DNA of 64,000 nucleotides from NCBI GenBank assembly GCA_020832235.1, contig JAFIEZ010000018.1:124001-188000 (forward strand), given 5' to 3'. Both the position numbers and the translations under genes were made by a program. Below, one piece after another: positions 1-64,000 of the stretch (positions are counted from its first letter, which is position 1; each line of letters starts with the position of its first letter). This DNA comes from Bacteroidota bacterium (lineage in GTDB: Bacteria > Bacteroidota > Rhodothermia > Balneolales > HLUCCA01). Under the pieces are notes generated by a model that was given only the letters and a program-made list of their open reading frames with translations, had not been told where the DNA came from and made no database searches.

Positions 1-1286
1 TCGCTTTCTATGCCTTTAAACACCCGAAAGCGCACACCTTCTTTGTCGAACTGCTCGTTCAGTGCGTCAATTTCCTTCCATTGCTGCTGCACGCGTCGGG
101 CGTCGAGTCCGCCGGCATAGGCCGCAGTGCGTGAGTGATCGGTGAGTCCGAGGTACTCATAGCCACGTTCGATACAGGCGCGGGCCATGTCTTCGATGCT
201 GTACTTGCCATCGCTCCAGGTGGAGTGGGCGTGCAGCACACCTTTGATATCGGTGGCTTCAACCAGATCGGCTGTTTCGTGCTCGGCAAACCAGGCGACC
301 TCACCACGGTCTTCCCGCAGTTCGGGCGGCACCCAGCTCATGCCCAGCTTGCGGTAGATGTCGGCTTCGGAGGTGTAGTCCACCGGCTGATCAAAATCGG
401 TGTTTCCATCCGACCCGAGCTTGAATAATCCATACTCGTTGAGGGCCATCTGGCGTTCGCGGGCGCGCTGACGCAAGGCTACATTGTGCTCCTTGCTGCC
501 GGTAAAGTACATCAGTGCGGCAGGAAATTGCTCGGGTTTCACGATGCGGAGGTCTACCTGGCGGCCTTCACGGCTACGCACCGAGCTCTTGGTGTCGCCC
601 CTGCCCAGCACTTCCAGCACACTTTCGTGGGAGGTAAATGCGTCGAAAAGCGGCGCTGCATCGCCGGCATCAGCTCCGATCAGAATATCAATGTCGCCGA
701 TGGTTTCCATACTTCGACGAAACGATCCAGCGACGGCTATTTCCTTCACGCCCGGTTTGTCCTTAAGCAGGGCAACCATCCTGTCGGCAATGATCTGAGC
801 TTCGTCAAGCCGGCATCGCTCGGCGAACTGCTCCATCCAGGCGATAGATTTCAGGATTTTTCCGGCCGACTTCTCGCCCATTCCTGCCAGCGCGGCTACC
901 GAGCCGTCTTCGCAGCGGGCTTTCAGCTCATCCAGCGTAGTTATGCCCAGTTCCTTGTGGATTTTATACACTTTTTTGGGTCCCATGCCGGATATATCCA
1001 GCCAGCGCACCAGGTCTTTGGGTACTTTATTTCGCAGACTAACGAGGGCCGGAATTTCACCGGTTTCGAACAAGGCGTAAATATCGTCGGCTATAGACTT
1101 GCCGATGCCCTTGATGCTGGTAACTTCATTATTTTCAACCAGGGTGGCGATGGGCGTATCGAGGGACTCCATCGTTCTGGCGGCCCGGTCGAAAGCTATG
1201 GCTTTGAAATCGTTGGCACCGTCGAGTCGAAGCAGGATGCCGATTTCTTCCAGGAGTTCGGCTACATCTTTATTTGTAAAGGACAT
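1..1286 (-). CDS. polX: DNA polymerase/3'-5' exonuclease PolX with PHP domain (3' end missing)
   Basis: Translating the minus strand from the ATG at 1286 gives about 428 codons that run off the left edge without a stop, so the C-terminus is missing. The order of parts is that of bacterial PolX: an N-terminal helical region rich in hydrophobic repeats (residues ~5-40), two helix-hairpin-helix glycine motifs (KGIGKS, SGMGPK), then the polymerase palm with GSFRR and GDIDIL near residues 185-200 and a further Asp in RQVDLR. A PHP phosphoesterase domain starts near residue 345 with HAHSTWSDG and later LTDHSR, both metal-binding. PolX enzymes fill short gaps in base-excision repair and the PHP part gives 3'-5' exonuclease or AP-site processing (family knowledge). 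The family is normally ~570 aa, so roughly 140 residues lie outside the window. Start chosen because it is the first ATG giving the conserved N-terminus. Confidence 0.93.
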   Translation of the reverse strand, partial: MSFTNKDVAELLEEIGILLRLDGANDFKAIAFDRAARTMESLDTPIATLVENNEVTSIKGIGKSIADDIYALFETGEIPALVSLRNKVPKDLVRWLDISGMGPKKVYKIHKELGITTLDELKARCEDGSVAALAGMGEKSAGKILKSIAWMEQFAERCRLDEAQIIADRMVALLKDKPGVKEIAVAGSFRRSMETIGDIDILIGADAGDAAPLFDAFTSHESVLEVLGRGDTKSSVRSREGRQVDLRIVKPEQFPAALMYFTGSKEHNVALRQRARERQMALNEYGLFKLGSDGNTDFDQPVDYTSEADIYRKLGMSWVPPELREDRGEVAWFAEHETADLVEATDIKGVLHAHSTWSDGKYSIEDMARACIERGYEYLGLTDHSRTAAYAGGLDARRVQQQWKEIDALNEQFDKEGVRFRVFKGIES

Positions 1287-1565
1287 TCAAAAAGGGATTC
1301 AGAGATTCAAATTGACATCGGTAATATACACAGTTACGATAACTGCATTCTATAACCATGTGGCAGGCAACTGAATTCCGGGAGTCTTACGAAATAACCC
1401 TAGAGATGGTACTTTTTTGCCAATTTTAAGATAGGCCGAATCATCAATTCATTTACCGAATGAAAGCAAAGCCGAATCGTGTTTCGGTTTCATTGCATAT
1501 TTGAATATCTTCCGTGATGTAAGCGCTTACGTAGCGCAGGAAATAACCTCAAGCATCTATTCGCC
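1287..1565. other. Divergent intergenic region between polX and the MFS transporter
   Basis: This 279-bp spacer holds the promoters of two divergent genes. The only clear element is the 12-bp perfect palindrome at 1519-1530. A box CATATTTG at 1496-1503 differs by one base from the Bacteroidota -7 consensus TAnnTTTG and lies just upstream of the palindrome, which would put the operator at the start of transcription of the transporter gene. No open reading frame in it looks real. Confidence 0.5.
1519..1530. promoter_or_regulatory. LacI/CcpA-type operator palindrome
   Basis: GTAAGCGCTTAC is a perfect 12-bp palindrome with the central CG typical of LacI-family operators, 36 bp before the transporter start codon. 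It fits a catabolite-type site TGWAANCGNTNWCA in all but the last base. A LacI-family repressor of a sugar regulon is the likely reader; its gene is not adjacent. Base matches are seen directly; the regulator class is inferred. Confidence 0.6.
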
Positions 1566-3305
1566 ATGAAAAAAAAACCACAGTTATCCTTTTTCCAGAT
1601 CTGGAACATGAGTTTCGGGTTTCTGGGAATTCAGTTCGGTTTTGCCCTTCAAAACGCCAATGTCAGCCGGATTTTTGAAACACTGGGTGCCGACGTATCG
1701 CAGATCCCCATTCTTTGGATTGCCGCACCTGTTACCGGACTCATCGTTCAACCTATCGTTGGCTACCTTAGCGACAACACCTGGAACAGTTTTGGCCGGA
1801 GGCGCCCTTTCTTCCTGGTTGGAGCTATTCTGGCTTCGGCGGCCTTGCTCATCATGCCGAACTCGCCTTATCTGTGGATGGCGGCAGGGATGCTTTGGAT
1901 TCTGGATGCATCCATCAATATCACCATGGAGCCTTTCCGTGCCTTTGTGGGCGACATGCTTCCATCCGAGCAACGTACCAAGGGATTCGCCATGCAGTCG
2001 TTTTTCATCGGTGTTGCGGCCTTTATAGGATCGTTTTTGCCCTGGATGATGACCAACTGGTTTAATATTTCCAATACCGCTCCTGAGGGAGTGATTCCTG
2101 ATTCTGTTAAATTCTCGTTCTATTTCGGTGGTGCTATCTTTTTCGCCGCTGTAATGTGGACCATATTCAAAACGAAGGAGTATAGTCCACAAGAGCTGAA
2201 AGAGTTTGATGAATATGAAGCCAAGGAGCTGGGGCTCGCTGAAAAGTTTGAACGTCCTGAGCTGCCGGCCGATGAGCTGGCTAAGCCCAAATTGTTTCAT
2301 GGTCCGATTTTAGGTGTCATTGGTGCTGTTTTGTCGGCCGTTGTGTATTTCGCATCACTTGAGCAAGAGTTATACATCCTCACCGTAGGTATCGCACTAA
2401 TTGGATTGGTACTGATATTGTCTGGATTAGTGCAGAAGAGAGGCAAGAAAAACGGTCTCACCGTTATTTTCGATGATCTTTACATGATGCCTAAAACCAT
2501 GAAACAGCTCGCTATTGTGCAGTTTTTCTCGTGGTTTGCGCTGTTTGCCATGTGGATTTACACCACATCAGCGGTAACTACCCATATTTACGACATGAAA
2601 ATGGGTGCTACGGAAGTAGCTGAGCTCACCATCGCTGCTGAAGGCCTGAATGACAGAACAGATGCCGAGTGGATTGGTCGATTGCCCCGTATTCAACAAG
2701 ATTTACGCATGTTTCAGGAGCAACTGGATGCGGGACAGTCCAACGTAACGGCAAGTATGCGTATAGTGAATTTCTTTCTGGAGGAAGGTCGGGTGGAGCT
2801 TACCGACGGTATGCGGGCCACACTCCAGCATATAGAAAAAGAATACAACGAAGGAGCCGACTGGGTAGGGGTTTCGTTTGGTATCTATAACGGATTTGCC
2901 GCGATTGTTGCCTTTCTGTTGCCTGTAATCGCGGGATATACGAACCGGAAAATAACCCATGCTATATCGCTAGTAATTGGTGCGGCAGGCTTAATCTCTA
3001 TCTATTTCATCAGTTCACCCATGATGATGCTCGTATCTATGGTTGGGGTGGGCCTGGCTTGGGCCAGTATTTTATCGATGCCCTATGCCATACTTGCGGG
3101 CGCACTTCCATCGAATAAAATGGGCGTTTACATGGGAATTTTCAACTTCTTCATCGTACTACCCCAGATTTTAGCTGCATCTATACTTGGCTTTATCGTG
3201 GGCAGCCTTTTTGGCGGTCAGGCTATTTATGCCCTCATACTGGGTGGATTTAGCTGGATATTAGCCGCAGCACTGGTTGTCTTTGTAGATGATGTAGACG
3301 GATGA
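1566..3305 (+). CDS. MFS transporter, GPH/SLC45-like sugar:cation symporter
   Basis: A 579-residue polytopic inner-membrane protein. The N-terminal half carries the MFS motif between TM2 and TM3 in the form GYLSDNTWNSFGRRRP, the pattern of glycoside-pentoside-hexuronide and SLC45 (sucrose/maltose) carriers. A charged cytoplasmic stretch at residues ~200-240 separates the two halves. Residues ~344-430 form an unusually long soluble, helical, acidic insertion after TM7 (see findings). The C-terminal half resumes with typical membrane segments. Substrate cannot be read from sequence, but the LacI-type operator in front suggests a mono- or disaccharide. The gene stands alone and is followed 26 nt later by a hairpin. 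The ATG at 1566 starts directly with the basic KKK leader seen in these carriers. Confidence 0.85.
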   Translation: MKKKPQLSFFQIWNMSFGFLGIQFGFALQNANVSRIFETLGADVSQIPILWIAAPVTGLIVQPIVGYLSDNTWNSFGRRRPFFLVGAILASAALLIMPNSPYLWMAAGMLWILDASINITMEPFRAFVGDMLPSEQRTKGFAMQSFFIGVAAFIGSFLPWMMTNWFNISNTAPEGVIPDSVKFSFYFGGAIFFAAVMWTIFKTKEYSPQELKEFDEYEAKELGLAEKFERPELPADELAKPKLFHGPILGVIGAVLSAVVYFASLEQELYILTVGIALIGLVLILSGLVQKRGKKNGLTVIFDDLYMMPKTMKQLAIVQFFSWFALFAMWIYTTSAVTTHIYDMKMGATEVAELTIAAEGLNDRTDAEWIGRLPRIQQDLRMFQEQLDAGQSNVTASMRIVNFFLEEGRVELTDGMRATLQHIEKEYNEGADWVGVSFGIYNGFAAIVAFLLPVIAGYTNRKITHAISLVIGAAGLISIYFISSPMMMLVSMVGVGLAWASILSMPYAILAGALPSNKMGVYMGIFNFFIVLPQILAASILGFIVGSLFGGQAIYALILGGFSWILAAALVVFVDDVDG

Positions 3306-3330
3306 GTACTTCAGCCCCTGAGTCGACGGG

Positions 3331-3351
3331 AGTGAGGGTACATCCCTCACT
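3331..3351 (+). terminator. Hairpin terminator after the MFS gene
   Basis: AGTGAGGG and CCCTCACT form an 8-bp perfect stem with a 5-nt loop, followed by TTTAG, 26 nt past the transporter stop. The T-tract is short, so this alone may be a weak terminator; two further hairpins follow within 125 bp. Confidence 0.5.
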
Positions 3352-3371
3352 TTAGCTGCGTATCCGATATG

Positions 3372-3395
3372 CACCGCGTGTACACACACGCGGTG
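3372..3395. other. GC-rich hairpin with 9-bp perfect stem
   Basis: CACCGCGTG and CACGCGGTG flank a 6-nt loop. There is no T-run on either side. It lies between the two terminators separating the convergent MFS and lipoprotein genes and may be an RNA-stabilising structure or the remains of a terminator. Confidence 0.4.
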
Positions 3396-3433
3396 GCAGA
3401 CATAATCCGGTGACATACAACACCTCTGCATAT

Positions 3434-3473
3434 AAAAAAAGGCTGGCTTGCTTAACGCAAACCAGCCTTTTTT
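3434..3473. terminator. Bidirectional terminator, copy 1 of a 39-bp duplicated hairpin
   Basis: Seven A's, a GGCTGG/CCAGCC stem continued by TTGC/GCAA with one mismatch, a 5-nt loop and six T's make a terminator usable from both strands. It sits between the convergent MFS gene (+) and lipoprotein gene (-). Bases 3434-3472 are identical to 5275-5313. Confidence 0.85.
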
Positions 3474-3493
3474 ATGTACCATCAACGAAATAC

Positions 3494-5125
3494 TTAGAGC
3501 TTACCCATCACATCGGTGTAGAGTCCACGTATTTGAGAACCGGTGTTTCGAGTCACAGAGCCATGAATGGTTATACTGCTAGCTTCACCAACAAATTCAA
3601 TTGTTGAATTGCTGTTCATAATCAAGTTGCCATAGATAACCAATGAACCTTCAACTCTGAGGATTGCACCGGAATTGACAATCAGCGATGTATTCCCATG
3701 GAGTTGTCCGAAAGCGAGAGATCCACGCATACTGAACAGCGCATTTGAGTTAACATTTAACTGGTTGGAAACAACAAGAGATCCACAAAATGTAAGCTGA
3801 TTATTAACATTGATTCCTTGAAGCGATGCTGCACCAGAGTAGATGAAAACATCATTTGAGTTAACGTTCAACCAAGAAGGACCGTTGTATGGAATTGCTC
3901 CGTCACAACTGATTATCACCTGTTCATCCGGCAATTCACGTCTGAGAATTTGAAGTCCTTCTGCACCGGCTGCTGCATATATATATTCATTTTCAGCCTG
4001 CACAAAGTTTGTAGATCCTCCTAATAAAGCTACGCCTAGATTGGTAAACGAACCGTCAGCATATCTGGCCATACTTAGTCCCGCAGCACCATTTGCCATC
4101 CAAAGTATATTATCGGTTACAGATACAGCGTTGGTAACAATTTCAGATGGGAGTTGTGCGTCATCTAAAGAGATAATTTCGATGTGCTGAATCAAATTTC
4201 CGGAATTTGTTCGGTATAGAGCTGCACCCATTTCTCCTTCAGCTACAAGCAAATAGGATTCATAGAAAGCTGCTGTACGTTTTGCATTTGGTGATGCTGT
4301 TCGCTCTGAAAAGCGTCGCAATTCTGTAAGGTCGGAAGCATTGTATAAGAATGCACCCTCAGAGCCGCTCACTACAGCAAGTGTTCCGTTTTCGTACGCA
4401 ATTGAACGAACATCCTGCTTATTGACAAATGCTTCGACCTGGAAAGATTGTGTATTAACACGGGATATCCCTCCTTCTGCGCCACTGCTAACGTAAAGGT
4501 AAGTATTCCCGAACGCTAAATCTGTGCCGGCAAAACCTGGCAGAGCTATGATTTCAACATTTCCGGTGAATTGAGATCCATTAAAACGAATCCGGCCTAA
4601 AACAGCGGCTGTCTCAACCCCCGGATATCGGTCCCTGTCTCGCGCGCCGGCAAAATAAACATAATCGTTGTCGGCAATGACAGCACTCACATCAATAGAA
4701 GTAAATATGATTTGGCTTAAGATTTTAGGGTCGTGAGCCTGACTAACATCAACATACTCTATGGCTCCAAGATACTCAGGCCCCATTCTGTTGTAGCCTA
4801 CAAAGGCTCGATTGTTACGAGTATACACATGTGAAGCTGTGAGTGTTTGACCATTATACTCGGGAGGAAGGACTGTAGCAATTCGAGTAAGTGTTTGGTC
4901 TGTGCTTGGGGTTGTGTCGTTCTCAGGGAAATCTGTTATCCACTTATTTGCACTGCTACCTGAAGAGGTAACATTTACAGCACCGGCTGTACCAATCGTA
5001 ATTCGGGTTGACAGCTCCGCTGTATTGGAATTAATGATTACTTCTTCGTCTTGCTGACTACTGTTGCCATAAAAGCTGCAGGAAGTAAGTAAAACGGCAA
5101 TAAGAAGAACTGAATATTTTTTCAT
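3494..5125 (-). CDS. Lipoprotein with LVIVD-type propeller and Asn-rich beta-helix-like tail
   Basis: A 543-residue exported lipoprotein: the signal peptide ends in a lipobox LLTSC (Cys16). Residues ~70-390 contain regularly spaced strands of the type AIEYVDVSQAHDPKIL and YIYAAAGAEGLQIL, matching the LVIVD-repeat beta-propeller family found in many Bacteroidota surface lipoproteins. From residue ~410 the sequence changes to short repeats with LNVNSN, FCGSL, LIVNSG and LRVEGS. These resemble a polymer-forming or right-handed beta-helix domain, with about 10-11 residues per strand-turn. No catalytic motif is visible. The gene is transcribed alone; the same 39-bp terminator lies on both sides of it. 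The ligand is unknown; a structural or adhesive role at the outer membrane is an inference. Confidence 0.75.
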   Translation of the reverse strand: MKKYSVLLIAVLLTSCSFYGNSSQQDEEVIINSNTAELSTRITIGTAGAVNVTSSGSSANKWITDFPENDTTPSTDQTLTRIATVLPPEYNGQTLTASHVYTRNNRAFVGYNRMGPEYLGAIEYVDVSQAHDPKILSQIIFTSIDVSAVIADNDYVYFAGARDRDRYPGVETAAVLGRIRFNGSQFTGNVEIIALPGFAGTDLAFGNTYLYVSSGAEGGISRVNTQSFQVEAFVNKQDVRSIAYENGTLAVVSGSEGAFLYNASDLTELRRFSERTASPNAKRTAAFYESYLLVAEGEMGAALYRTNSGNLIQHIEIISLDDAQLPSEIVTNAVSVTDNILWMANGAAGLSMARYADGSFTNLGVALLGGSTNFVQAENEYIYAAAGAEGLQILRRELPDEQVIISCDGAIPYNGPSWLNVNSNDVFIYSGAASLQGINVNNQLTFCGSLVVSNQLNVNSNALFSMRGSLAFGQLHGNTSLIVNSGAILRVEGSLVIYGNLIMNSNSTIEFVGEASSITIHGSVTRNTGSQIRGLYTDVMGKL

Positions 5126-5274
5126 AACAGGTAAATGAGTGAACAGGAAATCGTAGAATGATTATCGTCATAATTACACATTACAATAGTACAGTCAATT
5201 CTTGTTGTTTATAATTTAAATCATCTAATTATTGATCTTTCAGCAATATTATTTGTTAGAATTTCACTGTAAAC

Positions 5275-5313
5275 AAAAAAAGGCTGGCTTGCTTAACGCA
5301 AACCAGCCTTTTT
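5275..5313. terminator. Bidirectional terminator, copy 2 of the 39-bp duplicated hairpin
   Basis: Identical over 39 bp, in the same orientation, to the hairpin at 3434-3472. On the minus strand it lies 45 nt after the stop of the metalloprotease gene and so ends that transcript before it reaches the propeller lipoprotein gene. Confidence 0.85.
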
Positions 5314-5357
5314 ACTTCAATTTGTGTTGCCTGTCAACGGCAACGAATCAGTCTGAA

Positions 5358-7877
5358 TTATCTAGGATCCAGAATCTGATCAATTCTTCGCTCCAGATCG
5401 TTCAGGTGAACACGGGTAGCGCGGTCACTGGTACGGGTTTTGGCACGAGCCACATCCGCCTTAAGTGACTCTAATTGCTCACGTGCTATAGGACGTATAT
5501 CACTTTGGCTCACACTCACCGGTGTAAAACCAAGGAATGCACGTGCTGCAGGCGGAATATTCGGCAATTCTTCCGTCATCAAAAACTCCATACGTTCTAC
5601 GTATGCACGCTGCAGATTTCTACGGTGTACATCAACAGCACGATTGTTTCTGAGCTCACGGAATACGCTGGCACGCAAATCATCCATAAATTCGAATGCA
5701 GAGTATGTACCTGTTGCACGACGCTCATATTCTATTAGTCGGGCCAGGCGCTGCGGATTGGTAATGTTATTCAATACCGCAACTTGCTGACCACGGAAGG
5801 TTTCGATAAAGGATGCCTGATTCACACGATCCAGAATCTCTGGATTCATCACCCAAGTCGGGGATGTAAACGCATACTCATCCAAAAATGCCATCGCACG
5901 TTTGGCCGTAGCACGGTCAACCGGAGTGTAAACGGCACCTCCCTGTTCAAAGGTCTTATGATCTTCATATACACCACCGATATTAGATGCAACATGCCCC
6001 ATATATCGTGACCACTGACCGATAATTTGACCATAGAGTTCTTCCAGATGTGAGAAGTCCTGTCCGTCTTGAGCAATCCAGCTTACCAGATTGTTCGTGA
6101 TTACTTCGAGGTTTCGGACTCCGTAATAACTGGCACGCATTGCATCATCGCCAAGGTCTTCGTTCTGCGAACGCGGATCAATACGGCTGCTGGTTTGACG
6201 GCCGAAGAAATAACGGGGGTCATCGGCACGTTCAACGATCCACTGATTCAGGATTTGCTTCTGATCGCTCTTCGGCATGTCACCAAACCAGGTGTATCCC
6301 CACTGAACCGACCAGATATCATACTCACCCACACGTGGATAGAAATTGGTAACACCATCGCCCGGCTGCGCGATATAATTAAATCGGGCATAATCCATAA
6401 TAGATGGAGCTGTACCGTGATTCGAGGTAAACGTTGGTGAACGCAATGAATCAACAGAATATGCAAAGCTAGACCCAAAGTTATGGGGAAGCCCGAGGGT
6501 ATGCCCAACTTCATGAGCAGAAACGAAACGGATGAGTTCTCCCATTACTTCTTCGCTCATATCCACAAAACGAGCCTCCGGATTGGCCGCTGCAGTCTGT
6601 ATGAAAAACCAATTTCGCAATAGATTCATCACGTTGTGATACCATCCGATAGACGAGGTAATAATCTCACCACTTCTCGGATCGCGAACATGCGGCCCAT
6701 AAGCGTTCTGAATTGGAGATGCGAAATAGCGGATCATGGTATACCGGGCATCTTCCGGATTAAATTCAGGATCTTCTTCCGGTGTTGGAGGCATTTTACC
6801 AAAGATTGCATTTTTAAATCCAGCGGCCTCAAAGGCTACCTGCCAGTCGTCTACACCTTTGGCCAACCAATAGCGATACTGCTCCGGAGTAGCCGGATCG
6901 ATGTAGAAGATAATCGGTTTAACGGGTTCAACCGGTCCGCCCTCGCCGCGTCTCCAAAGCTCGTACGCTTCGGGATCTTTAGGCTCGAGTCTCCATCGAA
7001 CAATGTTATTCACTCGCTCAGCACGGTGCACTTCACGACCGAAATCAACCTGGTTCATTGCGAAATAACCTACACGCTGATCCAGCTCCCGGGTTTGCAT
7101 CGGCACTTCCGGCAACAGTACCATTGAATGATTGATCTCCAGGGTTATGGCTCCGGTAGATGCATTGGATGGAGGTCGACCGGCCTCGTAGGTAAACAGT
7201 TTACGCACTTCGATGTTTTCAGGAAAACTGCGCACACTCTCGATGAAAGAGCGACTGGGATCGAGACGGCGTACCTGAAACGATGTGCGGCGATTCTGCT
7301 GAAGCCCCAATGTTGGAACATCGGTTGAGAACAGGTTGGTTACATCAATAACGGTACCTGTAGAATCACTGTTGAGCGCTTCGATGTTGAATGCCATTAC
7401 AATGGGCTCAAAATTTGAGTTTCGAACAGCCTCAGCTATCGGTAACTCGGAATCGGCCACATTGTTGAAAGAAACAACACGTAATAAAATTTGTCGGTCG
7501 CGTCGTTCCCAGCGCAACGTCTGGTTATTCAACGTCTCGCCGCCATAACCAATACCATCTGCGGTACGGGCAATTCGCGATACCATGAGCATTTCGCGAC
7601 CTAAAAGGGAATCGGGGATTTCGTAGAAATATTTTTCGTCTTGTTTGTAGACAGTGAATAGTCCTTCGTCTTTTTCAGCTGAAGATTTAATTACATCGCT
7701 GAATTTCTTGATTTCAGTACTTGCAGCACCGGGTCTGCGGGCTCCGGGAGCCTGGTTTACTGTCGGGCGAACGGCAGGAGCGTCATCCTGCTTTGAAGAG
7801 CTCCCGAACAGTGCGCAGCCGCTCAACATAGATGCCGACACAATTACTAATGCCAGTGATCTCAATGAAAAATGCAT
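5358..7877 (-). CDS. Zinc-dependent metalloprotease lipoprotein (DUF5118-DUF5117-DUF4953)
   Basis: An 839-residue lipoprotein with signal peptide and lipobox LSGC near residue 21. A low-complexity linker leads into an N-terminal domain (residues ~55-150), a middle domain, and a zincin catalytic domain with HEVGHTLGLPHNF beginning at His455 and a Met-turn (SIMDYARFNY) about 35 residues later. These are the hallmarks of the metzincin-like DUF4953 family, whose Bacteroidota members are large exported peptidases. The three His and the Glu of the zinc site are all present, so the enzyme should be active. Substrate is unknown; the position outside the inner membrane suggests peptide or protein scavenging. 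It stands alone, with a terminator 45 nt downstream. Confidence 0.9.
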   Translation of the reverse strand: MHFSLRSLALVIVSASMLSGCALFGSSSKQDDAPAVRPTVNQAPGARRPGAASTEIKKFSDVIKSSAEKDEGLFTVYKQDEKYFYEIPDSLLGREMLMVSRIARTADGIGYGGETLNNQTLRWERRDRQILLRVVSFNNVADSELPIAEAVRNSNFEPIVMAFNIEALNSDSTGTVIDVTNLFSTDVPTLGLQQNRRTSFQVRRLDPSRSFIESVRSFPENIEVRKLFTYEAGRPPSNASTGAITLEINHSMVLLPEVPMQTRELDQRVGYFAMNQVDFGREVHRAERVNNIVRWRLEPKDPEAYELWRRGEGGPVEPVKPIIFYIDPATPEQYRYWLAKGVDDWQVAFEAAGFKNAIFGKMPPTPEEDPEFNPEDARYTMIRYFASPIQNAYGPHVRDPRSGEIITSSIGWYHNVMNLLRNWFFIQTAAANPEARFVDMSEEVMGELIRFVSAHEVGHTLGLPHNFGSSFAYSVDSLRSPTFTSNHGTAPSIMDYARFNYIAQPGDGVTNFYPRVGEYDIWSVQWGYTWFGDMPKSDQKQILNQWIVERADDPRYFFGRQTSSRIDPRSQNEDLGDDAMRASYYGVRNLEVITNNLVSWIAQDGQDFSHLEELYGQIIGQWSRYMGHVASNIGGVYEDHKTFEQGGAVYTPVDRATAKRAMAFLDEYAFTSPTWVMNPEILDRVNQASFIETFRGQQVAVLNNITNPQRLARLIEYERRATGTYSAFEFMDDLRASVFRELRNNRAVDVHRRNLQRAYVERMEFLMTEELPNIPPAARAFLGFTPVSVSQSDIRPIAREQLESLKADVARAKTRTSDRATRVHLNDLERRIDQILDPR

Positions 7878-7981
7878 TATTCGAATGGTTTGATAGGATT
7901 ACTTGTTTTGGTAGGTAACATGCAGCAGATTTTATGTTAATTTTCTGCATGAATCGAAAAATATAGGTAATTATATAGCCC

Positions 7982-7989
7982 TATCTTTG
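7982..7989 (+). promoter_or_regulatory. Candidate -7 box for the DUF2721 gene
   Basis: TATCTTTG matches the Bacteroidota -7 consensus TAnnTTTG exactly, 80 bp before the ATG at 8069. No TTG at the usual -33 distance is visible, so the promoter is only half supported. Confidence 0.4.
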
Positions 7990-8068
7990 CAGACCTACAT
8001 TTTTTTACTAAATCATTAACAGGCTTATTCCGCCCAAAAGTCTCCCACCATCTAGTATATTGCTGCTT

Positions 8069-8461
8069 ATGATGTCTCTGAATATTTCAACACCGGCCCT
8101 GTTATTTCCGGCTATATCCCTGCTTCTGCTGGCATACACCAATCGCTTTCTGACCATCGCCAGCCTCATCAGGCAGCTGCATACACGGTACATGGAAAAT
8201 CCACAGCCTCAAACCCTGGGACAAATTCAAAATCTGAGGCACCGGGTACGCCTCATCAAAGACATGCAGTTGTACGGTATTATTAGTCTGCTCCTGAGTG
8301 TTGTGTGTATGTTCGCGATTTACGCCGGATACAACCTGGCAGCTAATATTACGATGGGACTCAGCTTGGTGCTACTCATTATTTCGCTGGCATATTCTGT
8401 CCGTGAAATTCAGATATCTGCAGATGCGTTGAAGATCTTGCTCGCCGATATGGAGAAATAG
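8069..8461 (+). CDS. DUF2721 family membrane protein
   Basis: A 130-residue protein starting at the ATG at 8069 (an upstream TTG at 8060 is possible but has no support; the next codon is also ATG). An N-terminal hydrophobic helix (ISTPALLFPAISLLLLAYTNRF) is followed by a polar helical stretch with QIQNLRHRVRLIKDMQLY and two further membrane helices. This is the layout of DUF2721, a family of short three-helix membrane proteins with no known function. It is not in an operon. Confidence 0.7.
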   Translation: MMSLNISTPALLFPAISLLLLAYTNRFLTIASLIRQLHTRYMENPQPQTLGQIQNLRHRVRLIKDMQLYGIISLLLSVVCMFAIYAGYNLAANITMGLSLVLLIISLAYSVREIQISADALKILLADMEK

Positions 8462-8628
8462 CACCCTCTGCAGGCAAACCGAATGTTAAAGGCCGTCGGG
8501 TACCGTTAACCAGATGGTCATATTGAATTGCAGCTATTGGTTTGTTTGGGAAGCACCGATCTGCTACCCTGAAATGCTCTGCATGGGTGTGAACCAACGT
8601 GGTCGTACGAACTGAAAATAAGATGCCA

Positions 8629-11600
8629 TCAGCTCGTTAATAGATCACGCCTTGGACTGTAGACAAATGGATTTGCCTGATGTGCAAGCAGATAGAATTT
8701 AGCAGCTTCATCCCTGTTACCACTGAGTTTGTGTAAATCAGCCGTAATTTTGAAAAGCTCGGGGTGAGCCGGACGTTCTTCAATGAGTCGGTTGAGCAAT
8801 ACAGCAGCCTCTTCCAGCTTTTTATCTCCCATCAGAATGCGTAGCTGCAGTAACCGAAATTCGAAATGTTTGCGTGAATCGGGTAACTCATTCAGATACT
8901 TCTCCCCGCGCGAATAGATATGTTTACGGTAGTAAAAATCGATGAGTTCATGGCGTAGTTGATCATCCAGATCCAGATCATCCAGTTGCTGTTCGAGCTG
9001 ACGCAGTACATCGCGCAGGTCCAGCACCATCATTAAACGGATGAGAGCATACAAATCGCTTCTTGCATGACGCGACTGAACGATTTCATGGCGTGTCTCA
9101 CTGGTAAGTAGTCGCTGCGCCAGCTGAACCATCTCCTTTTCGGGATAGAACGGGTTAATCGTTTCACTGATGGTAATCAGCTGAAAAATGGGAGATGCTT
9201 CCTCACCGAAGTACGGAATTTTAGGGGCAGACTGCCACTTTTCGTTAAATTGCGCGAGATTTTTCCAAAATTGAGGTCCATTAGGTTCAATTCCCAAAAC
9301 AGCGGAGGTTGCACCACCGCGATGATCAACACCTATACCCCGCGCGATGGCCACTTTCCTCCCGCGATTTCTGATTTGCTGGCAGAAGTCAACATCTTCA
9401 AAATATGCGGCTTCAAAACGTTCATCGAACCGCACGCCCGCGTTCCGACGAATGAGCATGGCAAAACTATCTACATAATCCGCATAACGGAGTGATTCGG
9501 CATCGCTTTCCGGCTGATGCATACGTTGCTCGGGATTTAGCGAAACCCCGGCTACCGGTCCCATCACATCTATATCGTCAAAAATATCCATTAAGTCGGC
9601 AAGCTGCCCCGGTGCGTCACTGTTTACGTGTACATCGTTGTGCATAACAAACACATACTCGCCTCTGGCAACATCAATCCCTTGATTTATGGCCGCTGCA
9701 AAACCCTTATTCTCTGGATTTGTGATCACACGGATATTCATGAACCGGTCTTTTCTGAGCTGATTCAGATATCGGTAGGTTTCATCGAGGCTGGCGTTAT
9801 CAACTACAATGAGTTCTCTGTCGGGCAGTACGCTATGTCTTGACAAGGCAATAAAGGCCGCCTCAAGCAGGCGTTTCCCGTCGCCGGTGGTTGGAACAAC
9901 GACAGATATTCTCGTTTCCGAAGGATCGGTGACCGTAACCGGTTTTGATTTAAAAGCAATGGTTTGACTCAGATCAGTATTATTTTCCTGAGTATCGTTA
10001 TGAGGTGCTGTTTTGTCAGCGCTCGGCGTTGTATCGGTAATATCGCTCGCACGAGCATCCTGCGTTGTATCTGCAGCATCACCCTCGTCAAAGGCAGCAG
10101 CTTCGTCGGCAGGCAACGTCTCATCCGTTGAACTATCTTCGCCGGGGACCGAAGCTTTAGCGTCCGAGTCGGTTTCTGTCTGAGCTGAGGACGTACCGGA
10201 GGGCGTTCTTACATCTTCATCATCAGGCGATGCAGCCGATTTGGTCTCAATCGCAGCAGCAGAACCTTCCTCATGATCTGAGTTCGATAAGGTATCGGTT
10301 TCGGAGGCGGCACGGGTTAGCGACTTGGAAGTTGGTTCCTTACCATCGTTCTTTGCGATGGGTCTGGATGGAAATCGATCCTGATCATCGTCAATTAGTG
10401 CGGCCCGGCCTGATTGGTCGTCGGCAGGATCTACCACGAGAATCTTCTCTTTACGAATCTTGAAGTCCGTTAACCCGTTTTTCAGCTTGTGCTTGAGTTC
10501 AGCAGCCTCAACATAGCGCCTCATCCGCTCCAAAATGATAATTTTGATACGAACCAGGTCGATATCACCCGGATTCGACTCTATTGATACCGAAATCTCC
10601 TTAAGTGCAATGGGGAACTCCCCTTCAGCAAAAAGTTCTTCCAGACGTGGTTTCAACGCGTCAGCAACCGCAGAGTCTCCGGCATCAATTGTATTACCGG
10701 TGCGCTTGCCAAACGGCTGAAGCACATGGGTTTTTGCCGCTGCTGTGCTCACGCGTTGGTTTTCTGCAGAAGCAGAAGCAGGCTGGATAGGCTGTGTAGC
10801 GTTGGCTACGATGTCGTCCTTCTTGTCTACGGCAACTTCAGACGGGCCTGAAGGGTTCTCATCATCAACGTATTCAATAAATGCTGCCGTGTAGCGGGAA
10901 ATATCTGCTATGGGTTGAGGAGTTGCAGACGTGTCGTTGCCGCTCTTTTTTGAAATTATCGATGATGGTTTTAAGTCGGTGGTGTTTTGTAAATCACTGG
11001 AAGACTCCTCAGGGGCAATGGTACCTTCAGTGATAACACGACGAGCAACATCGTCATTGAGTAATCCATATCGCCGCAGCAATGCTTTGAACTCAAGCGT
11101 GGCTTTTCTGGCGGCATCCTTCCTTTTTTCGTCGATGGGATGTGTAAATGGGCTCACTTCAATAAATACGGTGCCGGAATTGTCTTCCGGTGTATTAGCA
11201 GGCTGCCATAGTAAACGAAATAACCACTCTAGTGCAAACCAACCATCCAAATAAGGATTAACAAACCACAGACGAGCGTCCATTCCACGGAGTTTGATCA
11301 GTATCTGATTATCATCGGGGAGGGAGGGTGAATCTGGGCGGATTTCACCGGGTGCCAAATCAAAATACTTATCATCAGAGGCGGGCCAGTCAAAACTGCC
11401 TGATACGGCAAAATGAGCATCGGAAGAACGGAGCTGCTGCAAGGCTACGCCAAGCGCATCATTATTCAGACTCGTAAATCCAGCCGGCATCCAGATTACA
11501 GGAGCGGAGCACTGGGGAATTACTTCCTGTATACTAAGCGCACGCCCCTGAACGGCAGCGTGTTCAAAAAAATACGTCTCTTCGTGCGAGTAATATTCAA

Positions 11601-11763
11601 TTACCGACCGTAAAGCATCGGCAGTTCCATCGGCAGAAGCATCATCAATAACGCAAACTTCGAACGGACCGGTTAGATTTCCATACACGGCTGTAAGAGT
11701 TTGCTCAGCGAGCTCTCGTTGATTTCTGAAATATAAAATAATAGAAACGTTGTTCGTCTTCAC
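8629..11763 (-). CDS. Large glycosyltransferase: two GT-A (family 2) domains joined by a long acidic linker, plus TPR-like tail
   Basis: A 1044-residue soluble protein. Residues 1-230 form a GT2-like domain (VSIILYFRNQRELAEQ, then VIDDASADGT). Residues ~260-610 are mostly low-complexity and rich in Asp, Glu, Ser, Thr and Ala, interrupted by a short helical block (~370-440). Residues ~620-860 are a complete-looking GT2 domain: ISVVVPTTGDG, IVVDNASLDET, NKGFAAAINQGI, a DxD-like VMHNDVHV and YFEDVDFCQQIRNRG. The last ~170 residues are helical repeats (LEEAAVLLNRLIEERPAHPEL, AAKFYLLAHQANP) of TPR type. Likely a surface-polysaccharide or protein glycosyltransferase; donor and acceptor are unknown. 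The first domain lacks an evident DxD motif and may be catalytically inert. No glycan biosynthesis genes adjoin it. Confidence 0.8.
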   Translation of the reverse strand: MKTNNVSIILYFRNQRELAEQTLTAVYGNLTGPFEVCVIDDASADGTADALRSVIEYYSHEETYFFEHAAVQGRALSIQEVIPQCSAPVIWMPAGFTSLNNDALGVALQQLRSSDAHFAVSGSFDWPASDDKYFDLAPGEIRPDSPSLPDDNQILIKLRGMDARLWFVNPYLDGWFALEWLFRLLWQPANTPEDNSGTVFIEVSPFTHPIDEKRKDAARKATLEFKALLRRYGLLNDDVARRVITEGTIAPEESSSDLQNTTDLKPSSIISKKSGNDTSATPQPIADISRYTAAFIEYVDDENPSGPSEVAVDKKDDIVANATQPIQPASASAENQRVSTAAAKTHVLQPFGKRTGNTIDAGDSAVADALKPRLEELFAEGEFPIALKEISVSIESNPGDIDLVRIKIIILERMRRYVEAAELKHKLKNGLTDFKIRKEKILVVDPADDQSGRAALIDDDQDRFPSRPIAKNDGKEPTSKSLTRAASETDTLSNSDHEEGSAAAIETKSAASPDDEDVRTPSGTSSAQTETDSDAKASVPGEDSSTDETLPADEAAAFDEGDAADTTQDARASDITDTTPSADKTAPHNDTQENNTDLSQTIAFKSKPVTVTDPSETRISVVVPTTGDGKRLLEAAFIALSRHSVLPDRELIVVDNASLDETYRYLNQLRKDRFMNIRVITNPENKGFAAAINQGIDVARGEYVFVMHNDVHVNSDAPGQLADLMDIFDDIDVMGPVAGVSLNPEQRMHQPESDAESLRYADYVDSFAMLIRRNAGVRFDERFEAAYFEDVDFCQQIRNRGRKVAIARGIGVDHRGGATSAVLGIEPNGPQFWKNLAQFNEKWQSAPKIPYFGEEASPIFQLITISETINPFYPEKEMVQLAQRLLTSETRHEIVQSRHARSDLYALIRLMMVLDLRDVLRQLEQQLDDLDLDDQLRHELIDFYYRKHIYSRGEKYLNELPDSRKHFEFRLLQLRILMGDKKLEEAAVLLNRLIEERPAHPELFKITADLHKLSGNRDEAAKFYLLAHQANPFVYSPRRDLLTS

Positions 11764-11796
11764 CGCAGTGTTTCAAATCCCCTTTTAGATCATTTT

Positions 11797-11836
11797 TACG
11801 ACATACAACATGATAACGTATTTGTTCTATGTCGTA
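11797..11836. promoter_or_regulatory. Inverted repeat upstream of the glycosyltransferase gene
   Basis: TACGACATA and TATGTCGTA are perfect 9-bp arms; pairing continues inward with AACA/TGTT after one mismatch. The element lies 34-73 bp before the glycosyltransferase start and after the symporter stop on the minus strand. It could be an operator or an intercistronic hairpin. Confidence 0.4.
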
Positions 11837-11869
11837 TTTTGGTATCTGACCGCACCACCTGTTGCACTC

Positions 11870-11883
11870 GCGATTATAATCGC
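11870..11883. promoter_or_regulatory. 14-bp perfect palindrome
   Basis: GCGATTATAATCGC is a perfect palindrome in the same 239-bp spacer between the symporter stop and the glycosyltransferase start. It is short enough to be an operator half-turn pair; no cognate regulator is known. Confidence 0.35.
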
Positions 11884-12002
11884 AGCTTTTTCAGAAAATA
11901 TGCAGGTGACTGCCCTGCACGCCGCCCACTGAAATGGTTGATACGGAGCCGTGGCGAGAAACCAGCTGGCTCCCCGCACGAACTTGAAATATACACAGAA
12001 GT

Positions 12003-13817
12003 TTATTCTTGCTCTAATGGTGTATCGAAGCCGCGACGAGTTAAGTCCCGATAAATATAGTAGGCAGCAGCGGCAGCTAATGTCAAGCATCCGAACGCAC
12101 TAAGGTAGTTTGCAAGCAGAAGGTGACCTACGCCGAAGAGCACCATATACACCAGAATCACGCCGGCAATCCAGTCGAGAGCTAACGGAAGCAGTGCACT
12201 GTCGGGTTCCACTGCTGGATTTCGCAGCGCTACGGGTTTCCACCCTCCTCCGCCAGGACGGACCTTACGGTAGAAATGATCCAGTTTAGCCGCATCCGTG
12301 GGCTTCGTCAGAAACGTTGCCAACACCCATACCACCGTCGTTATGGCTACTACCGAAAACAGATTCACCGGAAACGGCTCCGTAATACCGGGCACATTTA
12401 CGCCAAAAAGCACCAGAATCACTAAAAAAATGGGGGCCAGAGTAGCGGTAAGTTCGCTCCAGGCATTCACCCGCCACCAATACCAGCGCAGAATAAGCAC
12501 CAGTCCGAGACCTGCTGATGCGGTAATCACCAGTCCCCAGGCCTGTTTTATAGATTCGAGCTGCGTTGTTACCAGGAAGGCGATAACAGCCAGTACGAAG
12601 GTCACAATGCGAGAAATAAATACATAATGCTTTTCCGACTGACCTGGTTTTATGAATCGCCTCCAGAAATCGTTGATCAGGTAGGATGTTCCCCAGTTCA
12701 GATGGGCGGCAAAAGTGGAGGTAAACGCAGCGATGAAAGCAGCAAACAACAGGCCGAGTAACCCTGCCGGAAGCACATCTTTCATGACCATTACAAATCC
12801 TTCGCGGGAGTCGGCGAGGTCGGGATAGAGCACGAGCGAAACCAACGCAACCATGATCCACGGCCATGGACGAAGACAATAATGGGCAATGGTAAACCAA
12901 AGCGCCGCAAACATGGCATTTTTTTCGTCTTTGGCACTCATCATACGCTGTGCCACGTAACCTCCGCCACCGGGCTCTGCACCCGGATACCAGCTCGACC
13001 ACCACTGAACACCAATATAGGCCGTGAAGGCAGCCACGCTGAGTCCCAGCACACCGATACCCTCCGCTGCCTGACCAATGGTGGGTACAAACCGGAAGGT
13101 TTCTTCCGGGAGCGCCGCTTTGAGTCCGGCAATACCACCGATTTCGGGTGAGTTAACAGCGTATACAGCCAGAATGATGGTACCCGTCATGGCTATGGCA
13201 AACTGAAACATATCGGTCACCGCCACGCCAATGAGTCCGGAAGCCAGAGAATACAACGCCACAAATATGATGAAGAAACCGACGATGGCTAACGGTGCGC
13301 TGATGTGCATGCCCAGCAGTGTAAACGACTCTCTGCCGAACACGGTGACCCCCGGAAACAGTACGTTGACAATGGTTTCCATGGCCAGCGTAACCCACGC
13401 CAGAATAATCACATTCAGAAGGAGTCCGAAGTACACCGCTTTGATTCCCCTCAGCCAGGCGGCGGGCTTACCGTCGTATCGCAATTCAACAAACTCTACA
13501 TCGGTGAGCACACCGCTTCGCCTCCACAAACGGGCAAAGAAGAATACCGTAAGCATAGCTCCGAAGAGCATATTCCACCAGATCCAGTTACCGGCAATAC
13601 CATCGGCCGCTACGACCTCGGTTACCAGGAGCGGCGTATCGGCTGCAAAGGTTGTGGCTACCATGGAGGTCCCGATGACGTACCATTTCATATTTCTGCC
13701 CGACAGAAAAAACTCCGTGGTGTTTTTCCCGGCTCTTTTTGCAAAGTAAATGGCAATTGCAACGGTTACAACCAGATAAATAATTACCGAGAGCCAGTCG
13801 ATAAAAGCCAGATTCAT
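12003..13817 (-). CDS. Sodium:solute symporter (SSS family)
   Basis: A 604-residue polytopic membrane protein of the LeuT-fold SSS family. It opens with the diagnostic TM1 region and the cytoplasmic signature TEFFLSGRNMKWYVIG, followed by STATFA-type sodium-site residues (MVATTFAADTPL). About 13-14 hydrophobic helices follow, with a hydrophilic loop near residues 510-550 (FYRKVRPGGGGWKP) before the last two. Bacteroidota proteins with this FAADTPL variant are annotated only as Na+:solute symporters; sugar, carboxylate or amino acid could be the substrate. The gene is transcribed alone and divergently from the small lipoprotein at 14034. A pair of direct repeats lies ~96-131 bp upstream of its start. 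Confidence 0.88.
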   Translation of the reverse strand: MNLAFIDWLSVIIYLVVTVAIAIYFAKRAGKNTTEFFLSGRNMKWYVIGTSMVATTFAADTPLLVTEVVAADGIAGNWIWWNMLFGAMLTVFFFARLWRRSGVLTDVEFVELRYDGKPAAWLRGIKAVYFGLLLNVIILAWVTLAMETIVNVLFPGVTVFGRESFTLLGMHISAPLAIVGFFIIFVALYSLASGLIGVAVTDMFQFAIAMTGTIILAVYAVNSPEIGGIAGLKAALPEETFRFVPTIGQAAEGIGVLGLSVAAFTAYIGVQWWSSWYPGAEPGGGGYVAQRMMSAKDEKNAMFAALWFTIAHYCLRPWPWIMVALVSLVLYPDLADSREGFVMVMKDVLPAGLLGLLFAAFIAAFTSTFAAHLNWGTSYLINDFWRRFIKPGQSEKHYVFISRIVTFVLAVIAFLVTTQLESIKQAWGLVITASAGLGLVLILRWYWWRVNAWSELTATLAPIFLVILVLFGVNVPGITEPFPVNLFSVVAITTVVWVLATFLTKPTDAAKLDHFYRKVRPGGGGWKPVALRNPAVEPDSALLPLALDWIAGVILVYMVLFGVGHLLLANYLSAFGCLTLAAAAAYYIYRDLTRRGFDTPLEQE

Positions 13818-13912
13818 AGTGAAATACCTTAGGTGTTGGTGGGTGGCGCTTCAGACGCAGAACTGTAAATGACGATTGTAGATGAAGTTAGCAGAAGCAA
13901 GGGGTTTTTCAA

Positions 13913-13948
13913 ACCCGTATGAACGAATAAAATACCCGTATTCACGAA
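13913..13948. promoter_or_regulatory. Pair of 15-bp direct repeats, 21 bp apart
   Basis: ACCCGTATGAACGAA (13913) recurs as ACCCGTATTCACGAA (13934), 13 of 15 bases identical and exactly two helical turns apart. This spacing is usual for AraC-type or response-regulator dimers. It lies in the divergent spacer between the symporter and the small lipoprotein. Confidence 0.45.
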
Positions 13949-14033
13949 CAGTACGCGTCATTTCTAGGGAATTTCAATCTCTTATTGTACATTAAAATAC
14001 GTGCAACAACACATTTTTCTTCGCGGAGGTTAT

Positions 14034-14669
14034 ATGCTATTCAAACCTGTACTCTTTATACTGCTGCTTTTCGCTATAGCCTGCGGCCGTCAAACTCCTG
14101 GCCAGCAGGACGTTCAGCACCCCATTCGGGTAACAGCGTTCCCCATGCCGGATGAAGACCCTGAAATGGATGTTGCCGAGATGACAGTGCTGATGCGCAT
14201 CATGCCAGATGGCTCGGTAAATGAAGCCACTATTTTGCGTGGACGTGTGAGCGAGTCGTGGAATAATGCCGTGATCGATTCCCTGCTAACCTGGCGCTTT
14301 TCTGAGCTGGAAGGGGGGAACCCGGAAGGACGATGGCACCGGCGCGACATCAAAATTCAGTTCGAGGAGCCTTTCGAGTTTTACGGTGCCATCATCCGAA
14401 CAGATACCCGCGAAATTGCAGATTCCCTGCATCGGGTAATGAACCGTGTGCGTGACCTTGATGCAGAGCAAAACCGCTTCATGAATCAGCCTGAATTTGA
14501 TCTGGAGATGGTAGAACGCCATGACATTTCCAACTATCCGCATTTTATACGCAGGCAACTCCGCGCTCAGCGCCCCAACTCGGTAACCAGACCCTTGCTC
14601 TACGATGGCAGGTATATCCTTTTTTATCGTAAGCTCCATCCCGATGACCTCATTCAGCCACCGGCGTAA
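14034..14669 (+). CDS. Small lipoprotein with TonB C-terminal-like domain
   Basis: A 211-residue protein. The ATG at 14034 is preferred over an upstream GTG because a strong GGAGGT ribosome-binding site sits at 14025-14030 and the signal peptide begins there; the lipobox is AIAC (Cys ~18). Residues ~45-115 (MTVLMRIMPDGSVNEATILRGRVSESWNNAV, cited here only as pattern: strand, DGSV turn, helix) resemble the TonB C-terminal fold, as in VRFTVNKDGSV...VLRS proteins. The remainder is charged and helical with no known domain. Energy transduction to a TonB receptor is unlikely because the protein is lipid-anchored and short; a periplasmic partner role is possible. It converges on the permease gene with only 19 bp between stops. 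Confidence 0.6.
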   Translation: MLFKPVLFILLLFAIACGRQTPGQQDVQHPIRVTAFPMPDEDPEMDVAEMTVLMRIMPDGSVNEATILRGRVSESWNNAVIDSLLTWRFSELEGGNPEGRWHRRDIKIQFEEPFEFYGAIIRTDTREIADSLHRVMNRVRDLDAEQNRFMNQPEFDLEMVERHDISNYPHFIRRQLRAQRPNSVTRPLLYDGRYILFYRKLHPDDLIQPPA

Positions 14670-14688
14670 TTGGATCTTCTTTTATCGG

Positions 14689-16005
14689 TTAAACGGATTT
14701 TTTCTGAGAATCCATCCAAAAATAAACGAGGGCTCCTATGCCAAGGAAGGCGGCAGTAACGGCTACCGACACCAGGCTGACCGATATAAGCAGCCATGCG
14801 CAGATAATCATGGCGAGGCCCGGAATTACATAGCCCCCCATCAGACGAAAACGAGGTTCTCCCGTATCGGCAGCTCGGTCTTCTTTCCGAAGGGCCGGAA
14901 TTGTGGCAATACACAACATGTAAATCAGGATGCGAACCAAGGCACTGAGGGCAGCCAGCCATACAAATGATCCGTATACGGAAAGCACAAAAACGACAAC
15001 CGAGAAGAACAGAATAGATCCTACAGGCGTGTTGTAGGCAGGATGTACACGAGCAAAGAATTCAGGCAAGTTACCCTCCCGGGCCATGGCATAGCTTAAA
15101 CGCGGTGTGGTAAAAATGGTACTGGCCACATTCCCCCCTACCGAAACTACCACGCCCACCATTAGCAGAATTGCGCCGGTAGTTCCCATCATAGCATTGG
15201 CAACCTCCACCAGCGGGCGCTCCGTTGCGGCCAAACCGTCTCCCAGAACGGCATAGCTGGCGGCTTGAATAAGCGTGTAAAGTACGGTAACGGTAAGCAA
15301 CGCTCCGATGAGTGCTCTGGGCATATCTCTGACCGGATTTTTCGATTCACCGGCGGGTATTACCGCAGCCTCCCATCCTACAAAAGCGTAAATAACCAAC
15401 AGGGCTGCAGTGCCGAAAGTAGCCGAATCGGGTAAGGCCGTACCGGCGCTGATACCCAACGCTTCCGGACTCAGATACATAGCACCGCCAAGCACCAGTA
15501 CCAGCAAAGGGATGAATTTCAGCAGGGTGAGCACTCCCACGGAGGTCATGGCCTGACGCGTACCCATGATGTTTACCCAGGCCAGAAATCCTACAATCAA
15601 AAAGAGCGTTATGATGCGGCCAACTCCTCCGGTTACGCCCTCAAAGAAAAAACCCATGGTACTAACCAGCAGGTTTACGTTGGCAGCAAAGGCGGTCAGG
15701 CGGGCTACATAAAATGCCCACCCGGTTTGAAAACCCACGAAAGGACCAAATACACGGCGGGTGTATTGAATAGGTCCTCCGGTATTCTTGAAATAACTAG
15801 ATATCTCGGCAAAGCTGAGAATGACCGTAAACATGAGCATTCCGCATCCCAGAAAAAGCAGCGCACCGTATGGACCCATCAGTCCGGCAACTGCAGCAGG
15901 CGATCCGAAAATACCGGCGCCGATAAAACCGTTGATGGCCAGCAGCCAAATTCCACCTACCGTAAGTTGTCTTTTGAGAGGTTCGTTATCGCCGGATTGT
16001 GTCAT
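14689..16005 (-). CDS. Amino acid permease, APC superfamily
   Basis: A 438-residue inner-membrane transporter with about 12 helices. TM1 has the APC signature (FIGAGIFGSPAAVAG) whose unwound GAGIFG segment binds the substrate carboxyl and amino groups in this fold. Another conserved stretch, IYAFVGWEAAVIPAGE, corresponds to TM6. The family moves amino acids or polyamines, as proton symporters or antiporters. The gene is monocistronic, with a 519-bp spacer shared with the divergent transhydrogenase operon. The specific substrate cannot be told. Confidence 0.87.
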   Translation of the reverse strand: MTQSGDNEPLKRQLTVGGIWLLAINGFIGAGIFGSPAAVAGLMGPYGALLFLGCGMLMFTVILSFAEISSYFKNTGGPIQYTRRVFGPFVGFQTGWAFYVARLTAFAANVNLLVSTMGFFFEGVTGGVGRIITLFLIVGFLAWVNIMGTRQAMTSVGVLTLLKFIPLLVLVLGGAMYLSPEALGISAGTALPDSATFGTAALLVIYAFVGWEAAVIPAGESKNPVRDMPRALIGALLTVTVLYTLIQAASYAVLGDGLAATERPLVEVANAMMGTTGAILLMVGVVVSVGGNVASTIFTTPRLSYAMAREGNLPEFFARVHPAYNTPVGSILFFSVVVFVLSVYGSFVWLAALSALVRILIYMLCIATIPALRKEDRAADTGEPRFRLMGGYVIPGLAMIICAWLLISVSLVSVAVTAAFLGIGALVYFWMDSQKKSV

Positions 16006-16524
16006 GTAGATTAAGGTTTGATTTCGTCAACGTTACCAGTTGGTGTTGGATTTCCATATTTAACAGGTGCAAGATACAGGTACAGTTTCATACTGCTAAG
16101 GTGGCATTACATTCTGCTGTGAAAGTGATGCGCCAGAGATGTCCCTATAAAAAGCAGAATTTGTCGGAAAAAACAGGATTAAAATGTAAAGTTTATAAAA
16201 AAACCCGATATAAAAGGGCTTCCACTATTTTGGCAAAGCTTTTAAAAAGCATTAAGTTATCTATGCGATATCTGCAGCGCTACATGTGGCAGACAACCAG
16301 GTTTTATGCTTGGATAAGAGCAATGTGTACGGATGTTTTTTAGGTGTCTTCACAAGGAAATACTGCCTGATATTACCGGTTTCAGCATACGCATATTTAC
16401 CATGATGCATTGAAACTGATGTCTTACAGAACTTGTTCACATGTAGGAAAAGAATTTTAAAGACGGTATTTATGAGGCGGATGTCTCGTGAATATATAGA
16501 ATATTTTTATTGCCAGAGGTAAAC
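16006..16524. other. Divergent intergenic region, permease / transhydrogenase
   Basis: 519 bp without a convincing gene. It must hold promoters for the permease (-) and the pnt operon (+). It is AT-rich in its middle (16160-16260) with the short dyad GCTTTTAAAAAGC at about 16238-16250. I found no clear -7 box, riboswitch or terminator. Confidence 0.5.
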
Positions 16525-17664
16525 ATGATTATTGTAGGAGTACCGAAAGAAACCGTTAAAGGCGAAAAGCGGGTAGCCCTGAATCCCGATATAGCCGCAC
16601 AGATTATGAAACTGGGTGCCGAAGTACGCATTGAAAAAGGCGCCGGTGCAGCTGCTCATTTTACGGATGAAGCCTATGAAGCTGTTGGGGTGAAACTGGT
16701 GGATGATGCCATTACCGGCAGCGATATCGTACTTAAAGTGCAGAAACCCGATGCGGCTCAGGTAGCCGCCATGAAAGAAGGTGCTGTACTGGTGAGCTTC
16801 CTGTGGGCCGCTCAAAACCGCGAGCTCATCGACCTGCTCAACAAGCATAACATTACCGCTCTGGGGATGGAGGCCGTGCCCCGCATTACTCGTGCGCAAA
16901 AAATGGATGCGCTCTCGTCTATGAGTTCTATTGCCGGTTACAAAGCCGTGCTGCTTGGAGCCGACAATCTGGGCAAATACCTGCCTATGATGATGACCGC
17001 CGCCGGAACCATTGCTCCGGCCAAAGTACTCATCGTTGGTGCCGGAGTAGCCGGACTTCAGGCCATTGCTACCGCACGCAGACTGGGTGCAGTGGTAGAA
17101 GCCTTCGATGTACGTCCCGCCGTGAAAGAACAGGTAGAAAGTCTCGGAGCCAAATTCGTAGACATCCCGCTGGCAGAGGAAGATCAGCAGACCGAAACCA
17201 AGGGCGGTTATGCCAAGGAACTCTCGGAGGCCAGCAAGCAGCTGCAGAAGGAAGCCATGCACGAGCGGGTTATCGCCTCAGATATTGTCATAACCACGGC
17301 ACTCATTCCGGGCAAACCTGCACCCAAGCTCATATTTAAAGAAACCGTGGCCCAGATGGCGGCCGGATCGGTTATTGTTGACCTTGCTGCCGAGCAAGGC
17401 GGCAACTGTGAGCTAACCAAGGCCGATGAGGTGGTAATTTCGAACAACGTGAAGATTTTAGGTCCTACCAATTTGCCTGCCGAACTTTCCCTTCACTCCT
17501 CCCAGCTGTATGCACGCAACGTATTCGCCCTGCTGCAGCTGATACTCAGCGAAGAAGGCATCCGACTGGACTTTGAAGACCAGGTTATTCATGAAACAAC
17601 CGTAACCCACGACGGACAGGTGCATAGTCCTGTCATTCGAGGACTATTGGGACTAGACGGTTAA
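16525..17664 (+). CDS. pntAA: Proton-translocating NAD(P) transhydrogenase, alpha-1 subunit
   Basis: A 379-residue soluble NAD(H)-binding subunit (domain I). The N-terminal half begins IIVGVPKET and the Rossmann half carries GAGVAGLQAIATARRLGA followed by EAFDVRP, the acidic residue that selects NAD over NADP. The RARKMDALSS-type mobile region (RAQKMDALSS) is present. With the next two genes it forms the inner-membrane enzyme that uses the proton gradient to make NADPH from NADH. The ATG at 16525 is chosen because AGAGG precedes it at 16515-16519 and the protein then starts as in the family; a TTG at 16510 is less likely. Confidence 0.95.
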   Translation: MIIVGVPKETVKGEKRVALNPDIAAQIMKLGAEVRIEKGAGAAAHFTDEAYEAVGVKLVDDAITGSDIVLKVQKPDAAQVAAMKEGAVLVSFLWAAQNRELIDLLNKHNITALGMEAVPRITRAQKMDALSSMSSIAGYKAVLLGADNLGKYLPMMMTAAGTIAPAKVLIVGAGVAGLQAIATARRLGAVVEAFDVRPAVKEQVESLGAKFVDIPLAEEDQQTETKGGYAKELSEASKQLQKEAMHERVIASDIVITTALIPGKPAPKLIFKETVAQMAAGSVIVDLAAEQGGNCELTKADEVVISNNVKILGPTNLPAELSLHSSQLYARNVFALLQLILSEEGIRLDFEDQVIHETTVTHDGQVHSPVIRGLLGLDG

Positions 17665-17790
17665 TGTGAATGTGGGTCGCCGGCGCTGGTGACGGAACAC
17701 AGGCAAACCATTTAACCACCGGGCGTTACGCTCCAAAGCTCGTGGTTCTAACGAATCACAAAATTTTCAGAACACAAGAAAAAATCGAAT

Positions 17791-18081
17791 ATGGAACCCT
17801 TACTCGTAAATCTTTTCATCTTTGTGCTGGCGTGTTTCGTCGGTTTTGAGGTGATTTCCAAAGTGCCCACCACCCTGCATACCCCGCTGATGTCGGGTGC
17901 CAATGCCATTTCCGGAATTACCCTGATTGGCGCACTCATCGTGGCCGGATCTGCCGGTGAGACGCTGGGCACCTGGATTGGCCTGGCTGCTATCATTTTT
18001 GCTACCATCAACGTGATTGGCGGATTTATGGTGACCGACCGCATGCTGGAAATGTTCAAGAAAAAGGATGGAGATAAATAA
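17791..18081 (+). CDS. pntAB: NAD(P) transhydrogenase, alpha-2 membrane subunit
   Basis: A 96-residue protein with three membrane helices (LFIFVLACFVGFEVI; SGITLIGALIVAG; IIFATINVIGGF), the size and pattern of the short membrane subunit in three-subunit transhydrogenases such as that of Rhodospirillum. A conserved segment before TM2, VPTTLHTPLMSGANAISG, is diagnostic. It lies 126 bp after alpha-1 and its stop overlaps the start of the beta gene by one base (TAATG), so translation of the two is coupled. Confidence 0.94.
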   Translation: MEPLLVNLFIFVLACFVGFEVISKVPTTLHTPLMSGANAISGITLIGALIVAGSAGETLGTWIGLAAIIFATINVIGGFMVTDRMLEMFKKKDGDK

Positions 18082-19496
18082 TGAGTGCATTTTTACCTGA
18101 AGCCATTCTTATGTATCTGCCCACCTTTGTGCAGATTGTGTATCTGATTGCAGCCTCGATGTTCATCATCGGACTGAAACGCCTCGGGTCTCCGGCTACG
18201 GCCCGATCTGGTAACCAGATGGCGTCGCTGGCTATGTTTATTGGGGTCATCGTAACCCTGTTCGACCGTGAAATTGTTTCCTTTGAATACATCATTGTGG
18301 GGGTCATCATTGGTGCTGCAATAGGCGCCGTGCTGGCCAAACGTGTGGAAATGACTTCCATGCCCGAGCTCGTGGCGGTGTTCAATGGATTTGGCGGTGC
18401 AGCCTCAGCCCTGGTTGCCGCCGGTGAGTATTTTCGTATTGCGGAGGTAAACCTGCCCGGAAGCGATCTATTCATAATGTGTATCAGTATTTTCATCGGT
18501 TCGGTTACGTTTACCGGGTCGCTGGTGGCTTTTGCCAAGCTCAGCGGCAAAATTTCGGGGAATCCGATTACATTTCCGGGTCAGAAGCCGCTTAACGCCC
18601 TGCTTCTGGTCGTAATTTTCGGTCTTTCGGTGTATTTCGTGATGGATCCGACCTACCTGGTGCCGCTGTTGGTGGTGATCGGGATTTCGGTGCTGCTTGG
18701 GGTGCTTTTCGTGATACCGATTGGTGGTGCCGATATGCCTGTGGTGATTTCACTGCTGAACTCCTTGTCTGGTATTGCGGCTTCGGCGGCAGGATTTGTG
18801 GTGGGCAATACCCTGCTCATTATTGCCGGTGCGCTGGTTGGGGCCTCGGGACTCATTCTTACCAACATCATGTGTAAAGCCATGAACCGAACCCTTACTA
18901 ATGTATTGTTCGGAGCCTTCGGCGGCGACGGCGGTGCGGCTGCAGTGGGTGATGGCGGTCCGAAGAACTACAAAGAAGCCATGGCCGATGATGTTGCCGT
19001 GATGACAGCCTATGCCCAGCGGGTGGTAATTGTTCCCGGTTACGGACTTGCCGTAGCTCAGGCACAGCATACCATTCGCGAGGTGGCCAGCTTGCTGGAG
19101 GCCAAAGGTGTGGATGTGAAATATGGCATCCATCCGGTTGCAGGTCGTATGCCGGGTCACATGAACGTACTGCTGGCCGAAGCCAATGTGCCCTATCCGC
19201 AGCTCTACGATATGGATGATATCAATCCGGAATTCGAGAAGACCGACGTGGTGTTGGTCATAGGCGCGAATGATGTGGTGAATCCGCAGGCACGGAATAA
19301 TCCGGCCTCGCCTATTTACGGCATGCCCATTTTGAATGTGGATAAAGCCAAGGCGGTCATCATTCTGAAACGTTCGATGAATACCGGGTTTGCGGGAATT
19401 GATAACGACCTGTTCTATCTGGATAATTCATACATGTTCTTTGGCGATGCGAAGAAATCGCTGCAGACGCTGGTTGGGGCTATAAAAGAGCTTTAA
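18081..19496 (+). CDS. pntB: NAD(P) transhydrogenase, beta subunit
   Basis: A 471-residue protein. About nine membrane helices (residues 1-270) form the proton channel together with alpha-2. Residues ~285-471 form the NADP(H)-binding domain III with VPGYGLAVAQAQH, HPVAGRMPGHMNVLLAE, VVLVIGANDVVNP and the lid region VLKRSMNTGFAG in the variant VIILKRSMNTGFAG. All expected NADP-binding motifs are intact. It is the last gene of the pnt operon; a terminator-like hairpin lies ~265 nt downstream after a tandem-repeat segment. Confidence 0.96.
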   Translation: MSAFLPEAILMYLPTFVQIVYLIAASMFIIGLKRLGSPATARSGNQMASLAMFIGVIVTLFDREIVSFEYIIVGVIIGAAIGAVLAKRVEMTSMPELVAVFNGFGGAASALVAAGEYFRIAEVNLPGSDLFIMCISIFIGSVTFTGSLVAFAKLSGKISGNPITFPGQKPLNALLLVVIFGLSVYFVMDPTYLVPLLVVIGISVLLGVLFVIPIGGADMPVVISLLNSLSGIAASAAGFVVGNTLLIIAGALVGASGLILTNIMCKAMNRTLTNVLFGAFGGDGGAAAVGDGGPKNYKEAMADDVAVMTAYAQRVVIVPGYGLAVAQAQHTIREVASLLEAKGVDVKYGIHPVAGRMPGHMNVLLAEANVPYPQLYDMDDINPEFEKTDVVLVIGANDVVNPQARNNPASPIYGMPILNVDKAKAVIILKRSMNTGFAGIDNDLFYLDNSYMFFGDAKKSLQTLVGAIKEL

Positions 19497-19576
19497 TTGG
19501 TGCAGCGTGATGAATGGGTGAGGCCCTGGCGCAGCTTTACGGTGCTTTGGCTCCGGTTCATCGCAGTCAGCCCGGG

Positions 19577-19713
19577 GCCGGGATCGTGCTAAGGCACTGC
19601 TCGCTCCTGTTTCGTGTAATGTAACGTTCTTTACCGCGCGCCGGGATCGTGCTCAGGCAATGCTCGCTCCTGTTCCGTGTAATGTAACGTTCTTTATCTC
19701 GCGCCGGGATCGC
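19577..19713. repeat. 63-bp tandem repeat, about 2.2 copies
   Basis: A 63-bp unit starting GCCGGGATCG at 19577 recurs at 19640 and begins again at 19703 before diverging. Copies 1 and 2 differ at only a few positions and share GCTCGCTCCTGTT and GTAATGTAACGTTCTTTA. Stops occur in the plus frames, and no gene is apparent. The segment lies between pntB and its probable terminator. Confidence 0.8.
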
Positions 19714-19760
19714 GCGCACTGTGCTGCGCCTGCACTGCCCGGAATCTCCATCAAAATTTA

Positions 19761-19801
19761 AGCCCTCCGGTTGCCCTCCAGCGGTCGGATGGCTCTTTTT
19801 T
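19761..19801 (+). terminator. Probable terminator of the pnt operon
   Basis: AGCC-CT-CCG pairs with CGG-AT-GGCT around a 17-nt apical segment and is followed directly by CTTTTTTT. It is 265 nt downstream of pntB. The internal mismatch makes the stem imperfect, but the T-run is strong. Confidence 0.65.
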
Positions 19802-20113
19802 TGCCGCGAATTAACCTTTACTGCTGAATAGTTCGCATTTCTTATCTACTTAATGCGTGTTGCTTGATGTTTGAAGCTAAACCTGTGCATATTTCCTCTA
19901 ATACGCACCGTATCCTCAAATACACTTAGGTACTGACCGACTGTGACCGGACAGCAAATTTCATCCGACACAGGGTTTGAACGTCAGATCAGAGCAAGTC
20001 ATTTGAGTTTTGCAAGAGTAGAATATCAATCCCTTGATTGATCACCATCCAAGATCAACATCAACACGGCAGACATCCCGTTAAGACGTTGTTCATGCCG
20101 TAATCTTACTATT
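19802..20113. other. Intergenic region upstream of the porin gene
   Basis: About 310 bp between the pnt terminator and the porin start. It is moderately AT-rich and should hold the porin promoter; no perfect -7 box or operator was recognised. Confidence 0.4.
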
Positions 20114-21244
20114 ATGAAAACTTTACTATCACTACTTGGAGCATCACTGTTTCTCATCCTCATTACCGTTCCGGTGCAGGGTCAATCGAACCCTCAACAT
20201 GTAACGGTTGGAGGAAAGGATGTATCCCTTCGACTGGGATTCACGGCGCAGCCGCGACTAACCTATGCCTACGAACCCTCGGCCGGGGGCGACATCGAGC
20301 GGCTTGGATTTGGCATGCGGCGATTTCGGTTCAAGACCTATGTAAACTACGGGGAAGACATGCGGTTCTTCTCACAGTGGGAGGGCTCGGGACCTACCGT
20401 TGCCCTGCTCGACATCCGTGGTGAATACCGGCTGAACGACAAAACCTGGCTTCGCTTCGGTCGATTTGTGGGGGCTCATCCTCGTGTGATGGCCATTACT
20501 CTGCACTCCGACATCGATGTAATTGACCGTCCGGGCATTGCGGCGGTCTGGGCCCGAAACACGATAGGGGCGGATGCTCGTGATTATGGGGCGGAGATTC
20601 TTTACCGCATTCCCCGGCTTGAATACCGGTTGTTTTTTGCCAATGGGTACAATCAGAATAACTTCCGTAACGAGGCCAATAATGCCAGTATAACGGGAGG
20701 AGTATCGGACATGGGAATGGCGATCAGTACCATGGTCAGATATTTTCCTGAGCGTTTCACAAACAGTGAAGCAGGTGGGTATGTTGGGTATAATCAATCC
20801 AAAAATCCGCTTACCGTAAGCAGTCGTGCTCCCGGTGTTGGTCGTGGCTTTTTCTCTACATCGGCGCATGCGTATTGGGGTGCAATTGCGGGATCTCAGC
20901 CGGTGCGGGCAAAGCTAGACGTTGTGAGTGTACGGTATGAAAGTGTAGCGACTGCGAATCAGGGCAATTATCAGCAGACGTTTCTTGGCGGGGCTGCAAC
21001 CTTTGCCTGGCTGGTGCGACCGGCGCTGGAGCTGGATGTGATACTGGAAAATTACAACGTGGATACGGGAAACGCTGCTTCGGAGACACGGTTACTCACG
21101 ATGGGAGCAACGTACAGTTTCAGTGCGGCACGCGGGGACAGTTTTATGGGTCAGAAAATCACTTTGGGGTATACCCTGAAAGATGAGCGTGGGGTAGACG
21201 ATTTTGGTCATTTGCTGATTTTGCAGTTCCAGATACTTTTTTGA
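20114..21244 (+). CDS. Outer-membrane porin, phosphate-selective porin O/P-like
   Basis: A 376-residue protein with a cleavable signal peptide ending VPVQGQ (residue ~24). The mature part consists of alternating amphipathic strands with Gly/Asn/Asp turns, for example LRLGFTAQPRLTYAYEP, RRFRFKTYVNYGEDMRFFSQWE, TWLRFGRFVGAHPR, and it ends with aromatic phenylalanine (LLILQFQILF), the usual C-terminal signature for insertion by the BAM complex. Length and strand pattern fit a 16-stranded porin of the OprO/P-like group. The solute is not evident. The gene stands alone, with a hairpin 112 nt downstream. Confidence 0.78.
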   Translation: MKTLLSLLGASLFLILITVPVQGQSNPQHVTVGGKDVSLRLGFTAQPRLTYAYEPSAGGDIERLGFGMRRFRFKTYVNYGEDMRFFSQWEGSGPTVALLDIRGEYRLNDKTWLRFGRFVGAHPRVMAITLHSDIDVIDRPGIAAVWARNTIGADARDYGAEILYRIPRLEYRLFFANGYNQNNFRNEANNASITGGVSDMGMAISTMVRYFPERFTNSEAGGYVGYNQSKNPLTVSSRAPGVGRGFFSTSAHAYWGAIAGSQPVRAKLDVVSVRYESVATANQGNYQQTFLGGAATFAWLVRPALELDVILENYNVDTGNAASETRLLTMGATYSFSAARGDSFMGQKITLGYTLKDERGVDDFGHLLILQFQILF

Positions 21245-21355
21245 TGGATACGGATGGAGTAATGTGTGATGAAATAAAAGACAAAAAAATAATCCGTATA
21301 TTTTAGGTAATCGACGACATAACTAGTGACTCCGTGTCCGTCGGTTGGATGAAAA

Positions 21356-21386
21356 GAACCCCGGCAGCTGAACCCTGTCGGGGTTC
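21356..21386. terminator. Hairpin terminator between convergent porin and aminotransferase genes
   Basis: GAACCCCG and CGGGGTTC pair, continued by CAG/CTG after a mismatch, with a 6-nt loop. The 3' side is AATATTTTAT on the plus strand and TCTTTTCATCC on the minus strand, so it can serve either transcript. Confidence 0.7.
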
Positions 21387-21474
21387 AATATTTTATAGAG
21401 GACTCACGCGCCGCATTAATTTTATCGGTCTACGCCATGACAATATATTTAATTGACGCCCAATGGTCTGAAAA

Positions 21475-22740
21475 TTATGCGCTAGTTACCTGATCCAGGG
21501 ACTCCTCGAAAATTGCCAGCGCCTTGTCCAGCTCTTCACGGGTCACTACAAGCGGCGGAATCCAGCGAATGACATTCCCATACGTGCCGCAACTAAGCAT
21601 AAGCAAATTCTGACTGATGCAGGCCGCAACAACCTCTCGGGTAGTAAGCGGATCAGGCTCGCCCGTTTCAACGTTTGTAAACTCCGTTGCAACCATGAGT
21701 CCACGACCCCGAACATCCCCGATTACCGGATAACGGTGCTGTAGTTCACGCAACTTTCCCTGTAAATAGTCCCCGTTAACGCGCGCCCGGCGAGGCAGGT
21801 CTTCATCCAGCATCACATCAACCGTTGCACAAGCCGCAGCCGCAGCGATGGCGCTGCCTCCGCCATACGTCCCCCCATGCGTTCCGGGCATCCACTTCTC
21901 CATGAGTCTGGCGGATGCCGCTACGGCCGAAATCGGAAGTCCGCTACCGAGACCTTTTGCCATTACAATCACATCGGGCTTCACTCCGCTCTGCTCGAAG
22001 CAGAAAAAGCTCCCTGTTCTGCCAAAGCCACTCTGCACTTCATCCAGTACCAGAAGCATGCCATGCTCATCGCATACCTCGCGAAGGTGCCGAAGCCAAG
22101 CGGTCGGAGCAGGAACATAGCCGCCTTCGCCTAAAACCGGCTCAATGATTATGGCGGCGGTTTCGTCGGGCGCTGTCTGACCTTTAAGCAGGATGTCGAG
22201 CTGTTTCTTGCAGAATGCCAATGTAGCATCTTCATCCCACCCATACTGATAGGCATACGGGAATGGAGCCACGAAAATGCCCGACGGCAGGGGCTGAAAC
22301 CGATGCCGATACACCGTTTTGGAGGTGGTCATGGCCATGGTCAGGTGGGTTCGACCATGAAAACTGCCCTGAAATACGATTACATTCGGTCGACCAGTGG
22401 CGGCCTTGCACAGTTTCACGCAGGCCTCTGTGGCCTCGGCCCCACTGTTCGAGAAGAAGAACCGGTCGATATGCGCCGGCGTTACCTGATTCAACTTTTC
22501 AGCCAGTTCCACAGTTTTGCGGGGAATTACGCAGTTCATCTGACCAAATAGCAGTTGTGTGCTCTGCTGCTGAATAGCTTCGGTAACACGGGGGTGACAA
22601 TGACCAGTATTCACAACGCCGATTCCGGAGGTGAAATCCATATAGCGGTTCCCATCCGCATCATACAGGTAAATCCCTTCCCCGCGTGTGATTTCAGCGG
22701 TGGTGAGGTGTGTCCAGACTGGCGATAAATACTGTGACAT
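21475..22740 (-). CDS. Class III PLP-dependent aminotransferase (GABA/4-aminobutyrate type)
   Basis: A 421-residue fold-type I aminotransferase. The PLP lysine is Lys262 in VIVMAKGLGSG; Asp233 of VLDEVQ holds the pyridine nitrogen; SGAEATEA (residues ~99-106) binds phosphate. GIGVVNTGHCHPRV near residue 40 is typical of GABA and acetylornithine aminotransferases. Its position at the end of a leftward set (regulator, carbamoyl hydrolase, aldehyde dehydrogenase, this enzyme) fits conversion of GABA to succinate semialdehyde. The alternative, an ornithine or diaminobutyrate aminotransferase, cannot be excluded by sequence alone. Separated by 137 bp from the aldehyde dehydrogenase, so it may have its own promoter. 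Confidence 0.85.
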   Translation of the reverse strand: MSQYLSPVWTHLTTAEITRGEGIYLYDADGNRYMDFTSGIGVVNTGHCHPRVTEAIQQQSTQLLFGQMNCVIPRKTVELAEKLNQVTPAHIDRFFFSNSGAEATEACVKLCKAATGRPNVIVFQGSFHGRTHLTMAMTTSKTVYRHRFQPLPSGIFVAPFPYAYQYGWDEDATLAFCKKQLDILLKGQTAPDETAAIIIEPVLGEGGYVPAPTAWLRHLREVCDEHGMLLVLDEVQSGFGRTGSFFCFEQSGVKPDVIVMAKGLGSGLPISAVAASARLMEKWMPGTHGGTYGGGSAIAAAAACATVDVMLDEDLPRRARVNGDYLQGKLRELQHRYPVIGDVRGRGLMVATEFTNVETGEPDPLTTREVVAACISQNLLMLSCGTYGNVIRWIPPLVVTREELDKALAIFEESLDQVTSA

Positions 22741-22877
22741 GTGTGTTGCTGTGATTACGTGTTTACGTTTTTAACAGATAGTTAGGGTTGCGTACAAAGG
22801 CGTACGTGAATCCGCAATAATCCACCGTTGAAGCGTTCAAACGATGGATAACAGGTTGATGTAATTCGAAAATAAGA

Positions 22878-24347
22878 TCACAATTTTACCCACACAGCCT
22901 TCTCTTGCGTGTACAGGTCCAGCGCACTGCGCCCCATTTCCCGTCCAATACCACTTTCTTTATAGCCTCCAAAGGGTACAGCGGGATGAAACATATCGTA
23001 GCCGTTAATCCACACCACTCCGGCCTGCAATTCATGGGCAATCCTGTGGGCGCGCGAAATATCTTTTGTCCAGACGGCGGAGGCCAATCCGTACCGGGTT
23101 CCGTTCGCCATCGATAGCAACTCATCCTCATCAGAAAACGGCGTAATCGTCACTACCGGACCAAAAATTTCTTCCTGCACGATGCTTGACTGCTGGTTAC
23201 CGGCGGCAAAAATGGTAGGTTCAACGAAATATCCATCCGCCAGCTCGTCGGCCTGACGCCGCCCCCCAAGCACCAGATCGGCTTCGGTGCGCCCTGCACG
23301 GATATAGTCCTGCACACGATTCAGTTGCTGTTCTGAAATCAGCGGTCCCAGATCGGGATTCGACATTCCGGGACCCATTTTCAGCCCCCTGGTATCGGCC
23401 GAAAGCGCATCCACCACTTCATCGTACCGACTCGCCTCCACATACACCCGCGACCCAAGCGTGCACTCCTGTCCGCTGTTGAAAAAACAGGCCCAAACCA
23501 GCGATTCCCTCACTTTTTGCATATCGGCATCCCCGAAAATAATATTGGGCGACTTCCCGCCCAGCTCCAGCGATACTTTTTTGAGGTTGGATGCAGCAGA
23601 TGCGGCCAGAATCTTCTTGCCCACCGCAGTAGAACCGGTAAAACCAACTTTGTCGATGTCGTTGTGATGGGAGAGCAACGCGCCGGTTTCTCCATCACCA
23701 GGAAGCACCTGCACCATTCCTGCAGGAAACCCCGCTTCGCGTATAAGTCCGGCCAGATACAGGGCTGAAAGAGGCGTTTGTTGAGCAGGTTTGAGGATGC
23801 AGCAATTGCCACATGCCAGTGCCGGAGCCAGCTTCCAGATCGCCATCACCAACGGGAAGTTCCACGGCACGATCAGCGCTACCACTCCCAGCGCCTCACG
23901 ACGGGTATAGACCAACACGGATGGGTCCTGAACGGGAATCTGAGCTCCCTCAATCTTGTCGGCCCATCCGGCGTAGTACTGCAGATGACCGACGGCGGAT
24001 TTCATGTCGGCCAGGGCGCGTTTATACGGTTTCCCATTATCGATGCACTCAATTTCGGCAAGAACACCCATATCGCGCCTAATGAGCTCGGCTAGTCGAT
24101 GGAGCAGAGCGGCACGCTTCCCCGGCGACATCGACCTTACTCCCGCAGTAAATGCCTTCCGGGCTGCATCCACAGCCGCATCCACGTCGGCCTTCCCGGC
24201 CTTGGCAACATTGCAAATACGCTTTCCATCGGCAGGATTTACCGTTTCGAACGATTCTCCGCTCCCTGAAACCACCCACTCGTTGTTGATAAACAGCCGC
24301 TTCTCCGACTGCAAAAAAGACTTCGTGTTATCCGATAGTTGTTTCAT
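22878..24347 (-). CDS. NAD(P)-dependent aldehyde dehydrogenase (aminobutyraldehyde/betaine-aldehyde type)
   Basis: A 489-residue class I/II aldehyde dehydrogenase, full length. The catalytic Cys is Cys295 in NSGQECTLGSR and the general base is Glu261 in SLELGGKSPNI; Asn163 of VPWNFP stabilises the oxyanion; GFTGST (236-241) binds the cofactor. The sequence type is close to gamma-aminobutyraldehyde and betaine-aldehyde dehydrogenases. Next to two aminotransferases and a deiminase-family gene, oxidation of 4-aminobutanal to GABA is the most economical role. It sits 29 bp downstream of the carbamoyl-hydrolase gene, clearly in the same transcript. Confidence 0.88.
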   Translation of the reverse strand: MKQLSDNTKSFLQSEKRLFINNEWVVSGSGESFETVNPADGKRICNVAKAGKADVDAAVDAARKAFTAGVRSMSPGKRAALLHRLAELIRRDMGVLAEIECIDNGKPYKRALADMKSAVGHLQYYAGWADKIEGAQIPVQDPSVLVYTRREALGVVALIVPWNFPLVMAIWKLAPALACGNCCILKPAQQTPLSALYLAGLIREAGFPAGMVQVLPGDGETGALLSHHNDIDKVGFTGSTAVGKKILAASAASNLKKVSLELGGKSPNIIFGDADMQKVRESLVWACFFNSGQECTLGSRVYVEASRYDEVVDALSADTRGLKMGPGMSNPDLGPLISEQQLNRVQDYIRAGRTEADLVLGGRRQADELADGYFVEPTIFAAGNQQSSIVQEEIFGPVVTITPFSDEDELLSMANGTRYGLASAVWTKDISRAHRIAHELQAGVVWINGYDMFHPAVPFGGYKESGIGREMGRSALDLYTQEKAVWVKL

Positions 24348-24376
24348 AATTCCTCGGTTTTTAGATCATATCGATG

Positions 24377-25660
24377 CTACTTTAACTTCAGCAAAGTTGC
24401 CAGCAGCACATTCGCACCCGCAATCACATGCTCATCACGGGCAAATTCGGCTTCATTATGACTGATACCGTCCCTACAGGGAATAAAAATCATAGCCGTT
24501 GGCGCCACACGCGACACATACACCGCGTCATGTCCCGCCCCGCTCACCATCCTTCGATGCGCATAGTTCAACTGCCTGGCCGCCGCCTCCACCGCATCCA
24601 CACAACCGGCATCAAAATGAACAGGCGGTGAATGCCAGATTTCCGTGCAGCCAATGCCATCACCAGCGCAAATCTCCAGCACCTGTTCATGCATAGCCTG
24701 AAGCGTATCTGCAAGAGGATGGCGGATGTCCACACTAAACTGCACCGTTCCAGGCACCGTATTCCGCGACCCTGGCTGCACCGAGAGCTCTCCGATCGTT
24801 ATTCTGGCATCATCGCCAAATCCCGCTGCCATCGTATATAATCGAGAAATCAGAGCACCAAGAACAGGTACAGGATCGTTGCGCATCGCCATCGGGGAAG
24901 GACCTGCGTGCGTCTCCTTTCCGTGTATGGTCACATCGTACCAGCGTATACCCTGAACTCCCCCGACAATGCCGATTGATTCCCCGGCCTGCTCCAGAAT
25001 GGGTCCCTGCTCAATATGGAGCTCAATGTAGGCCTTCACCGGCGAACTCGGCAAACTCGGCGAACTCGGCAAACTCGGCGACTCAGGCGACTCAGGCGAC
25101 TCAGGCGAATCCGTTCGATACACCGCTGATCGACTTCCGGCAAAACCGATGCATTTGAGCGCATCACCCAGTCGCGTACCCGAAGCGTCTGTTCTATCGA
25201 GGGCGTATTCCAGCGTGAATGCTCCTGCAAACACGCCCGAAGCAATCATCGCGGGAGCAAATCGCGCCCCCTCCTCATTGGTCCACGAAACAATTTCGAT
25301 ATCGTACGCATGATTGATGTTGTTTTCGATAAGTACCTCCACTGCCTCCAACGCTGCCAGTACGCCCAAAACGCCATCGAAGCGCCCACCCGAGGGTTGA
25401 GAATCGAGATGCGAGCCGGTTAGCAGCACGGGTTGAAGGGAATCTCCTCGAGGCCTGGCCCTCTTTCGGGCGAAAATTGAGCCCATCTCATCAACGGTGA
25501 CCTCAAGATTAAGCTCCCGGCACCAGCGTATGAACAGCTCCCGTGCCAACTTGTCCTCATCTGTCAGGGCCAGCCTCCGCACACCTCCGTTCGGCAGCGC
25601 ACCGATTTCGGCCATGGTCTGCATCCTGCCCAATAAACGCGTGGCGTTAACGGTAATCAT
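24377..25660 (-). CDS. M20-family N-carbamoyl-amino-acid/carbamoyl-amine hydrolase
   Basis: A 427-residue Zn-dependent amidohydrolase of the carbamoylase/allantoate-amidohydrolase/beta-ureidopropionase group. Metal and catalytic residues are in GSHLDSQPSGGRFDG, NEEGARF, ELHIEQGP, SGAGHDA and the final DGISHNEAE. Such enzymes release CO2 and NH3 from N-carbamoyl groups. The ATG at 25660 is preferred to one at 25690 because it overlaps the regulator stop as ATGA, the classical coupling signal. Residues ~183-206 are an unusual SPE/SPS/LPS repeat coded by a 9-bp tandem array. In this cluster it may act on N-carbamoylputrescine or N-carbamoyl-beta-alanine; no nitrilase-type AguB is present. Confidence 0.85.
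   Translation of the reverse strand: MITVNATRLLGRMQTMAEIGALPNGGVRRLALTDEDKLARELFIRWCRELNLEVTVDEMGSIFARKRARPRGDSLQPVLLTGSHLDSQPSGGRFDGVLGVLAALEAVEVLIENNINHAYDIEIVSWTNEEGARFAPAMIASGVFAGAFTLEYALDRTDASGTRLGDALKCIGFAGSRSAVYRTDSPESPESPESPSLPSSPSLPSSPVKAYIELHIEQGPILEQAGESIGIVGGVQGIRWYDVTIHGKETHAGPSPMAMRNDPVPVLGALISRLYTMAAGFGDDARITIGELSVQPGSRNTVPGTVQFSVDIRHPLADTLQAMHEQVLEICAGDGIGCTEIWHSPPVHFDAGCVDAVEAAARQLNYAHRRMVSGAGHDAVYVSRVAPTAMIFIPCRDGISHNEAEFARDEHVIAGANVLLATLLKLK
25041..25112. repeat. 9-bp tandem repeat inside the carbamoyl-hydrolase gene
   Basis: Eight 9-bp units in a row: GGCGAACTC and GGCAAACTC alternate four times, then GGCGACTCA three times, then a degenerate GGCGAATCC. Each unit is three codons in the minus frame, so gain or loss of a unit keeps the reading frame. 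Confidence 0.9.
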
Positions 25661-26127
25661 GGCGATGAACTCACGGTATGCGCCGCCCATTTCAGGATCT
25701 GCAGATACATGGTGGTGCTGGTTTCATTCACGCCTTCAATGGTCAGGATGTGGTCGTCCATGAGCTTGAGGAGTTCCTCGTTGCTTCTGCATGTAATATT
25801 GACTTCAAGATCATACGCGCCGGTGGTAATAGCCACGAAACTGACTTCTTCAATGGCCGTGAGCGCTTCTGCTACCTGACGAATACGTCGGGTAGGACGC
25901 ACCTTCAGCATCACCCGGGCATAGGCGTTCATACCGTTTTTCACGGGGTCTGTCCACCCAATGATATGCAGTACGCCCTGCTCAACAAGGCGGTTGTATC
26001 GGTTTCGGGCCATGCCCACCGATACGCCCAGATCTTGGGAAAGATCGGTGAATGAGCGACGCCCATCCTGACTCAGGATACGCAGGACGCGTATATCGAT
26101 GTGGTCAATCTCAAACTTTTCTTTCAT
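25657..26127 (-). CDS. Lrp/AsnC-family transcriptional regulator
   Basis: A 156-residue protein with an N-terminal winged helix (DHIDIRVLRILSQDGRRSF, recognition helix around VSVGMARNRYNRLVEQG) and a C-terminal RAM/AsnC ligand domain (residues ~70-145, ending EGVNETSTTMYLQILK). Members sense amino acids or related metabolites and bind AT-rich DNA as octamers. It is the first gene of the leftward unit and its stop overlaps the hydrolase start by four bases, so it probably controls itself, the downstream catabolic genes and the divergent aminotransferase at 26255. The paired AT-rich boxes at 26176-26219 are candidate sites. Confidence 0.9.
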   Translation of the reverse strand: MKEKFEIDHIDIRVLRILSQDGRRSFTDLSQDLGVSVGMARNRYNRLVEQGVLHIIGWTDPVKNGMNAYARVMLKVRPTRRIRQVAEALTAIEEVSFVAITTGAYDLEVNITCRSNEELLKLMDDHILTIEGVNETSTTMYLQILKWAAHTVSSSP

Positions 26128-26175
26128 AGCAGTGAAGCGCTAACGTTGACATTATTTTTATTTATTTCCTGCCAA

Positions 26176-26219
26176 AATAAAATATTTTTATTTTAAATGT
26201 TAATTCAATAAAATATTTT
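26176..26219. promoter_or_regulatory. Paired AT-rich boxes, candidate Lrp-type binding sites
   Basis: AATAAAATATTTT occurs at 26176-26188 and again at 26207-26219, 31 bp (three helical turns) apart, in the 127-bp spacer between the Lrp-type regulator and the divergent aminotransferase. Each box is near-palindromic. The spacing on one DNA face fits cooperative binding by an Lrp octamer. Confidence 0.6.
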
Positions 26220-26254
26220 CACAATAGAGTATTTAAGTACCGAACGAATTAATC

Positions 26255-27640
26255 ATGCCAAACACCGTCGTCAAATCGCCCTGGGAACTCGACCGCGATC
26301 ACGTGTTCCATCCCTACACCAACTTCCTGCATTTTCATAAGGAAGGAACTACCATATTTACCCGGGCTCAAGGACATCACATCGAAGACATCGACGGTAA
26401 CCGCTACCTCGACGGCATGGCTGGACTCTGGTGCGTAAATATTGGTCATGGCAATCGCGAACTGGCCGACTATATCGGAAATCAGGCCGCAGAACTGGCC
26501 TATTTTAACACCTTCGAAAATGCAGGATCGGTTCCCGCGGCCCAGCTGGCAGCCAAACTTGCCGAATTGGCGCCCGGCGACCTTAACCACACCTTTTTCG
26601 GCACCGGCGGATCCATGGCCAATGATACCGCCATCAAGCTGGTACATTATTACTTCAACATCCTGGGGAAACCTCAGAAAAAGAAAATCATCTCCCGTGA
26701 ACTCGGTTATCACGGCAGCACCTACCTCGCGCACACCCTCACCGGCATTGCCTGGTCACAGATCGGTTTCGACCTGGTGCCCGACCTCGTTCATTACGTC
26801 TCCGCACCCTATCAGTACCGAAACGGCGACGGTTTGACGGAAGCCGAATTTTGTGATACGCTCATTGCCGAGTTGGAGCAGAAAATACTGGATTTAGGTC
26901 CCGATAACGTAGCCTGTTTCATCGCTGAACCCATAATGGGCGCAGGCGGCGTAATTGTACCACCCCAGGGATACCAACGCCGCACCTGGGAAGTATGTCA
27001 GAAATACGATGTTCTATACATCTCGGATGAAGTCGTTACCGCGTTTGGTCGGCTCGGTCACATGGTAACATCACAAGATCTGTTCGGATTTCAGCCGGAC
27101 ATCCTGGTTATGGCCAAAGGTATTTCCTCCGGGTATATACCCCTCGGCGCCACTATGATTTCCGACCGGATGTATGAGGTGCTCAGAACCCCGAAAAAGG
27201 AGAATCCCAACTTCACGCATGGATTTACCTACTCGGGACATCCCGTTGCCTGCGCCGCCGGAGTAAAAAATATTGAAATCATGGAAAGAATGGACTTATG
27301 CGGCAACGTACTCAGGCTTGGGCCCTACTTTGAAGCGCAACTGCAGGCGTTGTCGGAGTACGAAATCGTTGGCGAAGTACGCGGAAGCCACTTCATGATG
27401 TGTCTGGAGCTGGTCCGTGATAAGGCTACAAAGGCAATTTTCGGCGAGGATGTGGATGTAACCAAGCGCGTATACCGGCACTGCAAAAAACGTGGACTCA
27501 TGATGCGGCCGATCGGGTCGCTGTGCGTGTTTTCTCCACCGCTAACCTTCGACAAGGCGGCCATCGACGAAACCGTAACCATCGTTAAAGATAGTCTGGA
27601 AGCCACCATCGCAGACCTCAAACGGGAAGGACATGTATAG
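26255..27640 (+). CDS. Class III aminotransferase, putrescine/beta-alanine:pyruvate type (SpuC-like)
   Basis: A 461-residue PLP enzyme. The PLP lysine is Lys288 in ILVMAKGISSGY and the pyridine-binding Asp is Asp258 in YISDEVV. LDGMAGLWCVNIGHG (residues ~52-66) and FIAEPIMGAGGVIVPP are patterns of putrescine:pyruvate and omega-amino-acid:pyruvate aminotransferases. Expected reaction: putrescine to 4-aminobutanal with pyruvate as acceptor; beta-alanine is the main alternative. It is divergent from the Lrp-type regulator and its last eight bases overlap the start of the deiminase-family gene, so the two are translated together. The ATG at 26255 begins the family's usual N-terminus. Confidence 0.87.
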   Translation: MPNTVVKSPWELDRDHVFHPYTNFLHFHKEGTTIFTRAQGHHIEDIDGNRYLDGMAGLWCVNIGHGNRELADYIGNQAAELAYFNTFENAGSVPAAQLAAKLAELAPGDLNHTFFGTGGSMANDTAIKLVHYYFNILGKPQKKKIISRELGYHGSTYLAHTLTGIAWSQIGFDLVPDLVHYVSAPYQYRNGDGLTEAEFCDTLIAELEQKILDLGPDNVACFIAEPIMGAGGVIVPPQGYQRRTWEVCQKYDVLYISDEVVTAFGRLGHMVTSQDLFGFQPDILVMAKGISSGYIPLGATMISDRMYEVLRTPKKENPNFTHGFTYSGHPVACAAGVKNIEIMERMDLCGNVLRLGPYFEAQLQALSEYEIVGEVRGSHFMMCLELVRDKATKAIFGEDVDVTKRVYRHCKKRGLMMRPIGSLCVFSPPLTFDKAAIDETVTIVKDSLEATIADLKREGHV

Positions 27641-28925
27641 TAAACTGTTCAAAACCTGCTTAGCGCTGATGCTCACGCTGCCGGTGTTGATGGCAGGATG
27701 CAGCGAACAGAACACCTCCGGCGATACCCCGGTTGTGGTTCGTCAGGCCGCCGAGTTTGAAGATCAGACGGCCACGTGGATCAGCTGGCCACAGATGGAG
27801 CATAAAACAGGGATGTCGAACGAAGCCGTTGTACTGGAAAAGATTGCGGCCCTCACCCGAGCTGATCAGCAGGTTCGCATCGCCATTCCTGACTCCGCCG
27901 CACTACAACGAGCCTCATCCACCGTCAACCAACATATTGATCAGCACGAATTGGTGAGCTACTACGTGGTTGACCATTACGAATGGTGGATTCGCGACAC
28001 GGGTCCCGCATTTGTGGAGACCGCCGATGGCGGCCGGGCCGTGGTGAACTTCCGGTTCAATGCCTGGGGTTATGCCGATGCCGACGACCCCGATATTCAG
28101 GCGGATGCAGCCCTGGCCCGTAATCTGGCTAAACAACTCGGCTACCCGGTCATCGAGTCGCAGATGATCAGCGAAGGCGGAAACCGCGAAGTGAACGGGC
28201 GCGGAACGCTCATGCTGTCGGCCGCCACCGAGGAGAATCGCAATCCGCATATGTCGCGTGAAGAAATGGAGGCTGAATTTGCCAGGGTGCTCGGCGTGAG
28301 TAACGTGATTTGGTTGGAAGAAGGCTTGTACGAAGACGACCATACGTTTATGGGTCCTAAAACATTGGCCGATGGCAGTAACGCATATACAGTGGTCACA
28401 ACCCTGGGGCATGTCGACGAGTTTGCCCGGTTTGTAGACGAAAACACCATCCTGCTGGCTGTTGTTCCCGAAGAAGATCTGCACGACCCCATTGCCCGGG
28501 AGAATCACCGCCGGATGGAGGTCAACTACGAAATTCTGCGCAATGCCACCGATCAAGACGGGAACCCGTTTCGCATTATTCGTGTGCCGCTGAACCAGAA
28601 ACTGGTGTTCACCATGCAGCCCGGCGACTACGTGTATGAGTTCATCAGCACGCTGGACTATCTTGATGGATCCGTTTTCCCGATCGGGGAGCCCGTTCAG
28701 GTTATAGCTGCGGCCAGTTATCTGAATTTCACCATTACACCCGGCGTCATTTTAGCACAAAAATTCGGCACCCCCGACGACCCGGTGAACACCCTACGCG
28801 ATGCGGAGGTTCAGCGCATCATGACAGAGGTATTCCCGGGTCGTGAGGTGGTGATGATTTATCCTGTGGCAGTAAATCTGGGCGGTGGCGGGCTCCACTG
28901 TGTTACCCTCCATCAACCAAAATGA
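27633..28925 (+). CDS. Agmatine deiminase / Porphyromonas-type peptidyl-arginine deiminase family lipoprotein
   Basis: A 430-residue guanidino-group-modifying enzyme with a lipoprotein signal peptide (lipobox LMAGC, Cys23). Family residues are intact: FEDQTATWISWP, WWIRDTGP (Asp122), EGGNREVNGRGT, GHVDEFARF (His260, Asp262) and the catalytic Cys423 in GGGGLHCVT. Agmatine deiminases turn agmatine into N-carbamoylputrescine plus ammonia; the Porphyromonas enzyme citrullinates peptides instead. The gene neighbourhood favours agmatine, while export favours the peptidyl-arginine type; sequence alone does not settle it. Its start lies within the end of the aminotransferase gene and a GGGAAGG ribosome-binding site precedes it. 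Confidence 0.85.
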   Translation: MYSKLFKTCLALMLTLPVLMAGCSEQNTSGDTPVVVRQAAEFEDQTATWISWPQMEHKTGMSNEAVVLEKIAALTRADQQVRIAIPDSAALQRASSTVNQHIDQHELVSYYVVDHYEWWIRDTGPAFVETADGGRAVVNFRFNAWGYADADDPDIQADAALARNLAKQLGYPVIESQMISEGGNREVNGRGTLMLSAATEENRNPHMSREEMEAEFARVLGVSNVIWLEEGLYEDDHTFMGPKTLADGSNAYTVVTTLGHVDEFARFVDENTILLAVVPEEDLHDPIARENHRRMEVNYEILRNATDQDGNPFRIIRVPLNQKLVFTMQPGDYVYEFISTLDYLDGSVFPIGEPVQVIAAASYLNFTITPGVILAQKFGTPDDPVNTLRDAEVQRIMTEVFPGREVVMIYPVAVNLGGGGLHCVTLHQPK

Positions 28926-28935
28926 GCCCCCAATA

Positions 28936-28949
28936 CGTGGTTAACCACG
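28936..28949. promoter_or_regulatory. 14-bp perfect palindrome before the antiporter gene
   Basis: CGTGGTTAACCACG is perfectly symmetric and lies 11 bp after the deiminase stop and 89 bp before the antiporter start. It could be an operator for the antiporter or a weak hairpin; there is no T-run. Confidence 0.4.
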
Positions 28950-29037
28950 ATAATCACTGACCATGGATAACGATTCTCGAATGCATGTACGCACTTATTT
29001 AGTCTACAATCCAAGCCCATAAAGGTCCGCAGTCATT

Positions 29038-30402
29038 ATGGAACATTACGGCGTTTTATCTCTGGTCCCCGCGCTGGTTGTCGTAGCCTTTGCCCTGAAA
29101 ACGCACAAGACCTTCGAGGCACTCATGGCCGGCTCGCTGGTGGGATTCGTAATGCTCCACTTCTTCGGTTTCATCAACGCCTTCAGCGACAGCCTCATCG
29201 GTCTCATGACCAACGAAACCATAGGCTGGATTATACTCGTGTGCGGGCTTTTCGGGTCCCTCATCCAGATTCTGGTGCACACCGGCGGGGCGGCGGCCTT
29301 CGCCAACGGACTCTTAACGCGGGTTAATACCGCCCGCGGCGCCATGATTACCACCTGGTTTATGGGACTGCTTATTTTCATTGACGACTACCTGAACGCA
29401 CTCACCATCGGCAACTCCATGCGTAAGGTCACAGACCGATTCCGCATCTCTCGCGAAAAACTGGCCTACATCGTTGACTCCACAGCGGCACCCATCTGCG
29501 TACTCGTACCACTTTCAACCTGGGCCATCTACATCTCCGGCCTCCTCGAAGCCACGGGAATGGCCGAAGCCGGAAGGGGTCTGAACAGCTATCTGAGCAT
29601 CATTCCGTTCATGGTCTACGCCTGGGTCGCCATCCTCATTGTACCACTGGTAGCGCTGAAACTCATCCCCTCCCTTGGTCCGATGAAACGGGCCGACGAG
29701 CGGGTGGATTCCGGCGGTGATCTGGCTCCTCCCAACTCCTACAATATTGCCATGGACATCCCCGAGGCGGAGGGAACCAGTCCGGTTACGGCGGATTTCA
29801 TTTTGCCAATTGTAGTGCTAATTGCCGCCACGGTCTGGTTCGAGATTGATGCGCTGCGCGGTATCATTTACAGTCTGATGTTCACCATCGTGTACTTCGC
29901 GTTTGTGCGCAAAGGCTTCGGACTGTTCCCCATGATTGAGCTGGCCTTCAAGGGATTCAAAGGCATGGTGTACACCCTGGCCATCATTGTGATGTCGTTT
30001 GTGCTCAAAGATGTGAACGATGCGTTGGGACTCACCGAATTTGTTATTGAAACCATAACTCCGGTGCTGAGTCCGGCCTGGCTGCCGGCATTGGCATTCG
30101 TTTCGCTCTCGCTCATCACCTTTGCCACGGGCTCGTTCTGGGGCGTATACGCCATTACCTTGCCCATCATTGTACCACTGGCTATTTCGATGGATGCCAA
30201 CCTGTATCTGGCAACCGGCGCGGTGGTCTCGGCCGGAGCCTTCGGCTCGCACGCCTGCTTCTATGGCGACTCTACCGTGCTCTCCTCATCTGCTACAGGC
30301 TGTAACAACATGGCCCATGCCACCACCCAGTTCCCCTATGCACTTATTGCCGGAGGAATCAGTTTTTTCATCTACATCGCTTTAGGGTACATATTCGCCT
30401 AG
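29038..30402 (+). CDS. NhaC-family Na+/H+ antiporter-type transporter
   Basis: A 454-residue membrane protein with about 11-12 helices. Conserved family stretches are FIDDYLNALTIGNSMRKVTD in TM5 and its symmetric partner near the C-terminus, SAGAFGSHACFYGDSTVLSSSATG, which carry the ion-binding Asp residues. NhaC relatives include Na+/H+, malate/lactate and amino-acid antiporters, so the true substrate may be an amine or amino acid from this catabolic cluster. It follows the deiminase gene after 112 bp and could be cotranscribed. Confidence 0.87.
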   Translation: MEHYGVLSLVPALVVVAFALKTHKTFEALMAGSLVGFVMLHFFGFINAFSDSLIGLMTNETIGWIILVCGLFGSLIQILVHTGGAAAFANGLLTRVNTARGAMITTWFMGLLIFIDDYLNALTIGNSMRKVTDRFRISREKLAYIVDSTAAPICVLVPLSTWAIYISGLLEATGMAEAGRGLNSYLSIIPFMVYAWVAILIVPLVALKLIPSLGPMKRADERVDSGGDLAPPNSYNIAMDIPEAEGTSPVTADFILPIVVLIAATVWFEIDALRGIIYSLMFTIVYFAFVRKGFGLFPMIELAFKGFKGMVYTLAIIVMSFVLKDVNDALGLTEFVIETITPVLSPAWLPALAFVSLSLITFATGSFWGVYAITLPIIVPLAISMDANLYLATGAVVSAGAFGSHACFYGDSTVLSSSATGCNNMAHATTQFPYALIAGGISFFIYIALGYIFA

Positions 30403-30515
30403 ATAATTCGGGTAAATACTCGAACTTATGGAGAAGTCTATTGATGAAATTGATCAGGGTATTCATACTATTTTCCGAAAAAAAAACCGCCTCGACATGG
30501 AGTAATCCCTCTCTT

Positions 30516-31817
30516 ATGAACCACTTTACTGCCGCACTACTCGTTATTTTACTCGCCACCGCCTGCTCGTCATCGGATGTGAATCAGCCACCCCTGACAC
30601 AGTCCCAAATTGAGCTCCTCGATCAGGGACTTGATCAAATAACCCGCGATTTTGAACTTATGGCACTGGCTGTTGTGTATATCCGGAATTTCCAGGTCGC
30701 CTACGAAGGCTACACCGGATATGCCGTTTACGAAACCCGGTCGCCATTCAACCGAAACAGTGTGGTGCGGATCGCCTCCCCCAGTAAAACGCTTACCACC
30801 ATCGCCCTGATGCAATTATACGAACAGGGATTGGTGGATATCGACGCTGATGTAAGCACCTATTTAGGATGGGAGCTGCGAAACCCTCGCTGGCCCGACA
30901 CCCCTGTCACGCTGCGCATGTTGCTCGGACATACCTCCAGCATCGCCGATGGTCGTTCTTACAGCGCCTTTGCCCGATCTATGATTACTGAGCAACTTCC
31001 CATTCGTGCGCTATTCACCGGTTCTTCCAATGCACAGCTCGCGTGGGATGGCTATTCACCGGAAATTTTCTCTGAGCACGAGCCCGGATCGTACTTTTCA
31101 TACAGCAATGCCGCCTGGGGACTCATCGCAAGCGTCATCGAGCGCGTTACCGGCCAGCAGTTTGATGTGTATACCCGCTCCAGCATCTTTGAACCGCTTG
31201 GTATTGAGGCGTCATTTAACATTACCGACATTCACCCTGATTATATTGCGGCCCTGTATCGGTATCAGAACGAGCAGTGGACTCCGCAAGTTGATTTCTA
31301 CCCCGACAGTCCGCCGCAAGATCGCATGTACGAAGGCTATGAGCCGGGTCATAACGGCTTGATTTACGCGCCTCAGGGTGGATTGCGCATCAGCACCAGT
31401 GGACTGATTGCTTTGGCCAACGTCCTGCTCAACGGTGGACATACCTCCACAGCGCCGGACCAGGAGCCCGTGCACATCCTTCAGGAAGAAACCCTGCGCG
31501 AAATGCAGGCCGAAAACTGGCGTTATGATGGGAGCAACGGCAACACCTGGGATGATTTCTGGATGTCGTTCGGACTGGGATTACACCGATTGACCGGCGA
31601 GCCCGGCAGAGATGTGATTTTCCCCGGCAAGCAGATGGTCGGTCACCCCGGCATCGCTTACGGACTCTTAAGTGATATTTACGTTGATCCGTCTACCGGT
31701 ACAGGCGTAATTTTCATCACAACGGGCAGCAAAAATGGGTTCGAATACGGGGAAACTTCCTTCTATGAGGTGGAAGAAGCCGTTTTTCAGCTGCTGAACG
31801 CCATACGGAACGATTGA
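30516..31817 (+). CDS. Serine hydrolase lipoprotein, class C beta-lactamase/DD-peptidase fold
   Basis: A 433-residue lipoprotein; the ATG at 30516 is chosen because it starts the signal peptide with lipobox LATAC (Cys17), whereas the ATG at 30441 would put 25 hydrophilic residues in front. The catalytic tetrad SPSK (Ser88, Lys91) and the YSN motif (Tyr196-Asn198) mark the beta-lactamase/penicillin-binding fold; GHPGIAYG near the end may replace the KTG/HxG motif. Many proteins of this family are esterases or D-amino peptidases and not true resistance enzymes. It lies 113 bp after the antiporter gene in the same orientation. Confidence 0.85.
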   Translation: MNHFTAALLVILLATACSSSDVNQPPLTQSQIELLDQGLDQITRDFELMALAVVYIRNFQVAYEGYTGYAVYETRSPFNRNSVVRIASPSKTLTTIALMQLYEQGLVDIDADVSTYLGWELRNPRWPDTPVTLRMLLGHTSSIADGRSYSAFARSMITEQLPIRALFTGSSNAQLAWDGYSPEIFSEHEPGSYFSYSNAAWGLIASVIERVTGQQFDVYTRSSIFEPLGIEASFNITDIHPDYIAALYRYQNEQWTPQVDFYPDSPPQDRMYEGYEPGHNGLIYAPQGGLRISTSGLIALANVLLNGGHTSTAPDQEPVHILQEETLREMQAENWRYDGSNGNTWDDFWMSFGLGLHRLTGEPGRDVIFPGKQMVGHPGIAYGLLSDIYVDPSTGTGVIFITTGSKNGFEYGETSFYEVEEAVFQLLNAIRND

Positions 31818-31967
31818 GTAGTGCTCAATTGGGATACGGTTGTTTGCAATCTGATAAAACATGGCTCGAAATTTCGCAACATTATCCGCTTTTCTTTAAA
31901 TAAGATGTCTGTTTTCGGCTAGGTAGTGCGCTTATCAAGATGTTGTAGGAATTACTCACTAACCAAC

Positions 31968-34900
31968 ATGGCATTCATGAACGCATATTTTCGATTTTCG
32001 CTCGCTTCGGCGCTTATTTTGGTCATCGCTTTTACCGGCAAAGAGCTGACTGCTCAAGTCGCACCTCCATTTGTTTCGTCATTCGAAACAAACGACTCAT
32101 TTTCAAAACAAGGTGCTCAGATAGCCGATACCCCCACTAGAAATCTGCTTAGGGAAGGCTCTTTTCAGAATCAGGTAGGATCGGCTCACGCCATCAATGG
32201 CAGGTGGATTGCCGTGGGTGCCGGTAATCAGTCGCCATCAGGAACATCCAATCGAACCGGTATGGTGTTCATCTACGAGCGCGAAACCGACGGAACCATC
32301 AATTTGCGCCAGGAACTGGCTCCCAGCGACCGGAATAACAGTCGGGGATTTGGAAGAAATCTGGTTTTTCACGGCAACACCCTTTTTGTGGGTTCATCAT
32401 CCAGTGGCGACCATGAAGCCATCTATATTTTCGAACGTAATGCCAGCGGAAACTGGACCGAGATTCAAAAAATCGACAAGCCCAACGAGTCGCGTTTTTC
32501 GCAATTTGGCGCCTTCATCGACACAGACGGGAGTTTCATGATAGCCGGAACCCTCAGCGATGGAGCCTATCTGTATGTTCGTCAAGCTACCGGCTGGCAG
32601 CTTATTGGTCAGGTTAACGTACCCGGCTTTGATGGCACATTGTCGCCCTTTGTTGCCGTGTTGAATCGACAAGTATTTGCGGTGATGTCGGAAACACATG
32701 TGCATATTTTACGATTCGGCGTAGATGGTTTTACCGAAATTCAACAAATTCCAATACCTGCACCTACGGTTACGAATCTTCGAAATCTCCGGATTGTGAG
32801 CTCAGGTGGCACATTTGCACTTAGTAACCTGAACGATTCCGGAACATTTAACAGTAGCGGAGCGGTGTACTTTTTCGATCGTACTCCCGCGGGGATGTGG
32901 GCACCAACCGACACCCTTCGACCCGAAAATCCGGTAAACAATACCACCTTTGGTACCTCGCTGCAATTCGATGGTACCCGTGTACTCATCGGCAACTATG
33001 GCGAAAACAAAGCCCATCTGTTCAAACGCGGGTTTAACCGGAAATGGTCGCACGTGACCGATATTGCCGGTGAAATGAGTTCCAATAAAACCCTCACCAA
33101 TAATCAGCCCTCTATTGCTATTCAAGACAACGTGATGCTAAGCGGACTCACCAGTAGCCTCGATGGGGAGTCGTACATATTCACGATAGACACCGATTTT
33201 GAGCCCTTTGTGTATTTCAACGACGCACTACGTGGCGACCCGGTGTGGATGCCAACCGTGAAATGGTTCCGAAGCCTGCCTTTTAACACGGTTGGAATGT
33301 CGTTTGCGATGTCGGGCAGAAATGATCAAGGTGTTCCCGAAACTCGGGTATTTACCGCTCCCAATGCCGATCGATCCAACCAATTCACCAATAGCAGCAC
33401 CTTGATTGCCAACCTCATTGCAACGCAAGGCGGGTTGCACTGGGTTCGTCCCGAAAGAAACGCTGAGCCCTATTTCTTCATATCGGGTTTCCCCGAAGAT
33501 CTGGAGGACCCAAGTCGGGCGGCCTTTTTCAACGTTGGAAGTACCGTAACGGAAATCCCATCCAACTTACCCAATATCGGGGGTACTGCAGCCTGGGCCG
33601 ACCTGAACGGTAACGGTCGACTCGATGTGGTACTTTCTGGCCTGGAAGGCAGTTATTTCGAAAATAATAGAACCACGCGCATCTTTTTGAATCAGGGATC
33701 GATGCAGTTTGACGAGGTTGTACTGCCCGAATTTGAAACGCGCAACGCCAAAGCTATTCTGATTTACGACTTTTTCAACCGGGGCAAGAATGACATTTTA
33801 CTTGTTGGATTGCCCGGACTGGCAGGAGGAAGCGAGAATCTGCTCATCCGGAACCTTGGCGATGGCGAATTTGAAGCCGATCCGGACAGTCCGCTAAGTG
33901 TAGTTTCATCCAACTCCTTCATGGTCACCGCTGCGATGGGCGACCTCACCAACAACGGCCACATGGATATCGTAGTCGGAGGATGGGCAGGAAACCAGGA
34001 AAGTCCGATCGGAATCTGGTGGAACAACGGCGATGGCACCTTCAACCGGTCGTATTTCTGGAGTGTTGGTCTTGCCGCCAATTACGATGCTCATGTTGAA
34101 ATCACCGATGTTACCAACAACGGGTTTCCCGACATTCTGTTTGTGGGCGATAATAACACCACCGCCAGCAGCGAACTGTATCTGTTCTTAAACAACGGAG
34201 AACGACAACTTCAGGTAATATCGCCTGATCTGCCGTCAATGCGCAGAGGCGGAATCACTACAGGCGATATCACCCTCGACGGGAAGGTAGAATTTCTGGC
34301 ATTTGGTGGTGATAATAAAGGAAATCCGGTGCTTACCTCCTACCGCAACAGCTTTGCAGAGCAGGTATATACGCGTCCTGATGCGCTGACCAACGTAGGC
34401 GTTACACTGAATGAAAACGAGCAGCTGGTAATTCGATGGGATCCCGGAAATGACGCTATCACCCCAACCGAGGGACTCACCTATAACGTACGCATCAGTT
34501 CTTCCGAAAACGAAGCCGACCTGGACGATATCGTCGAATCCATGAGCTTCAATACCGGCGTTCTGCGAACCAAAGGTCCGGGAAATGCCGGCGCACGCAC
34601 CGAATTCGCCATGCCGAACATTGAGCCCGGCAGCGAAGTATTTGTATCGGTATCGGCCGTAAATCAGCATGGGTTCGCCTCCTCCTTCACCACCACGCGA
34701 TGGAACTCCTCGAATCGTTTCGTTGCGCTGAGCGACACCGGGGCGCCCAACGTTTCCGGTGAGTTCTATCCGGCCTGGGTGGATGTAAACCGTGACGGGA
34801 ACCTCGAATTAACCGCCAGAACTACCCTCGGCGGTGGTTCAACGGTGGGAATATGGACTGTGGACCCGGTTTCCGGAGCCATTGACCTTCAAGAAGATCG

Positions 34901-36440
34901 GGTCTTCGGCAGACGAGCGTTATGGGCAGATTTCAACAACAACGGCTGGCCCGACGCCGCCTATGTAAGCAGCACATTCGTTACGATGGCCCTTAATAAT
35001 GAGGATGGTACATTCAGCGATTTTTCCAGTGAAAGTGTGAATGTTCGCGTCAACGATTTCGATGTGATTGATGTGGACAACGATGGTTTTATGGAAATCG
35101 TGATCGCTTCCGGCTCGTTCACCGATGACGACAGCAGTCGGGTGGTCCGCCACCTGGGCGACGGAGTGCTTGAAATCACCGATATTGCACTGCCTCCTGC
35201 TCTTTTAGTAGCCGTAGCCGACCATAACCGAAATGGATGTCAGGACTTGCTGCTCCATGCCATCGACCAGGATGCATCTACAGACCGACTTGCCGTGTAC
35301 GCCAACGATTGTAACGGCAATTTCGAAGAAGTTGCCGTGCTTAGCGAAGAGGGTTTTGTACATTACGCCATCTGGGGAGACATTACAGCCAACGGGTATC
35401 CGGATGTCCTCGCGGTAGTGATTCCCGAGTCAAGCGGATCCCCCATGACCTACGACATCCACGTATATCCGAATCAAGGCAACGGAGAATTCGGTCCTGC
35501 GGTAGTTTTCGATGGATTCGACAGCATTAGGCCTATCCTTGCCGATATCACCGGAAATGGTTATCTGGATATCGTTATCAATGGCGGATTGGAGTCAAAT
35601 CAAGTTCGTGCCAGCGCATTGCTCAACAGCGGCAGTCCTGACGTGGTATTTGAACCTGCTATTGGAATCGGAACATATGCCAATGGGATGATGGCAGCGG
35701 CAGATCTGTTCAACTCCGGGAGAGCCGATATCTTTATCGGAGGAGAAGTTTCATTTGGGTTTAACTCCGCGGTTGGATCTAATCTTTATCGTAATTTCAC
35801 CGCCCCGGTGTACGAATCCTCCGGAGCGCCGGTAAACCTGAATGTTGATATAGGCACGGATGTGACTTTTAGCTGGGCGGCGGGCGACCAGGGAACCACA
35901 CCGGCCGACGGGGTAACCTATAATCTTCGGGTTGGCACGCAGCCCGGCGGAAACGATGTGGTTAGTTCGCTGGCGCTGGAAAACGGTAAACGGCTCGTTG
36001 CCCGTGCCGGTAATGCTGGTTCAGCGACATCCATCACCTTGCGCAACCTCCTTCCGAACACCACCTACTACTGGAGTGTACAAACCATCGACAATCTGTA
36101 TAACGGCTCGGCTTTTGCGGAAGAACAGAGCTTTGTAAGCAGTCCGGTAAGTATAGATGGCGGGATAGAACTTCCTGTGGAAGTAACCTTATCGCAAAAC
36201 TATCCCAATCCGTTTAATCCATCCACCAGCATCCGTTTTGGACTGCCCGTTTCAGACCAGGTGCGGATTTCGGTGTACGATATAACGGGTCGACTCGTGA
36301 GTCAGATTACCGATGCACGATTCGATGCCGGTTATCATGTCGTGAGCTTTGATGGCTCGAGGCTGGCCAGTGGCGTGTATCTGTACCGATTGGAAACCGG
36401 AGGCACCGTACTTACCCAGAAGATGAGCTTGATTAAATAA
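31968..36440 (+). CDS. Giant secreted VCBS/FG-GAP repeat protein with Fn3 domains and C-terminal sorting domain
   Basis: About 1490 residues. The start is set at the ATG at 31968 (or 31977) since the signal peptide SALILVIAFTGKELTAQ follows at once; a GTG at 31926 adds an unlikely leader. Residues ~35-400 are a beta-propeller with FG-GAP-like units (GMVFIYERETDG, RGFGRNLVFHGNTLFVGSS). From ~500 onward repeated Ca-binding VCBS motifs follow (WADLNGNGRLDVVLSG, GDLTNNGHMDIVVGG, VDVNRDGNLELTAR, ADITGNGYLDIVING). Two Fn3 domains lie near ~800-890 and ~1270-1360. The end is a sorting domain with SQNYPNPFNPSTSIRFGLP and GVYLYRLETGG. Likely an extracellular or cell-surface adhesive protein; no enzyme motif was found. 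Confidence 0.87.
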   Translation: MAFMNAYFRFSLASALILVIAFTGKELTAQVAPPFVSSFETNDSFSKQGAQIADTPTRNLLREGSFQNQVGSAHAINGRWIAVGAGNQSPSGTSNRTGMVFIYERETDGTINLRQELAPSDRNNSRGFGRNLVFHGNTLFVGSSSSGDHEAIYIFERNASGNWTEIQKIDKPNESRFSQFGAFIDTDGSFMIAGTLSDGAYLYVRQATGWQLIGQVNVPGFDGTLSPFVAVLNRQVFAVMSETHVHILRFGVDGFTEIQQIPIPAPTVTNLRNLRIVSSGGTFALSNLNDSGTFNSSGAVYFFDRTPAGMWAPTDTLRPENPVNNTTFGTSLQFDGTRVLIGNYGENKAHLFKRGFNRKWSHVTDIAGEMSSNKTLTNNQPSIAIQDNVMLSGLTSSLDGESYIFTIDTDFEPFVYFNDALRGDPVWMPTVKWFRSLPFNTVGMSFAMSGRNDQGVPETRVFTAPNADRSNQFTNSSTLIANLIATQGGLHWVRPERNAEPYFFISGFPEDLEDPSRAAFFNVGSTVTEIPSNLPNIGGTAAWADLNGNGRLDVVLSGLEGSYFENNRTTRIFLNQGSMQFDEVVLPEFETRNAKAILIYDFFNRGKNDILLVGLPGLAGGSENLLIRNLGDGEFEADPDSPLSVVSSNSFMVTAAMGDLTNNGHMDIVVGGWAGNQESPIGIWWNNGDGTFNRSYFWSVGLAANYDAHVEITDVTNNGFPDILFVGDNNTTASSELYLFLNNGERQLQVISPDLPSMRRGGITTGDITLDGKVEFLAFGGDNKGNPVLTSYRNSFAEQVYTRPDALTNVGVTLNENEQLVIRWDPGNDAITPTEGLTYNVRISSSENEADLDDIVESMSFNTGVLRTKGPGNAGARTEFAMPNIEPGSEVFVSVSAVNQHGFASSFTTTRWNSSNRFVALSDTGAPNVSGEFYPAWVDVNRDGNLELTARTTLGGGSTVGIWTVDPVSGAIDLQEDRVFGRRALWADFNNNGWPDAAYVSSTFVTMALNNEDGTFSDFSSESVNVRVNDFDVIDVDNDGFMEIVIASGSFTDDDSSRVVRHLGDGVLEITDIALPPALLVAVADHNRNGCQDLLLHAIDQDASTDRLAVYANDCNGNFEEVAVLSEEGFVHYAIWGDITANGYPDVLAVVIPESSGSPMTYDIHVYPNQGNGEFGPAVVFDGFDSIRPILADITGNGYLDIVINGGLESNQVRASALLNSGSPDVVFEPAIGIGTYANGMMAAADLFNSGRADIFIGGEVSFGFNSAVGSNLYRNFTAPVYESSGAPVNLNVDIGTDVTFSWAAGDQGTTPADGVTYNLRVGTQPGGNDVVSSLALENGKRLVARAGNAGSATSITLRNLLPNTTYYWSVQTIDNLYNGSAFAEEQSFVSSPVSIDGGIELPVEVTLSQNYPNPFNPSTSIRFGLPVSDQVRISVYDITGRLVSQITDARFDAGYHVVSFDGSRLASGVYLYRLETGGTVLTQKMSLIK

Positions 36441-36650
36441 AAACCATATCGTTTCTAAGCATCAGGCATAAGAATCTAAGCAAAGGCATATGGAATCACA
36501 TACCTGATAACACTATTAAGCTCAGTTCATGATTAGTCATAAAGACCCCCTTTAGGAGAATTGTATTTTCACGTCATTGATTGCGTGCGTAAATTAAGCC
36601 TATAGGCAAGTAGGCCGATAATTAATACTACTAAACACGTTGTGTCCATT

Positions 36651-39596
36651 ATGTTTAATCGGCTTTCAATCAAGTATTTCGGCCTATTTTTTACGCTCTG
36701 TTTCCTTGGCCTGATTCACGTTCTGCAGACACCGGTCAGGGCGCAGTCCATTTCCGAACCTGTCCGGTTTTCTCACATCGCGGGATATCATAACGAGCCT
36801 GTAAATCTTCAGCTGTTCCATCCCGATCCCAACGCGATAATCCTGTACACCACCGACGGATCGGAGCCTTCGGCAGCACGCATTGAGGGGGTCGATTTCA
36901 GCTTTAAACGCATCTATCCTCGTGATCCCGGCCAACCGGTGGGTCCTCTGGAATCCCAGCAGATGTTTACGCTCGTTTACAGCGAACCCCTTCTCATTCA
37001 AAACCGCCGTAACGAGCCCGATCGCTACACCCATATAACAACGCAACCCCGGGCAACTCCCTTTTCATTGAGTGCTCCTCAGCCAAAAGCAACCGTGATT
37101 CGGGCCCGAGCCTTCATCCCGCCCGATCGCTACAGCGAAACCGTTACCCGGTCATACTTCGTGCAGACCGAACCCCATCAGCTTCCGGTTATTTCTATCA
37201 ACGTTGATCCCCAGTTGTTTTTCGAGTACGAAAACGGCATTTACGTGCCCGGGGCCGACTTTGATAATTGGAGAATTGCCAATCCAAACGCTCCTTATAA
37301 CGACGGAAGACCCGGTAATTACAGCGCCCGCGGAGAAGAAACCGAGCACCCCTCCTCTTTTGAGTTTTTTGAAAACGACGGCCAACTTGTAGTAAGTCAG
37401 ACCGTGGGACTTCGCCTGCATGGCGCCTGGAGCAGATCATTCCCCATGAAATCGCTTCGGGTGTATGCACGCTCCGATTACGGGGTATCCCGCTTGAACC
37501 ACGCCTTCTTCCCTGATTATCCGCACCAACGCTTTAATCGACTCATACTCCGGCACTCCGGTCAGGACTATTACGCAACGATGTTTCGTGATGCGGCCAT
37601 ACAGGCTATGGTATCGCACCTGAATATTGAAACGCAGGCGTACAGACCAACGGTACACTACTTGAACGGCGAGTTTTGGGGCATCATCAACATTCGCGAG
37701 CGGTACGACCGCCACTACCTGGAACGTATCTACGGCGTAGATCCCGATAATCTTGACATCCTTACATTTCGTTCGGTGGTAAAAGAAGGTGACAATGTTC
37801 ACTATAATGCCATGCTCAGCTACGTGCGGAATACCGATACCTCCAGCGAGGCATTTCTGCAGGAAATGGCCACCCGAATGGACGTCGATAACTTTATCGA
37901 TTACAATATTGCCAATATTTTTGCGAACAACACCGATTGGCCCGGTAATAACATAGACTATTGGCGACTACGAACCGACGGCTATCGGCCGGATGCCCCC
38001 CCGGGTCATGATGGTCGCTGGCGATGGATGCTGTACGACACCGATTTTGGATTTAATCGATATGGTGTGCACCAGGTGCTGAACAACACCCTCGCCATGG
38101 CCACGGAAGCTGGTTTCAACGACTGGCCCAATCCCGACTGGTCTACATTTCTGTTTCGCACGATGCTTGAAAACCCGGGTTTTCGCGATGCGTTCATCCT
38201 TCGCTTTACAGATCTGCTGAATACAGCCTTTCTGCCCGAGCGCACGCGGTCGATCATCCTTGGGATGCGTGCCGCTATTGAACCTGAAATCAATACCCAC
38301 CTGTCACGCTGGCAGACGCATAACCGATTTAGCTGGGAGGAGCATATTGACAGGATGCTGTTTTTTGCCGACGAGCGACCATCGATTCAGCTGGAGCACA
38401 TCCGCGGACATTTTGAACTGGGAGACCCGATTGCCGTACGGCTGGATGTTGACCGTAGGGACGGACACGATGAACAGTATGGTACAATACAGTCCACAAA
38501 CAAAATTAATGGCGGATATATCCGAGTCAATTCCATCGACATCCACCCGAATACCCCAGGCGTTGATGCAGCTCCCTACCCCTGGTCGGGATCTTATTTC
38601 CCGGACGTTCCCTTACAGATTGAAGCCATAGCCCTGCCCGGATATCGGTTTGCCGGCTGGGCGGGAGCATCGGCGAGCGTCTCAACCACACTGGAAATCA
38701 CTCCAGATAGCGATTTCAGTCTAACTGCGGCCTTTGAACCGTTAACGGATGCAGCCACCGATGAAATGGTACTTCATGGATGGAATTTCAATGCACTTGA
38801 AAGTGGTGTACTTGAAACGGTACCCTCGGATTTCGGCTGGTTCAGCGATGGGGTGATTACCTACGAAGGGTCGGGAGCAGGTTATCTGGACAGGGTTTCG
38901 CCGGGAACCATACGGATGGCTGCTGATGAGGAAACACCTGCCGGTTACGCTCTGCGCGTTCGAAATCCATCGGATGAACGGTTCCTGCATATTTCTATAA
39001 GTGCGCAGGGGTTCTCTTCACTCCGCCTGCAATACGCGGTGAGTCGAACCACCAACGGGGCGCAGTGGCACCAGGTCTGGTATCGTGGGGAGCCTGGTGA
39101 GGTATGGGTTGCTGCCGAAGATCCCATCGTGGTTCCCTTCATTGAAGATGTGTATCAGCCCGTAGAAATTTCATTGTCAGACGAGGTAGCGGCGGACAGG
39201 TCTTCTCTTGAAATCAAGATTGCATTCGGTGGGAGCAATAGTCCGGGCAGCAGTGGCAATAATCGTTTTGACAATTTGTGGGTTTCGGGGCATCGCATAG
39301 CACCCGTTTCGGCTACGGTTTCCGAACAGCCGCTGGCAATGGAGCTGCATCAAAATTATCCCAATCCTTTTAACGCATCTACTCGTATTGCTTACCAGCT
39401 GAACCGGGGCGGGATGGTAACACTGGAGCTTTTCGATGCGCTGGGCCGTTCTGTGGATGTCATTCAACGTGGCTGGCAACCAGCAGGGCGACATCAGCTC
39501 GACTATAACGCTGCCGGATTGTCGAGCGGCGTGTATGTTTACCGCCTTATCACCGCAGACGGCACACTCACCCGCAAGATGCTGCTGGTGAAGTGA
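36651..39596 (+). CDS. Secreted CotH-kinase-family protein with C-terminal sorting domain
   Basis: About 981 residues with a signal peptide ending TPVRAQS. Residues ~30-165 contain a chitobiase-like sheet (ILYTTDGSEPS). Residues ~220-560 are a CotH domain: LRLHGAWSRSFPMKSLRVYAR, RLILRHSGQDYY, MFRDAAIQAM, GIINIRERYDRHYL and the catalytic-type NNTDWPGNNIDYWR and WRWMLYDTDFGF. CotH proteins are atypical secreted protein kinases in bacteria and spore coats. An FIVE-like/Listeria-type sheet (YRFAGWAGAS) follows, then a beta-sandwich, and HQNYPNPFNASTRIAYQL with GVYVYRLITADG as sorting domain. The ATG at 36651 is preferred to the upstream GTG at 36642. It follows the VCBS protein by 210 bp in the same direction. 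Confidence 0.87.
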   Translation: MFNRLSIKYFGLFFTLCFLGLIHVLQTPVRAQSISEPVRFSHIAGYHNEPVNLQLFHPDPNAIILYTTDGSEPSAARIEGVDFSFKRIYPRDPGQPVGPLESQQMFTLVYSEPLLIQNRRNEPDRYTHITTQPRATPFSLSAPQPKATVIRARAFIPPDRYSETVTRSYFVQTEPHQLPVISINVDPQLFFEYENGIYVPGADFDNWRIANPNAPYNDGRPGNYSARGEETEHPSSFEFFENDGQLVVSQTVGLRLHGAWSRSFPMKSLRVYARSDYGVSRLNHAFFPDYPHQRFNRLILRHSGQDYYATMFRDAAIQAMVSHLNIETQAYRPTVHYLNGEFWGIINIRERYDRHYLERIYGVDPDNLDILTFRSVVKEGDNVHYNAMLSYVRNTDTSSEAFLQEMATRMDVDNFIDYNIANIFANNTDWPGNNIDYWRLRTDGYRPDAPPGHDGRWRWMLYDTDFGFNRYGVHQVLNNTLAMATEAGFNDWPNPDWSTFLFRTMLENPGFRDAFILRFTDLLNTAFLPERTRSIILGMRAAIEPEINTHLSRWQTHNRFSWEEHIDRMLFFADERPSIQLEHIRGHFELGDPIAVRLDVDRRDGHDEQYGTIQSTNKINGGYIRVNSIDIHPNTPGVDAAPYPWSGSYFPDVPLQIEAIALPGYRFAGWAGASASVSTTLEITPDSDFSLTAAFEPLTDAATDEMVLHGWNFNALESGVLETVPSDFGWFSDGVITYEGSGAGYLDRVSPGTIRMAADEETPAGYALRVRNPSDERFLHISISAQGFSSLRLQYAVSRTTNGAQWHQVWYRGEPGEVWVAAEDPIVVPFIEDVYQPVEISLSDEVAADRSSLEIKIAFGGSNSPGSSGNNRFDNLWVSGHRIAPVSATVSEQPLAMELHQNYPNPFNASTRIAYQLNRGGMVTLELFDALGRSVDVIQRGWQPAGRHQLDYNAAGLSSGVYVYRLITADGTLTRKMLLVK

Positions 39597-39636
39597 TTCG
39601 GGGAATCTGCGTTACCGCTAATACCTTTTTACTGAC

Positions 39637-41319
39637 CTAATTCGGATAATAATGCATGAGCTTTTCGAAGGCCAGGGTATCTACGCGAATGGCAGCTTGC
39701 TGGCGGAGTTCTCGTAACAGCACAAACTCATTATAAGATGGCTGCAATAGCTCTTTTACTTCTTCGCGACGGGACTCTAACGTATGATAAGTCAGCTCAC
39801 GGCCAAGCACTTTGATGACGTACCAGTCGGTGCCGGGACTCACAACAAAGGGCATATCTTTAATCGCCCGAAGCACATGCACAGACAGTTGTGGATGTGC
39901 TTCGTGTACATCTACGTTCTCCATAAACCGGGCCCCGGGAACAGATACGATAGAGGCAGGATCCTCTGTAATACTGTCTCTCACAGCCATGGCTTCCTGA
40001 TTTGATGCGGTGGGAATCACCCAATATGTAGCTGTACTTTCTTTCAAGGTGGCCATACCAAACACATCAAATGCTGTTGACAAATCTTCTTCGGTTACAG
40101 GTTTCGCAGGCTCAAACTGCAACATCTGCTGCACACGGGATGCCTGGAAAAATCGGGATGCAGCATTGGCATTGAAATCCACAAACGGATTTCTGTCGTA
40201 CCCTTTGGCAACCGATTGTTTAGCAAATACATCCCACATCAGCGCACGGCCAACAGAAGCATCAAAGCGGAACATTACCTCCTGATAGGGCAATGTATCT
40301 ATCCAAAGAAGATAATCTTTTAATCGGAAGGCCTGCGTTTCATCGCCTACCGTGTAGGTTACCAGCGGCATCATAGGATCGAGGGTGTGTATGCCCACAA
40401 GCTGGTCTTCGCGGATGACCGGTTGGGGCAAAAACATCTGTTCCTGCTGGTCGGGCATGTTTCGACGAATAACCTGTTGTACCTGATCGAGATTTTCAAG
40501 GTTGGGCTGCGGATTCAACCCAGACATATATTCGCGGATGAACTGATCTGCCCCAATGGCGTAGTTACGCTGATATAAAAAGTACCGGGTTTTCTCGCGC
40601 TGATTGATGTAGGCTGTTTCGGTTACGATAGGATTAAAGTTCCAGTTATCAACGCGGATTATCACAAAGCCCTGACGTGTTCGAACGGGTTTGGAATACT
40701 CCCCGGCGTTTAACGTATAGGCTGTTTCAGCGAATACATCGTCGACGCCGAAGTAACTGATTTCACCGAGATACCCGGCGAGGCTGTCGTAGCTTACAGT
40801 GCGGTATAGTTCATTAGCCAGATCTACAAAGTCTTCACCAGCTTCCAGTCTTTCGTAGTAACGATGTGCCTTGGCCTCATCCAGAAAAAAGAGCTGCCGC
40901 ACATAGGGATTCTGCTTAGTGCGATAGAATGCAAGCCGGGTTTCTGCGTCTTCCGGCATGGGAAGACCTTCCAGAAATTCATTCTTGAGGAACTGGTTGC
41001 GCAAGGTACGCATACGTGTTCGATGGCGGTAGTCTTCAAGAATCTCGTCGTTAAGTCCTCTTCGCTCTGCCTCTTCGTAAAGCAGATACATATCGATAAT
41101 GGTGTTCAGGTGATAATATCGCTGTCGTGGGGTATCTGAAAAACCCGTCCTGGACAAAAAATTAGCGTAGGTTTCTTCGAAAAGCTCTTCATAAACCGGC
41201 TCTCCGTTAACGGTTGCCAGCCGTAGTCCGGGATCATACGTTAACGCAGGATCGGCCTCACGGCCGCATCCCACAACCAAAATCACACCGATAAGAGTGG
41301 CAAAAACGTATCGTTTCAT
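39637..41319 (-). CDS. Parvulin-type peptidyl-prolyl isomerase lipoprotein (SurA/PrsA-like)
   Basis: A 560-residue lipoprotein (lipobox VVGC, Cys18). Residues ~35-125 form a SurA-type N-terminal helical region (VNGEPVYEELFEETYANFL). Residues ~135-235 are a parvulin rotamase domain with VRQLFFLDEAKAHRYYERLEAGEDF, LGEISYFGVDDVFAETAYTLNAGEYSKPVRTRQGFVIIRVDNW given here as pattern only. The rest (~240-560) is helical with no clear second rotamase domain. Such proteins help fold outer-membrane and secreted proteins in the periplasm. Its ATG overlaps the stop of the PorV-like gene by one base (TAATG): it is the last gene of a four-gene operon and probably serves its products. Confidence 0.83.
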   Translation of the reverse strand: MKRYVFATLIGVILVVGCGREADPALTYDPGLRLATVNGEPVYEELFEETYANFLSRTGFSDTPRQRYYHLNTIIDMYLLYEEAERRGLNDEILEDYRHRTRMRTLRNQFLKNEFLEGLPMPEDAETRLAFYRTKQNPYVRQLFFLDEAKAHRYYERLEAGEDFVDLANELYRTVSYDSLAGYLGEISYFGVDDVFAETAYTLNAGEYSKPVRTRQGFVIIRVDNWNFNPIVTETAYINQREKTRYFLYQRNYAIGADQFIREYMSGLNPQPNLENLDQVQQVIRRNMPDQQEQMFLPQPVIREDQLVGIHTLDPMMPLVTYTVGDETQAFRLKDYLLWIDTLPYQEVMFRFDASVGRALMWDVFAKQSVAKGYDRNPFVDFNANAASRFFQASRVQQMLQFEPAKPVTEEDLSTAFDVFGMATLKESTATYWVIPTASNQEAMAVRDSITEDPASIVSVPGARFMENVDVHEAHPQLSVHVLRAIKDMPFVVSPGTDWYVIKVLGRELTYHTLESRREEVKELLQPSYNEFVLLRELRQQAAIRVDTLAFEKLMHYYPN

Positions 41320-42395
41320 TAAAAATAAAATCTCAGATCAATCATCGAGGTGTCCCCTAAATTCTCAAAGGGAATATACGCAAAGTCTACCGCGAAACGC
41401 ATCCGGTTCACTCGGGTCTGCAAACCGATACCGAAAGTCCAGTGACTGTCTACCTGATTAAAGGCAAAATCGCGGTCGAGCGGGAAGTCTTTATAGCCAA
41501 TTCTTGGTATTACCCGTGTTGTTCGTGTTTTGAGTACGAGCTGACTGCCAAGATCGGCATTCAGATACTGATCGTTGGTCTGATCAGATTCGGCCATGAC
41601 GTACCAGTCAACATACTCACTGACAATAAGTGGCCATAACACACCAAATTTGAACTGTACAGGAATATTCCATTCATCCAGTGTGTAACGCGCTGTAACG
41701 TTATCATTTGCTCCTCTGATATCACGGAAAGGGGCATGCACAAACTGGGTATTAATGCCATCCATCTGCATTTTCCCGCCAAAGTTGGTCAATGAAGCGC
41801 CAATGCGGATGCCGTTCATGTAGGGCGTCACCAAAGTAAAGCCAATATCTACGGCAACGGTGCTGGCACGCATATCGTAGATGGACTGTTGAACATATTT
41901 AACGGTTCCTCCGAGGTGGAAGGAATCGGTTAGCCTGGATGCAAAGCTGATACCGGTTGATAGGTCATAGGCGCCGAATGTAAGACCATTACCTTCGGGT
42001 TGCTCTACAGTTCGGATGTCCATTCTGCCGTAATCCAGAAAAATAGCATGCAGTCCGAGTACCATGTCTCTGGAACTACTCACCGGTATGGTCATTGCGA
42101 GGGCATTATAGTTGATTCCTGCAAGCCACGATTTGTTGCTGAAAACAATTCCCCCCAAAGGATCATCATCTTCAAACCGAACTGAAATACCGGCAGGGTT
42201 CCAGAACAGAGCATCCGGACCGGTGGCTATGGCCGTGTATGCGTGGCCAACGCCATTGGCTCTGGCCCCGGTGCCCATAGTTAAGAAAGGAGCAGCCGTT
42301 GTACCAACTTTACTTTGAGCGGATACCTCCTGTGTTACAAACAGAAGTGATAACAGGCCAAATAGTGCGATAGATGTGTTAAGTCGTAAGTTCAT
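41319..42395 (-). CDS. PorV/PorQ-family outer-membrane beta-barrel protein
   Basis: A 358-residue outer-membrane protein with signal peptide ending EVSAQ. The first mature stretch, GTTAAPFLTMGTGARANGVGHAYTAIATGPDALFWNPAGIS, shown here as a pattern of GARAxGxGxAYxA and NPAG, is diagnostic of the FadL-like PorV family. The C-terminus ends in alternating strands with terminal Phe (SMIDLRFYF). PorV carries type IX-secreted proteins to the attachment complex; this copy lies next to a secreted protein and a TonB receptor and may serve only them. Five bases separate it from the 1131-residue protein gene. Confidence 0.83.
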   Translation of the reverse strand: MNLRLNTSIALFGLLSLLFVTQEVSAQSKVGTTAAPFLTMGTGARANGVGHAYTAIATGPDALFWNPAGISVRFEDDDPLGGIVFSNKSWLAGINYNALAMTIPVSSSRDMVLGLHAIFLDYGRMDIRTVEQPEGNGLTFGAYDLSTGISFASRLTDSFHLGGTVKYVQQSIYDMRASTVAVDIGFTLVTPYMNGIRIGASLTNFGGKMQMDGINTQFVHAPFRDIRGANDNVTARYTLDEWNIPVQFKFGVLWPLIVSEYVDWYVMAESDQTNDQYLNADLGSQLVLKTRTTRVIPRIGYKDFPLDRDFAFNQVDSHWTFGIGLQTRVNRMRFAVDFAYIPFENLGDTSMIDLRFYF

Positions 42396-42400
42396 GGCGT

Positions 42401-45400
42401 TTATTTTATCAATGCAAATTTACCTGTTTTACTTCCTATGCCCGGGGCGTCAACATGAAATATGTACACACCGTAGGCCACATCCTGGAAATCCCTGGTT
42501 TTTAAGTCCCAGTATTCCATCCCGTCATCAATGGCTGCATCCCTGTTTATTGTCTGAATAAGTTCACCACGAACATTATAGATTCGGATTGTACATTGAG
42601 CAGGCAGATTGATGAATGCGATTCTCCGTTCACTTCGACCTACCGATGATGTTCGGAGTTCATAGGCGCTGGAGGCCAGATATGGATTCGGAACCACCGC
42701 AATGCGATCGAGTTGTTCTTTAGCCTGATCGGCATCAAAAGAGGCATCACTGAGGGTAAATTGGAAGAAGTCGCCCGTCGCGAACGGTTTCTTATTCGCG
42801 ATTCGAATAACTTCGTCGTTACCGGGTGCTAGGCTCTGCGCACCCTGAGGTACGCTGAAATTGATACGGTGTCTGAATCGGAACACCCCTACCCGCTCGA
42901 CAATGATGAGTTCGTCTTCCACATCAAATGTCCCGTTACCATTTCGATCTACAATGAGCAGATCGGCCTGCTGCCCGGTTTGCAGGTTCACCGCAATAAC
43001 ATTCAGGGAATCGCGCAGATAGTTGATTGCCTGAAAACGTGGCGGAAGATATACGTTTTCGTCAAACCATCGCAGTTCGTAGTCCGCCGCTATATATTCG
43101 CCATCTGGGGTTCGATCGGGTTCAATACTGACCGTCCAGTTGGTTCGGCTTCCTTCCAGTTCCAGCGGATTCATACTGAACAGTTCATTCTCGGTCATAT
43201 AGTTATCTACCCATCCCGAACGATCCGTAAAAGGCTCTATAATGTTGTCATTGCTCAGCCGAACAAAGAAACCTTCCACATACGGAGAGGATCCGCCGAC
43301 ATCCCGATCGAAGATGACTTCATTATCATTGGCTCGTATAAGGCGATACCGTGAGGTGACATATTCTGTAGCTGAAATGGTTTCGGACTCAAATTCCAGG
43401 CGATAAACCGCATCGAAGTTGGCTTCCGCATTATTAACCACTTCAACCTCTATGCTTCCGGTACCCATACCACCGGTTACTCTCGAGAGGTCTTCATTCG
43501 CCCCACCGGGTGAAAATCCTGCAGCACGTGGCCGAGGTACAACTACGGCGGCGTTATCGGATACACCACGGATGTTTGCGAAGGCATCTACCGAGAAGTT
43601 GAACGTATTTTCCTGAGGATCAATTTCGAGTACACCGGTATCAGACCATACGCCCCTGTCATAAGCCACCAGCGCGTAGTAGTAGCGCACGCCGTTGGTC
43701 ACGTTTTCATCAACGTAATAGAATTGAAGACCGGTATTGTCGCCCAAATGGTATGATGCCGTGCCTCCCATCACGGATACTGGACCGAAATACTCATTTA
43801 TAAGATCCCACTGAGCGATGGGACGATAGAAAGTCGGAACACCATCCACGTTGGTAATTACGCGGGCATCAGATAGCAATGGGTCGGTGCCCTTATACAA
43901 ACGATAGCCTTCAAAATCGAATTCCTGCGTAAAGCGATCGAAGCTTCGTACAGAAAGTGTATCCCATGCCAGCACTACGCGACCGTCACCGGGTATAGCG
44001 GTAAGCGTTGGCGGAATCGGAGGTTGAGCAAAGCGATAGTTGGCATCGTATATATTCTGAACCGTTGCACGGTTTCTGTAGAAATCGTTTCTGTCTGAAC
44101 CAAATAACCAACCCAGCGAAAAGAAATCGGTTCGGCCAGGTGGCAAAGTAACCGGACCTGACATGAACAACAGATACGGTTCAATATCAAATACTTCGAA
44201 GGCGTCGGGCATAGTTCCCAGGGGAAACTCACTGTCTGCAATTCGCTGCCACAGCCAGGCATCGTTTCTCAGGTTATCGCCGCTTTGGTAGATACGACGG
44301 TCGTCAAGACTGAACCCACGCAGACCAATCTGATCGGATTCACGTACGTCAAGAGCATCAAAATTAGGCTCACCAGGGGTGGGTATACCATCGGCTTCCC
44401 CAGTGTCGGGACCGGTATAGCCCGGATCAAAAGGTCCCAGGCCGTCTCTGCCAAGATCGTCATTCAAGGGCTCTCCTTCATCCCACACACCGTTTTCGTT
44501 GAGATCTGTGAACCCGACCCAGTTCAGGTTTTCATCGCCTGTCCACCATCGGCCGGCTATGTAGGCCGGACGCTCTTCAAGGGGACCGTACCCTTGAAAT
44601 ATGGTAGTATTTTCAAAAATAGCCATGTTGTAGTTTGCCTCAACATAGGCACGAATATTCTCACGGCCTTCAATAAGCATTCCAGGTCCTGAATCACGAC
44701 GCTCATCGGTAATTCCGTCTTCGTCGTTGTCGTTTCCGTCAAAAGGGTTCGCAGGAGATTCCAAAAAGGCAAACCCGACATAGCCAAGTGGGTACAGTCT
44801 TCCGGAAAAGTCACGACCGATACCATCTGCATCCCAACCGAAAGCCAGGTTAAACTGAGGGTCGAACGCTCCAATTCCCCGGTCTTCCTGTCCACTTATA
44901 CCGGTGAGTCCATAATCTACAACTTTATAGAAATACAGGCCTTCATCTGGCTTAGTACCATGGTTATAATCACCGGAATTGGTGATTTCATAGAGCATAA
45001 ACATGTTGTCTTCTGCCAAAACATTAGCCCATTGTAAATACCGAACGGCAACGGTGAGGCCAAGACCACCCATGGTTGAATCTCTAGAGTTCGGGTAAAA
45101 TACGCCGTGCGGACTAAAAAGCTGTCCCTGAGCATTGATGGTATACTCATGGTCACCAAAATCGTCAATTACGTAATACGTTTCGAGGTCAGCTTGCAAC
45201 ACGCCTTTCCCAAAATACCCATTCCATTGACCAGGCCAACCCGGATCATCGGGATTATCAAGGCGGTCGGGCCAGTATTCAGGCCATGAGCTTGGGTCGT
45301 TACTCATTGCCGGAACAGGATTTCTGGTTCGGGTAATGGGATCAATACGGCGCTCATTATGGAAGCCCGGTTTTGGCAACCATCCCCAGATAGGTCCAAG

Positions 45401-45796
45401 CGGAGCTTTAACCCCGCCCGCATCCGGACGAAAATGATGACTTGCCGGGGTCAGAATAGTGTCGGCCGTGGCTTCCGGGAAAAACTGAGGCCATTTTAGC
45501 CGTTCACCGGTTACACGACCGCTTACATAAAACCCAATTCCGTCGATGTGTCGGTTTGTTGTACCTCTGGGCCATATACCGAAGGGACGGTCGTTGTAGC
45601 GAGACAATTCGCCGTGGTTTCTAAAGTTGGTTTCAATGAGGTTTCCATCCAGAATTCCCCTTGCCAATTGCGACTGTTCCCCTCGGTAATCCGTCATCCA
45701 CTGCGGTACCGTTCCGCCACTTTGAGCCTGCGCGGGCAGGCTGCTAAACATGAGTAGTATTGCGGCGAGAACACTTAACGTTGCTTGCTTGTACAT
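42401..45796 (-). CDS. Large secreted protein with Ca-binding loops and variant C-terminal sorting domain
   Basis: A 1131-residue protein with signal peptide ending SLPAQAQ. No enzyme domain is recognised. Residues ~340-470 include calcium-loop-like acidic stretches (DGNDNDEDGITDERRD, DLNENGVWDEG, later DRNGNGTFDVEDE). Residues ~590-720 resemble a fibronectin-like sandwich (PPTLTAIPGDGRVVLAWD, YYYALVAYDRGVWS). The end is a variant sorting domain: VVPNPYLASSAYE, RIAFINLPAQCTIRIYN, YGVYIFHVDAPG and terminal KFALIK. It starts within the stop of the TonB receptor (TAATG), implying one translated unit; a surface partner of that receptor, analogous in place though not in sequence to SusD, is an inference. 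Confidence 0.75.
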   Translation of the reverse strand: MYKQATLSVLAAILLMFSSLPAQAQSGGTVPQWMTDYRGEQSQLARGILDGNLIETNFRNHGELSRYNDRPFGIWPRGTTNRHIDGIGFYVSGRVTGERLKWPQFFPEATADTILTPASHHFRPDAGGVKAPLGPIWGWLPKPGFHNERRIDPITRTRNPVPAMSNDPSSWPEYWPDRLDNPDDPGWPGQWNGYFGKGVLQADLETYYVIDDFGDHEYTINAQGQLFSPHGVFYPNSRDSTMGGLGLTVAVRYLQWANVLAEDNMFMLYEITNSGDYNHGTKPDEGLYFYKVVDYGLTGISGQEDRGIGAFDPQFNLAFGWDADGIGRDFSGRLYPLGYVGFAFLESPANPFDGNDNDEDGITDERRDSGPGMLIEGRENIRAYVEANYNMAIFENTTIFQGYGPLEERPAYIAGRWWTGDENLNWVGFTDLNENGVWDEGEPLNDDLGRDGLGPFDPGYTGPDTGEADGIPTPGEPNFDALDVRESDQIGLRGFSLDDRRIYQSGDNLRNDAWLWQRIADSEFPLGTMPDAFEVFDIEPYLLFMSGPVTLPPGRTDFFSLGWLFGSDRNDFYRNRATVQNIYDANYRFAQPPIPPTLTAIPGDGRVVLAWDTLSVRSFDRFTQEFDFEGYRLYKGTDPLLSDARVITNVDGVPTFYRPIAQWDLINEYFGPVSVMGGTASYHLGDNTGLQFYYVDENVTNGVRYYYALVAYDRGVWSDTGVLEIDPQENTFNFSVDAFANIRGVSDNAAVVVPRPRAAGFSPGGANEDLSRVTGGMGTGSIEVEVVNNAEANFDAVYRLEFESETISATEYVTSRYRLIRANDNEVIFDRDVGGSSPYVEGFFVRLSNDNIIEPFTDRSGWVDNYMTENELFSMNPLELEGSRTNWTVSIEPDRTPDGEYIAADYELRWFDENVYLPPRFQAINYLRDSLNVIAVNLQTGQQADLLIVDRNGNGTFDVEDELIIVERVGVFRFRHRINFSVPQGAQSLAPGNDEVIRIANKKPFATGDFFQFTLSDASFDADQAKEQLDRIAVVPNPYLASSAYELRTSSVGRSERRIAFINLPAQCTIRIYNVRGELIQTINRDAAIDDGMEYWDLKTRDFQDVAYGVYIFHVDAPGIGSKTGKFALIK

Positions 45797-48567
45797 TATA
45801 GTTTAAGCTGAATTCCAAAATTGATGATGCGCGGTGCGTTGTAGAAGTCTTGTCGGTTGAAGTAGTCTTCCACCGAGTTCAGACCGGTTACGTTCAGGCG
45901 ACGTGCAGCCTGTAGTTCGAAAGTATTATCGGGCTGACCGGTATCGGCGTAAACGATGTTAGCTGTTTTAATGTCGAAGAGATTATCGACCTGGAAAAAC
46001 AGGCTCAAATCGGTGACACCCGGCCTTGGGGTGTAATAAACCCTCACATTGGTGTTGAACCCGGGCGGACGATCCTCGTTATTTCGGATGAACGACTGGA
46101 TGTTGTTCCTGCTGGTGGTGTACGGACGTCCACTTGTAAACACGTTTATAACCGTTGCCTGTATTTTGTTGTTGGGCTTATATATAACGGAGTTGTTCAG
46201 TACGTGCCGCCTGTCCCAGTCGAGACGGGCCAGTGTTAAGGTTTCATCCAGACCGCTTTGTACTCTTTCAAATAGATCACCGGTGATGGCATAGCTTCCA
46301 TCGGCAAATTGCAGCGTGTAGTCGAGTGTCCAGCTGATAGGCCCAACCGGTTTCTGAAATAGTGACAGCGTTATACCTCGAACACTTCCAAACTCCCTGT
46401 TAACGTAACGTACAGCGAAATTGGTTGTGTTAACGTCACGTTCAATCTGATCGGCAATCAGGTTACGTACATCACGCATGTAAAGGGTGAGTTCGAGTCC
46501 CAGATTCTGAGTTAAACCCTGCTGATAACCTACTTCAAAGGTTGTGGTGCTTTGTGGACGAACATCCGGGTTGCCATAGCGCGTAGTTTCACTGAGCGGA
46601 TTGGCGATGTAGTCGGGATTTGAGTACAAATCAGCATAGTTTGGAACCTGGAAGAACATACCATACGAAAAGCGTATTACACTCATATCCGAGAGTGGAA
46701 AGGCTACGCCTAATCTAGGACTCAGCTGGTACTTTGGTTTTGCCCGTACACGGTTGGATATATCTCGTGATGGATCGTCCGGATCGGGTATAGTAAGTTC
46801 GCTGGCCTGCGCCCAGCTCACTGGCACATCAAAATCAGGATCAAAATAGTCGAACCGGAGTCCGGCGTTAATAATGAGGTAACTTAACTCAATTTTATTC
46901 TGAATATAGGTTGCAAACTCAACCGGTGTGATATTCAGATAGTTGTTGCGCCATTCCTGAGTTGTTCGCACCGGCTGAAAGTTATTCTGATTGGTAACAT
47001 CTATACCAATCACAGCACGATCTATTTTCTGGAAACTCAGCTGAAATCCGGTCTTAATCTGATTGAAACGATTCACCTGGCTGGTAATACTTCCAACTAC
47101 GTTATGAATATTGCTGTAATTACGTGAATAACCGATATCATTGCCTCCCATAAGGAAAGTATACGGACCAGTCTGATTCCGGAACTCACCGGGTAGAATG
47201 CGTGAATCGAAGATCTGGTCGTCAATCGGATTTCCAAACAGGCGCCACTCTGCCCTGTCGATCTGGTAACTATAAGACAAGTTTGCGAAGGTAGAGGCAT
47301 TAAATGTATACCTCATATTCGCGATATGGGTGTAGTTCTCTGGATAGGTCCAGTTTCGGCCTTCCGGAGCATATTTACTGAAATGATCGAAATTTCGAAG
47401 CTTTGCTGATTGAAGGAAAAAGTTGTATTCCAGTCGGAGCATACTGGTTGGGAAGTAAACCAGGGTAGTGTTGGCAGAAAACCTTCGGTTCGGAGTCATC
47501 ATCACAAATTTCCCGCTTCCGGTAGACTCTATCTCCCAATTATCCGGGTTTCCGGGATTGTTAATCAGAGAGGATGTGAACGTTGCGGCATTTCCGGAAT
47601 AATCTGAAGGCATGAAGAGTTCCCTGCCTACGAAACGACCTAAATCATTTACATAGCGGGCATTAACCATTAAACCAAGCTTATCGCTGATCAACGGTCC
47701 TCCGGCATTGATATTGAGCTCGGTGCGGTTTGGAAAACTCGCTGCTCTGTAGTGGGGTACTCTTTCTCGGGAAAAATCAGAAAAGGATAGATTAGAGCCT
47801 GGTTCAGCATCTCGCCTTAAAAACTCGATCGACCGGGTACTACCAACAGCAGAAGCGAACGTAAGAATGTCGAAAGACCATGCCCTGGGAGGTGTGCGGG
47901 TAGATATATTCACCACCCCGGATGTAGCCTGACCGAATTCGGCGTTAAAGACACCTGTAATAACTTCCAGATCAGAAACCATGTTAGATTCGACCACAAA
48001 ACCAGGGGTATTGCTGTATGGGTTGTTAATCGGAACACCGTTAACCATATACATGACTTCATTGGTTCGCCCTCCACGAAAGTGTCCCTCAACAACGCCG
48101 GCCTGAAGGTTGATTACGTCATTGATGGACTGAACCGGTAAGGCCTGAATCTGCTCTTGCGTTACGAAAGCCGTAGTAGTGGTTCGATCGCGTTGCACCA
48201 GTGGGCGCTCGGCGAGTACTACAATTTCCTCACCTGCTATGAGCTCTTCTTCCATCTGGATATCAATCTGGGTTGTTCGGCCAACGATAACCTCTACATT
48301 TTCAACACGTACTGTTGCGTAACCCAGATAACGAAAAACCAATGCATACGTACCAGACGGTACATTAATAAAATCGTAGAAACCGTCGATTTCAGTGATG
48401 GTACCACGTGTTGTGCCTTCAATTACAATCTGTACGCCGGGAAGTGGTTCGTTGCCAATATCGGTAACATTACCTGAAATTCGACCGGCATTTTGTGCTG
48501 AAAGAGTTGAAATGCTCGTTAAAAGGAGCGTCAACAGCAGTAAACTTAACTTTGATAACCTGGGCAT
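45796..48567 (-). CDS. TonB-dependent receptor with carboxypeptidase-like N-terminal domain
   Basis: A 923-residue outer-membrane receptor. The ATG at 48567 is preferred over a GTG at 48576 because it opens the signal peptide MPRLSKLSLLLLTLLLTS. Residues ~25-105 are a CarboxypepD_reg-like sheet (ISGNVTDIGNEPLPGVQIVI). Residues ~110-225 are the plug (QALPVQSINDVINLQAG, RTNEVMYMVNGVPINNP, FNAEFGQATSGVVNIS). The rest is a 22-stranded barrel with aromatic strand ends. It lacks the SusC-specific extended features I would expect next to a SusD, and no SusD is nearby. First gene of a four-gene operon with overlapping start and stop codons. Ligand unknown; glycan-derived given the neighbouring CBM, LacI and GH3 genes. 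Confidence 0.88.
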   Translation of the reverse strand: MPRLSKLSLLLLTLLLTSISTLSAQNAGRISGNVTDIGNEPLPGVQIVIEGTTRGTITEIDGFYDFINVPSGTYALVFRYLGYATVRVENVEVIVGRTTQIDIQMEEELIAGEEIVVLAERPLVQRDRTTTTAFVTQEQIQALPVQSINDVINLQAGVVEGHFRGGRTNEVMYMVNGVPINNPYSNTPGFVVESNMVSDLEVITGVFNAEFGQATSGVVNISTRTPPRAWSFDILTFASAVGSTRSIEFLRRDAEPGSNLSFSDFSRERVPHYRAASFPNRTELNINAGGPLISDKLGLMVNARYVNDLGRFVGRELFMPSDYSGNAATFTSSLINNPGNPDNWEIESTGSGKFVMMTPNRRFSANTTLVYFPTSMLRLEYNFFLQSAKLRNFDHFSKYAPEGRNWTYPENYTHIANMRYTFNASTFANLSYSYQIDRAEWRLFGNPIDDQIFDSRILPGEFRNQTGPYTFLMGGNDIGYSRNYSNIHNVVGSITSQVNRFNQIKTGFQLSFQKIDRAVIGIDVTNQNNFQPVRTTQEWRNNYLNITPVEFATYIQNKIELSYLIINAGLRFDYFDPDFDVPVSWAQASELTIPDPDDPSRDISNRVRAKPKYQLSPRLGVAFPLSDMSVIRFSYGMFFQVPNYADLYSNPDYIANPLSETTRYGNPDVRPQSTTTFEVGYQQGLTQNLGLELTLYMRDVRNLIADQIERDVNTTNFAVRYVNREFGSVRGITLSLFQKPVGPISWTLDYTLQFADGSYAITGDLFERVQSGLDETLTLARLDWDRRHVLNNSVIYKPNNKIQATVINVFTSGRPYTTSRNNIQSFIRNNEDRPPGFNTNVRVYYTPRPGVTDLSLFFQVDNLFDIKTANIVYADTGQPDNTFELQAARRLNVTGLNSVEDYFNRQDFYNAPRIINFGIQLKL

Positions 48568-48627
48568 ATCATCCACTTGTTGCCATTAACCGCTGGCTGA
48601 TTTCACCGCGGTTACAGTTATAATAAA

Positions 48628-48663
48628 CATGTGCTTCCCTGATTCGCATCAGGGAAGCACATG
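48628..48663 (-). terminator. 16-bp perfect hairpin between the CBM protein and TonB-receptor operon
   Basis: CATGTGCTTCCCTGAT and ATCAGGGAAGCACATG pair perfectly around a TCGC loop. On the minus strand it begins 20 nt after the stop of the CBM protein gene and is followed by TTTATTATAAC, a modest T-rich tail. It ends the upstream transcript or lets a fraction through to the receptor operon. Confidence 0.8.
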
Positions 48664-48682
48664 GGTGAGCTATGAAAAAAAC

Positions 48683-51600
48683 TTATTTGATAAGTATCAT
48701 TTTTCGTTGAAGCATTTGCTTACCTGTGTCCAGTCTATAGAAATATACACCTGAACTCAAGTTTTGACCGTTAAACCGCAGGCTATGGCGGCCAGCTGAC
48801 ATCAGTTCATTGTTCGCCATTACAGCTACACGCTGCCCAAGGGCATTATAGACCGTAAGGGTAACGAACGTTGCTTCAGGCAACTGGAACTCCAGGGTTG
48901 TAACAGGGTTAAACGGATTCGGATAGTTTTGGAATAACTCCAATTTAGCCGGCAGATTCGCTCTGTTGTCATCGATACTAACGGTTACCACGTCGCGACC
49001 AGCAATAGCTACGGCGCCCATACCACGGATGTCTGAAGCATTAGGTGCAGTACTCATTCCCCAAGGTTTAACTGGAAACTGAATAATGCTGGTTGCTGTC
49101 TCCCACCAGTTGCCCGGTGCAGGACCACCATCTTTATCCCACAACTGAAGTGTCATTGGCAGATAAGCCAGCTGGTCTGCTGCGGGAAGGGTTAGTTCAT
49201 TATCTACCGGAACACCACCGTTTGTTACCACGAGAAGGTCTTGCGAATCTACAGCTGCGAAAAACCGCCATCCTATTCGATTACCATTCTCATCGAACAT
49301 ATTCTCGTATACCGCGGGAGTTGTAAGCGGATGCTGAGAATTGTAGTACAAACTATTGTAGTCAGGATAATTCTGCCCACTTGGTTCTGTAATCCACAAA
49401 CGTACCAACATATCACCAGGGTTGCTCGTCAAATCAACACTTCCTGATGTACTGCTGAAGTAAGGCTGGAAGGAGAGTTTGTATTCCGGAGTGGCTCCAC
49501 GACTACGGAAACGGTTTGTAGAACCGGTAACATAGTCATCCACCAGATATGCACCAAACTGAACAACAAGCTGATCTTTCAAATAGAAATTCCACTCCAG
49601 TTGCTCGTCGGTAATACCAGGAACCCAGGTTACCGCTTCGAAGTCGCCTACACAGCAACGCGGATAAATCGTTGTACCCGACATTCCGGCTTCGTTGCCT
49701 ACGGGTCCACCGAATACATCGTCATCCAAAACTTCACCGTAGAAGAATAATGTTCTGAATCCTTCAGCAGTACCATACGCAATCCATACGTCTGCCTGGC
49801 TGTCTTCGGGACCTTTCCAGAAATCATCCACTTCACCATCGTAACGAAGGCGTATCGGCTCAAATTCATCTTTAGGGAATGATGCTACTCCGGGAAATTC
49901 TCCTCTATCCAGTGCGTTAAATACACCGGCTTCTTCCTGCTCAGTTAGCTGGAAAATGAATCCTTTTGGCTCACCTTTTGCCTGAATACTCACGGAGCTG
50001 CCGCTCACATCTTGTGAGAGTACACCCCACGCATTTCCAGGTGCTATTGCGTAGTGGTAGGTAACACCGCTAAGGGATGGATGAGGCTGAAATACAGGGT
50101 GTTCAATTTCAGTTACATCACCCGGTATAACCTGCCATAAACGTACGCTAGGGTCGCTCAGGTCTGTAATCGGTTTTCCGCTATAGTAGACACCGTAGGA
50201 GAAAATATCTTCTCGGGGCGACCATGAAAGCACGTTAACATCACCCAGATTGGTACCCGATACGGTAGCCATTGCCGTAGGACCTTGCGTTGCGACACTC
50301 AAGTCTACACCACTACGGCCTATGTACATGTATTCTACATAAATCGGGGCATTGGGAGGCTGGAATTGATCCCAGTAAATGCCAACTCTACGAACTCGTT
50401 CCCAGTTGAACTCACGCCAGTCTTCATCTTCAACATCGTCAATAACTTCATCTCGTACCGGTGAATAAGCACCCCAATATTCCCATAATGCCGCGTCACC
50501 AGTAATCGTCTGATTGGCAATAGCTTCTTCGAGCTCGGTTTTTGTGGTGTATGCAGGCAGTGGAAATGCTACATCCACCCATTGACCGGTGTGAACGTCA
50601 TCAGGCAGAGCCATCTGAGCTCTGAACTCAAGGTTTCCGGTTTCCCCGATATCAAGCAAGATAATTTTTGCTGTATTATTCTGATTTATCTCACGTGCAG
50701 ATGTTTGGTTTTCAGGAGAAGACCAAATGCGCATGAATATGGAGTCTTGTGCCGCTTGCCTGTGGGCTAAATTCACACCAAGGTTACCCCAGTCGAATCC
50801 ACCAATAGTCCAGTTACCATTATTGAACTGCAGCACAGGGTCTTCACTTACCTGCGGTTCGGTCAGAACAACTCCCTGCTGCAAGCCTGGAATAGTAATG
50901 TGTCGACCACCGGCAGCAAACAGTATGAAATTTTCTTCCATTACTGGCGCGGGATCTCTTCCCGGAGGTGCACCTGGAGCTTCACGAAGGCTGATATCCG
51001 AAAGCGATACGCTCACATTGCTCAGACCCATTTCGAAGCCAAGCTTCATATTTTCAAAGATATCTGTAGCTTCAAGAGTCATCTTATGACTGGAGGCACC
51101 GGCTGGCAGTGTAACTGTTTCCAACACTAATGATACAAAGTCACCGCCGTCTTCACCGAAATAAACCACCAGTGGTCTTTCTGCTGCGGCGTTGGCTTTG
51201 AATTCCAGTTCATACTCTCTTCCAAACTCAAGCATGCCAACCTGCGCGGCGGACAGCGCTTGGTATAATTGAATGTGCCAGGAATCGGAGCCTGAAACAG
51301 CAATATCTGTTATGTTAACCTTACCGTCTTCTACTTCAAAGTTGGCAGAAGCACCGGCAAAATCAGCTACATAAGTAGTCCAGAAATCCAGTGTCCCACT
51401 TTCGAAGTCTCCATCCAATATTATGTTATCAGCCAACTCAACATATACGTACTCATGGAGGCTCAAATTACTCAGAGTGGTTGTAACATTGCTGGTACCC
51501 ATCTCGAAACCAAGCTTCATTTGCTCGAATTTTTCGGTAAACTCAAATATAATCTCAAGGTCTGCGACACCGGGTTCTAATTGAAAGGTCTGCAGGGCCA

Positions 51601-52489
51601 AAGCCGTAAATGGCTCCTCGTTTTGCCCAAGAAAAACATTAAGTGGACGCGCTTCAGCTACTTCAACGGTAAAACCGATTCGGTACATATTACCTTCGGT
51701 TAATTGAAAAAGCTGTGCTTCTGAAAACTCTTGGTTTAACTGCACAAACCAGGACTGAGCGCCATTTGTAACAATATCTTCAACAGTGACCTTATTGTTT
51801 GCCACTGTAAAATTCGCCTGCACACCCTCCCATTCGGCTAAAAAGGTGGTCCATGGAGCTAATTCTCCGGTAGCAAAATCTGCATTCGCAAGAAGATTGT
51901 TCCCTACAATCATTCCGGGTCGATCGGTGTCGGGCTCTTCAATGTCTCCAGTCTCAACTAAAGAAACATTCGTGATGGCCGTGGTTACTGCACTTCGACC
52001 TAACTCAATCCCGAGTTTCATATTTTCCCAGGTTTGGGTCACATTAACAGTAATCTCATAGCTTGACTCGCCCTCAGGAATGGTCAGGTTTTGCAAAGCC
52101 AATGCAGTAAAACCACCCCCATTCTCACCAAAATAAACGGTAAGCGGCCTCTCTTCTGCTACCTCTACATCAAAAGTAAGCTTGTAAGCCTTGCCAATCG
52201 TTAACGCTTCAACCTGTTCTTCACTTAGAATTTGATTCAGTTGAACAAACCATGACTGAGCACCGCTCGTCACAATATCTTCAACGGTTACCTTGTTGTT
52301 TGCCACTGTGAAGTTCGCCTGCACACCTTCATCCGTGTGCAAATAAGTAGTCCATGGACTTAACTCGCCAGTGGAAAAGTTTCCATTAACCACAATATTG
52401 TTCTGAGCGTCAGCCCTTCCAATAAATGCGAATAATGTAACGACGAAGACCAGTAATGCGGTTTTCAGGTACGGTATATTTTTTTTCAT
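48683..52489 (-). CDS. Secreted protein with three CBM4/9-like modules and C-terminal sorting domain
   Basis: 1268 residues from the ATG at 52489, which starts the signal peptide MKKNIPYLKTALLVFVV; the upstream start at 52552 would add a hydrophilic leader and cross the promoter. Three successive ~165-residue sandwiches of carbohydrate-binding type (NFSTGELSPWTTYL, ADFATGELAPWTTFL, GDFESGTLDFWTTYV) fill residues ~30-505. The middle part (~510-1150) includes an Fn3-like segment and a sandwich with CCVGDFEAVTW; I do not recognise a catalytic domain. The end is a sorting domain: ELFQNYPNPFNPVTTLEFQLP and GVYFYRLDTGK. Binding of beta-glucan-like polymers at the cell surface is inferred from the CBM type, the LacI operators in front and the nearby GH3. 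Confidence 0.85.
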   Translation of the reverse strand: MKKNIPYLKTALLVFVVTLFAFIGRADAQNNIVVNGNFSTGELSPWTTYLHTDEGVQANFTVANNKVTVEDIVTSGAQSWFVQLNQILSEEQVEALTIGKAYKLTFDVEVAEERPLTVYFGENGGGFTALALQNLTIPEGESSYEITVNVTQTWENMKLGIELGRSAVTTAITNVSLVETGDIEEPDTDRPGMIVGNNLLANADFATGELAPWTTFLAEWEGVQANFTVANNKVTVEDIVTNGAQSWFVQLNQEFSEAQLFQLTEGNMYRIGFTVEVAEARPLNVFLGQNEEPFTALALQTFQLEPGVADLEIIFEFTEKFEQMKLGFEMGTSNVTTTLSNLSLHEYVYVELADNIILDGDFESGTLDFWTTYVADFAGASANFEVEDGKVNITDIAVSGSDSWHIQLYQALSAAQVGMLEFGREYELEFKANAAAERPLVVYFGEDGGDFVSLVLETVTLPAGASSHKMTLEATDIFENMKLGFEMGLSNVSVSLSDISLREAPGAPPGRDPAPVMEENFILFAAGGRHITIPGLQQGVVLTEPQVSEDPVLQFNNGNWTIGGFDWGNLGVNLAHRQAAQDSIFMRIWSSPENQTSAREINQNNTAKIILLDIGETGNLEFRAQMALPDDVHTGQWVDVAFPLPAYTTKTELEEAIANQTITGDAALWEYWGAYSPVRDEVIDDVEDEDWREFNWERVRRVGIYWDQFQPPNAPIYVEYMYIGRSGVDLSVATQGPTAMATVSGTNLGDVNVLSWSPREDIFSYGVYYSGKPITDLSDPSVRLWQVIPGDVTEIEHPVFQPHPSLSGVTYHYAIAPGNAWGVLSQDVSGSSVSIQAKGEPKGFIFQLTEQEEAGVFNALDRGEFPGVASFPKDEFEPIRLRYDGEVDDFWKGPEDSQADVWIAYGTAEGFRTLFFYGEVLDDDVFGGPVGNEAGMSGTTIYPRCCVGDFEAVTWVPGITDEQLEWNFYLKDQLVVQFGAYLVDDYVTGSTNRFRSRGATPEYKLSFQPYFSSTSGSVDLTSNPGDMLVRLWITEPSGQNYPDYNSLYYNSQHPLTTPAVYENMFDENGNRIGWRFFAAVDSQDLLVVTNGGVPVDNELTLPAADQLAYLPMTLQLWDKDGGPAPGNWWETATSIIQFPVKPWGMSTAPNASDIRGMGAVAIAGRDVVTVSIDDNRANLPAKLELFQNYPNPFNPVTTLEFQLPEATFVTLTVYNALGQRVAVMANNELMSAGRHSLRFNGQNLSSGVYFYRLDTGKQMLQRKMILIK

Positions 52490-52552
52490 ATCACTATCCT
52501 TGAGTTTTATTTGTAAACCATGACCCACATGGTACCGCTTCCAATCTACCAA

Positions 52553-52573
52553 TTTGCAAAATTATGTGCAAAC
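52553..52573 (-). promoter_or_regulatory. LacI-type operator A overlapping the -7 box of the CBM gene
   Basis: TTTGCAAAATTATGTGCAAAC contains two TGCAAA arms. On the minus strand TAATTTTG at 52564-52557 matches TAnnTTTG exactly and lies inside it, about 68 bp before the ATG at 52489. Repressor bound here would cover the promoter. Confidence 0.6.
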
Positions 52574-52585
52574 TTTTTTGTAACT

Positions 52586-52603
52586 TATGCAATTAATTGC
52601 ATA
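52586..52603. promoter_or_regulatory. 18-bp perfect palindrome, operator B
   Basis: TATGCAATTAATTGCATA is fully symmetric and shares the TGCA arms of sites A, C and D. It lies in the shared control region between the CBM protein gene and the LacI regulator gene. Confidence 0.65.
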
Positions 52604-52740
52604 TAATGCCCTTACGGGTTTTAATTTCAAAAAAGCCCTTTTCTAAATCGATAAGTAAGGCATTTGGCATCACATCTCAATTGGACACCTATTGATAAAT
52701 GCAACATCTACCATGGAAATATGGATATTACCTAAATAAC

Positions 52741-52759
52741 TTTGCAAATTTTGCACAAA
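52741..52759 (+). promoter_or_regulatory. LacI-type operator C overlapping the -7 box of the regulator gene
   Basis: TTTGCAAATTTTGCACAAA; the preceding bases complete TAACTTTG at 52737-52744, an exact TAnnTTTG box for the regulator gene. Site C matches site D at 17 of 19 positions. Confidence 0.65.
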
Positions 52760-52832
52760 TAGCAAAGATTGTAAAATCTATGCCCATATCGCAAAAAAGA
52801 CTCCCCTTGTCTGGGGCATGGCCATTCAATGG

Positions 52833-52853
52833 ATATGCAAAATTTGCACAAAC
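52833..52853 (+). promoter_or_regulatory. LacI-type operator D in the regulator leader
   Basis: TATGCAAAATTTGCACAAA lies 45-64 bp before the regulator ATG at 52898, inside the probable untranslated leader, where bound repressor could block elongation or loop to sites A-C. Confidence 0.6.
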
Positions 52854-52897
52854 AAAAGTGTTATATTGAGCGAAATAAATTATCATCCATAGACATC

Positions 52898-53896
52898 ATG
52901 AAAGTCACTCTGAAAAGTATTGCCAAGGAAACAGGTTACTCTATGTCTACCGTTTCACGTGTACTAAACGGTTCTTCAAAGTATTCGGAAAACACACGCG
53001 TGGCCATATTTGACGCTGCCCGAACATTGAAGTATGAAGGCATCCGATTACGCCCGTCTGACCACCCTAAGAAACATCTTAACATTGTTCTGCTAGCCGA
53101 TTTTTACGAGGGTGAATTTTATGCATCTTATTTTTCCGGCTATGTGAAGGCAACGGCATCCCAAAATATTCGGTTGTCGCTCATTTCTATTAAAAATCAA
53201 TACGAAATGATCAGCGAAGTAATCGGCCAACGCTCCGATCGATATTACGATGCTGCCATCTTATTTGCTCCAAAACTAGACAGAGACGACTACCTGACCA
53301 TTCTGGATGAACTCCCCGACAATTTCCCTGTTATTTCAAACGCGCTTATTGAAACACCCGTGCTTCAGACAATCACTTTCGACGGGTACAGTGGAGGTCA
53401 TCTGGCGGCAAAATATTTCCAAAAAAAAGGCTACAAAAACCTCGGTATTGTAAAAGGACCTGCTCAAAGACCAGAATCACGTTTCCGCTACAATGGATTT
53501 ACTGACTATGTAAGCAGTCAATCCGATCTGAAACTGGTCTTCGAAGTAAACGGAGATTTTAACTTTGAATCCGGTGTTGATGCTTTCATGGAGTTTCAGC
53601 AGTGCAAGGTTAAACCGGAAGCCATTTTCGTAGCCAACGATCTGATGTGTCACGGTTTTCTTGAAACAGCCAGCCATTGTGGTGTTAAGATACCAGAAGA
53701 TATCGCTCTTCTGGGTTACGATGATTTGCCCATGTGTACCCATTCCAACCCAAAAATAAGTTCCGTCAAAACTGATTTCGAAAACCTGGCTTCAGCGTCC
53801 ATAGCTGCTTTAAAACAACGTATTCAACATACAGATACAGCAACGGGCATGCTTAGTTTAATTCCGGTCACCATTTCTGAACGGGAAACCAGCTAA
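52898..53896 (+). CDS. LacI-family transcriptional regulator
   Basis: 332 residues from the ATG at 52898; the helix-turn-helix begins immediately (VTLKSIAKETGYSMSTVSRVLNGSSKYSENTR), as in the family, which rules out the start 69 bp upstream lying across operator D. Residues ~60-325 are a periplasmic-binding-protein-like ligand domain (FVANDLMCHGFLETASHCGVKIPEDIALLGYDDLP pattern). Likely ligand: an oligosaccharide or its phosphorylated or cleaved product. Set divergently from the CBM gene and upstream of the GH3 gene, it probably represses both and itself through the four TGCA-type operators in the 408-bp control region. Confidence 0.92.
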   Translation: MKVTLKSIAKETGYSMSTVSRVLNGSSKYSENTRVAIFDAARTLKYEGIRLRPSDHPKKHLNIVLLADFYEGEFYASYFSGYVKATASQNIRLSLISIKNQYEMISEVIGQRSDRYYDAAILFAPKLDRDDYLTILDELPDNFPVISNALIETPVLQTITFDGYSGGHLAAKYFQKKGYKNLGIVKGPAQRPESRFRYNGFTDYVSSQSDLKLVFEVNGDFNFESGVDAFMEFQQCKVKPEAIFVANDLMCHGFLETASHCGVKIPEDIALLGYDDLPMCTHSNPKISSVKTDFENLASASIAALKQRIQHTDTATGMLSLIPVTISERETS

Positions 53897-54116
53897 AGAA
53901 CGGAAGTTTCCGGAGCCATTCAACAACACACCATTTTTGAATTATTTGCATTTACATGATGGTGCTAACGTTAATCACAAACGTGCGGTCACTTTCGGTC
54001 AGACATCAGGTTTCAAGTATACCTAACCCACTATTATTTAAATCATCGACTCTGATGAAGCTTTTCACCTAAGTACAATCCAAACGCTTCGTCTTGTCAG
54101 CTTTATACTCCATCCT

Positions 54117-56345
54117 ATGAGTAATCATTACAACAGCACCATACATCAACCCGACTACCTCAACGGCGAAGAGTCCGTTGAAAGACGTATTGATGACCTT
54201 CTCACCCGTCTTACACCTAAAGAGAAGATTGGTCAGATGACGCAATTGAATGTTGACATGGTCAATATCAACCCAAAATCAAATTACGCGTATCTGGACC
54301 CCAATCGGGCACGAGACGTGATAAGGAACTATCATATTGGCTCTTTTTTGAATGGGTTCGCCATAACTGCAGAGGAGTGGCACGAATTTATGGAGCAACT
54401 TCAGCGCATCAATCTGGAAGAGTCGCGTCTTGAAATACCGCTCATTTACGGTATTGATCATATTCACGGAGCCAGCTACCTGAAAGGCGCTACCATCTTC
54501 CCACATGCAATGAATCTGAGCAATACCTTTGATGAAAATTTCGCCCGGCAAAGCGGATGTATAACATCAACTGAAGCGGCTGCACTCGGACATCACTGGA
54601 ATTTTGCTCCTGTTCTGGATATTGGACGAGACCCTCGCTGGCCACGCTTCTACGAAACATTCGGGGAAGACCCACTGGTTGCTTCCCGTATGGGTGTTGC
54701 CTATGTGCAGGGATTACAAAAACAGCAAACCGGGCCATACAGAATGGCAGCAACGGCGAAGCATTTCATCGGATATTCTACCCCCCTATCTGGTAGAGAC
54801 CGGTCACCTGTACACATACCCATGCAATTCCTGCACGAGTTTCACAGACCCTCTTTTCAGGCCGCAATTGATGCAGGTATTAAATCCGTTATGGTTAACT
54901 CTGGCGAGCTCAATGGAGAAGCTGTACACGCAAGTTACGACCTGTTGACTCACCTGCTTCGGCATCAAATGGGATTTCAAGGCGTTGTAGTAACCGACTG
55001 GGCCGATATCATTAAGCTAACCGCCATCGATGTGTTGGGTTATCAGCAACAGCACTATCATCACGTTGCCAAAGATGAAAAAGAAGCTACGCTGATGGCA
55101 ATCAACGCTGGTATCGACATTGCCATGACCCCCATGTCGGTTGATTTTGCCATTTATGCACATGAACTGGTTGAGGAAGGGCTGATTTCAGAAAAACGTA
55201 TTGATGAATCTGTCCGACGTATACTACGTTTGAAATTCGATCTGGGTTTGTTCGAGCACCCATTACCAAGCCTTACATACGTGCACACGATTGGCTCCAT
55301 CAAACACAGACAAGAAGCGTTACAGGCCGCCAGGGAGTCTATCGTTCTGCTTGAAAACAAACATGATGTACTGCCACTACCCCAAAAAACGGGTAAAATC
55401 TTGCTCGTAGGCTCAATCGCCAACTCACGCATGGCTCTGAACGGGGGCTGGACAATGGAATGGCAGGGTGGAAACGAGTCTCAGTACCCGGAATCAATGC
55501 CTACACTATTAGAGGCCATGCAGACATCTTTCCCAAACTCCGAAATTACTCACCTGGAAAAAACGGGTTCCAGAGGAAGTAAAACCAATAAAGAATTTCG
55601 CCGCGTGGCCGCAGAAGCCGACTTCATTTTTGCAGTGGTTGGAGAAATGCCTTATTGTGAATTCGTTGGAGATATAAATGACCTCACACTGGATGTGGAC
55701 CAAATTGCTACAATCAACGCTGTACAAGCCACCAAACGCCCAAACGGAATTATCCTGATTGAAGGTCGACCACGAGTGGTACCGCCCAACCTATGGGATG
55801 CCGCCGATGCCGTACTTTTCGCAGGGTTGCCGGGTTTCGAGGGAGGAACAGCATTGGCGGAGATTATAAGCGGCAAGGTGAACCCATCTGCCAGGCTTGG
55901 ATTCAGTTATCCGGAACACGCCAGTCATTTCACTACCTACGACCATAAAGCCACCGAAAAATCGACTAGTAAATGGGCGTTCGGTCATGGACTTAGCTAT
56001 ACAACATGGGAGTACGCTGATCTGAAGCTAAGCAAAAATACACTCAATCGGGTCGAAGAACTTACGGCAACAGTGACCGTCTCCAACACAGGTAAGCGCG
56101 AAGGCAGGCACGCTGTACTTTGGTTCATCACCGATGAGGTAGGTCGTATTACGCGTCCGGTGAAAAAACTGGCCCATTTTGAGAAGATTACAATCCCGGC
56201 CGGAGCCTCCCGCAAAATAACCTTCACAATTCATCCATCCAAACATCTCAGCTACCCTGATGCAAGTGGTGCCACAATTCTGGAGACAGGTCGATTCATT
56301 CTGCATTGCTCCAATTTGAGCGCATCATTCGATTTAGTTGAATAG
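54117..56345 (+). CDS. Glycoside hydrolase family 3, beta-glucosidase type
   Basis: A 742-residue GH3 enzyme. The (beta/alpha)8 domain contains IYGIDHIHGASY, NFAPVLDIGRDPRW, ETFGEDPLVASRMG, ATAKHFIGYS and the nucleophile Asp294 in GVVVTDWADI. The second domain (~370-600) has NGGWTMEWQG and AGLPGFEGGTALAEIISG, and an Fn3-like domain closes the protein (~650-740). These match beta-glucosidases acting on gluco-oligosaccharides. The N-terminus is hydrophilic with no signal peptide, so unlike many Bacteroidota GH3 enzymes it should work in the cytoplasm on imported oligosaccharides. It follows the LacI gene by 220 bp; TAACGTTA at 53966-53973 is a weak operator candidate. Confidence 0.9.
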   Translation: MSNHYNSTIHQPDYLNGEESVERRIDDLLTRLTPKEKIGQMTQLNVDMVNINPKSNYAYLDPNRARDVIRNYHIGSFLNGFAITAEEWHEFMEQLQRINLEESRLEIPLIYGIDHIHGASYLKGATIFPHAMNLSNTFDENFARQSGCITSTEAAALGHHWNFAPVLDIGRDPRWPRFYETFGEDPLVASRMGVAYVQGLQKQQTGPYRMAATAKHFIGYSTPLSGRDRSPVHIPMQFLHEFHRPSFQAAIDAGIKSVMVNSGELNGEAVHASYDLLTHLLRHQMGFQGVVVTDWADIIKLTAIDVLGYQQQHYHHVAKDEKEATLMAINAGIDIAMTPMSVDFAIYAHELVEEGLISEKRIDESVRRILRLKFDLGLFEHPLPSLTYVHTIGSIKHRQEALQAARESIVLLENKHDVLPLPQKTGKILLVGSIANSRMALNGGWTMEWQGGNESQYPESMPTLLEAMQTSFPNSEITHLEKTGSRGSKTNKEFRRVAAEADFIFAVVGEMPYCEFVGDINDLTLDVDQIATINAVQATKRPNGIILIEGRPRVVPPNLWDAADAVLFAGLPGFEGGTALAEIISGKVNPSARLGFSYPEHASHFTTYDHKATEKSTSKWAFGHGLSYTTWEYADLKLSKNTLNRVEELTATVTVSNTGKREGRHAVLWFITDEVGRITRPVKKLAHFEKITIPAGASRKITFTIHPSKHLSYPDASGATILETGRFILHCSNLSASFDLVE

Positions 56346-56553
56346 ATGGAAACCTGCGAGGTGGAACCCAAGCGCCCCCATATTGTCCTGTCATTATAAT
56401 AAATATTGTAAAGAGACCAAAGCTCTCCAGCAATGTATATTGATTATTCTGCACTTGTGAACCTACCAAATTAAATTTTGTTCCCCAAAAGTGTGAAAAA
56501 ACCTTTTTCAAAGTACCCCATTTTACGATTAGGTCGATTTCGTACCTTATAGT

Positions 56554-57831
56554 ATGATGCAAAAATCCAGAAAGGTTTCTTACTCACTATACATTCATGT
56601 GCCGTTTTGCCGGCAGGCCTGCAGCTACTGCGATTTCTATTTCGTTACCCGGCAGGAACTTATTCCAGAGTACAAAAAAGCCTTGCTCCAGGAAATCAAG
56701 AGCACCGCTAAAGCATTTCGTGATTTACTTGTATCCGCAGACGATATACAACCCGTGCTTACCAGTGTATATTTCGGTGGAGGAACGCCGTCTCGACTGC
56801 CTGCCTCTGACATCGCACACATCCTGGAAGCCATTCATACGTATCACGGACTCGATGATGTGCTGGAAATCACGCTTGAGGCCAATCCAGATGACCTCAG
56901 CACCTTGCAAAACGTACTGGACCTCAAAAAAGCCGGGATTACCCGACTCAGTATGGGTATTCAGTCGTTCAATCCAGACTTGCTCACCTTTATGCACCGG
57001 GCTCACAAAGCCGAGGATGCAGCGCGCAGTCTTGATTTCATTGAAAAGGCTGCGTTCGATACACATACCGTTGACTTGATATACGGAAACCCGGGCCAGT
57101 CGCTCGACCAACTCGAAGAAGACATCCGGCAATTTTTGTCTTTCGATCCCCCTCATATTTCAGCATATGCACTTACTATTGAGCCCGGCACCCGCTTAGG
57201 TAAAGCCGTAAGCCTGGGACGACTTTCTGAACCCGATGATAACGATGTGGCCCGGCACATGGAGCTGGTTTCGAACACGCTGCAGGATGCGGGCCTTGAG
57301 CGATATGAAGTGAGTAACTTCGCAAAACCCGGTCATGAAGCAGTACATAACAGCAGCTACTGGAATCATACCCCTTATTTGGGAATCGGGCCGGGAGCAC
57401 ATTCCCTGCATCTCACTGCTGACGCTGGTGGGGTCGTTACCTCGGCTTCCAGATGGTCAGCTCCGGCCGACCTGAGGACTTACATCCTACATTACCCAAA
57501 AAATGATACTCCATTTGTGGAAGGGAATGAGTTACTAACCCTTACCCAACTGGCAGAAGAACGCATCTTGATGGGACTCCGCACACGCAATGGATTATCC
57601 CTCAGTGAGCTGCACTCTCGTTATAACTATGTTATGAACAATTCTCAGATTATGTATATCAACAAAATGCAAAATGAGGGATTCATTAGCGGTGATGCGC
57701 TTTTATCTGAAATAGAGTTCGAAACGGGCAATCAATCCAGGCAACAGCATATACGCTTTACTGAAAAGGGCTACCCCCTCGCAGACCATATAACGCTCGA
57801 AATCCTTACACGCTTATCACACAAAGTCTAG
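56554..57831 (+). CDS. hemW: Radical SAM heme chaperone HemW (coproporphyrinogen III oxidase-like)
   Basis: A 425-residue cytoplasmic radical-SAM protein. Its cluster motif is CxxxCxxC at Cys19, Cys23 and Cys26 (CRQACSYC), followed by the SAM-binding GGGTPSRL and a HemW-type C-terminal domain with YLGIGPGAHS and a winged-helix end. It lacks the extra N-terminal residues of true HemN; HemW binds heme and delivers it to apoproteins. Starts with two ATG codons at 56554. It stands between the glycan genes and a small membrane protein gene 72 bp further on, possibly cotranscribed. Confidence 0.9.
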   Translation: MMQKSRKVSYSLYIHVPFCRQACSYCDFYFVTRQELIPEYKKALLQEIKSTAKAFRDLLVSADDIQPVLTSVYFGGGTPSRLPASDIAHILEAIHTYHGLDDVLEITLEANPDDLSTLQNVLDLKKAGITRLSMGIQSFNPDLLTFMHRAHKAEDAARSLDFIEKAAFDTHTVDLIYGNPGQSLDQLEEDIRQFLSFDPPHISAYALTIEPGTRLGKAVSLGRLSEPDDNDVARHMELVSNTLQDAGLERYEVSNFAKPGHEAVHNSSYWNHTPYLGIGPGAHSLHLTADAGGVVTSASRWSAPADLRTYILHYPKNDTPFVEGNELLTLTQLAEERILMGLRTRNGLSLSELHSRYNYVMNNSQIMYINKMQNEGFISGDALLSEIEFETGNQSRQQHIRFTEKGYPLADHITLEILTRLSHKV

Positions 57832-57903
57832 TTTACACCTCGAAATTGTTGAATTTTGCCTATTTTAGTTACTTAGCGCAACCTATTTAAACTTTCCCAT
57901 TTT

Positions 57904-58332
57904 ATGTATATCGGTTTTCAGCACCTGCACTCTTTCATGACCTATCTGGTACTCGCCGGAATTATCATAAGTATTTCTTGGGCACTTAAAGGATACCTCA
58001 CCAAGCAACCATTTACAGACAAAGACCGGAAAATTGCCTTATTAGGTCTCATACCAACACATCTCCAATGGGTTATAGGTCTTGTATTGTATTTTCTATC
58101 CCCACTGGGCCTTACCAGCCTCTCCGGAGAGGCCATGCAAAACAGCATGCTTCGTTTATATACCATAGAACATCCGATAATGATGATCTTGGGGGTTGTA
58201 CTCATTACAGCAGGCTTTTCAAAAGCAAAGCGTGCAAGCGATCCAAAGAAGCAATTTATGTTCATCTGGGCTTTCTATCTTGTAGGCCTCATTTTGATTC
58301 TCTCCAGAATTCCATGGGTAGTATGGCCTTGA
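57904..58332 (+). CDS. Small four-helix membrane protein, cytochrome-b-like
   Basis: A 142-residue protein with four predicted membrane helices (LVLAGIIISISWAL; LQWVIGLVLYFLSP; IEHPIMMILGVVLITAG; FIWAFYLVGLILILSRIP). Histidines occur near helix ends (QHLHSF, THLQW, EHPIM), which is why such proteins are sometimes annotated as cytochrome b, but two paired axial His residues are not proven here. Close relatives are common in Bacteroidota with unknown role. Being next to hemW, a heme link is plausible only as inference. Confidence 0.65.
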   Translation: MYIGFQHLHSFMTYLVLAGIIISISWALKGYLTKQPFTDKDRKIALLGLIPTHLQWVIGLVLYFLSPLGLTSLSGEAMQNSMLRLYTIEHPIMMILGVVLITAGFSKAKRASDPKKQFMFIWAFYLVGLILILSRIPWVVWP

Positions 58333-58462
58333 TGCTGCGATGCGGCCTATGCGCGGCAACGCCTCTTTAATCCAGCTACCGATTCATTTCCACTTGGCTT
58401 AGAACACCAGAAATGATTCCATGGCAGCTGAATCCTAGGTATAAACCGGTTCAAATTTGATA

Positions 58463-59122
58463 CTACGCAACTTTGCCGTCTTTCAAACGAACAATGCGCT
58501 TGGCGTATGAGGCATCTGTATCAGAGTGGGTTACCATAACTACTGTAGTGCCGTCGCTATTCAGTCCCCTCAATAGTTTCATTACATCGGCTCCATTCAC
58601 CGAATCGAGATTGCCCGTGGGTTCATCGGCAAATATGAGTTTTTGATTACCGACTATGGCTCTGCAAATGGCCACACGTTGTTGCTGTCCGCCCGATAGC
58701 TGATACGGAAAATGTCCGGACCGGTGTGCTATTTCAAGTCGCTCAAGTACATCTCCTACCCTTTTTTTCCTGTTGATAGAGCTCATCCCCTGATAAATGA
58801 GCGGCAATTCTATGTTTTCAAAAACGGTAAGCTCATCGATCAGATTGAAACTCTGAAACACAAACCCCACATGGTGTTTGCGCAGTAGGGCCCGTTCACG
58901 CTCAGAGGCATCACTTACATCACTATCCATAAAGACGTATTGTCCTTCAGAGGGGTTATCGAGTAAGCCCAGTACGTTCAACAATGTTGACTTCCCACAG
59001 CCTGATGGTCCCATAATGGCCACAAAGTCACCCTGATCAATCGTCAGACTCACATCATTAAGAGCGGTGGTTTCAATGTCTGAGGTTATATACCGTTTTG
59101 TTAAATGCTGGGTTTTAATCAT
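58463..59122 (-). CDS. ABC transporter ATP-binding protein, MacB/LolD type
   Basis: A 219-residue ATPase with Walker A GPSGCGKST (38-46), Q-loop VFQSFN, signature QLSGGQQQRV (141-150), Walker B KLIFADEPTGNLD and H-loop VTHSD. It matches the MacB/LolD/FtsE class that drives FtsX-type permeases. It lies 14 bp behind the adaptor gene (59137-60390) and across the divergent region from the permease at 60769, so the three form one efflux machine. Confidence 0.94.
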   Translation of the reverse strand: MIKTQHLTKRYITSDIETTALNDVSLTIDQGDFVAIMGPSGCGKSTLLNVLGLLDNPSEGQYVFMDSDVSDASERERALLRKHHVGFVFQSFNLIDELTVFENIELPLIYQGMSSINRKKRVGDVLERLEIAHRSGHFPYQLSGGQQQRVAICRAIVGNQKLIFADEPTGNLDSVNGADVMKLLRGLNSDGTTVVMVTHSDTDASYAKRIVRLKDGKVA

Positions 59123-59136
59123 AGTGATTTCGATTT

Positions 59137-60390
59137 CTATCTAAAGTTAAGTCTGCTATGGTTGGCAAAACCTTCATACGACGATGTCACGACCTGATCT
59201 CCAGGTTGTAATCCCTCTTCAATTACGTAAAACTGAGCGTTTTGACGACCAATTCGAATGTTTCGTCTCTCTGCACTTGCACCATTCGCGTCTACAACGA
59301 AGATCCAGTTTCCTGCCGTTTGCTGAAAAAAGCTGCCTCGTGGTATGACCAGTGCTTCTTCATCTTCGCTGAAGAATACCCTCAGGCGAACGCTTTGGCC
59401 CCGTCGGAGCGATTCGGGAATCGTTCCAGTAAAGTCCAGATCAACTTGAAACCGCCCGTCGACCACTTCGGGATACAATCGGGTTATCATGAGTTCATGG
59501 GTAGTTCCTGCAAAGTCGAATGCGGCACGTTGACCGGCATCAATTCGTGTGATGTACACCTCATCTATTTGTGCTCTGAGCTTGTATCCATCCAGCACAT
59601 CAATCTGACCAATTCGCTGGCCGGCCGATTTGGTTTCGCCAATTTCGGCATCTAGGGAGGTAAGCATTCCATCGATGGGTGCGCGAATAACGAGGTTATC
59701 CAAAATTTGAGATACCAGATTCAGGTTCCGCTCCATATTCACCAACGACTCGGCAATGAAATTCAGCTCGCTCTCTGTTGCAGCTGAATCCAGTGCCAGC
59801 TGCTCGGCAAAAAGATCCCGTCGCAAGCGAACCTGCTCGTATTGCTGTAAAGAAGTCTCATATTGATGGGGAGAAACCAGGCCTCGTATGTTGAGTGTAG
59901 AGTCTCTCACGAACTCTCGTTTTCGCTGCAGCAGCTCCGTTTCATGAGACAGAAGTTCGTTTCTCAAATTCAATCGTTGCTGCTGAAGGGCGATGCGTGT
60001 GTTTCGCATCGTATTCATCTGTTCCAGAATCTGGGTTTCGCGATTCATCACATCCAGCTGTAGATTGTTGTTTGACAAAACCAGTAATGTATCCCCGGCT
60101 GAAACATTGGCTCCGCCTTCCACGGCGATATCGTCTACACGTCCACCCTCCACGGCTCCCAATACGATAGATCGCATGGGGACAACAACGGCATTAACCG
60201 TAATAAATTCCTGAAATGGAGATACACGCACCTGGGAAATTGTGAGGCGGTCTTGACTTACGGTAACAGCCGTTCCGCTGCCCGGTTTAATCACATAGGC
60301 ATACAGAATATATCCGGCTAAAAGCAAGGCAATAAGCCCCAAAATCAGCTTACTTCCAACGCTCGAAGTTTTCTCAATCTTTCGGTCCAT
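59137..60390 (-). CDS. HlyD/RND-type periplasmic adaptor (membrane fusion protein)
   Basis: A 417-residue protein with an N-terminal membrane anchor (residues ~13-33, LILGLIALLLAGYILYAYVI), a lipoyl-like half-motif (GGRVDDIAVEGGANVSAGDTLLVLSN), a long coiled-coil hairpin (residues ~110-235), the second lipoyl half (LVIRAPIDGMLTSLDAEIGE) and beta-barrel parts. It links an inner-membrane ABC permease to an outer-membrane exit duct. No outer-membrane TolC-type gene is in the window. Confidence 0.92.
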   Translation of the reverse strand: MDRKIEKTSSVGSKLILGLIALLLAGYILYAYVIKPGSGTAVTVSQDRLTISQVRVSPFQEFITVNAVVVPMRSIVLGAVEGGRVDDIAVEGGANVSAGDTLLVLSNNNLQLDVMNRETQILEQMNTMRNTRIALQQQRLNLRNELLSHETELLQRKREFVRDSTLNIRGLVSPHQYETSLQQYEQVRLRRDLFAEQLALDSAATESELNFIAESLVNMERNLNLVSQILDNLVIRAPIDGMLTSLDAEIGETKSAGQRIGQIDVLDGYKLRAQIDEVYITRIDAGQRAAFDFAGTTHELMITRLYPEVVDGRFQVDLDFTGTIPESLRRGQSVRLRVFFSEDEEALVIPRGSFFQQTAGNWIFVVDANGASAERRNIRIGRQNAQFYVIEEGLQPGDQVVTSSYEGFANHSRLNFR

Positions 60391-60486
60391 GTATCTGTTT
60401 AGTTAGCAATTTATGTACAAACCGGTCGGTATTTATATACAGAGCCGGTTGCATCTTATTTCGCGTGGAAGATAAAACATTACCGG

Positions 60487-60511
60487 TGGATGTCAACCCG
60501 GTTGACATCCA
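60487..60511. promoter_or_regulatory. 25-bp palindrome in the ABC efflux control region
   Basis: TGGATGTCAACC and GGTTGACATCCA are perfect 12-bp inverted arms around a single central C. The element lies 97 bp before the adaptor gene and 258 bp before the permease gene. A TetR-like dimer operator is likely; the site includes TTGACA, a possible -35 box. Confidence 0.7.
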
Positions 60512-60678
60512 AACTGCAGGGAATACCTGAATCGGGTACATACTCAATAAGAGTATTTCGGAACCTATTTGTTACAAAGTTTTTTTATAACAACCCACAA
60601 TTCATATAAAAACAATACTTTACATCTAAAAGTATTTGTTTATTAACTTTTATTTCAACCTTCTTCAATTCATGACTA

Positions 60679-60686
60679 TATTTTTG
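60679..60686 (+). promoter_or_regulatory. Candidate -7 box for the permease gene
   Basis: TATTTTTG equals the Bacteroidota -7 consensus TAnnTTTG. A start of transcription near 60693 would leave a leader of about 75 nt. Confidence 0.4.
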
Positions 60687-60768
60687 TTGAATGAATTATA
60701 TCGATATTACAAGGCCATCGGAATACAGTCATTTTAGCTGAGTGAATTAGTCGTTTGGAGATTCTACT

Positions 60769-63177
60769 ATGATACAGGTTTTTCTCCTGTTATTATCTCG
60801 TCGTTTGCGCAAAGAGTTGCTCTATACCGTCATAAAAATTGCCGGTGTCGCCACAGCTTTTGCTTGTACTTTTCTCATGTACATTTTTGTGGCGGAAGAA
60901 CTGCGTTTTGACCGACATAACGACCGGTATGAAGAGCTTTACAGAATAACCCAGATACCGCGCGATGGAACCGACCTGGAGCCGGCCGCCATCACCCCTT
61001 TTCCTCTTCAAACCCTTTTGTATGAACAGTACGACCATGTAATTTCGCATGCTGCACGGTTATTCAACAATCGTTTGCCACGAGTTTCCATGAATTATGT
61101 TGAAGGCGACAGGCAGTTTTATGAGTCACGATTCTTTTTCGCTGACAGCACCCTGTTCGATATTTTCGAGGTACGTTTTTTACAAGGAGATGCAAACAGG
61201 GCTCTTGCCCAGCCCGATGGCTTGGTCATCACCCGGGAGACGGCACAACGGTATTTCGGCAACGAAAACCCTATCGGGAAACGCATCCGTTTTGAAGGAC
61301 GTTTTGACCTCACGGTTACCGGCGTTATTGAACCACAGCCGGAAACCTCACATGTGCAATGGGATATGCTGGCTTCCATGGAAGCGTTAGGCGGACTTTT
61401 TCAGGGAGGCATTCCCCCATTTTGGGACTGGAGTATCGTTTGGACCTACGTTCGTACACACCCCGGTGTAAGTCAGGAAGCATTGGATGTTGCCTTGGAA
61501 TCTATATCAATGGATGTAGAAGAGCGTCTTGGTTCATCTCCAACTTGGTTCACAAGTCAACCCATAACCGACATCCGCCTCCGGTCAAATTTATATGCCG
61601 AAATTGGTCCTGTAAGCAGTGTACAATACGTACATATTCTGATGTATATCGCGTTATTCATTTTGTCGATTGCAGTGATCAACTTCATCAACCTATCGCT
61701 GGCAACATCCAGTACACGTACGCTCGAGGTGGGCATGCGTAAGGTATTAGGTGCCGATAAAAAGCAGATATTTACACAGTACATGAGTGAGGCACTGGTG
61801 ACGGGAATGCTGGCCATGATATCTGCCGTTTTACTGCTGCTCTTTATTTTTCCATGGTATGGTGATATTACCGGACGAAGTACGGACTTTAGTGTCCTGC
61901 TTGATGGGTTTTTCTGGCTTTTTGCCTTTGGCGTTACGATAGGAGCTTCGACCATATCAGGTATCTATCCGTCTATTGTACTGTCATCGTGGTCGCCATT
62001 GGCGTTGTTTGAGCGCCAGCGCCAGGAAAACAGTGCCGGTAATTATCTATCAAGGGCGTTGATTGTTGTTCAGTTTGCTGTAGCCGCATTTCTGATAGCC
62101 GGAACATGGATTGTATTCACGCAGCTGGATTTCATGCGGAACCAACGACTCGGTTTTGATCAGGAACAAACCGTGGTAATTCCGGCCGGATTCACCAGAA
62201 TGATTTTCTATTACGACAGCTTTAAACAGCAGACCACGCAACACCCCGATATACTTGAGGTTATTGGCAGTAATGTCATCATAGGTACAGAAACCCAGAC
62301 CTTCGGCTATCGGATTGACGGCGTGAATAACGCGGAAGAGACATCATACCCGGTATTTCTGGTAACAGAAGGTTTTGAGCAGGTATTGGGGATAGAGCTC
62401 CTGGCGGGTAGACCGTTTTCTGTGGATTTCATCAATGATGCAACCGAATCGGTTATTGTTAACGAGCGATTTGTGCGCAGAATGGGCTGGTCGGACCCCA
62501 ATGACGCTGTAGGCAGGATTATTCGCAGGGATGGGTTTCGTTTTGAGGTAATCGGCGTGCTACCGGATTTCAATATTACCAGTCTGCATCGGGAAATTGA
62601 ACCTGTGGTTTTTGAGCTTGCCAAGAATATTCCTGCTCAAATTGGCTATGTAATGGTTAAGGTTCGTCCGGGTGATCCCTCCGGCGCACTACGCGCATTG
62701 GAAAAAGCCTGGGTTGAGGTTGATCCCAATCGTCCGTTCGAGTTTTTCTTTCTGGATGAACGAATTGAACAGCAATATCAGAATGAGCAGCAGCTTGCCC
62801 GTGTTACAGGATTCTTTGCCATCATCGCCATTCTTCTTTCATGCTTTGGTCTATTTGGCCTGGCATCGTATGCCACCATGCGAAAAAAACGTAGCATTGG
62901 AATCCGAAAAGTATTGGGAGCATCGGTAAGCAATCTAATCTTGCTTCAAAGCCGTGAGTTTTTGATGCTTGTAGTACTCGCCAACCTTGTAGCCATTCCG
63001 CTCATATTCTGGGTGATGGGTTCCTGGCTGGAAGGGTTCGCATACCGAATCGCCATTGGTTATGGTCTCATCCTTTCCACTTTTCTGATTACCCTTATTA
63101 TTGCCTTTATCTCGGTTGCCTGGCAAACGACTAAAGCGGCTCTGCAAAATCCTGTTGATAGCATTCAGCGGAATTGA
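60769..63177 (+). CDS. ABC transporter permease, FtsX/MacB family (duplicated)
   Basis: An 802-residue inner-membrane protein with a first TM near residues 20-45, a large periplasmic MacB-PCD domain (~45-280), three TMs, a second periplasmic domain (~440-670) and four closing TMs. The two FtsX cores carry the recognised elements VGMRKVLGADKKQIFTQYMSE and IGIRKVLGASVSNLILLQSRE. It is the duplicated, eight-helix form common in Bacteroidota. Its ATPase and adaptor are encoded divergently (58463-60390). Role: mechanotransmission-driven export of a peptide, lipid or drug; substrate unknown. Confidence 0.92.
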   Translation: MIQVFLLLLSRRLRKELLYTVIKIAGVATAFACTFLMYIFVAEELRFDRHNDRYEELYRITQIPRDGTDLEPAAITPFPLQTLLYEQYDHVISHAARLFNNRLPRVSMNYVEGDRQFYESRFFFADSTLFDIFEVRFLQGDANRALAQPDGLVITRETAQRYFGNENPIGKRIRFEGRFDLTVTGVIEPQPETSHVQWDMLASMEALGGLFQGGIPPFWDWSIVWTYVRTHPGVSQEALDVALESISMDVEERLGSSPTWFTSQPITDIRLRSNLYAEIGPVSSVQYVHILMYIALFILSIAVINFINLSLATSSTRTLEVGMRKVLGADKKQIFTQYMSEALVTGMLAMISAVLLLLFIFPWYGDITGRSTDFSVLLDGFFWLFAFGVTIGASTISGIYPSIVLSSWSPLALFERQRQENSAGNYLSRALIVVQFAVAAFLIAGTWIVFTQLDFMRNQRLGFDQEQTVVIPAGFTRMIFYYDSFKQQTTQHPDILEVIGSNVIIGTETQTFGYRIDGVNNAEETSYPVFLVTEGFEQVLGIELLAGRPFSVDFINDATESVIVNERFVRRMGWSDPNDAVGRIIRRDGFRFEVIGVLPDFNITSLHREIEPVVFELAKNIPAQIGYVMVKVRPGDPSGALRALEKAWVEVDPNRPFEFFFLDERIEQQYQNEQQLARVTGFFAIIAILLSCFGLFGLASYATMRKKRSIGIRKVLGASVSNLILLQSREFLMLVVLANLVAIPLIFWVMGSWLEGFAYRIAIGYGLILSTFLITLIIAFISVAWQTTKAALQNPVDSIQRN

Positions 63178-63191
63178 GCTAGAATTAAAGA

Positions 63192-63223
63192 TTGGATTTC
63201 GCATCACGTTACCCGTATATTTA
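63192..63223 (+). promoter_or_regulatory. Promoter of the SRP RNA gene
   Basis: TTG at 63192-63194 and TATATTTA at 63216-63223, 21 bp apart, match the Bacteroidota pair TTG/TAnnTTTG in all but the last base. The -7 box ends 7 bp before the first base of the RNA at 63230. Confidence 0.65.
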
Positions 63224-63229
63224 AAGTCT

Positions 63230-63328
63230 GGGGTAAGTCTCATACGACCAGCTCCCTCTGAACTCCGCCAGGACCGGAAGGTAGCAACGGTAAGAGGTCG
63301 TAGCGGTGCGATATGATAAGCTTACCCC
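63230..63328 (+). ncRNA. ffs: Small signal recognition particle RNA (4.5S type), with terminator
   Basis: A ~99-nt RNA. The conserved tip CCGGAAGGTAGCAACGG-type tetraloop and asymmetric loop (GGAAG...AGCAAC) that binds the Ffh M domain is intact, flanked by CTCTGAACTCCGCCAG. The ends GGGGTAAG and CTTACCCC pair as an 8-bp closing stem, continued by TCATA/TATGA and CGACC/GGTCG. A run of ten T's at 63329-63338 ends transcription. It converges on lon. Confidence 0.93.
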
Positions 63329-63354
63329 TTTTTTTTTGCCCTTTTATGCCCGTT

Positions 63355-64000
63355 CTACCGAAAAACGTGCGGAAAGGCCTCTTCAATAGTACTCACTGAG
63401 AATATTTTCAGTCCCTCCTTCACTTTTTGTGGTATTTCAGAGAGATCTTTGAGATTATCACGTGGAATAAGCACATTCGTTATGCGATTGCGTTGAGCAG
63501 CAAGCAGCTTTTCATTGAGTCCGCCAATAGCATAAATTTCACCCCGTAAGGTTATTTCGCCCGTCATCGCAATATCGTGACGAATCGGCTTGCCTGTAAT
63601 CAACGACATAATAGCCAATGCCATAGCCATACCCGCGCTCGGACCGTCTTTCGGGATGGCACCTTCGGGAATATGCAAGTGAAATTCATGCGTATCGAAA
63701 TAATCATCCGCGACCCCAAACTCCGCCGAACGTGAACGGATATAGGTAAGAGCAGCCTGGGCCGACTCCTTCATTACATCACCGAGCTGACCGGTAAGCG
63801 TAAAACGGGACTTTCCTTTCACAACAGCTACATCAATCTGCAGGATGGATCCACCAGTTGATGTCCACGCCAGACCATTTACCGAGCCTATCTTATCGCG
63901 CTTATCCAGATCCCGGTCGCGATAGCGCTCAACGCCAAGGAACTCGTGAATTCGGTCGGTATTGATTGTGATAGACGATTTGCGTTTTTTTTCTTTTCTG
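63355..64000 (-). CDS. lon: Lon protease, C-terminal proteolytic part (5' end beyond the window)
   Basis: The last ~215 codons of an ATP-dependent Lon protease; the frame stays open to the right edge, so the N-terminal and AAA+ parts lie outside. Seen here are the end of the AAA+ lid (ITINTDRIHEFLGVERYRDRD), VNGLAWTSTGG, the catalytic Ser in PKDGPSAGMAM and Lys in GGLNEKLLAAQRN, plus IPRDNLKDLSEIP. Lon degrades misfolded and regulatory proteins. A GTG at 63822 is not a start, since the same frame encodes conserved Lon residues upstream of it. Its stop lies 27 bp from the SRP RNA on the opposite strand. Confidence 0.96.
   Translation of the reverse strand, partial: RKEKKRKSSITINTDRIHEFLGVERYRDRDLDKRDKIGSVNGLAWTSTGGSILQIDVAVVKGKSRFTLTGQLGDVMKESAQAALTYIRSRSAEFGVADDYFDTHEFHLHIPEGAIPKDGPSAGMAMALAIMSLITGKPIRHDIAMTGEITLRGEIYAIGGLNEKLLAAQRNRITNVLIPRDNLKDLSEIPQKVKEGLKIFSVSTIEEAFPHVFR

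Follow-up and report, generated by a model that had tools for sequence, protein, structure and literature searches.

Within the 64,000-nucleotide stretch of Bacteroidota DNA analysed here (the window), positions 21475-30402 hold seven intact genes, arranged by their open reading frames in two divergent arms that flank a 127-base AT-rich gap. The leftward arm runs, in order, through lrp, an M20 hydrolase, an aldehyde dehydrogenase (ALDH), and a GABA-transaminase (GABA-T)-type aminotransferase, while the rightward arm encodes a SpuC-like aminotransferase of the PRK07036 group, a PAD_porph-family lipoprotein, and an NhaC-family transporter. Profile searches placed all seven in their families far above chance. 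The features are as follows:

21475-22740, minus strand: class III aminotransferase of the GABA-transaminase type (Aminotran_3, 407 bits), predicted to convert GABA to succinate semialdehyde
22878-24347, minus strand: aldehyde dehydrogenase of the betaine/aminobutyraldehyde dehydrogenase group (Aldedh, 574 bits)
24377-25660, minus strand: M20 hydantoinase/carbamoylase-family hydrolase (TIGR01879, 391 bits), predicted to convert N-carbamoyl-GABA to GABA, CO2, and NH3
25040-25108, minus strand: in-frame tandem repeat within the M20 gene (TRF arrays, score up to 84)
25657-26127, minus strand: Lrp/AsnC-family regulator (AsnC_trans_reg and HTH_AsnC)
26128-26254, no strand: divergent intergenic region, AT-rich (three-way alignment)
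26255-27640, plus strand: omega-aminotransferase, SpuC-like, PRK07036 group (NF005447, 672 bits)
27633-28925, plus strand: predicted exported lipoprotein deiminase of the PAD_porph/agmatine deiminase family (PF04371, 242 bits)
29038-30402, plus strand: NhaC-family secondary transporter (PF03553, 110 bits)
30516-31817 (ORF 30441-31817), plus strand: class-C-beta-lactamase-like serine hydrolase (PF00144, 148 bits)

The earlier note had counted eight genes in 21475-30402; there are seven, and eight is reached only with the adjacent serine hydrolase (30441-31817), which on comparative evidence is the eighth member of the locus. The divergent layout around a central Lrp regulator that it described is real and is kept in HLUCCA01, in a second congener, and, without the ALDH gene, in a Saprospiraceae genome. 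Synteny with the window is full in HLUCCA01 (69-94% identity) and extends to the limit of the contig in the second congener. The Lrp protein is 88% identical in HLUCCA01 and 52% identical in Saprospiraceae, and its position is unchanged in both. The listed frame of the M20 gene extends to 25690, and the start is likely the ATG at 25660, which overlaps the lrp stop codon. Three-way alignment of the intergenic region showed that the window and HLUCCA01 share a run, AAAATAAAATATTTTTATTTTAAAT. This region likely holds one or more predicted Lrp sites together with promoters; promoter and terminator scans gave no excess above shuffled sequence.

Family assignments are unambiguous; all substrates are predicted. 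The GABA-T-type aminotransferase scored 394 bits against TIGR00700 (equivalog cut-off 507 not reached); the substrate-named NCBIfam groups that match it best are GABA transaminases, each under its equivalog cut-off, and its solved relatives are PuuE/GabT. The SpuC-like enzyme exceeds the cut-off of NF005447/PRK07036 (672 bits, cut-off 618), a model whose name gives no substrate, and its amine donor is predicted to be N-carbamoylputrescine, or putrescine. The ALDH, of the BADH/ABALDH type with no equivalog cut-off met, is predicted to oxidise 4-ureidobutanal, or 4-aminobutanal; it is 42-46% identical to ALDHs encoded beside or near M20 genes in Halomonas, Ensifer, Rhizobium, and Agrobacterium. 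The NhaC-family transporter, linked also in Saprospiraceae, Rhodothermia, and Halomonas loci, is predicted to take up N-carbamoylputrescine or agmatine. The serine hydrolase has a lipoprotein-type N-terminus if it starts, as seems likely, at 30516 within its frame; relatives (43-45% identity) lie between the lipoprotein deiminase and NhaC genes in two Saprospiraceae loci, and the enzyme possibly releases an amine (agmatine or arginine) from a conjugate.

The lipoprotein deiminase and the M20 hydrolase

The catalytic residue of the deiminase is Cys423, and D122, E181, H260, D262, and C423, which comprise the catalytic Cys, the His, and the guanidine-binding acids, are conserved. The lipobox cysteine, Cys23, is present in 16/16 exported-family rows of the alignment, and the protein is best read as an exported lipoprotein, predicted to act on agmatine outside the cytoplasm. 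Against the AguA equivalog TIGR03380 it scored 167 bits, its best stretch being partial, and did not reach the cut-off of 381.8. The nearest folds to its AlphaFold model (pLDDT 92) are agmatine deiminases, at TMt of about 0.8-0.88, while comparison with PPAD gave a TMt of 0.65 at 16% identity. A PPAD-type peptidylarginine deiminase was rejected, the fold being clearly nearer to the agmatine deiminases.

Asp220 of the plant agmatine deiminase contacts the amine of agmatine (PMC6447857). Asp89 of MtAIH corresponds to Glu117 of the window deiminase, and nothing aligns with Asp220, where an insertion lies; across the family, TTxGH plus this insertion stands where the plant enzyme has D..GH. With no counterpart of Asp220 at its position, the enzyme could in fact act on a guanidino compound other than agmatine. 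In Arenibacter algicola (L074:2154-13555), peptidase- and acylase-like genes, not amine genes, are found close to the lipoprotein deiminase, suggesting that substrates may vary within the family. Phyllobacterium has two proteins of the agmatine deiminase family, and one of them (L100:2652-3746) has a Tat-like signal at its start (MITRRNILKATSG); export of a deiminase may therefore have evolved independently there.

The M20 hydrolase exceeds the curated TIGR01879 cut-off of 204 bits. In the PDB it matches beta-ureidopropionase-like enzymes best, and the top match, 5THW, was solved with N-carbamoyl-beta-alanine. In the N-carbamoyl-beta-alanine amidohydrolase of Rhizobium radiobacter (8C46), three residues, Glu131, Gln196, and His385, set the orientation of the carbamoyl group, and the carboxylate of the substrate is bound by Arg291; the enzyme also hydrolyses N-carbamoyl-gamma-aminobutyrate, and with aminobutyrate its activity rose more than 1.5-fold when the carbamide sat at the gamma instead of the alpha position (PMC10952681). 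Glu131, Gln196, Arg291, and His385 correspond to E139, Q228, R323, and H411 of the window enzyme, with a constant offset of six, and all four are identical in 22/22 M20 sequences compared. N-carbamoylputrescine would present an ammonium group where M20 enzymes expect a carboxylate, which 4-ureidobutyrate would supply; this is a supporting consideration, and Arg323 alone is no proof of a carboxylate substrate, since it is conserved family-wide. The repeat at 25040-25108, read from the DNA, encodes a SPESPESPES...SLPSSP linker that no other compared genome has: it is absent in the two congeners and the Saprospiraceae relative.

AguB and its partners in this and other genomes

The claim that AguB is absent holds at the locus but fails genome-wide. 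In this assembly, 96.8% complete, contig 13 encodes a full-length AguB-type nitrilase (TIGR03381, 330 bits; equivalog cut-off 410 not reached) in a frame that overlaps the one for an agmatine deiminase, AguA (TIGR03380, 302 bits; L045:6529-8464), with the AguA start probably internal to the called frame. The overlapping pair tells in part against the reading, put forward in the earlier note, of the M20 enzyme as a replacement for AguB. AguB-like matches above 270 bits were found in both congeners and the Saprospiraceae M20 genome, and AguB-like genes in every M20-cluster Bacteroidota genome tested. The search for succinate-semialdehyde dehydrogenase (SSADH) that the same note had suggested gave no clear candidate among nine ALDH-family matches in the genome, those that were scanned passing no SSADH cut-off. 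A genome search for SpeA-type arginine decarboxylase gave a 29-bit match at best. Elsewhere in the genome (L040:1372-4389), the gene for an L-piperidine-6-carboxylate dehydrogenase (843 bits, exceeding the cut-off) adjoins a PLP-decarboxylase-like gene.

Three Rhodothermia genomes have a lipoprotein deiminase of 38-39% identity directly upstream of AguB (checked individually in two), and this arm faces SSADH-NhaC and GABA-T genes. Proteobacterial loci were drawn from a plasmid collection and picked by sequence similarity, and are not a random sample. Among them, Halomonas PA16-9 has divergent ALDH-M20 and aminotransferase-NhaC arms in which canonical AguA replaces the lipoprotein (the NhaC frame is broken in the record), and Phyllobacterium carries a relative of the PRK07036 aminotransferase with AguA, AguB, and a polyamine-type ABC transporter. 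Two Ensifer plasmids carry aminotransferase-AguB-AguA with ALDH and M20 nearby, AguB and M20 lying within about 7 kb in both loci. ORF-based BLAST had made AguB and M20 appear strictly exclusive, an impression overturned when six-frame tblastn detected AguB in both Ensifer loci. The annotated order on Agrobacterium pAt is ALDH, M20, GABA-T, SSADH, and the M20 protein encoded beside an ALDH and an aminotransferase in Rhizobium lusitanum nests in the Agrobacterium M20 clade (100/100 support).

A candidate carbamoyl-protected route from agmatine to GABA

These neighbourhoods (AguB, SSADH, GABA-T, AguA), together with the deiminase fold, support the earlier note's proposal that agmatine is broken down to GABA and succinate semialdehyde. 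The agmatine reading is supported because relatives of the deiminase pair with AguB, SSADH, and GABA-T, because relatives of the aminotransferase, ALDH, and M20 enzyme cluster with canonical AguA, and because agmatine deiminases are the nearest structural match of the deiminase model. We therefore regard agmatine breakdown to GABA, in general terms, as the probable role of the locus.

The step order proposed earlier is probably wrong, and a different one is suggested here. Gene content, synteny, conserved active-site residues, the lipobox, the modelled deiminase fold, and an AguB gene elsewhere in the genome are observed; all substrates, the direction of transport, and the sequence of steps are predicted. 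The exported lipoprotein deiminase would convert agmatine to N-carbamoylputrescine outside the cytoplasm, and the NhaC-family carrier would import the product. The PRK07036 aminotransferase would then take the free amine, yielding 4-ureidobutanal, which the ALDH would oxidise to 4-ureidobutyrate (N-carbamoyl-GABA). The M20 enzyme would release GABA, CO2, and NH3 from this ureido acid, and the GABA-T-type aminotransferase would convert GABA to succinate semialdehyde. With the second nitrogen capped, 4-aminobutanal, which can cyclise, would not form; gamma-glutamylation has the same effect in the Escherichia coli Puu pathway.

The annotated Agrobacterium order, ALDH-M20-GABA-T-SSADH, places M20 after aldehyde oxidation and is a stronger hint than the residues. 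Several observations weigh against the capped route: the PRK07036 aminotransferase also accompanies AguB, as would suit an enzyme acting on putrescine; the Saprospiraceae locus lacks the ALDH; no clear SSADH was found in the genome that carries the window; the deiminase has no residue in place of Asp220; and the deeper nodes of the M20 tree are poorly resolved. On balance, Lrp-controlled agmatine utilisation by exactly this carbamoyl-protected order has, in our judgement, an even chance of being correct. The broader proposal, an undescribed carbamoyl-protected pathway from agmatine to GABA that uses an M20 enzyme derived from beta-ureidopropionases and recurs in Bacteroidota and in alpha- and gamma-proteobacteria, is held tentatively, at a little under even chances; no description of a carbamoyl-capped agmatine-to-GABA route was found in the open-access literature. 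If true, N-carbamoylputrescine would be processed in a way that bypasses putrescine altogether, and agmatine could serve as food without higher cellular putrescine and without 4-aminobutanal. A function would also be suggested for three recurrent and vaguely annotated groups: PRK07036 aminotransferases, ALDH-adjacent "Zn-dependent hydrolase" M20 proteins, and exported "agmatine deiminase family" lipoproteins.

Pseudomonas aeruginosa catabolises agmatine through AguA/AguB with SpuC/KauB. The window shares with that system an agmatine deiminase family enzyme, a SpuC-like aminotransferase, an aminoaldehyde-type dehydrogenase, and a GABA transaminase, and differs in its predicted exported lipoprotein deiminase, NhaC carrier, and Lrp regulator, and in having an M20 metal hydrolase at the locus with AguB elsewhere in the genome. 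In the 4-guanidinobutyrate route, KauB is followed by GbuA; there too the terminal nitrogen group is removed only after oxidation to the acid, but by the ureohydrolase GbuA acting on a guanidino acid, whereas in the window M20 would act on a ureido acid. A parallel in logic exists in E. coli, whose Puu pathway retains a gamma-glutamyl cap until GABA release (PMC10135574). In both, one nitrogen would be capped, the aldehyde oxidised to the acid, and the cap taken off to give GABA; the Puu cap is gamma-glutamyl added with ATP, whereas the proposed cap is the carbamoyl group left by the deiminase, and the cap-removing enzymes belong to unrelated families. The window M20 protein shares its family and all four ligand-binding residues with the N-carbamoyl-beta-alanine amidohydrolases/L-carbamoylases 8C46, 5THW, and 3N5F, but lies among agmatine-type genes in a genome without a detected dihydropyrimidinase, and its predicted substrate is one carbon longer.

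Alternative readings of the locus

In the order of steps favoured by the earlier note, the M20 enzyme would hydrolyse N-carbamoylputrescine to putrescine as a non-orthologous AguB, and the aminotransferase and ALDH would then yield GABA. Phyllobacterium and Rhodothermia loci do have AguB where Halomonas and the window have M20, and a non-homologous enzyme has evolved at this step before: AguY is a non-canonical N-carbamoylputrescine amidohydrolase, possibly derived from GatA (PMC12283126). AguY, which is not an M20 protein, is a precedent that would also make a simple M20-for-AguB exchange a further case of known convergence. M20-cluster genomes encode AguB elsewhere, so no AguB activity is missing for M20 to supply, and the presence of both in one Ensifer locus would be odd if they did the same job. 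The carboxylate-binding Arg, conserved in 22/22 sequences, and the Agrobacterium gene order point the same way, leaving this use of M20 doubtful and on the whole unlikely.

The altered distal-amine site of the deiminase raises a second alternative, that it acts on another guanidino compound (for example 4-guanidinobutyrate or arginine-containing peptides), M20 on the matching ureido acid, and the aminotransferases on other amines. In Halioglobus (L112:7045-9224) and in Alisedimentitalea (L098:7111-9254), where arginase and agmatinase genes are close by, an M20 carbamoylase gene directly follows an ADI/DDAH-family deiminase gene, so the pairing of an early deiminase with a later M20 enzyme recurs; the Arenibacter relative near peptidase-like genes also fits. 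A guanidino acid would, however, need no diamine-type aminotransferase, related loci contain AguB and canonical AguA, and the deiminase fold is nearer to agmatine deiminase than to PPAD. We consider this alternative quite improbable.

Beta-alanine/pyrimidine or ureide breakdown with M20 as a beta-ureidopropionase, which the earlier note had kept as a rival to its own reading, is weak and very improbable despite the 5THW match: the best genome match to dihydropyrimidinase scored 148 bits (cut-off 393) and reads as a dihydroorotase, no deiminase is needed for pyrimidine breakdown, and the neighbours indicate agmatine. Some of the closest non-Bacteroidota M20 matches are pyrimidine-pathway enzymes adjoining PreA and dihydropyrimidinase, which could favour the pyrimidine reading and suggests that the M20 enzyme was recruited from pyrimidine breakdown.
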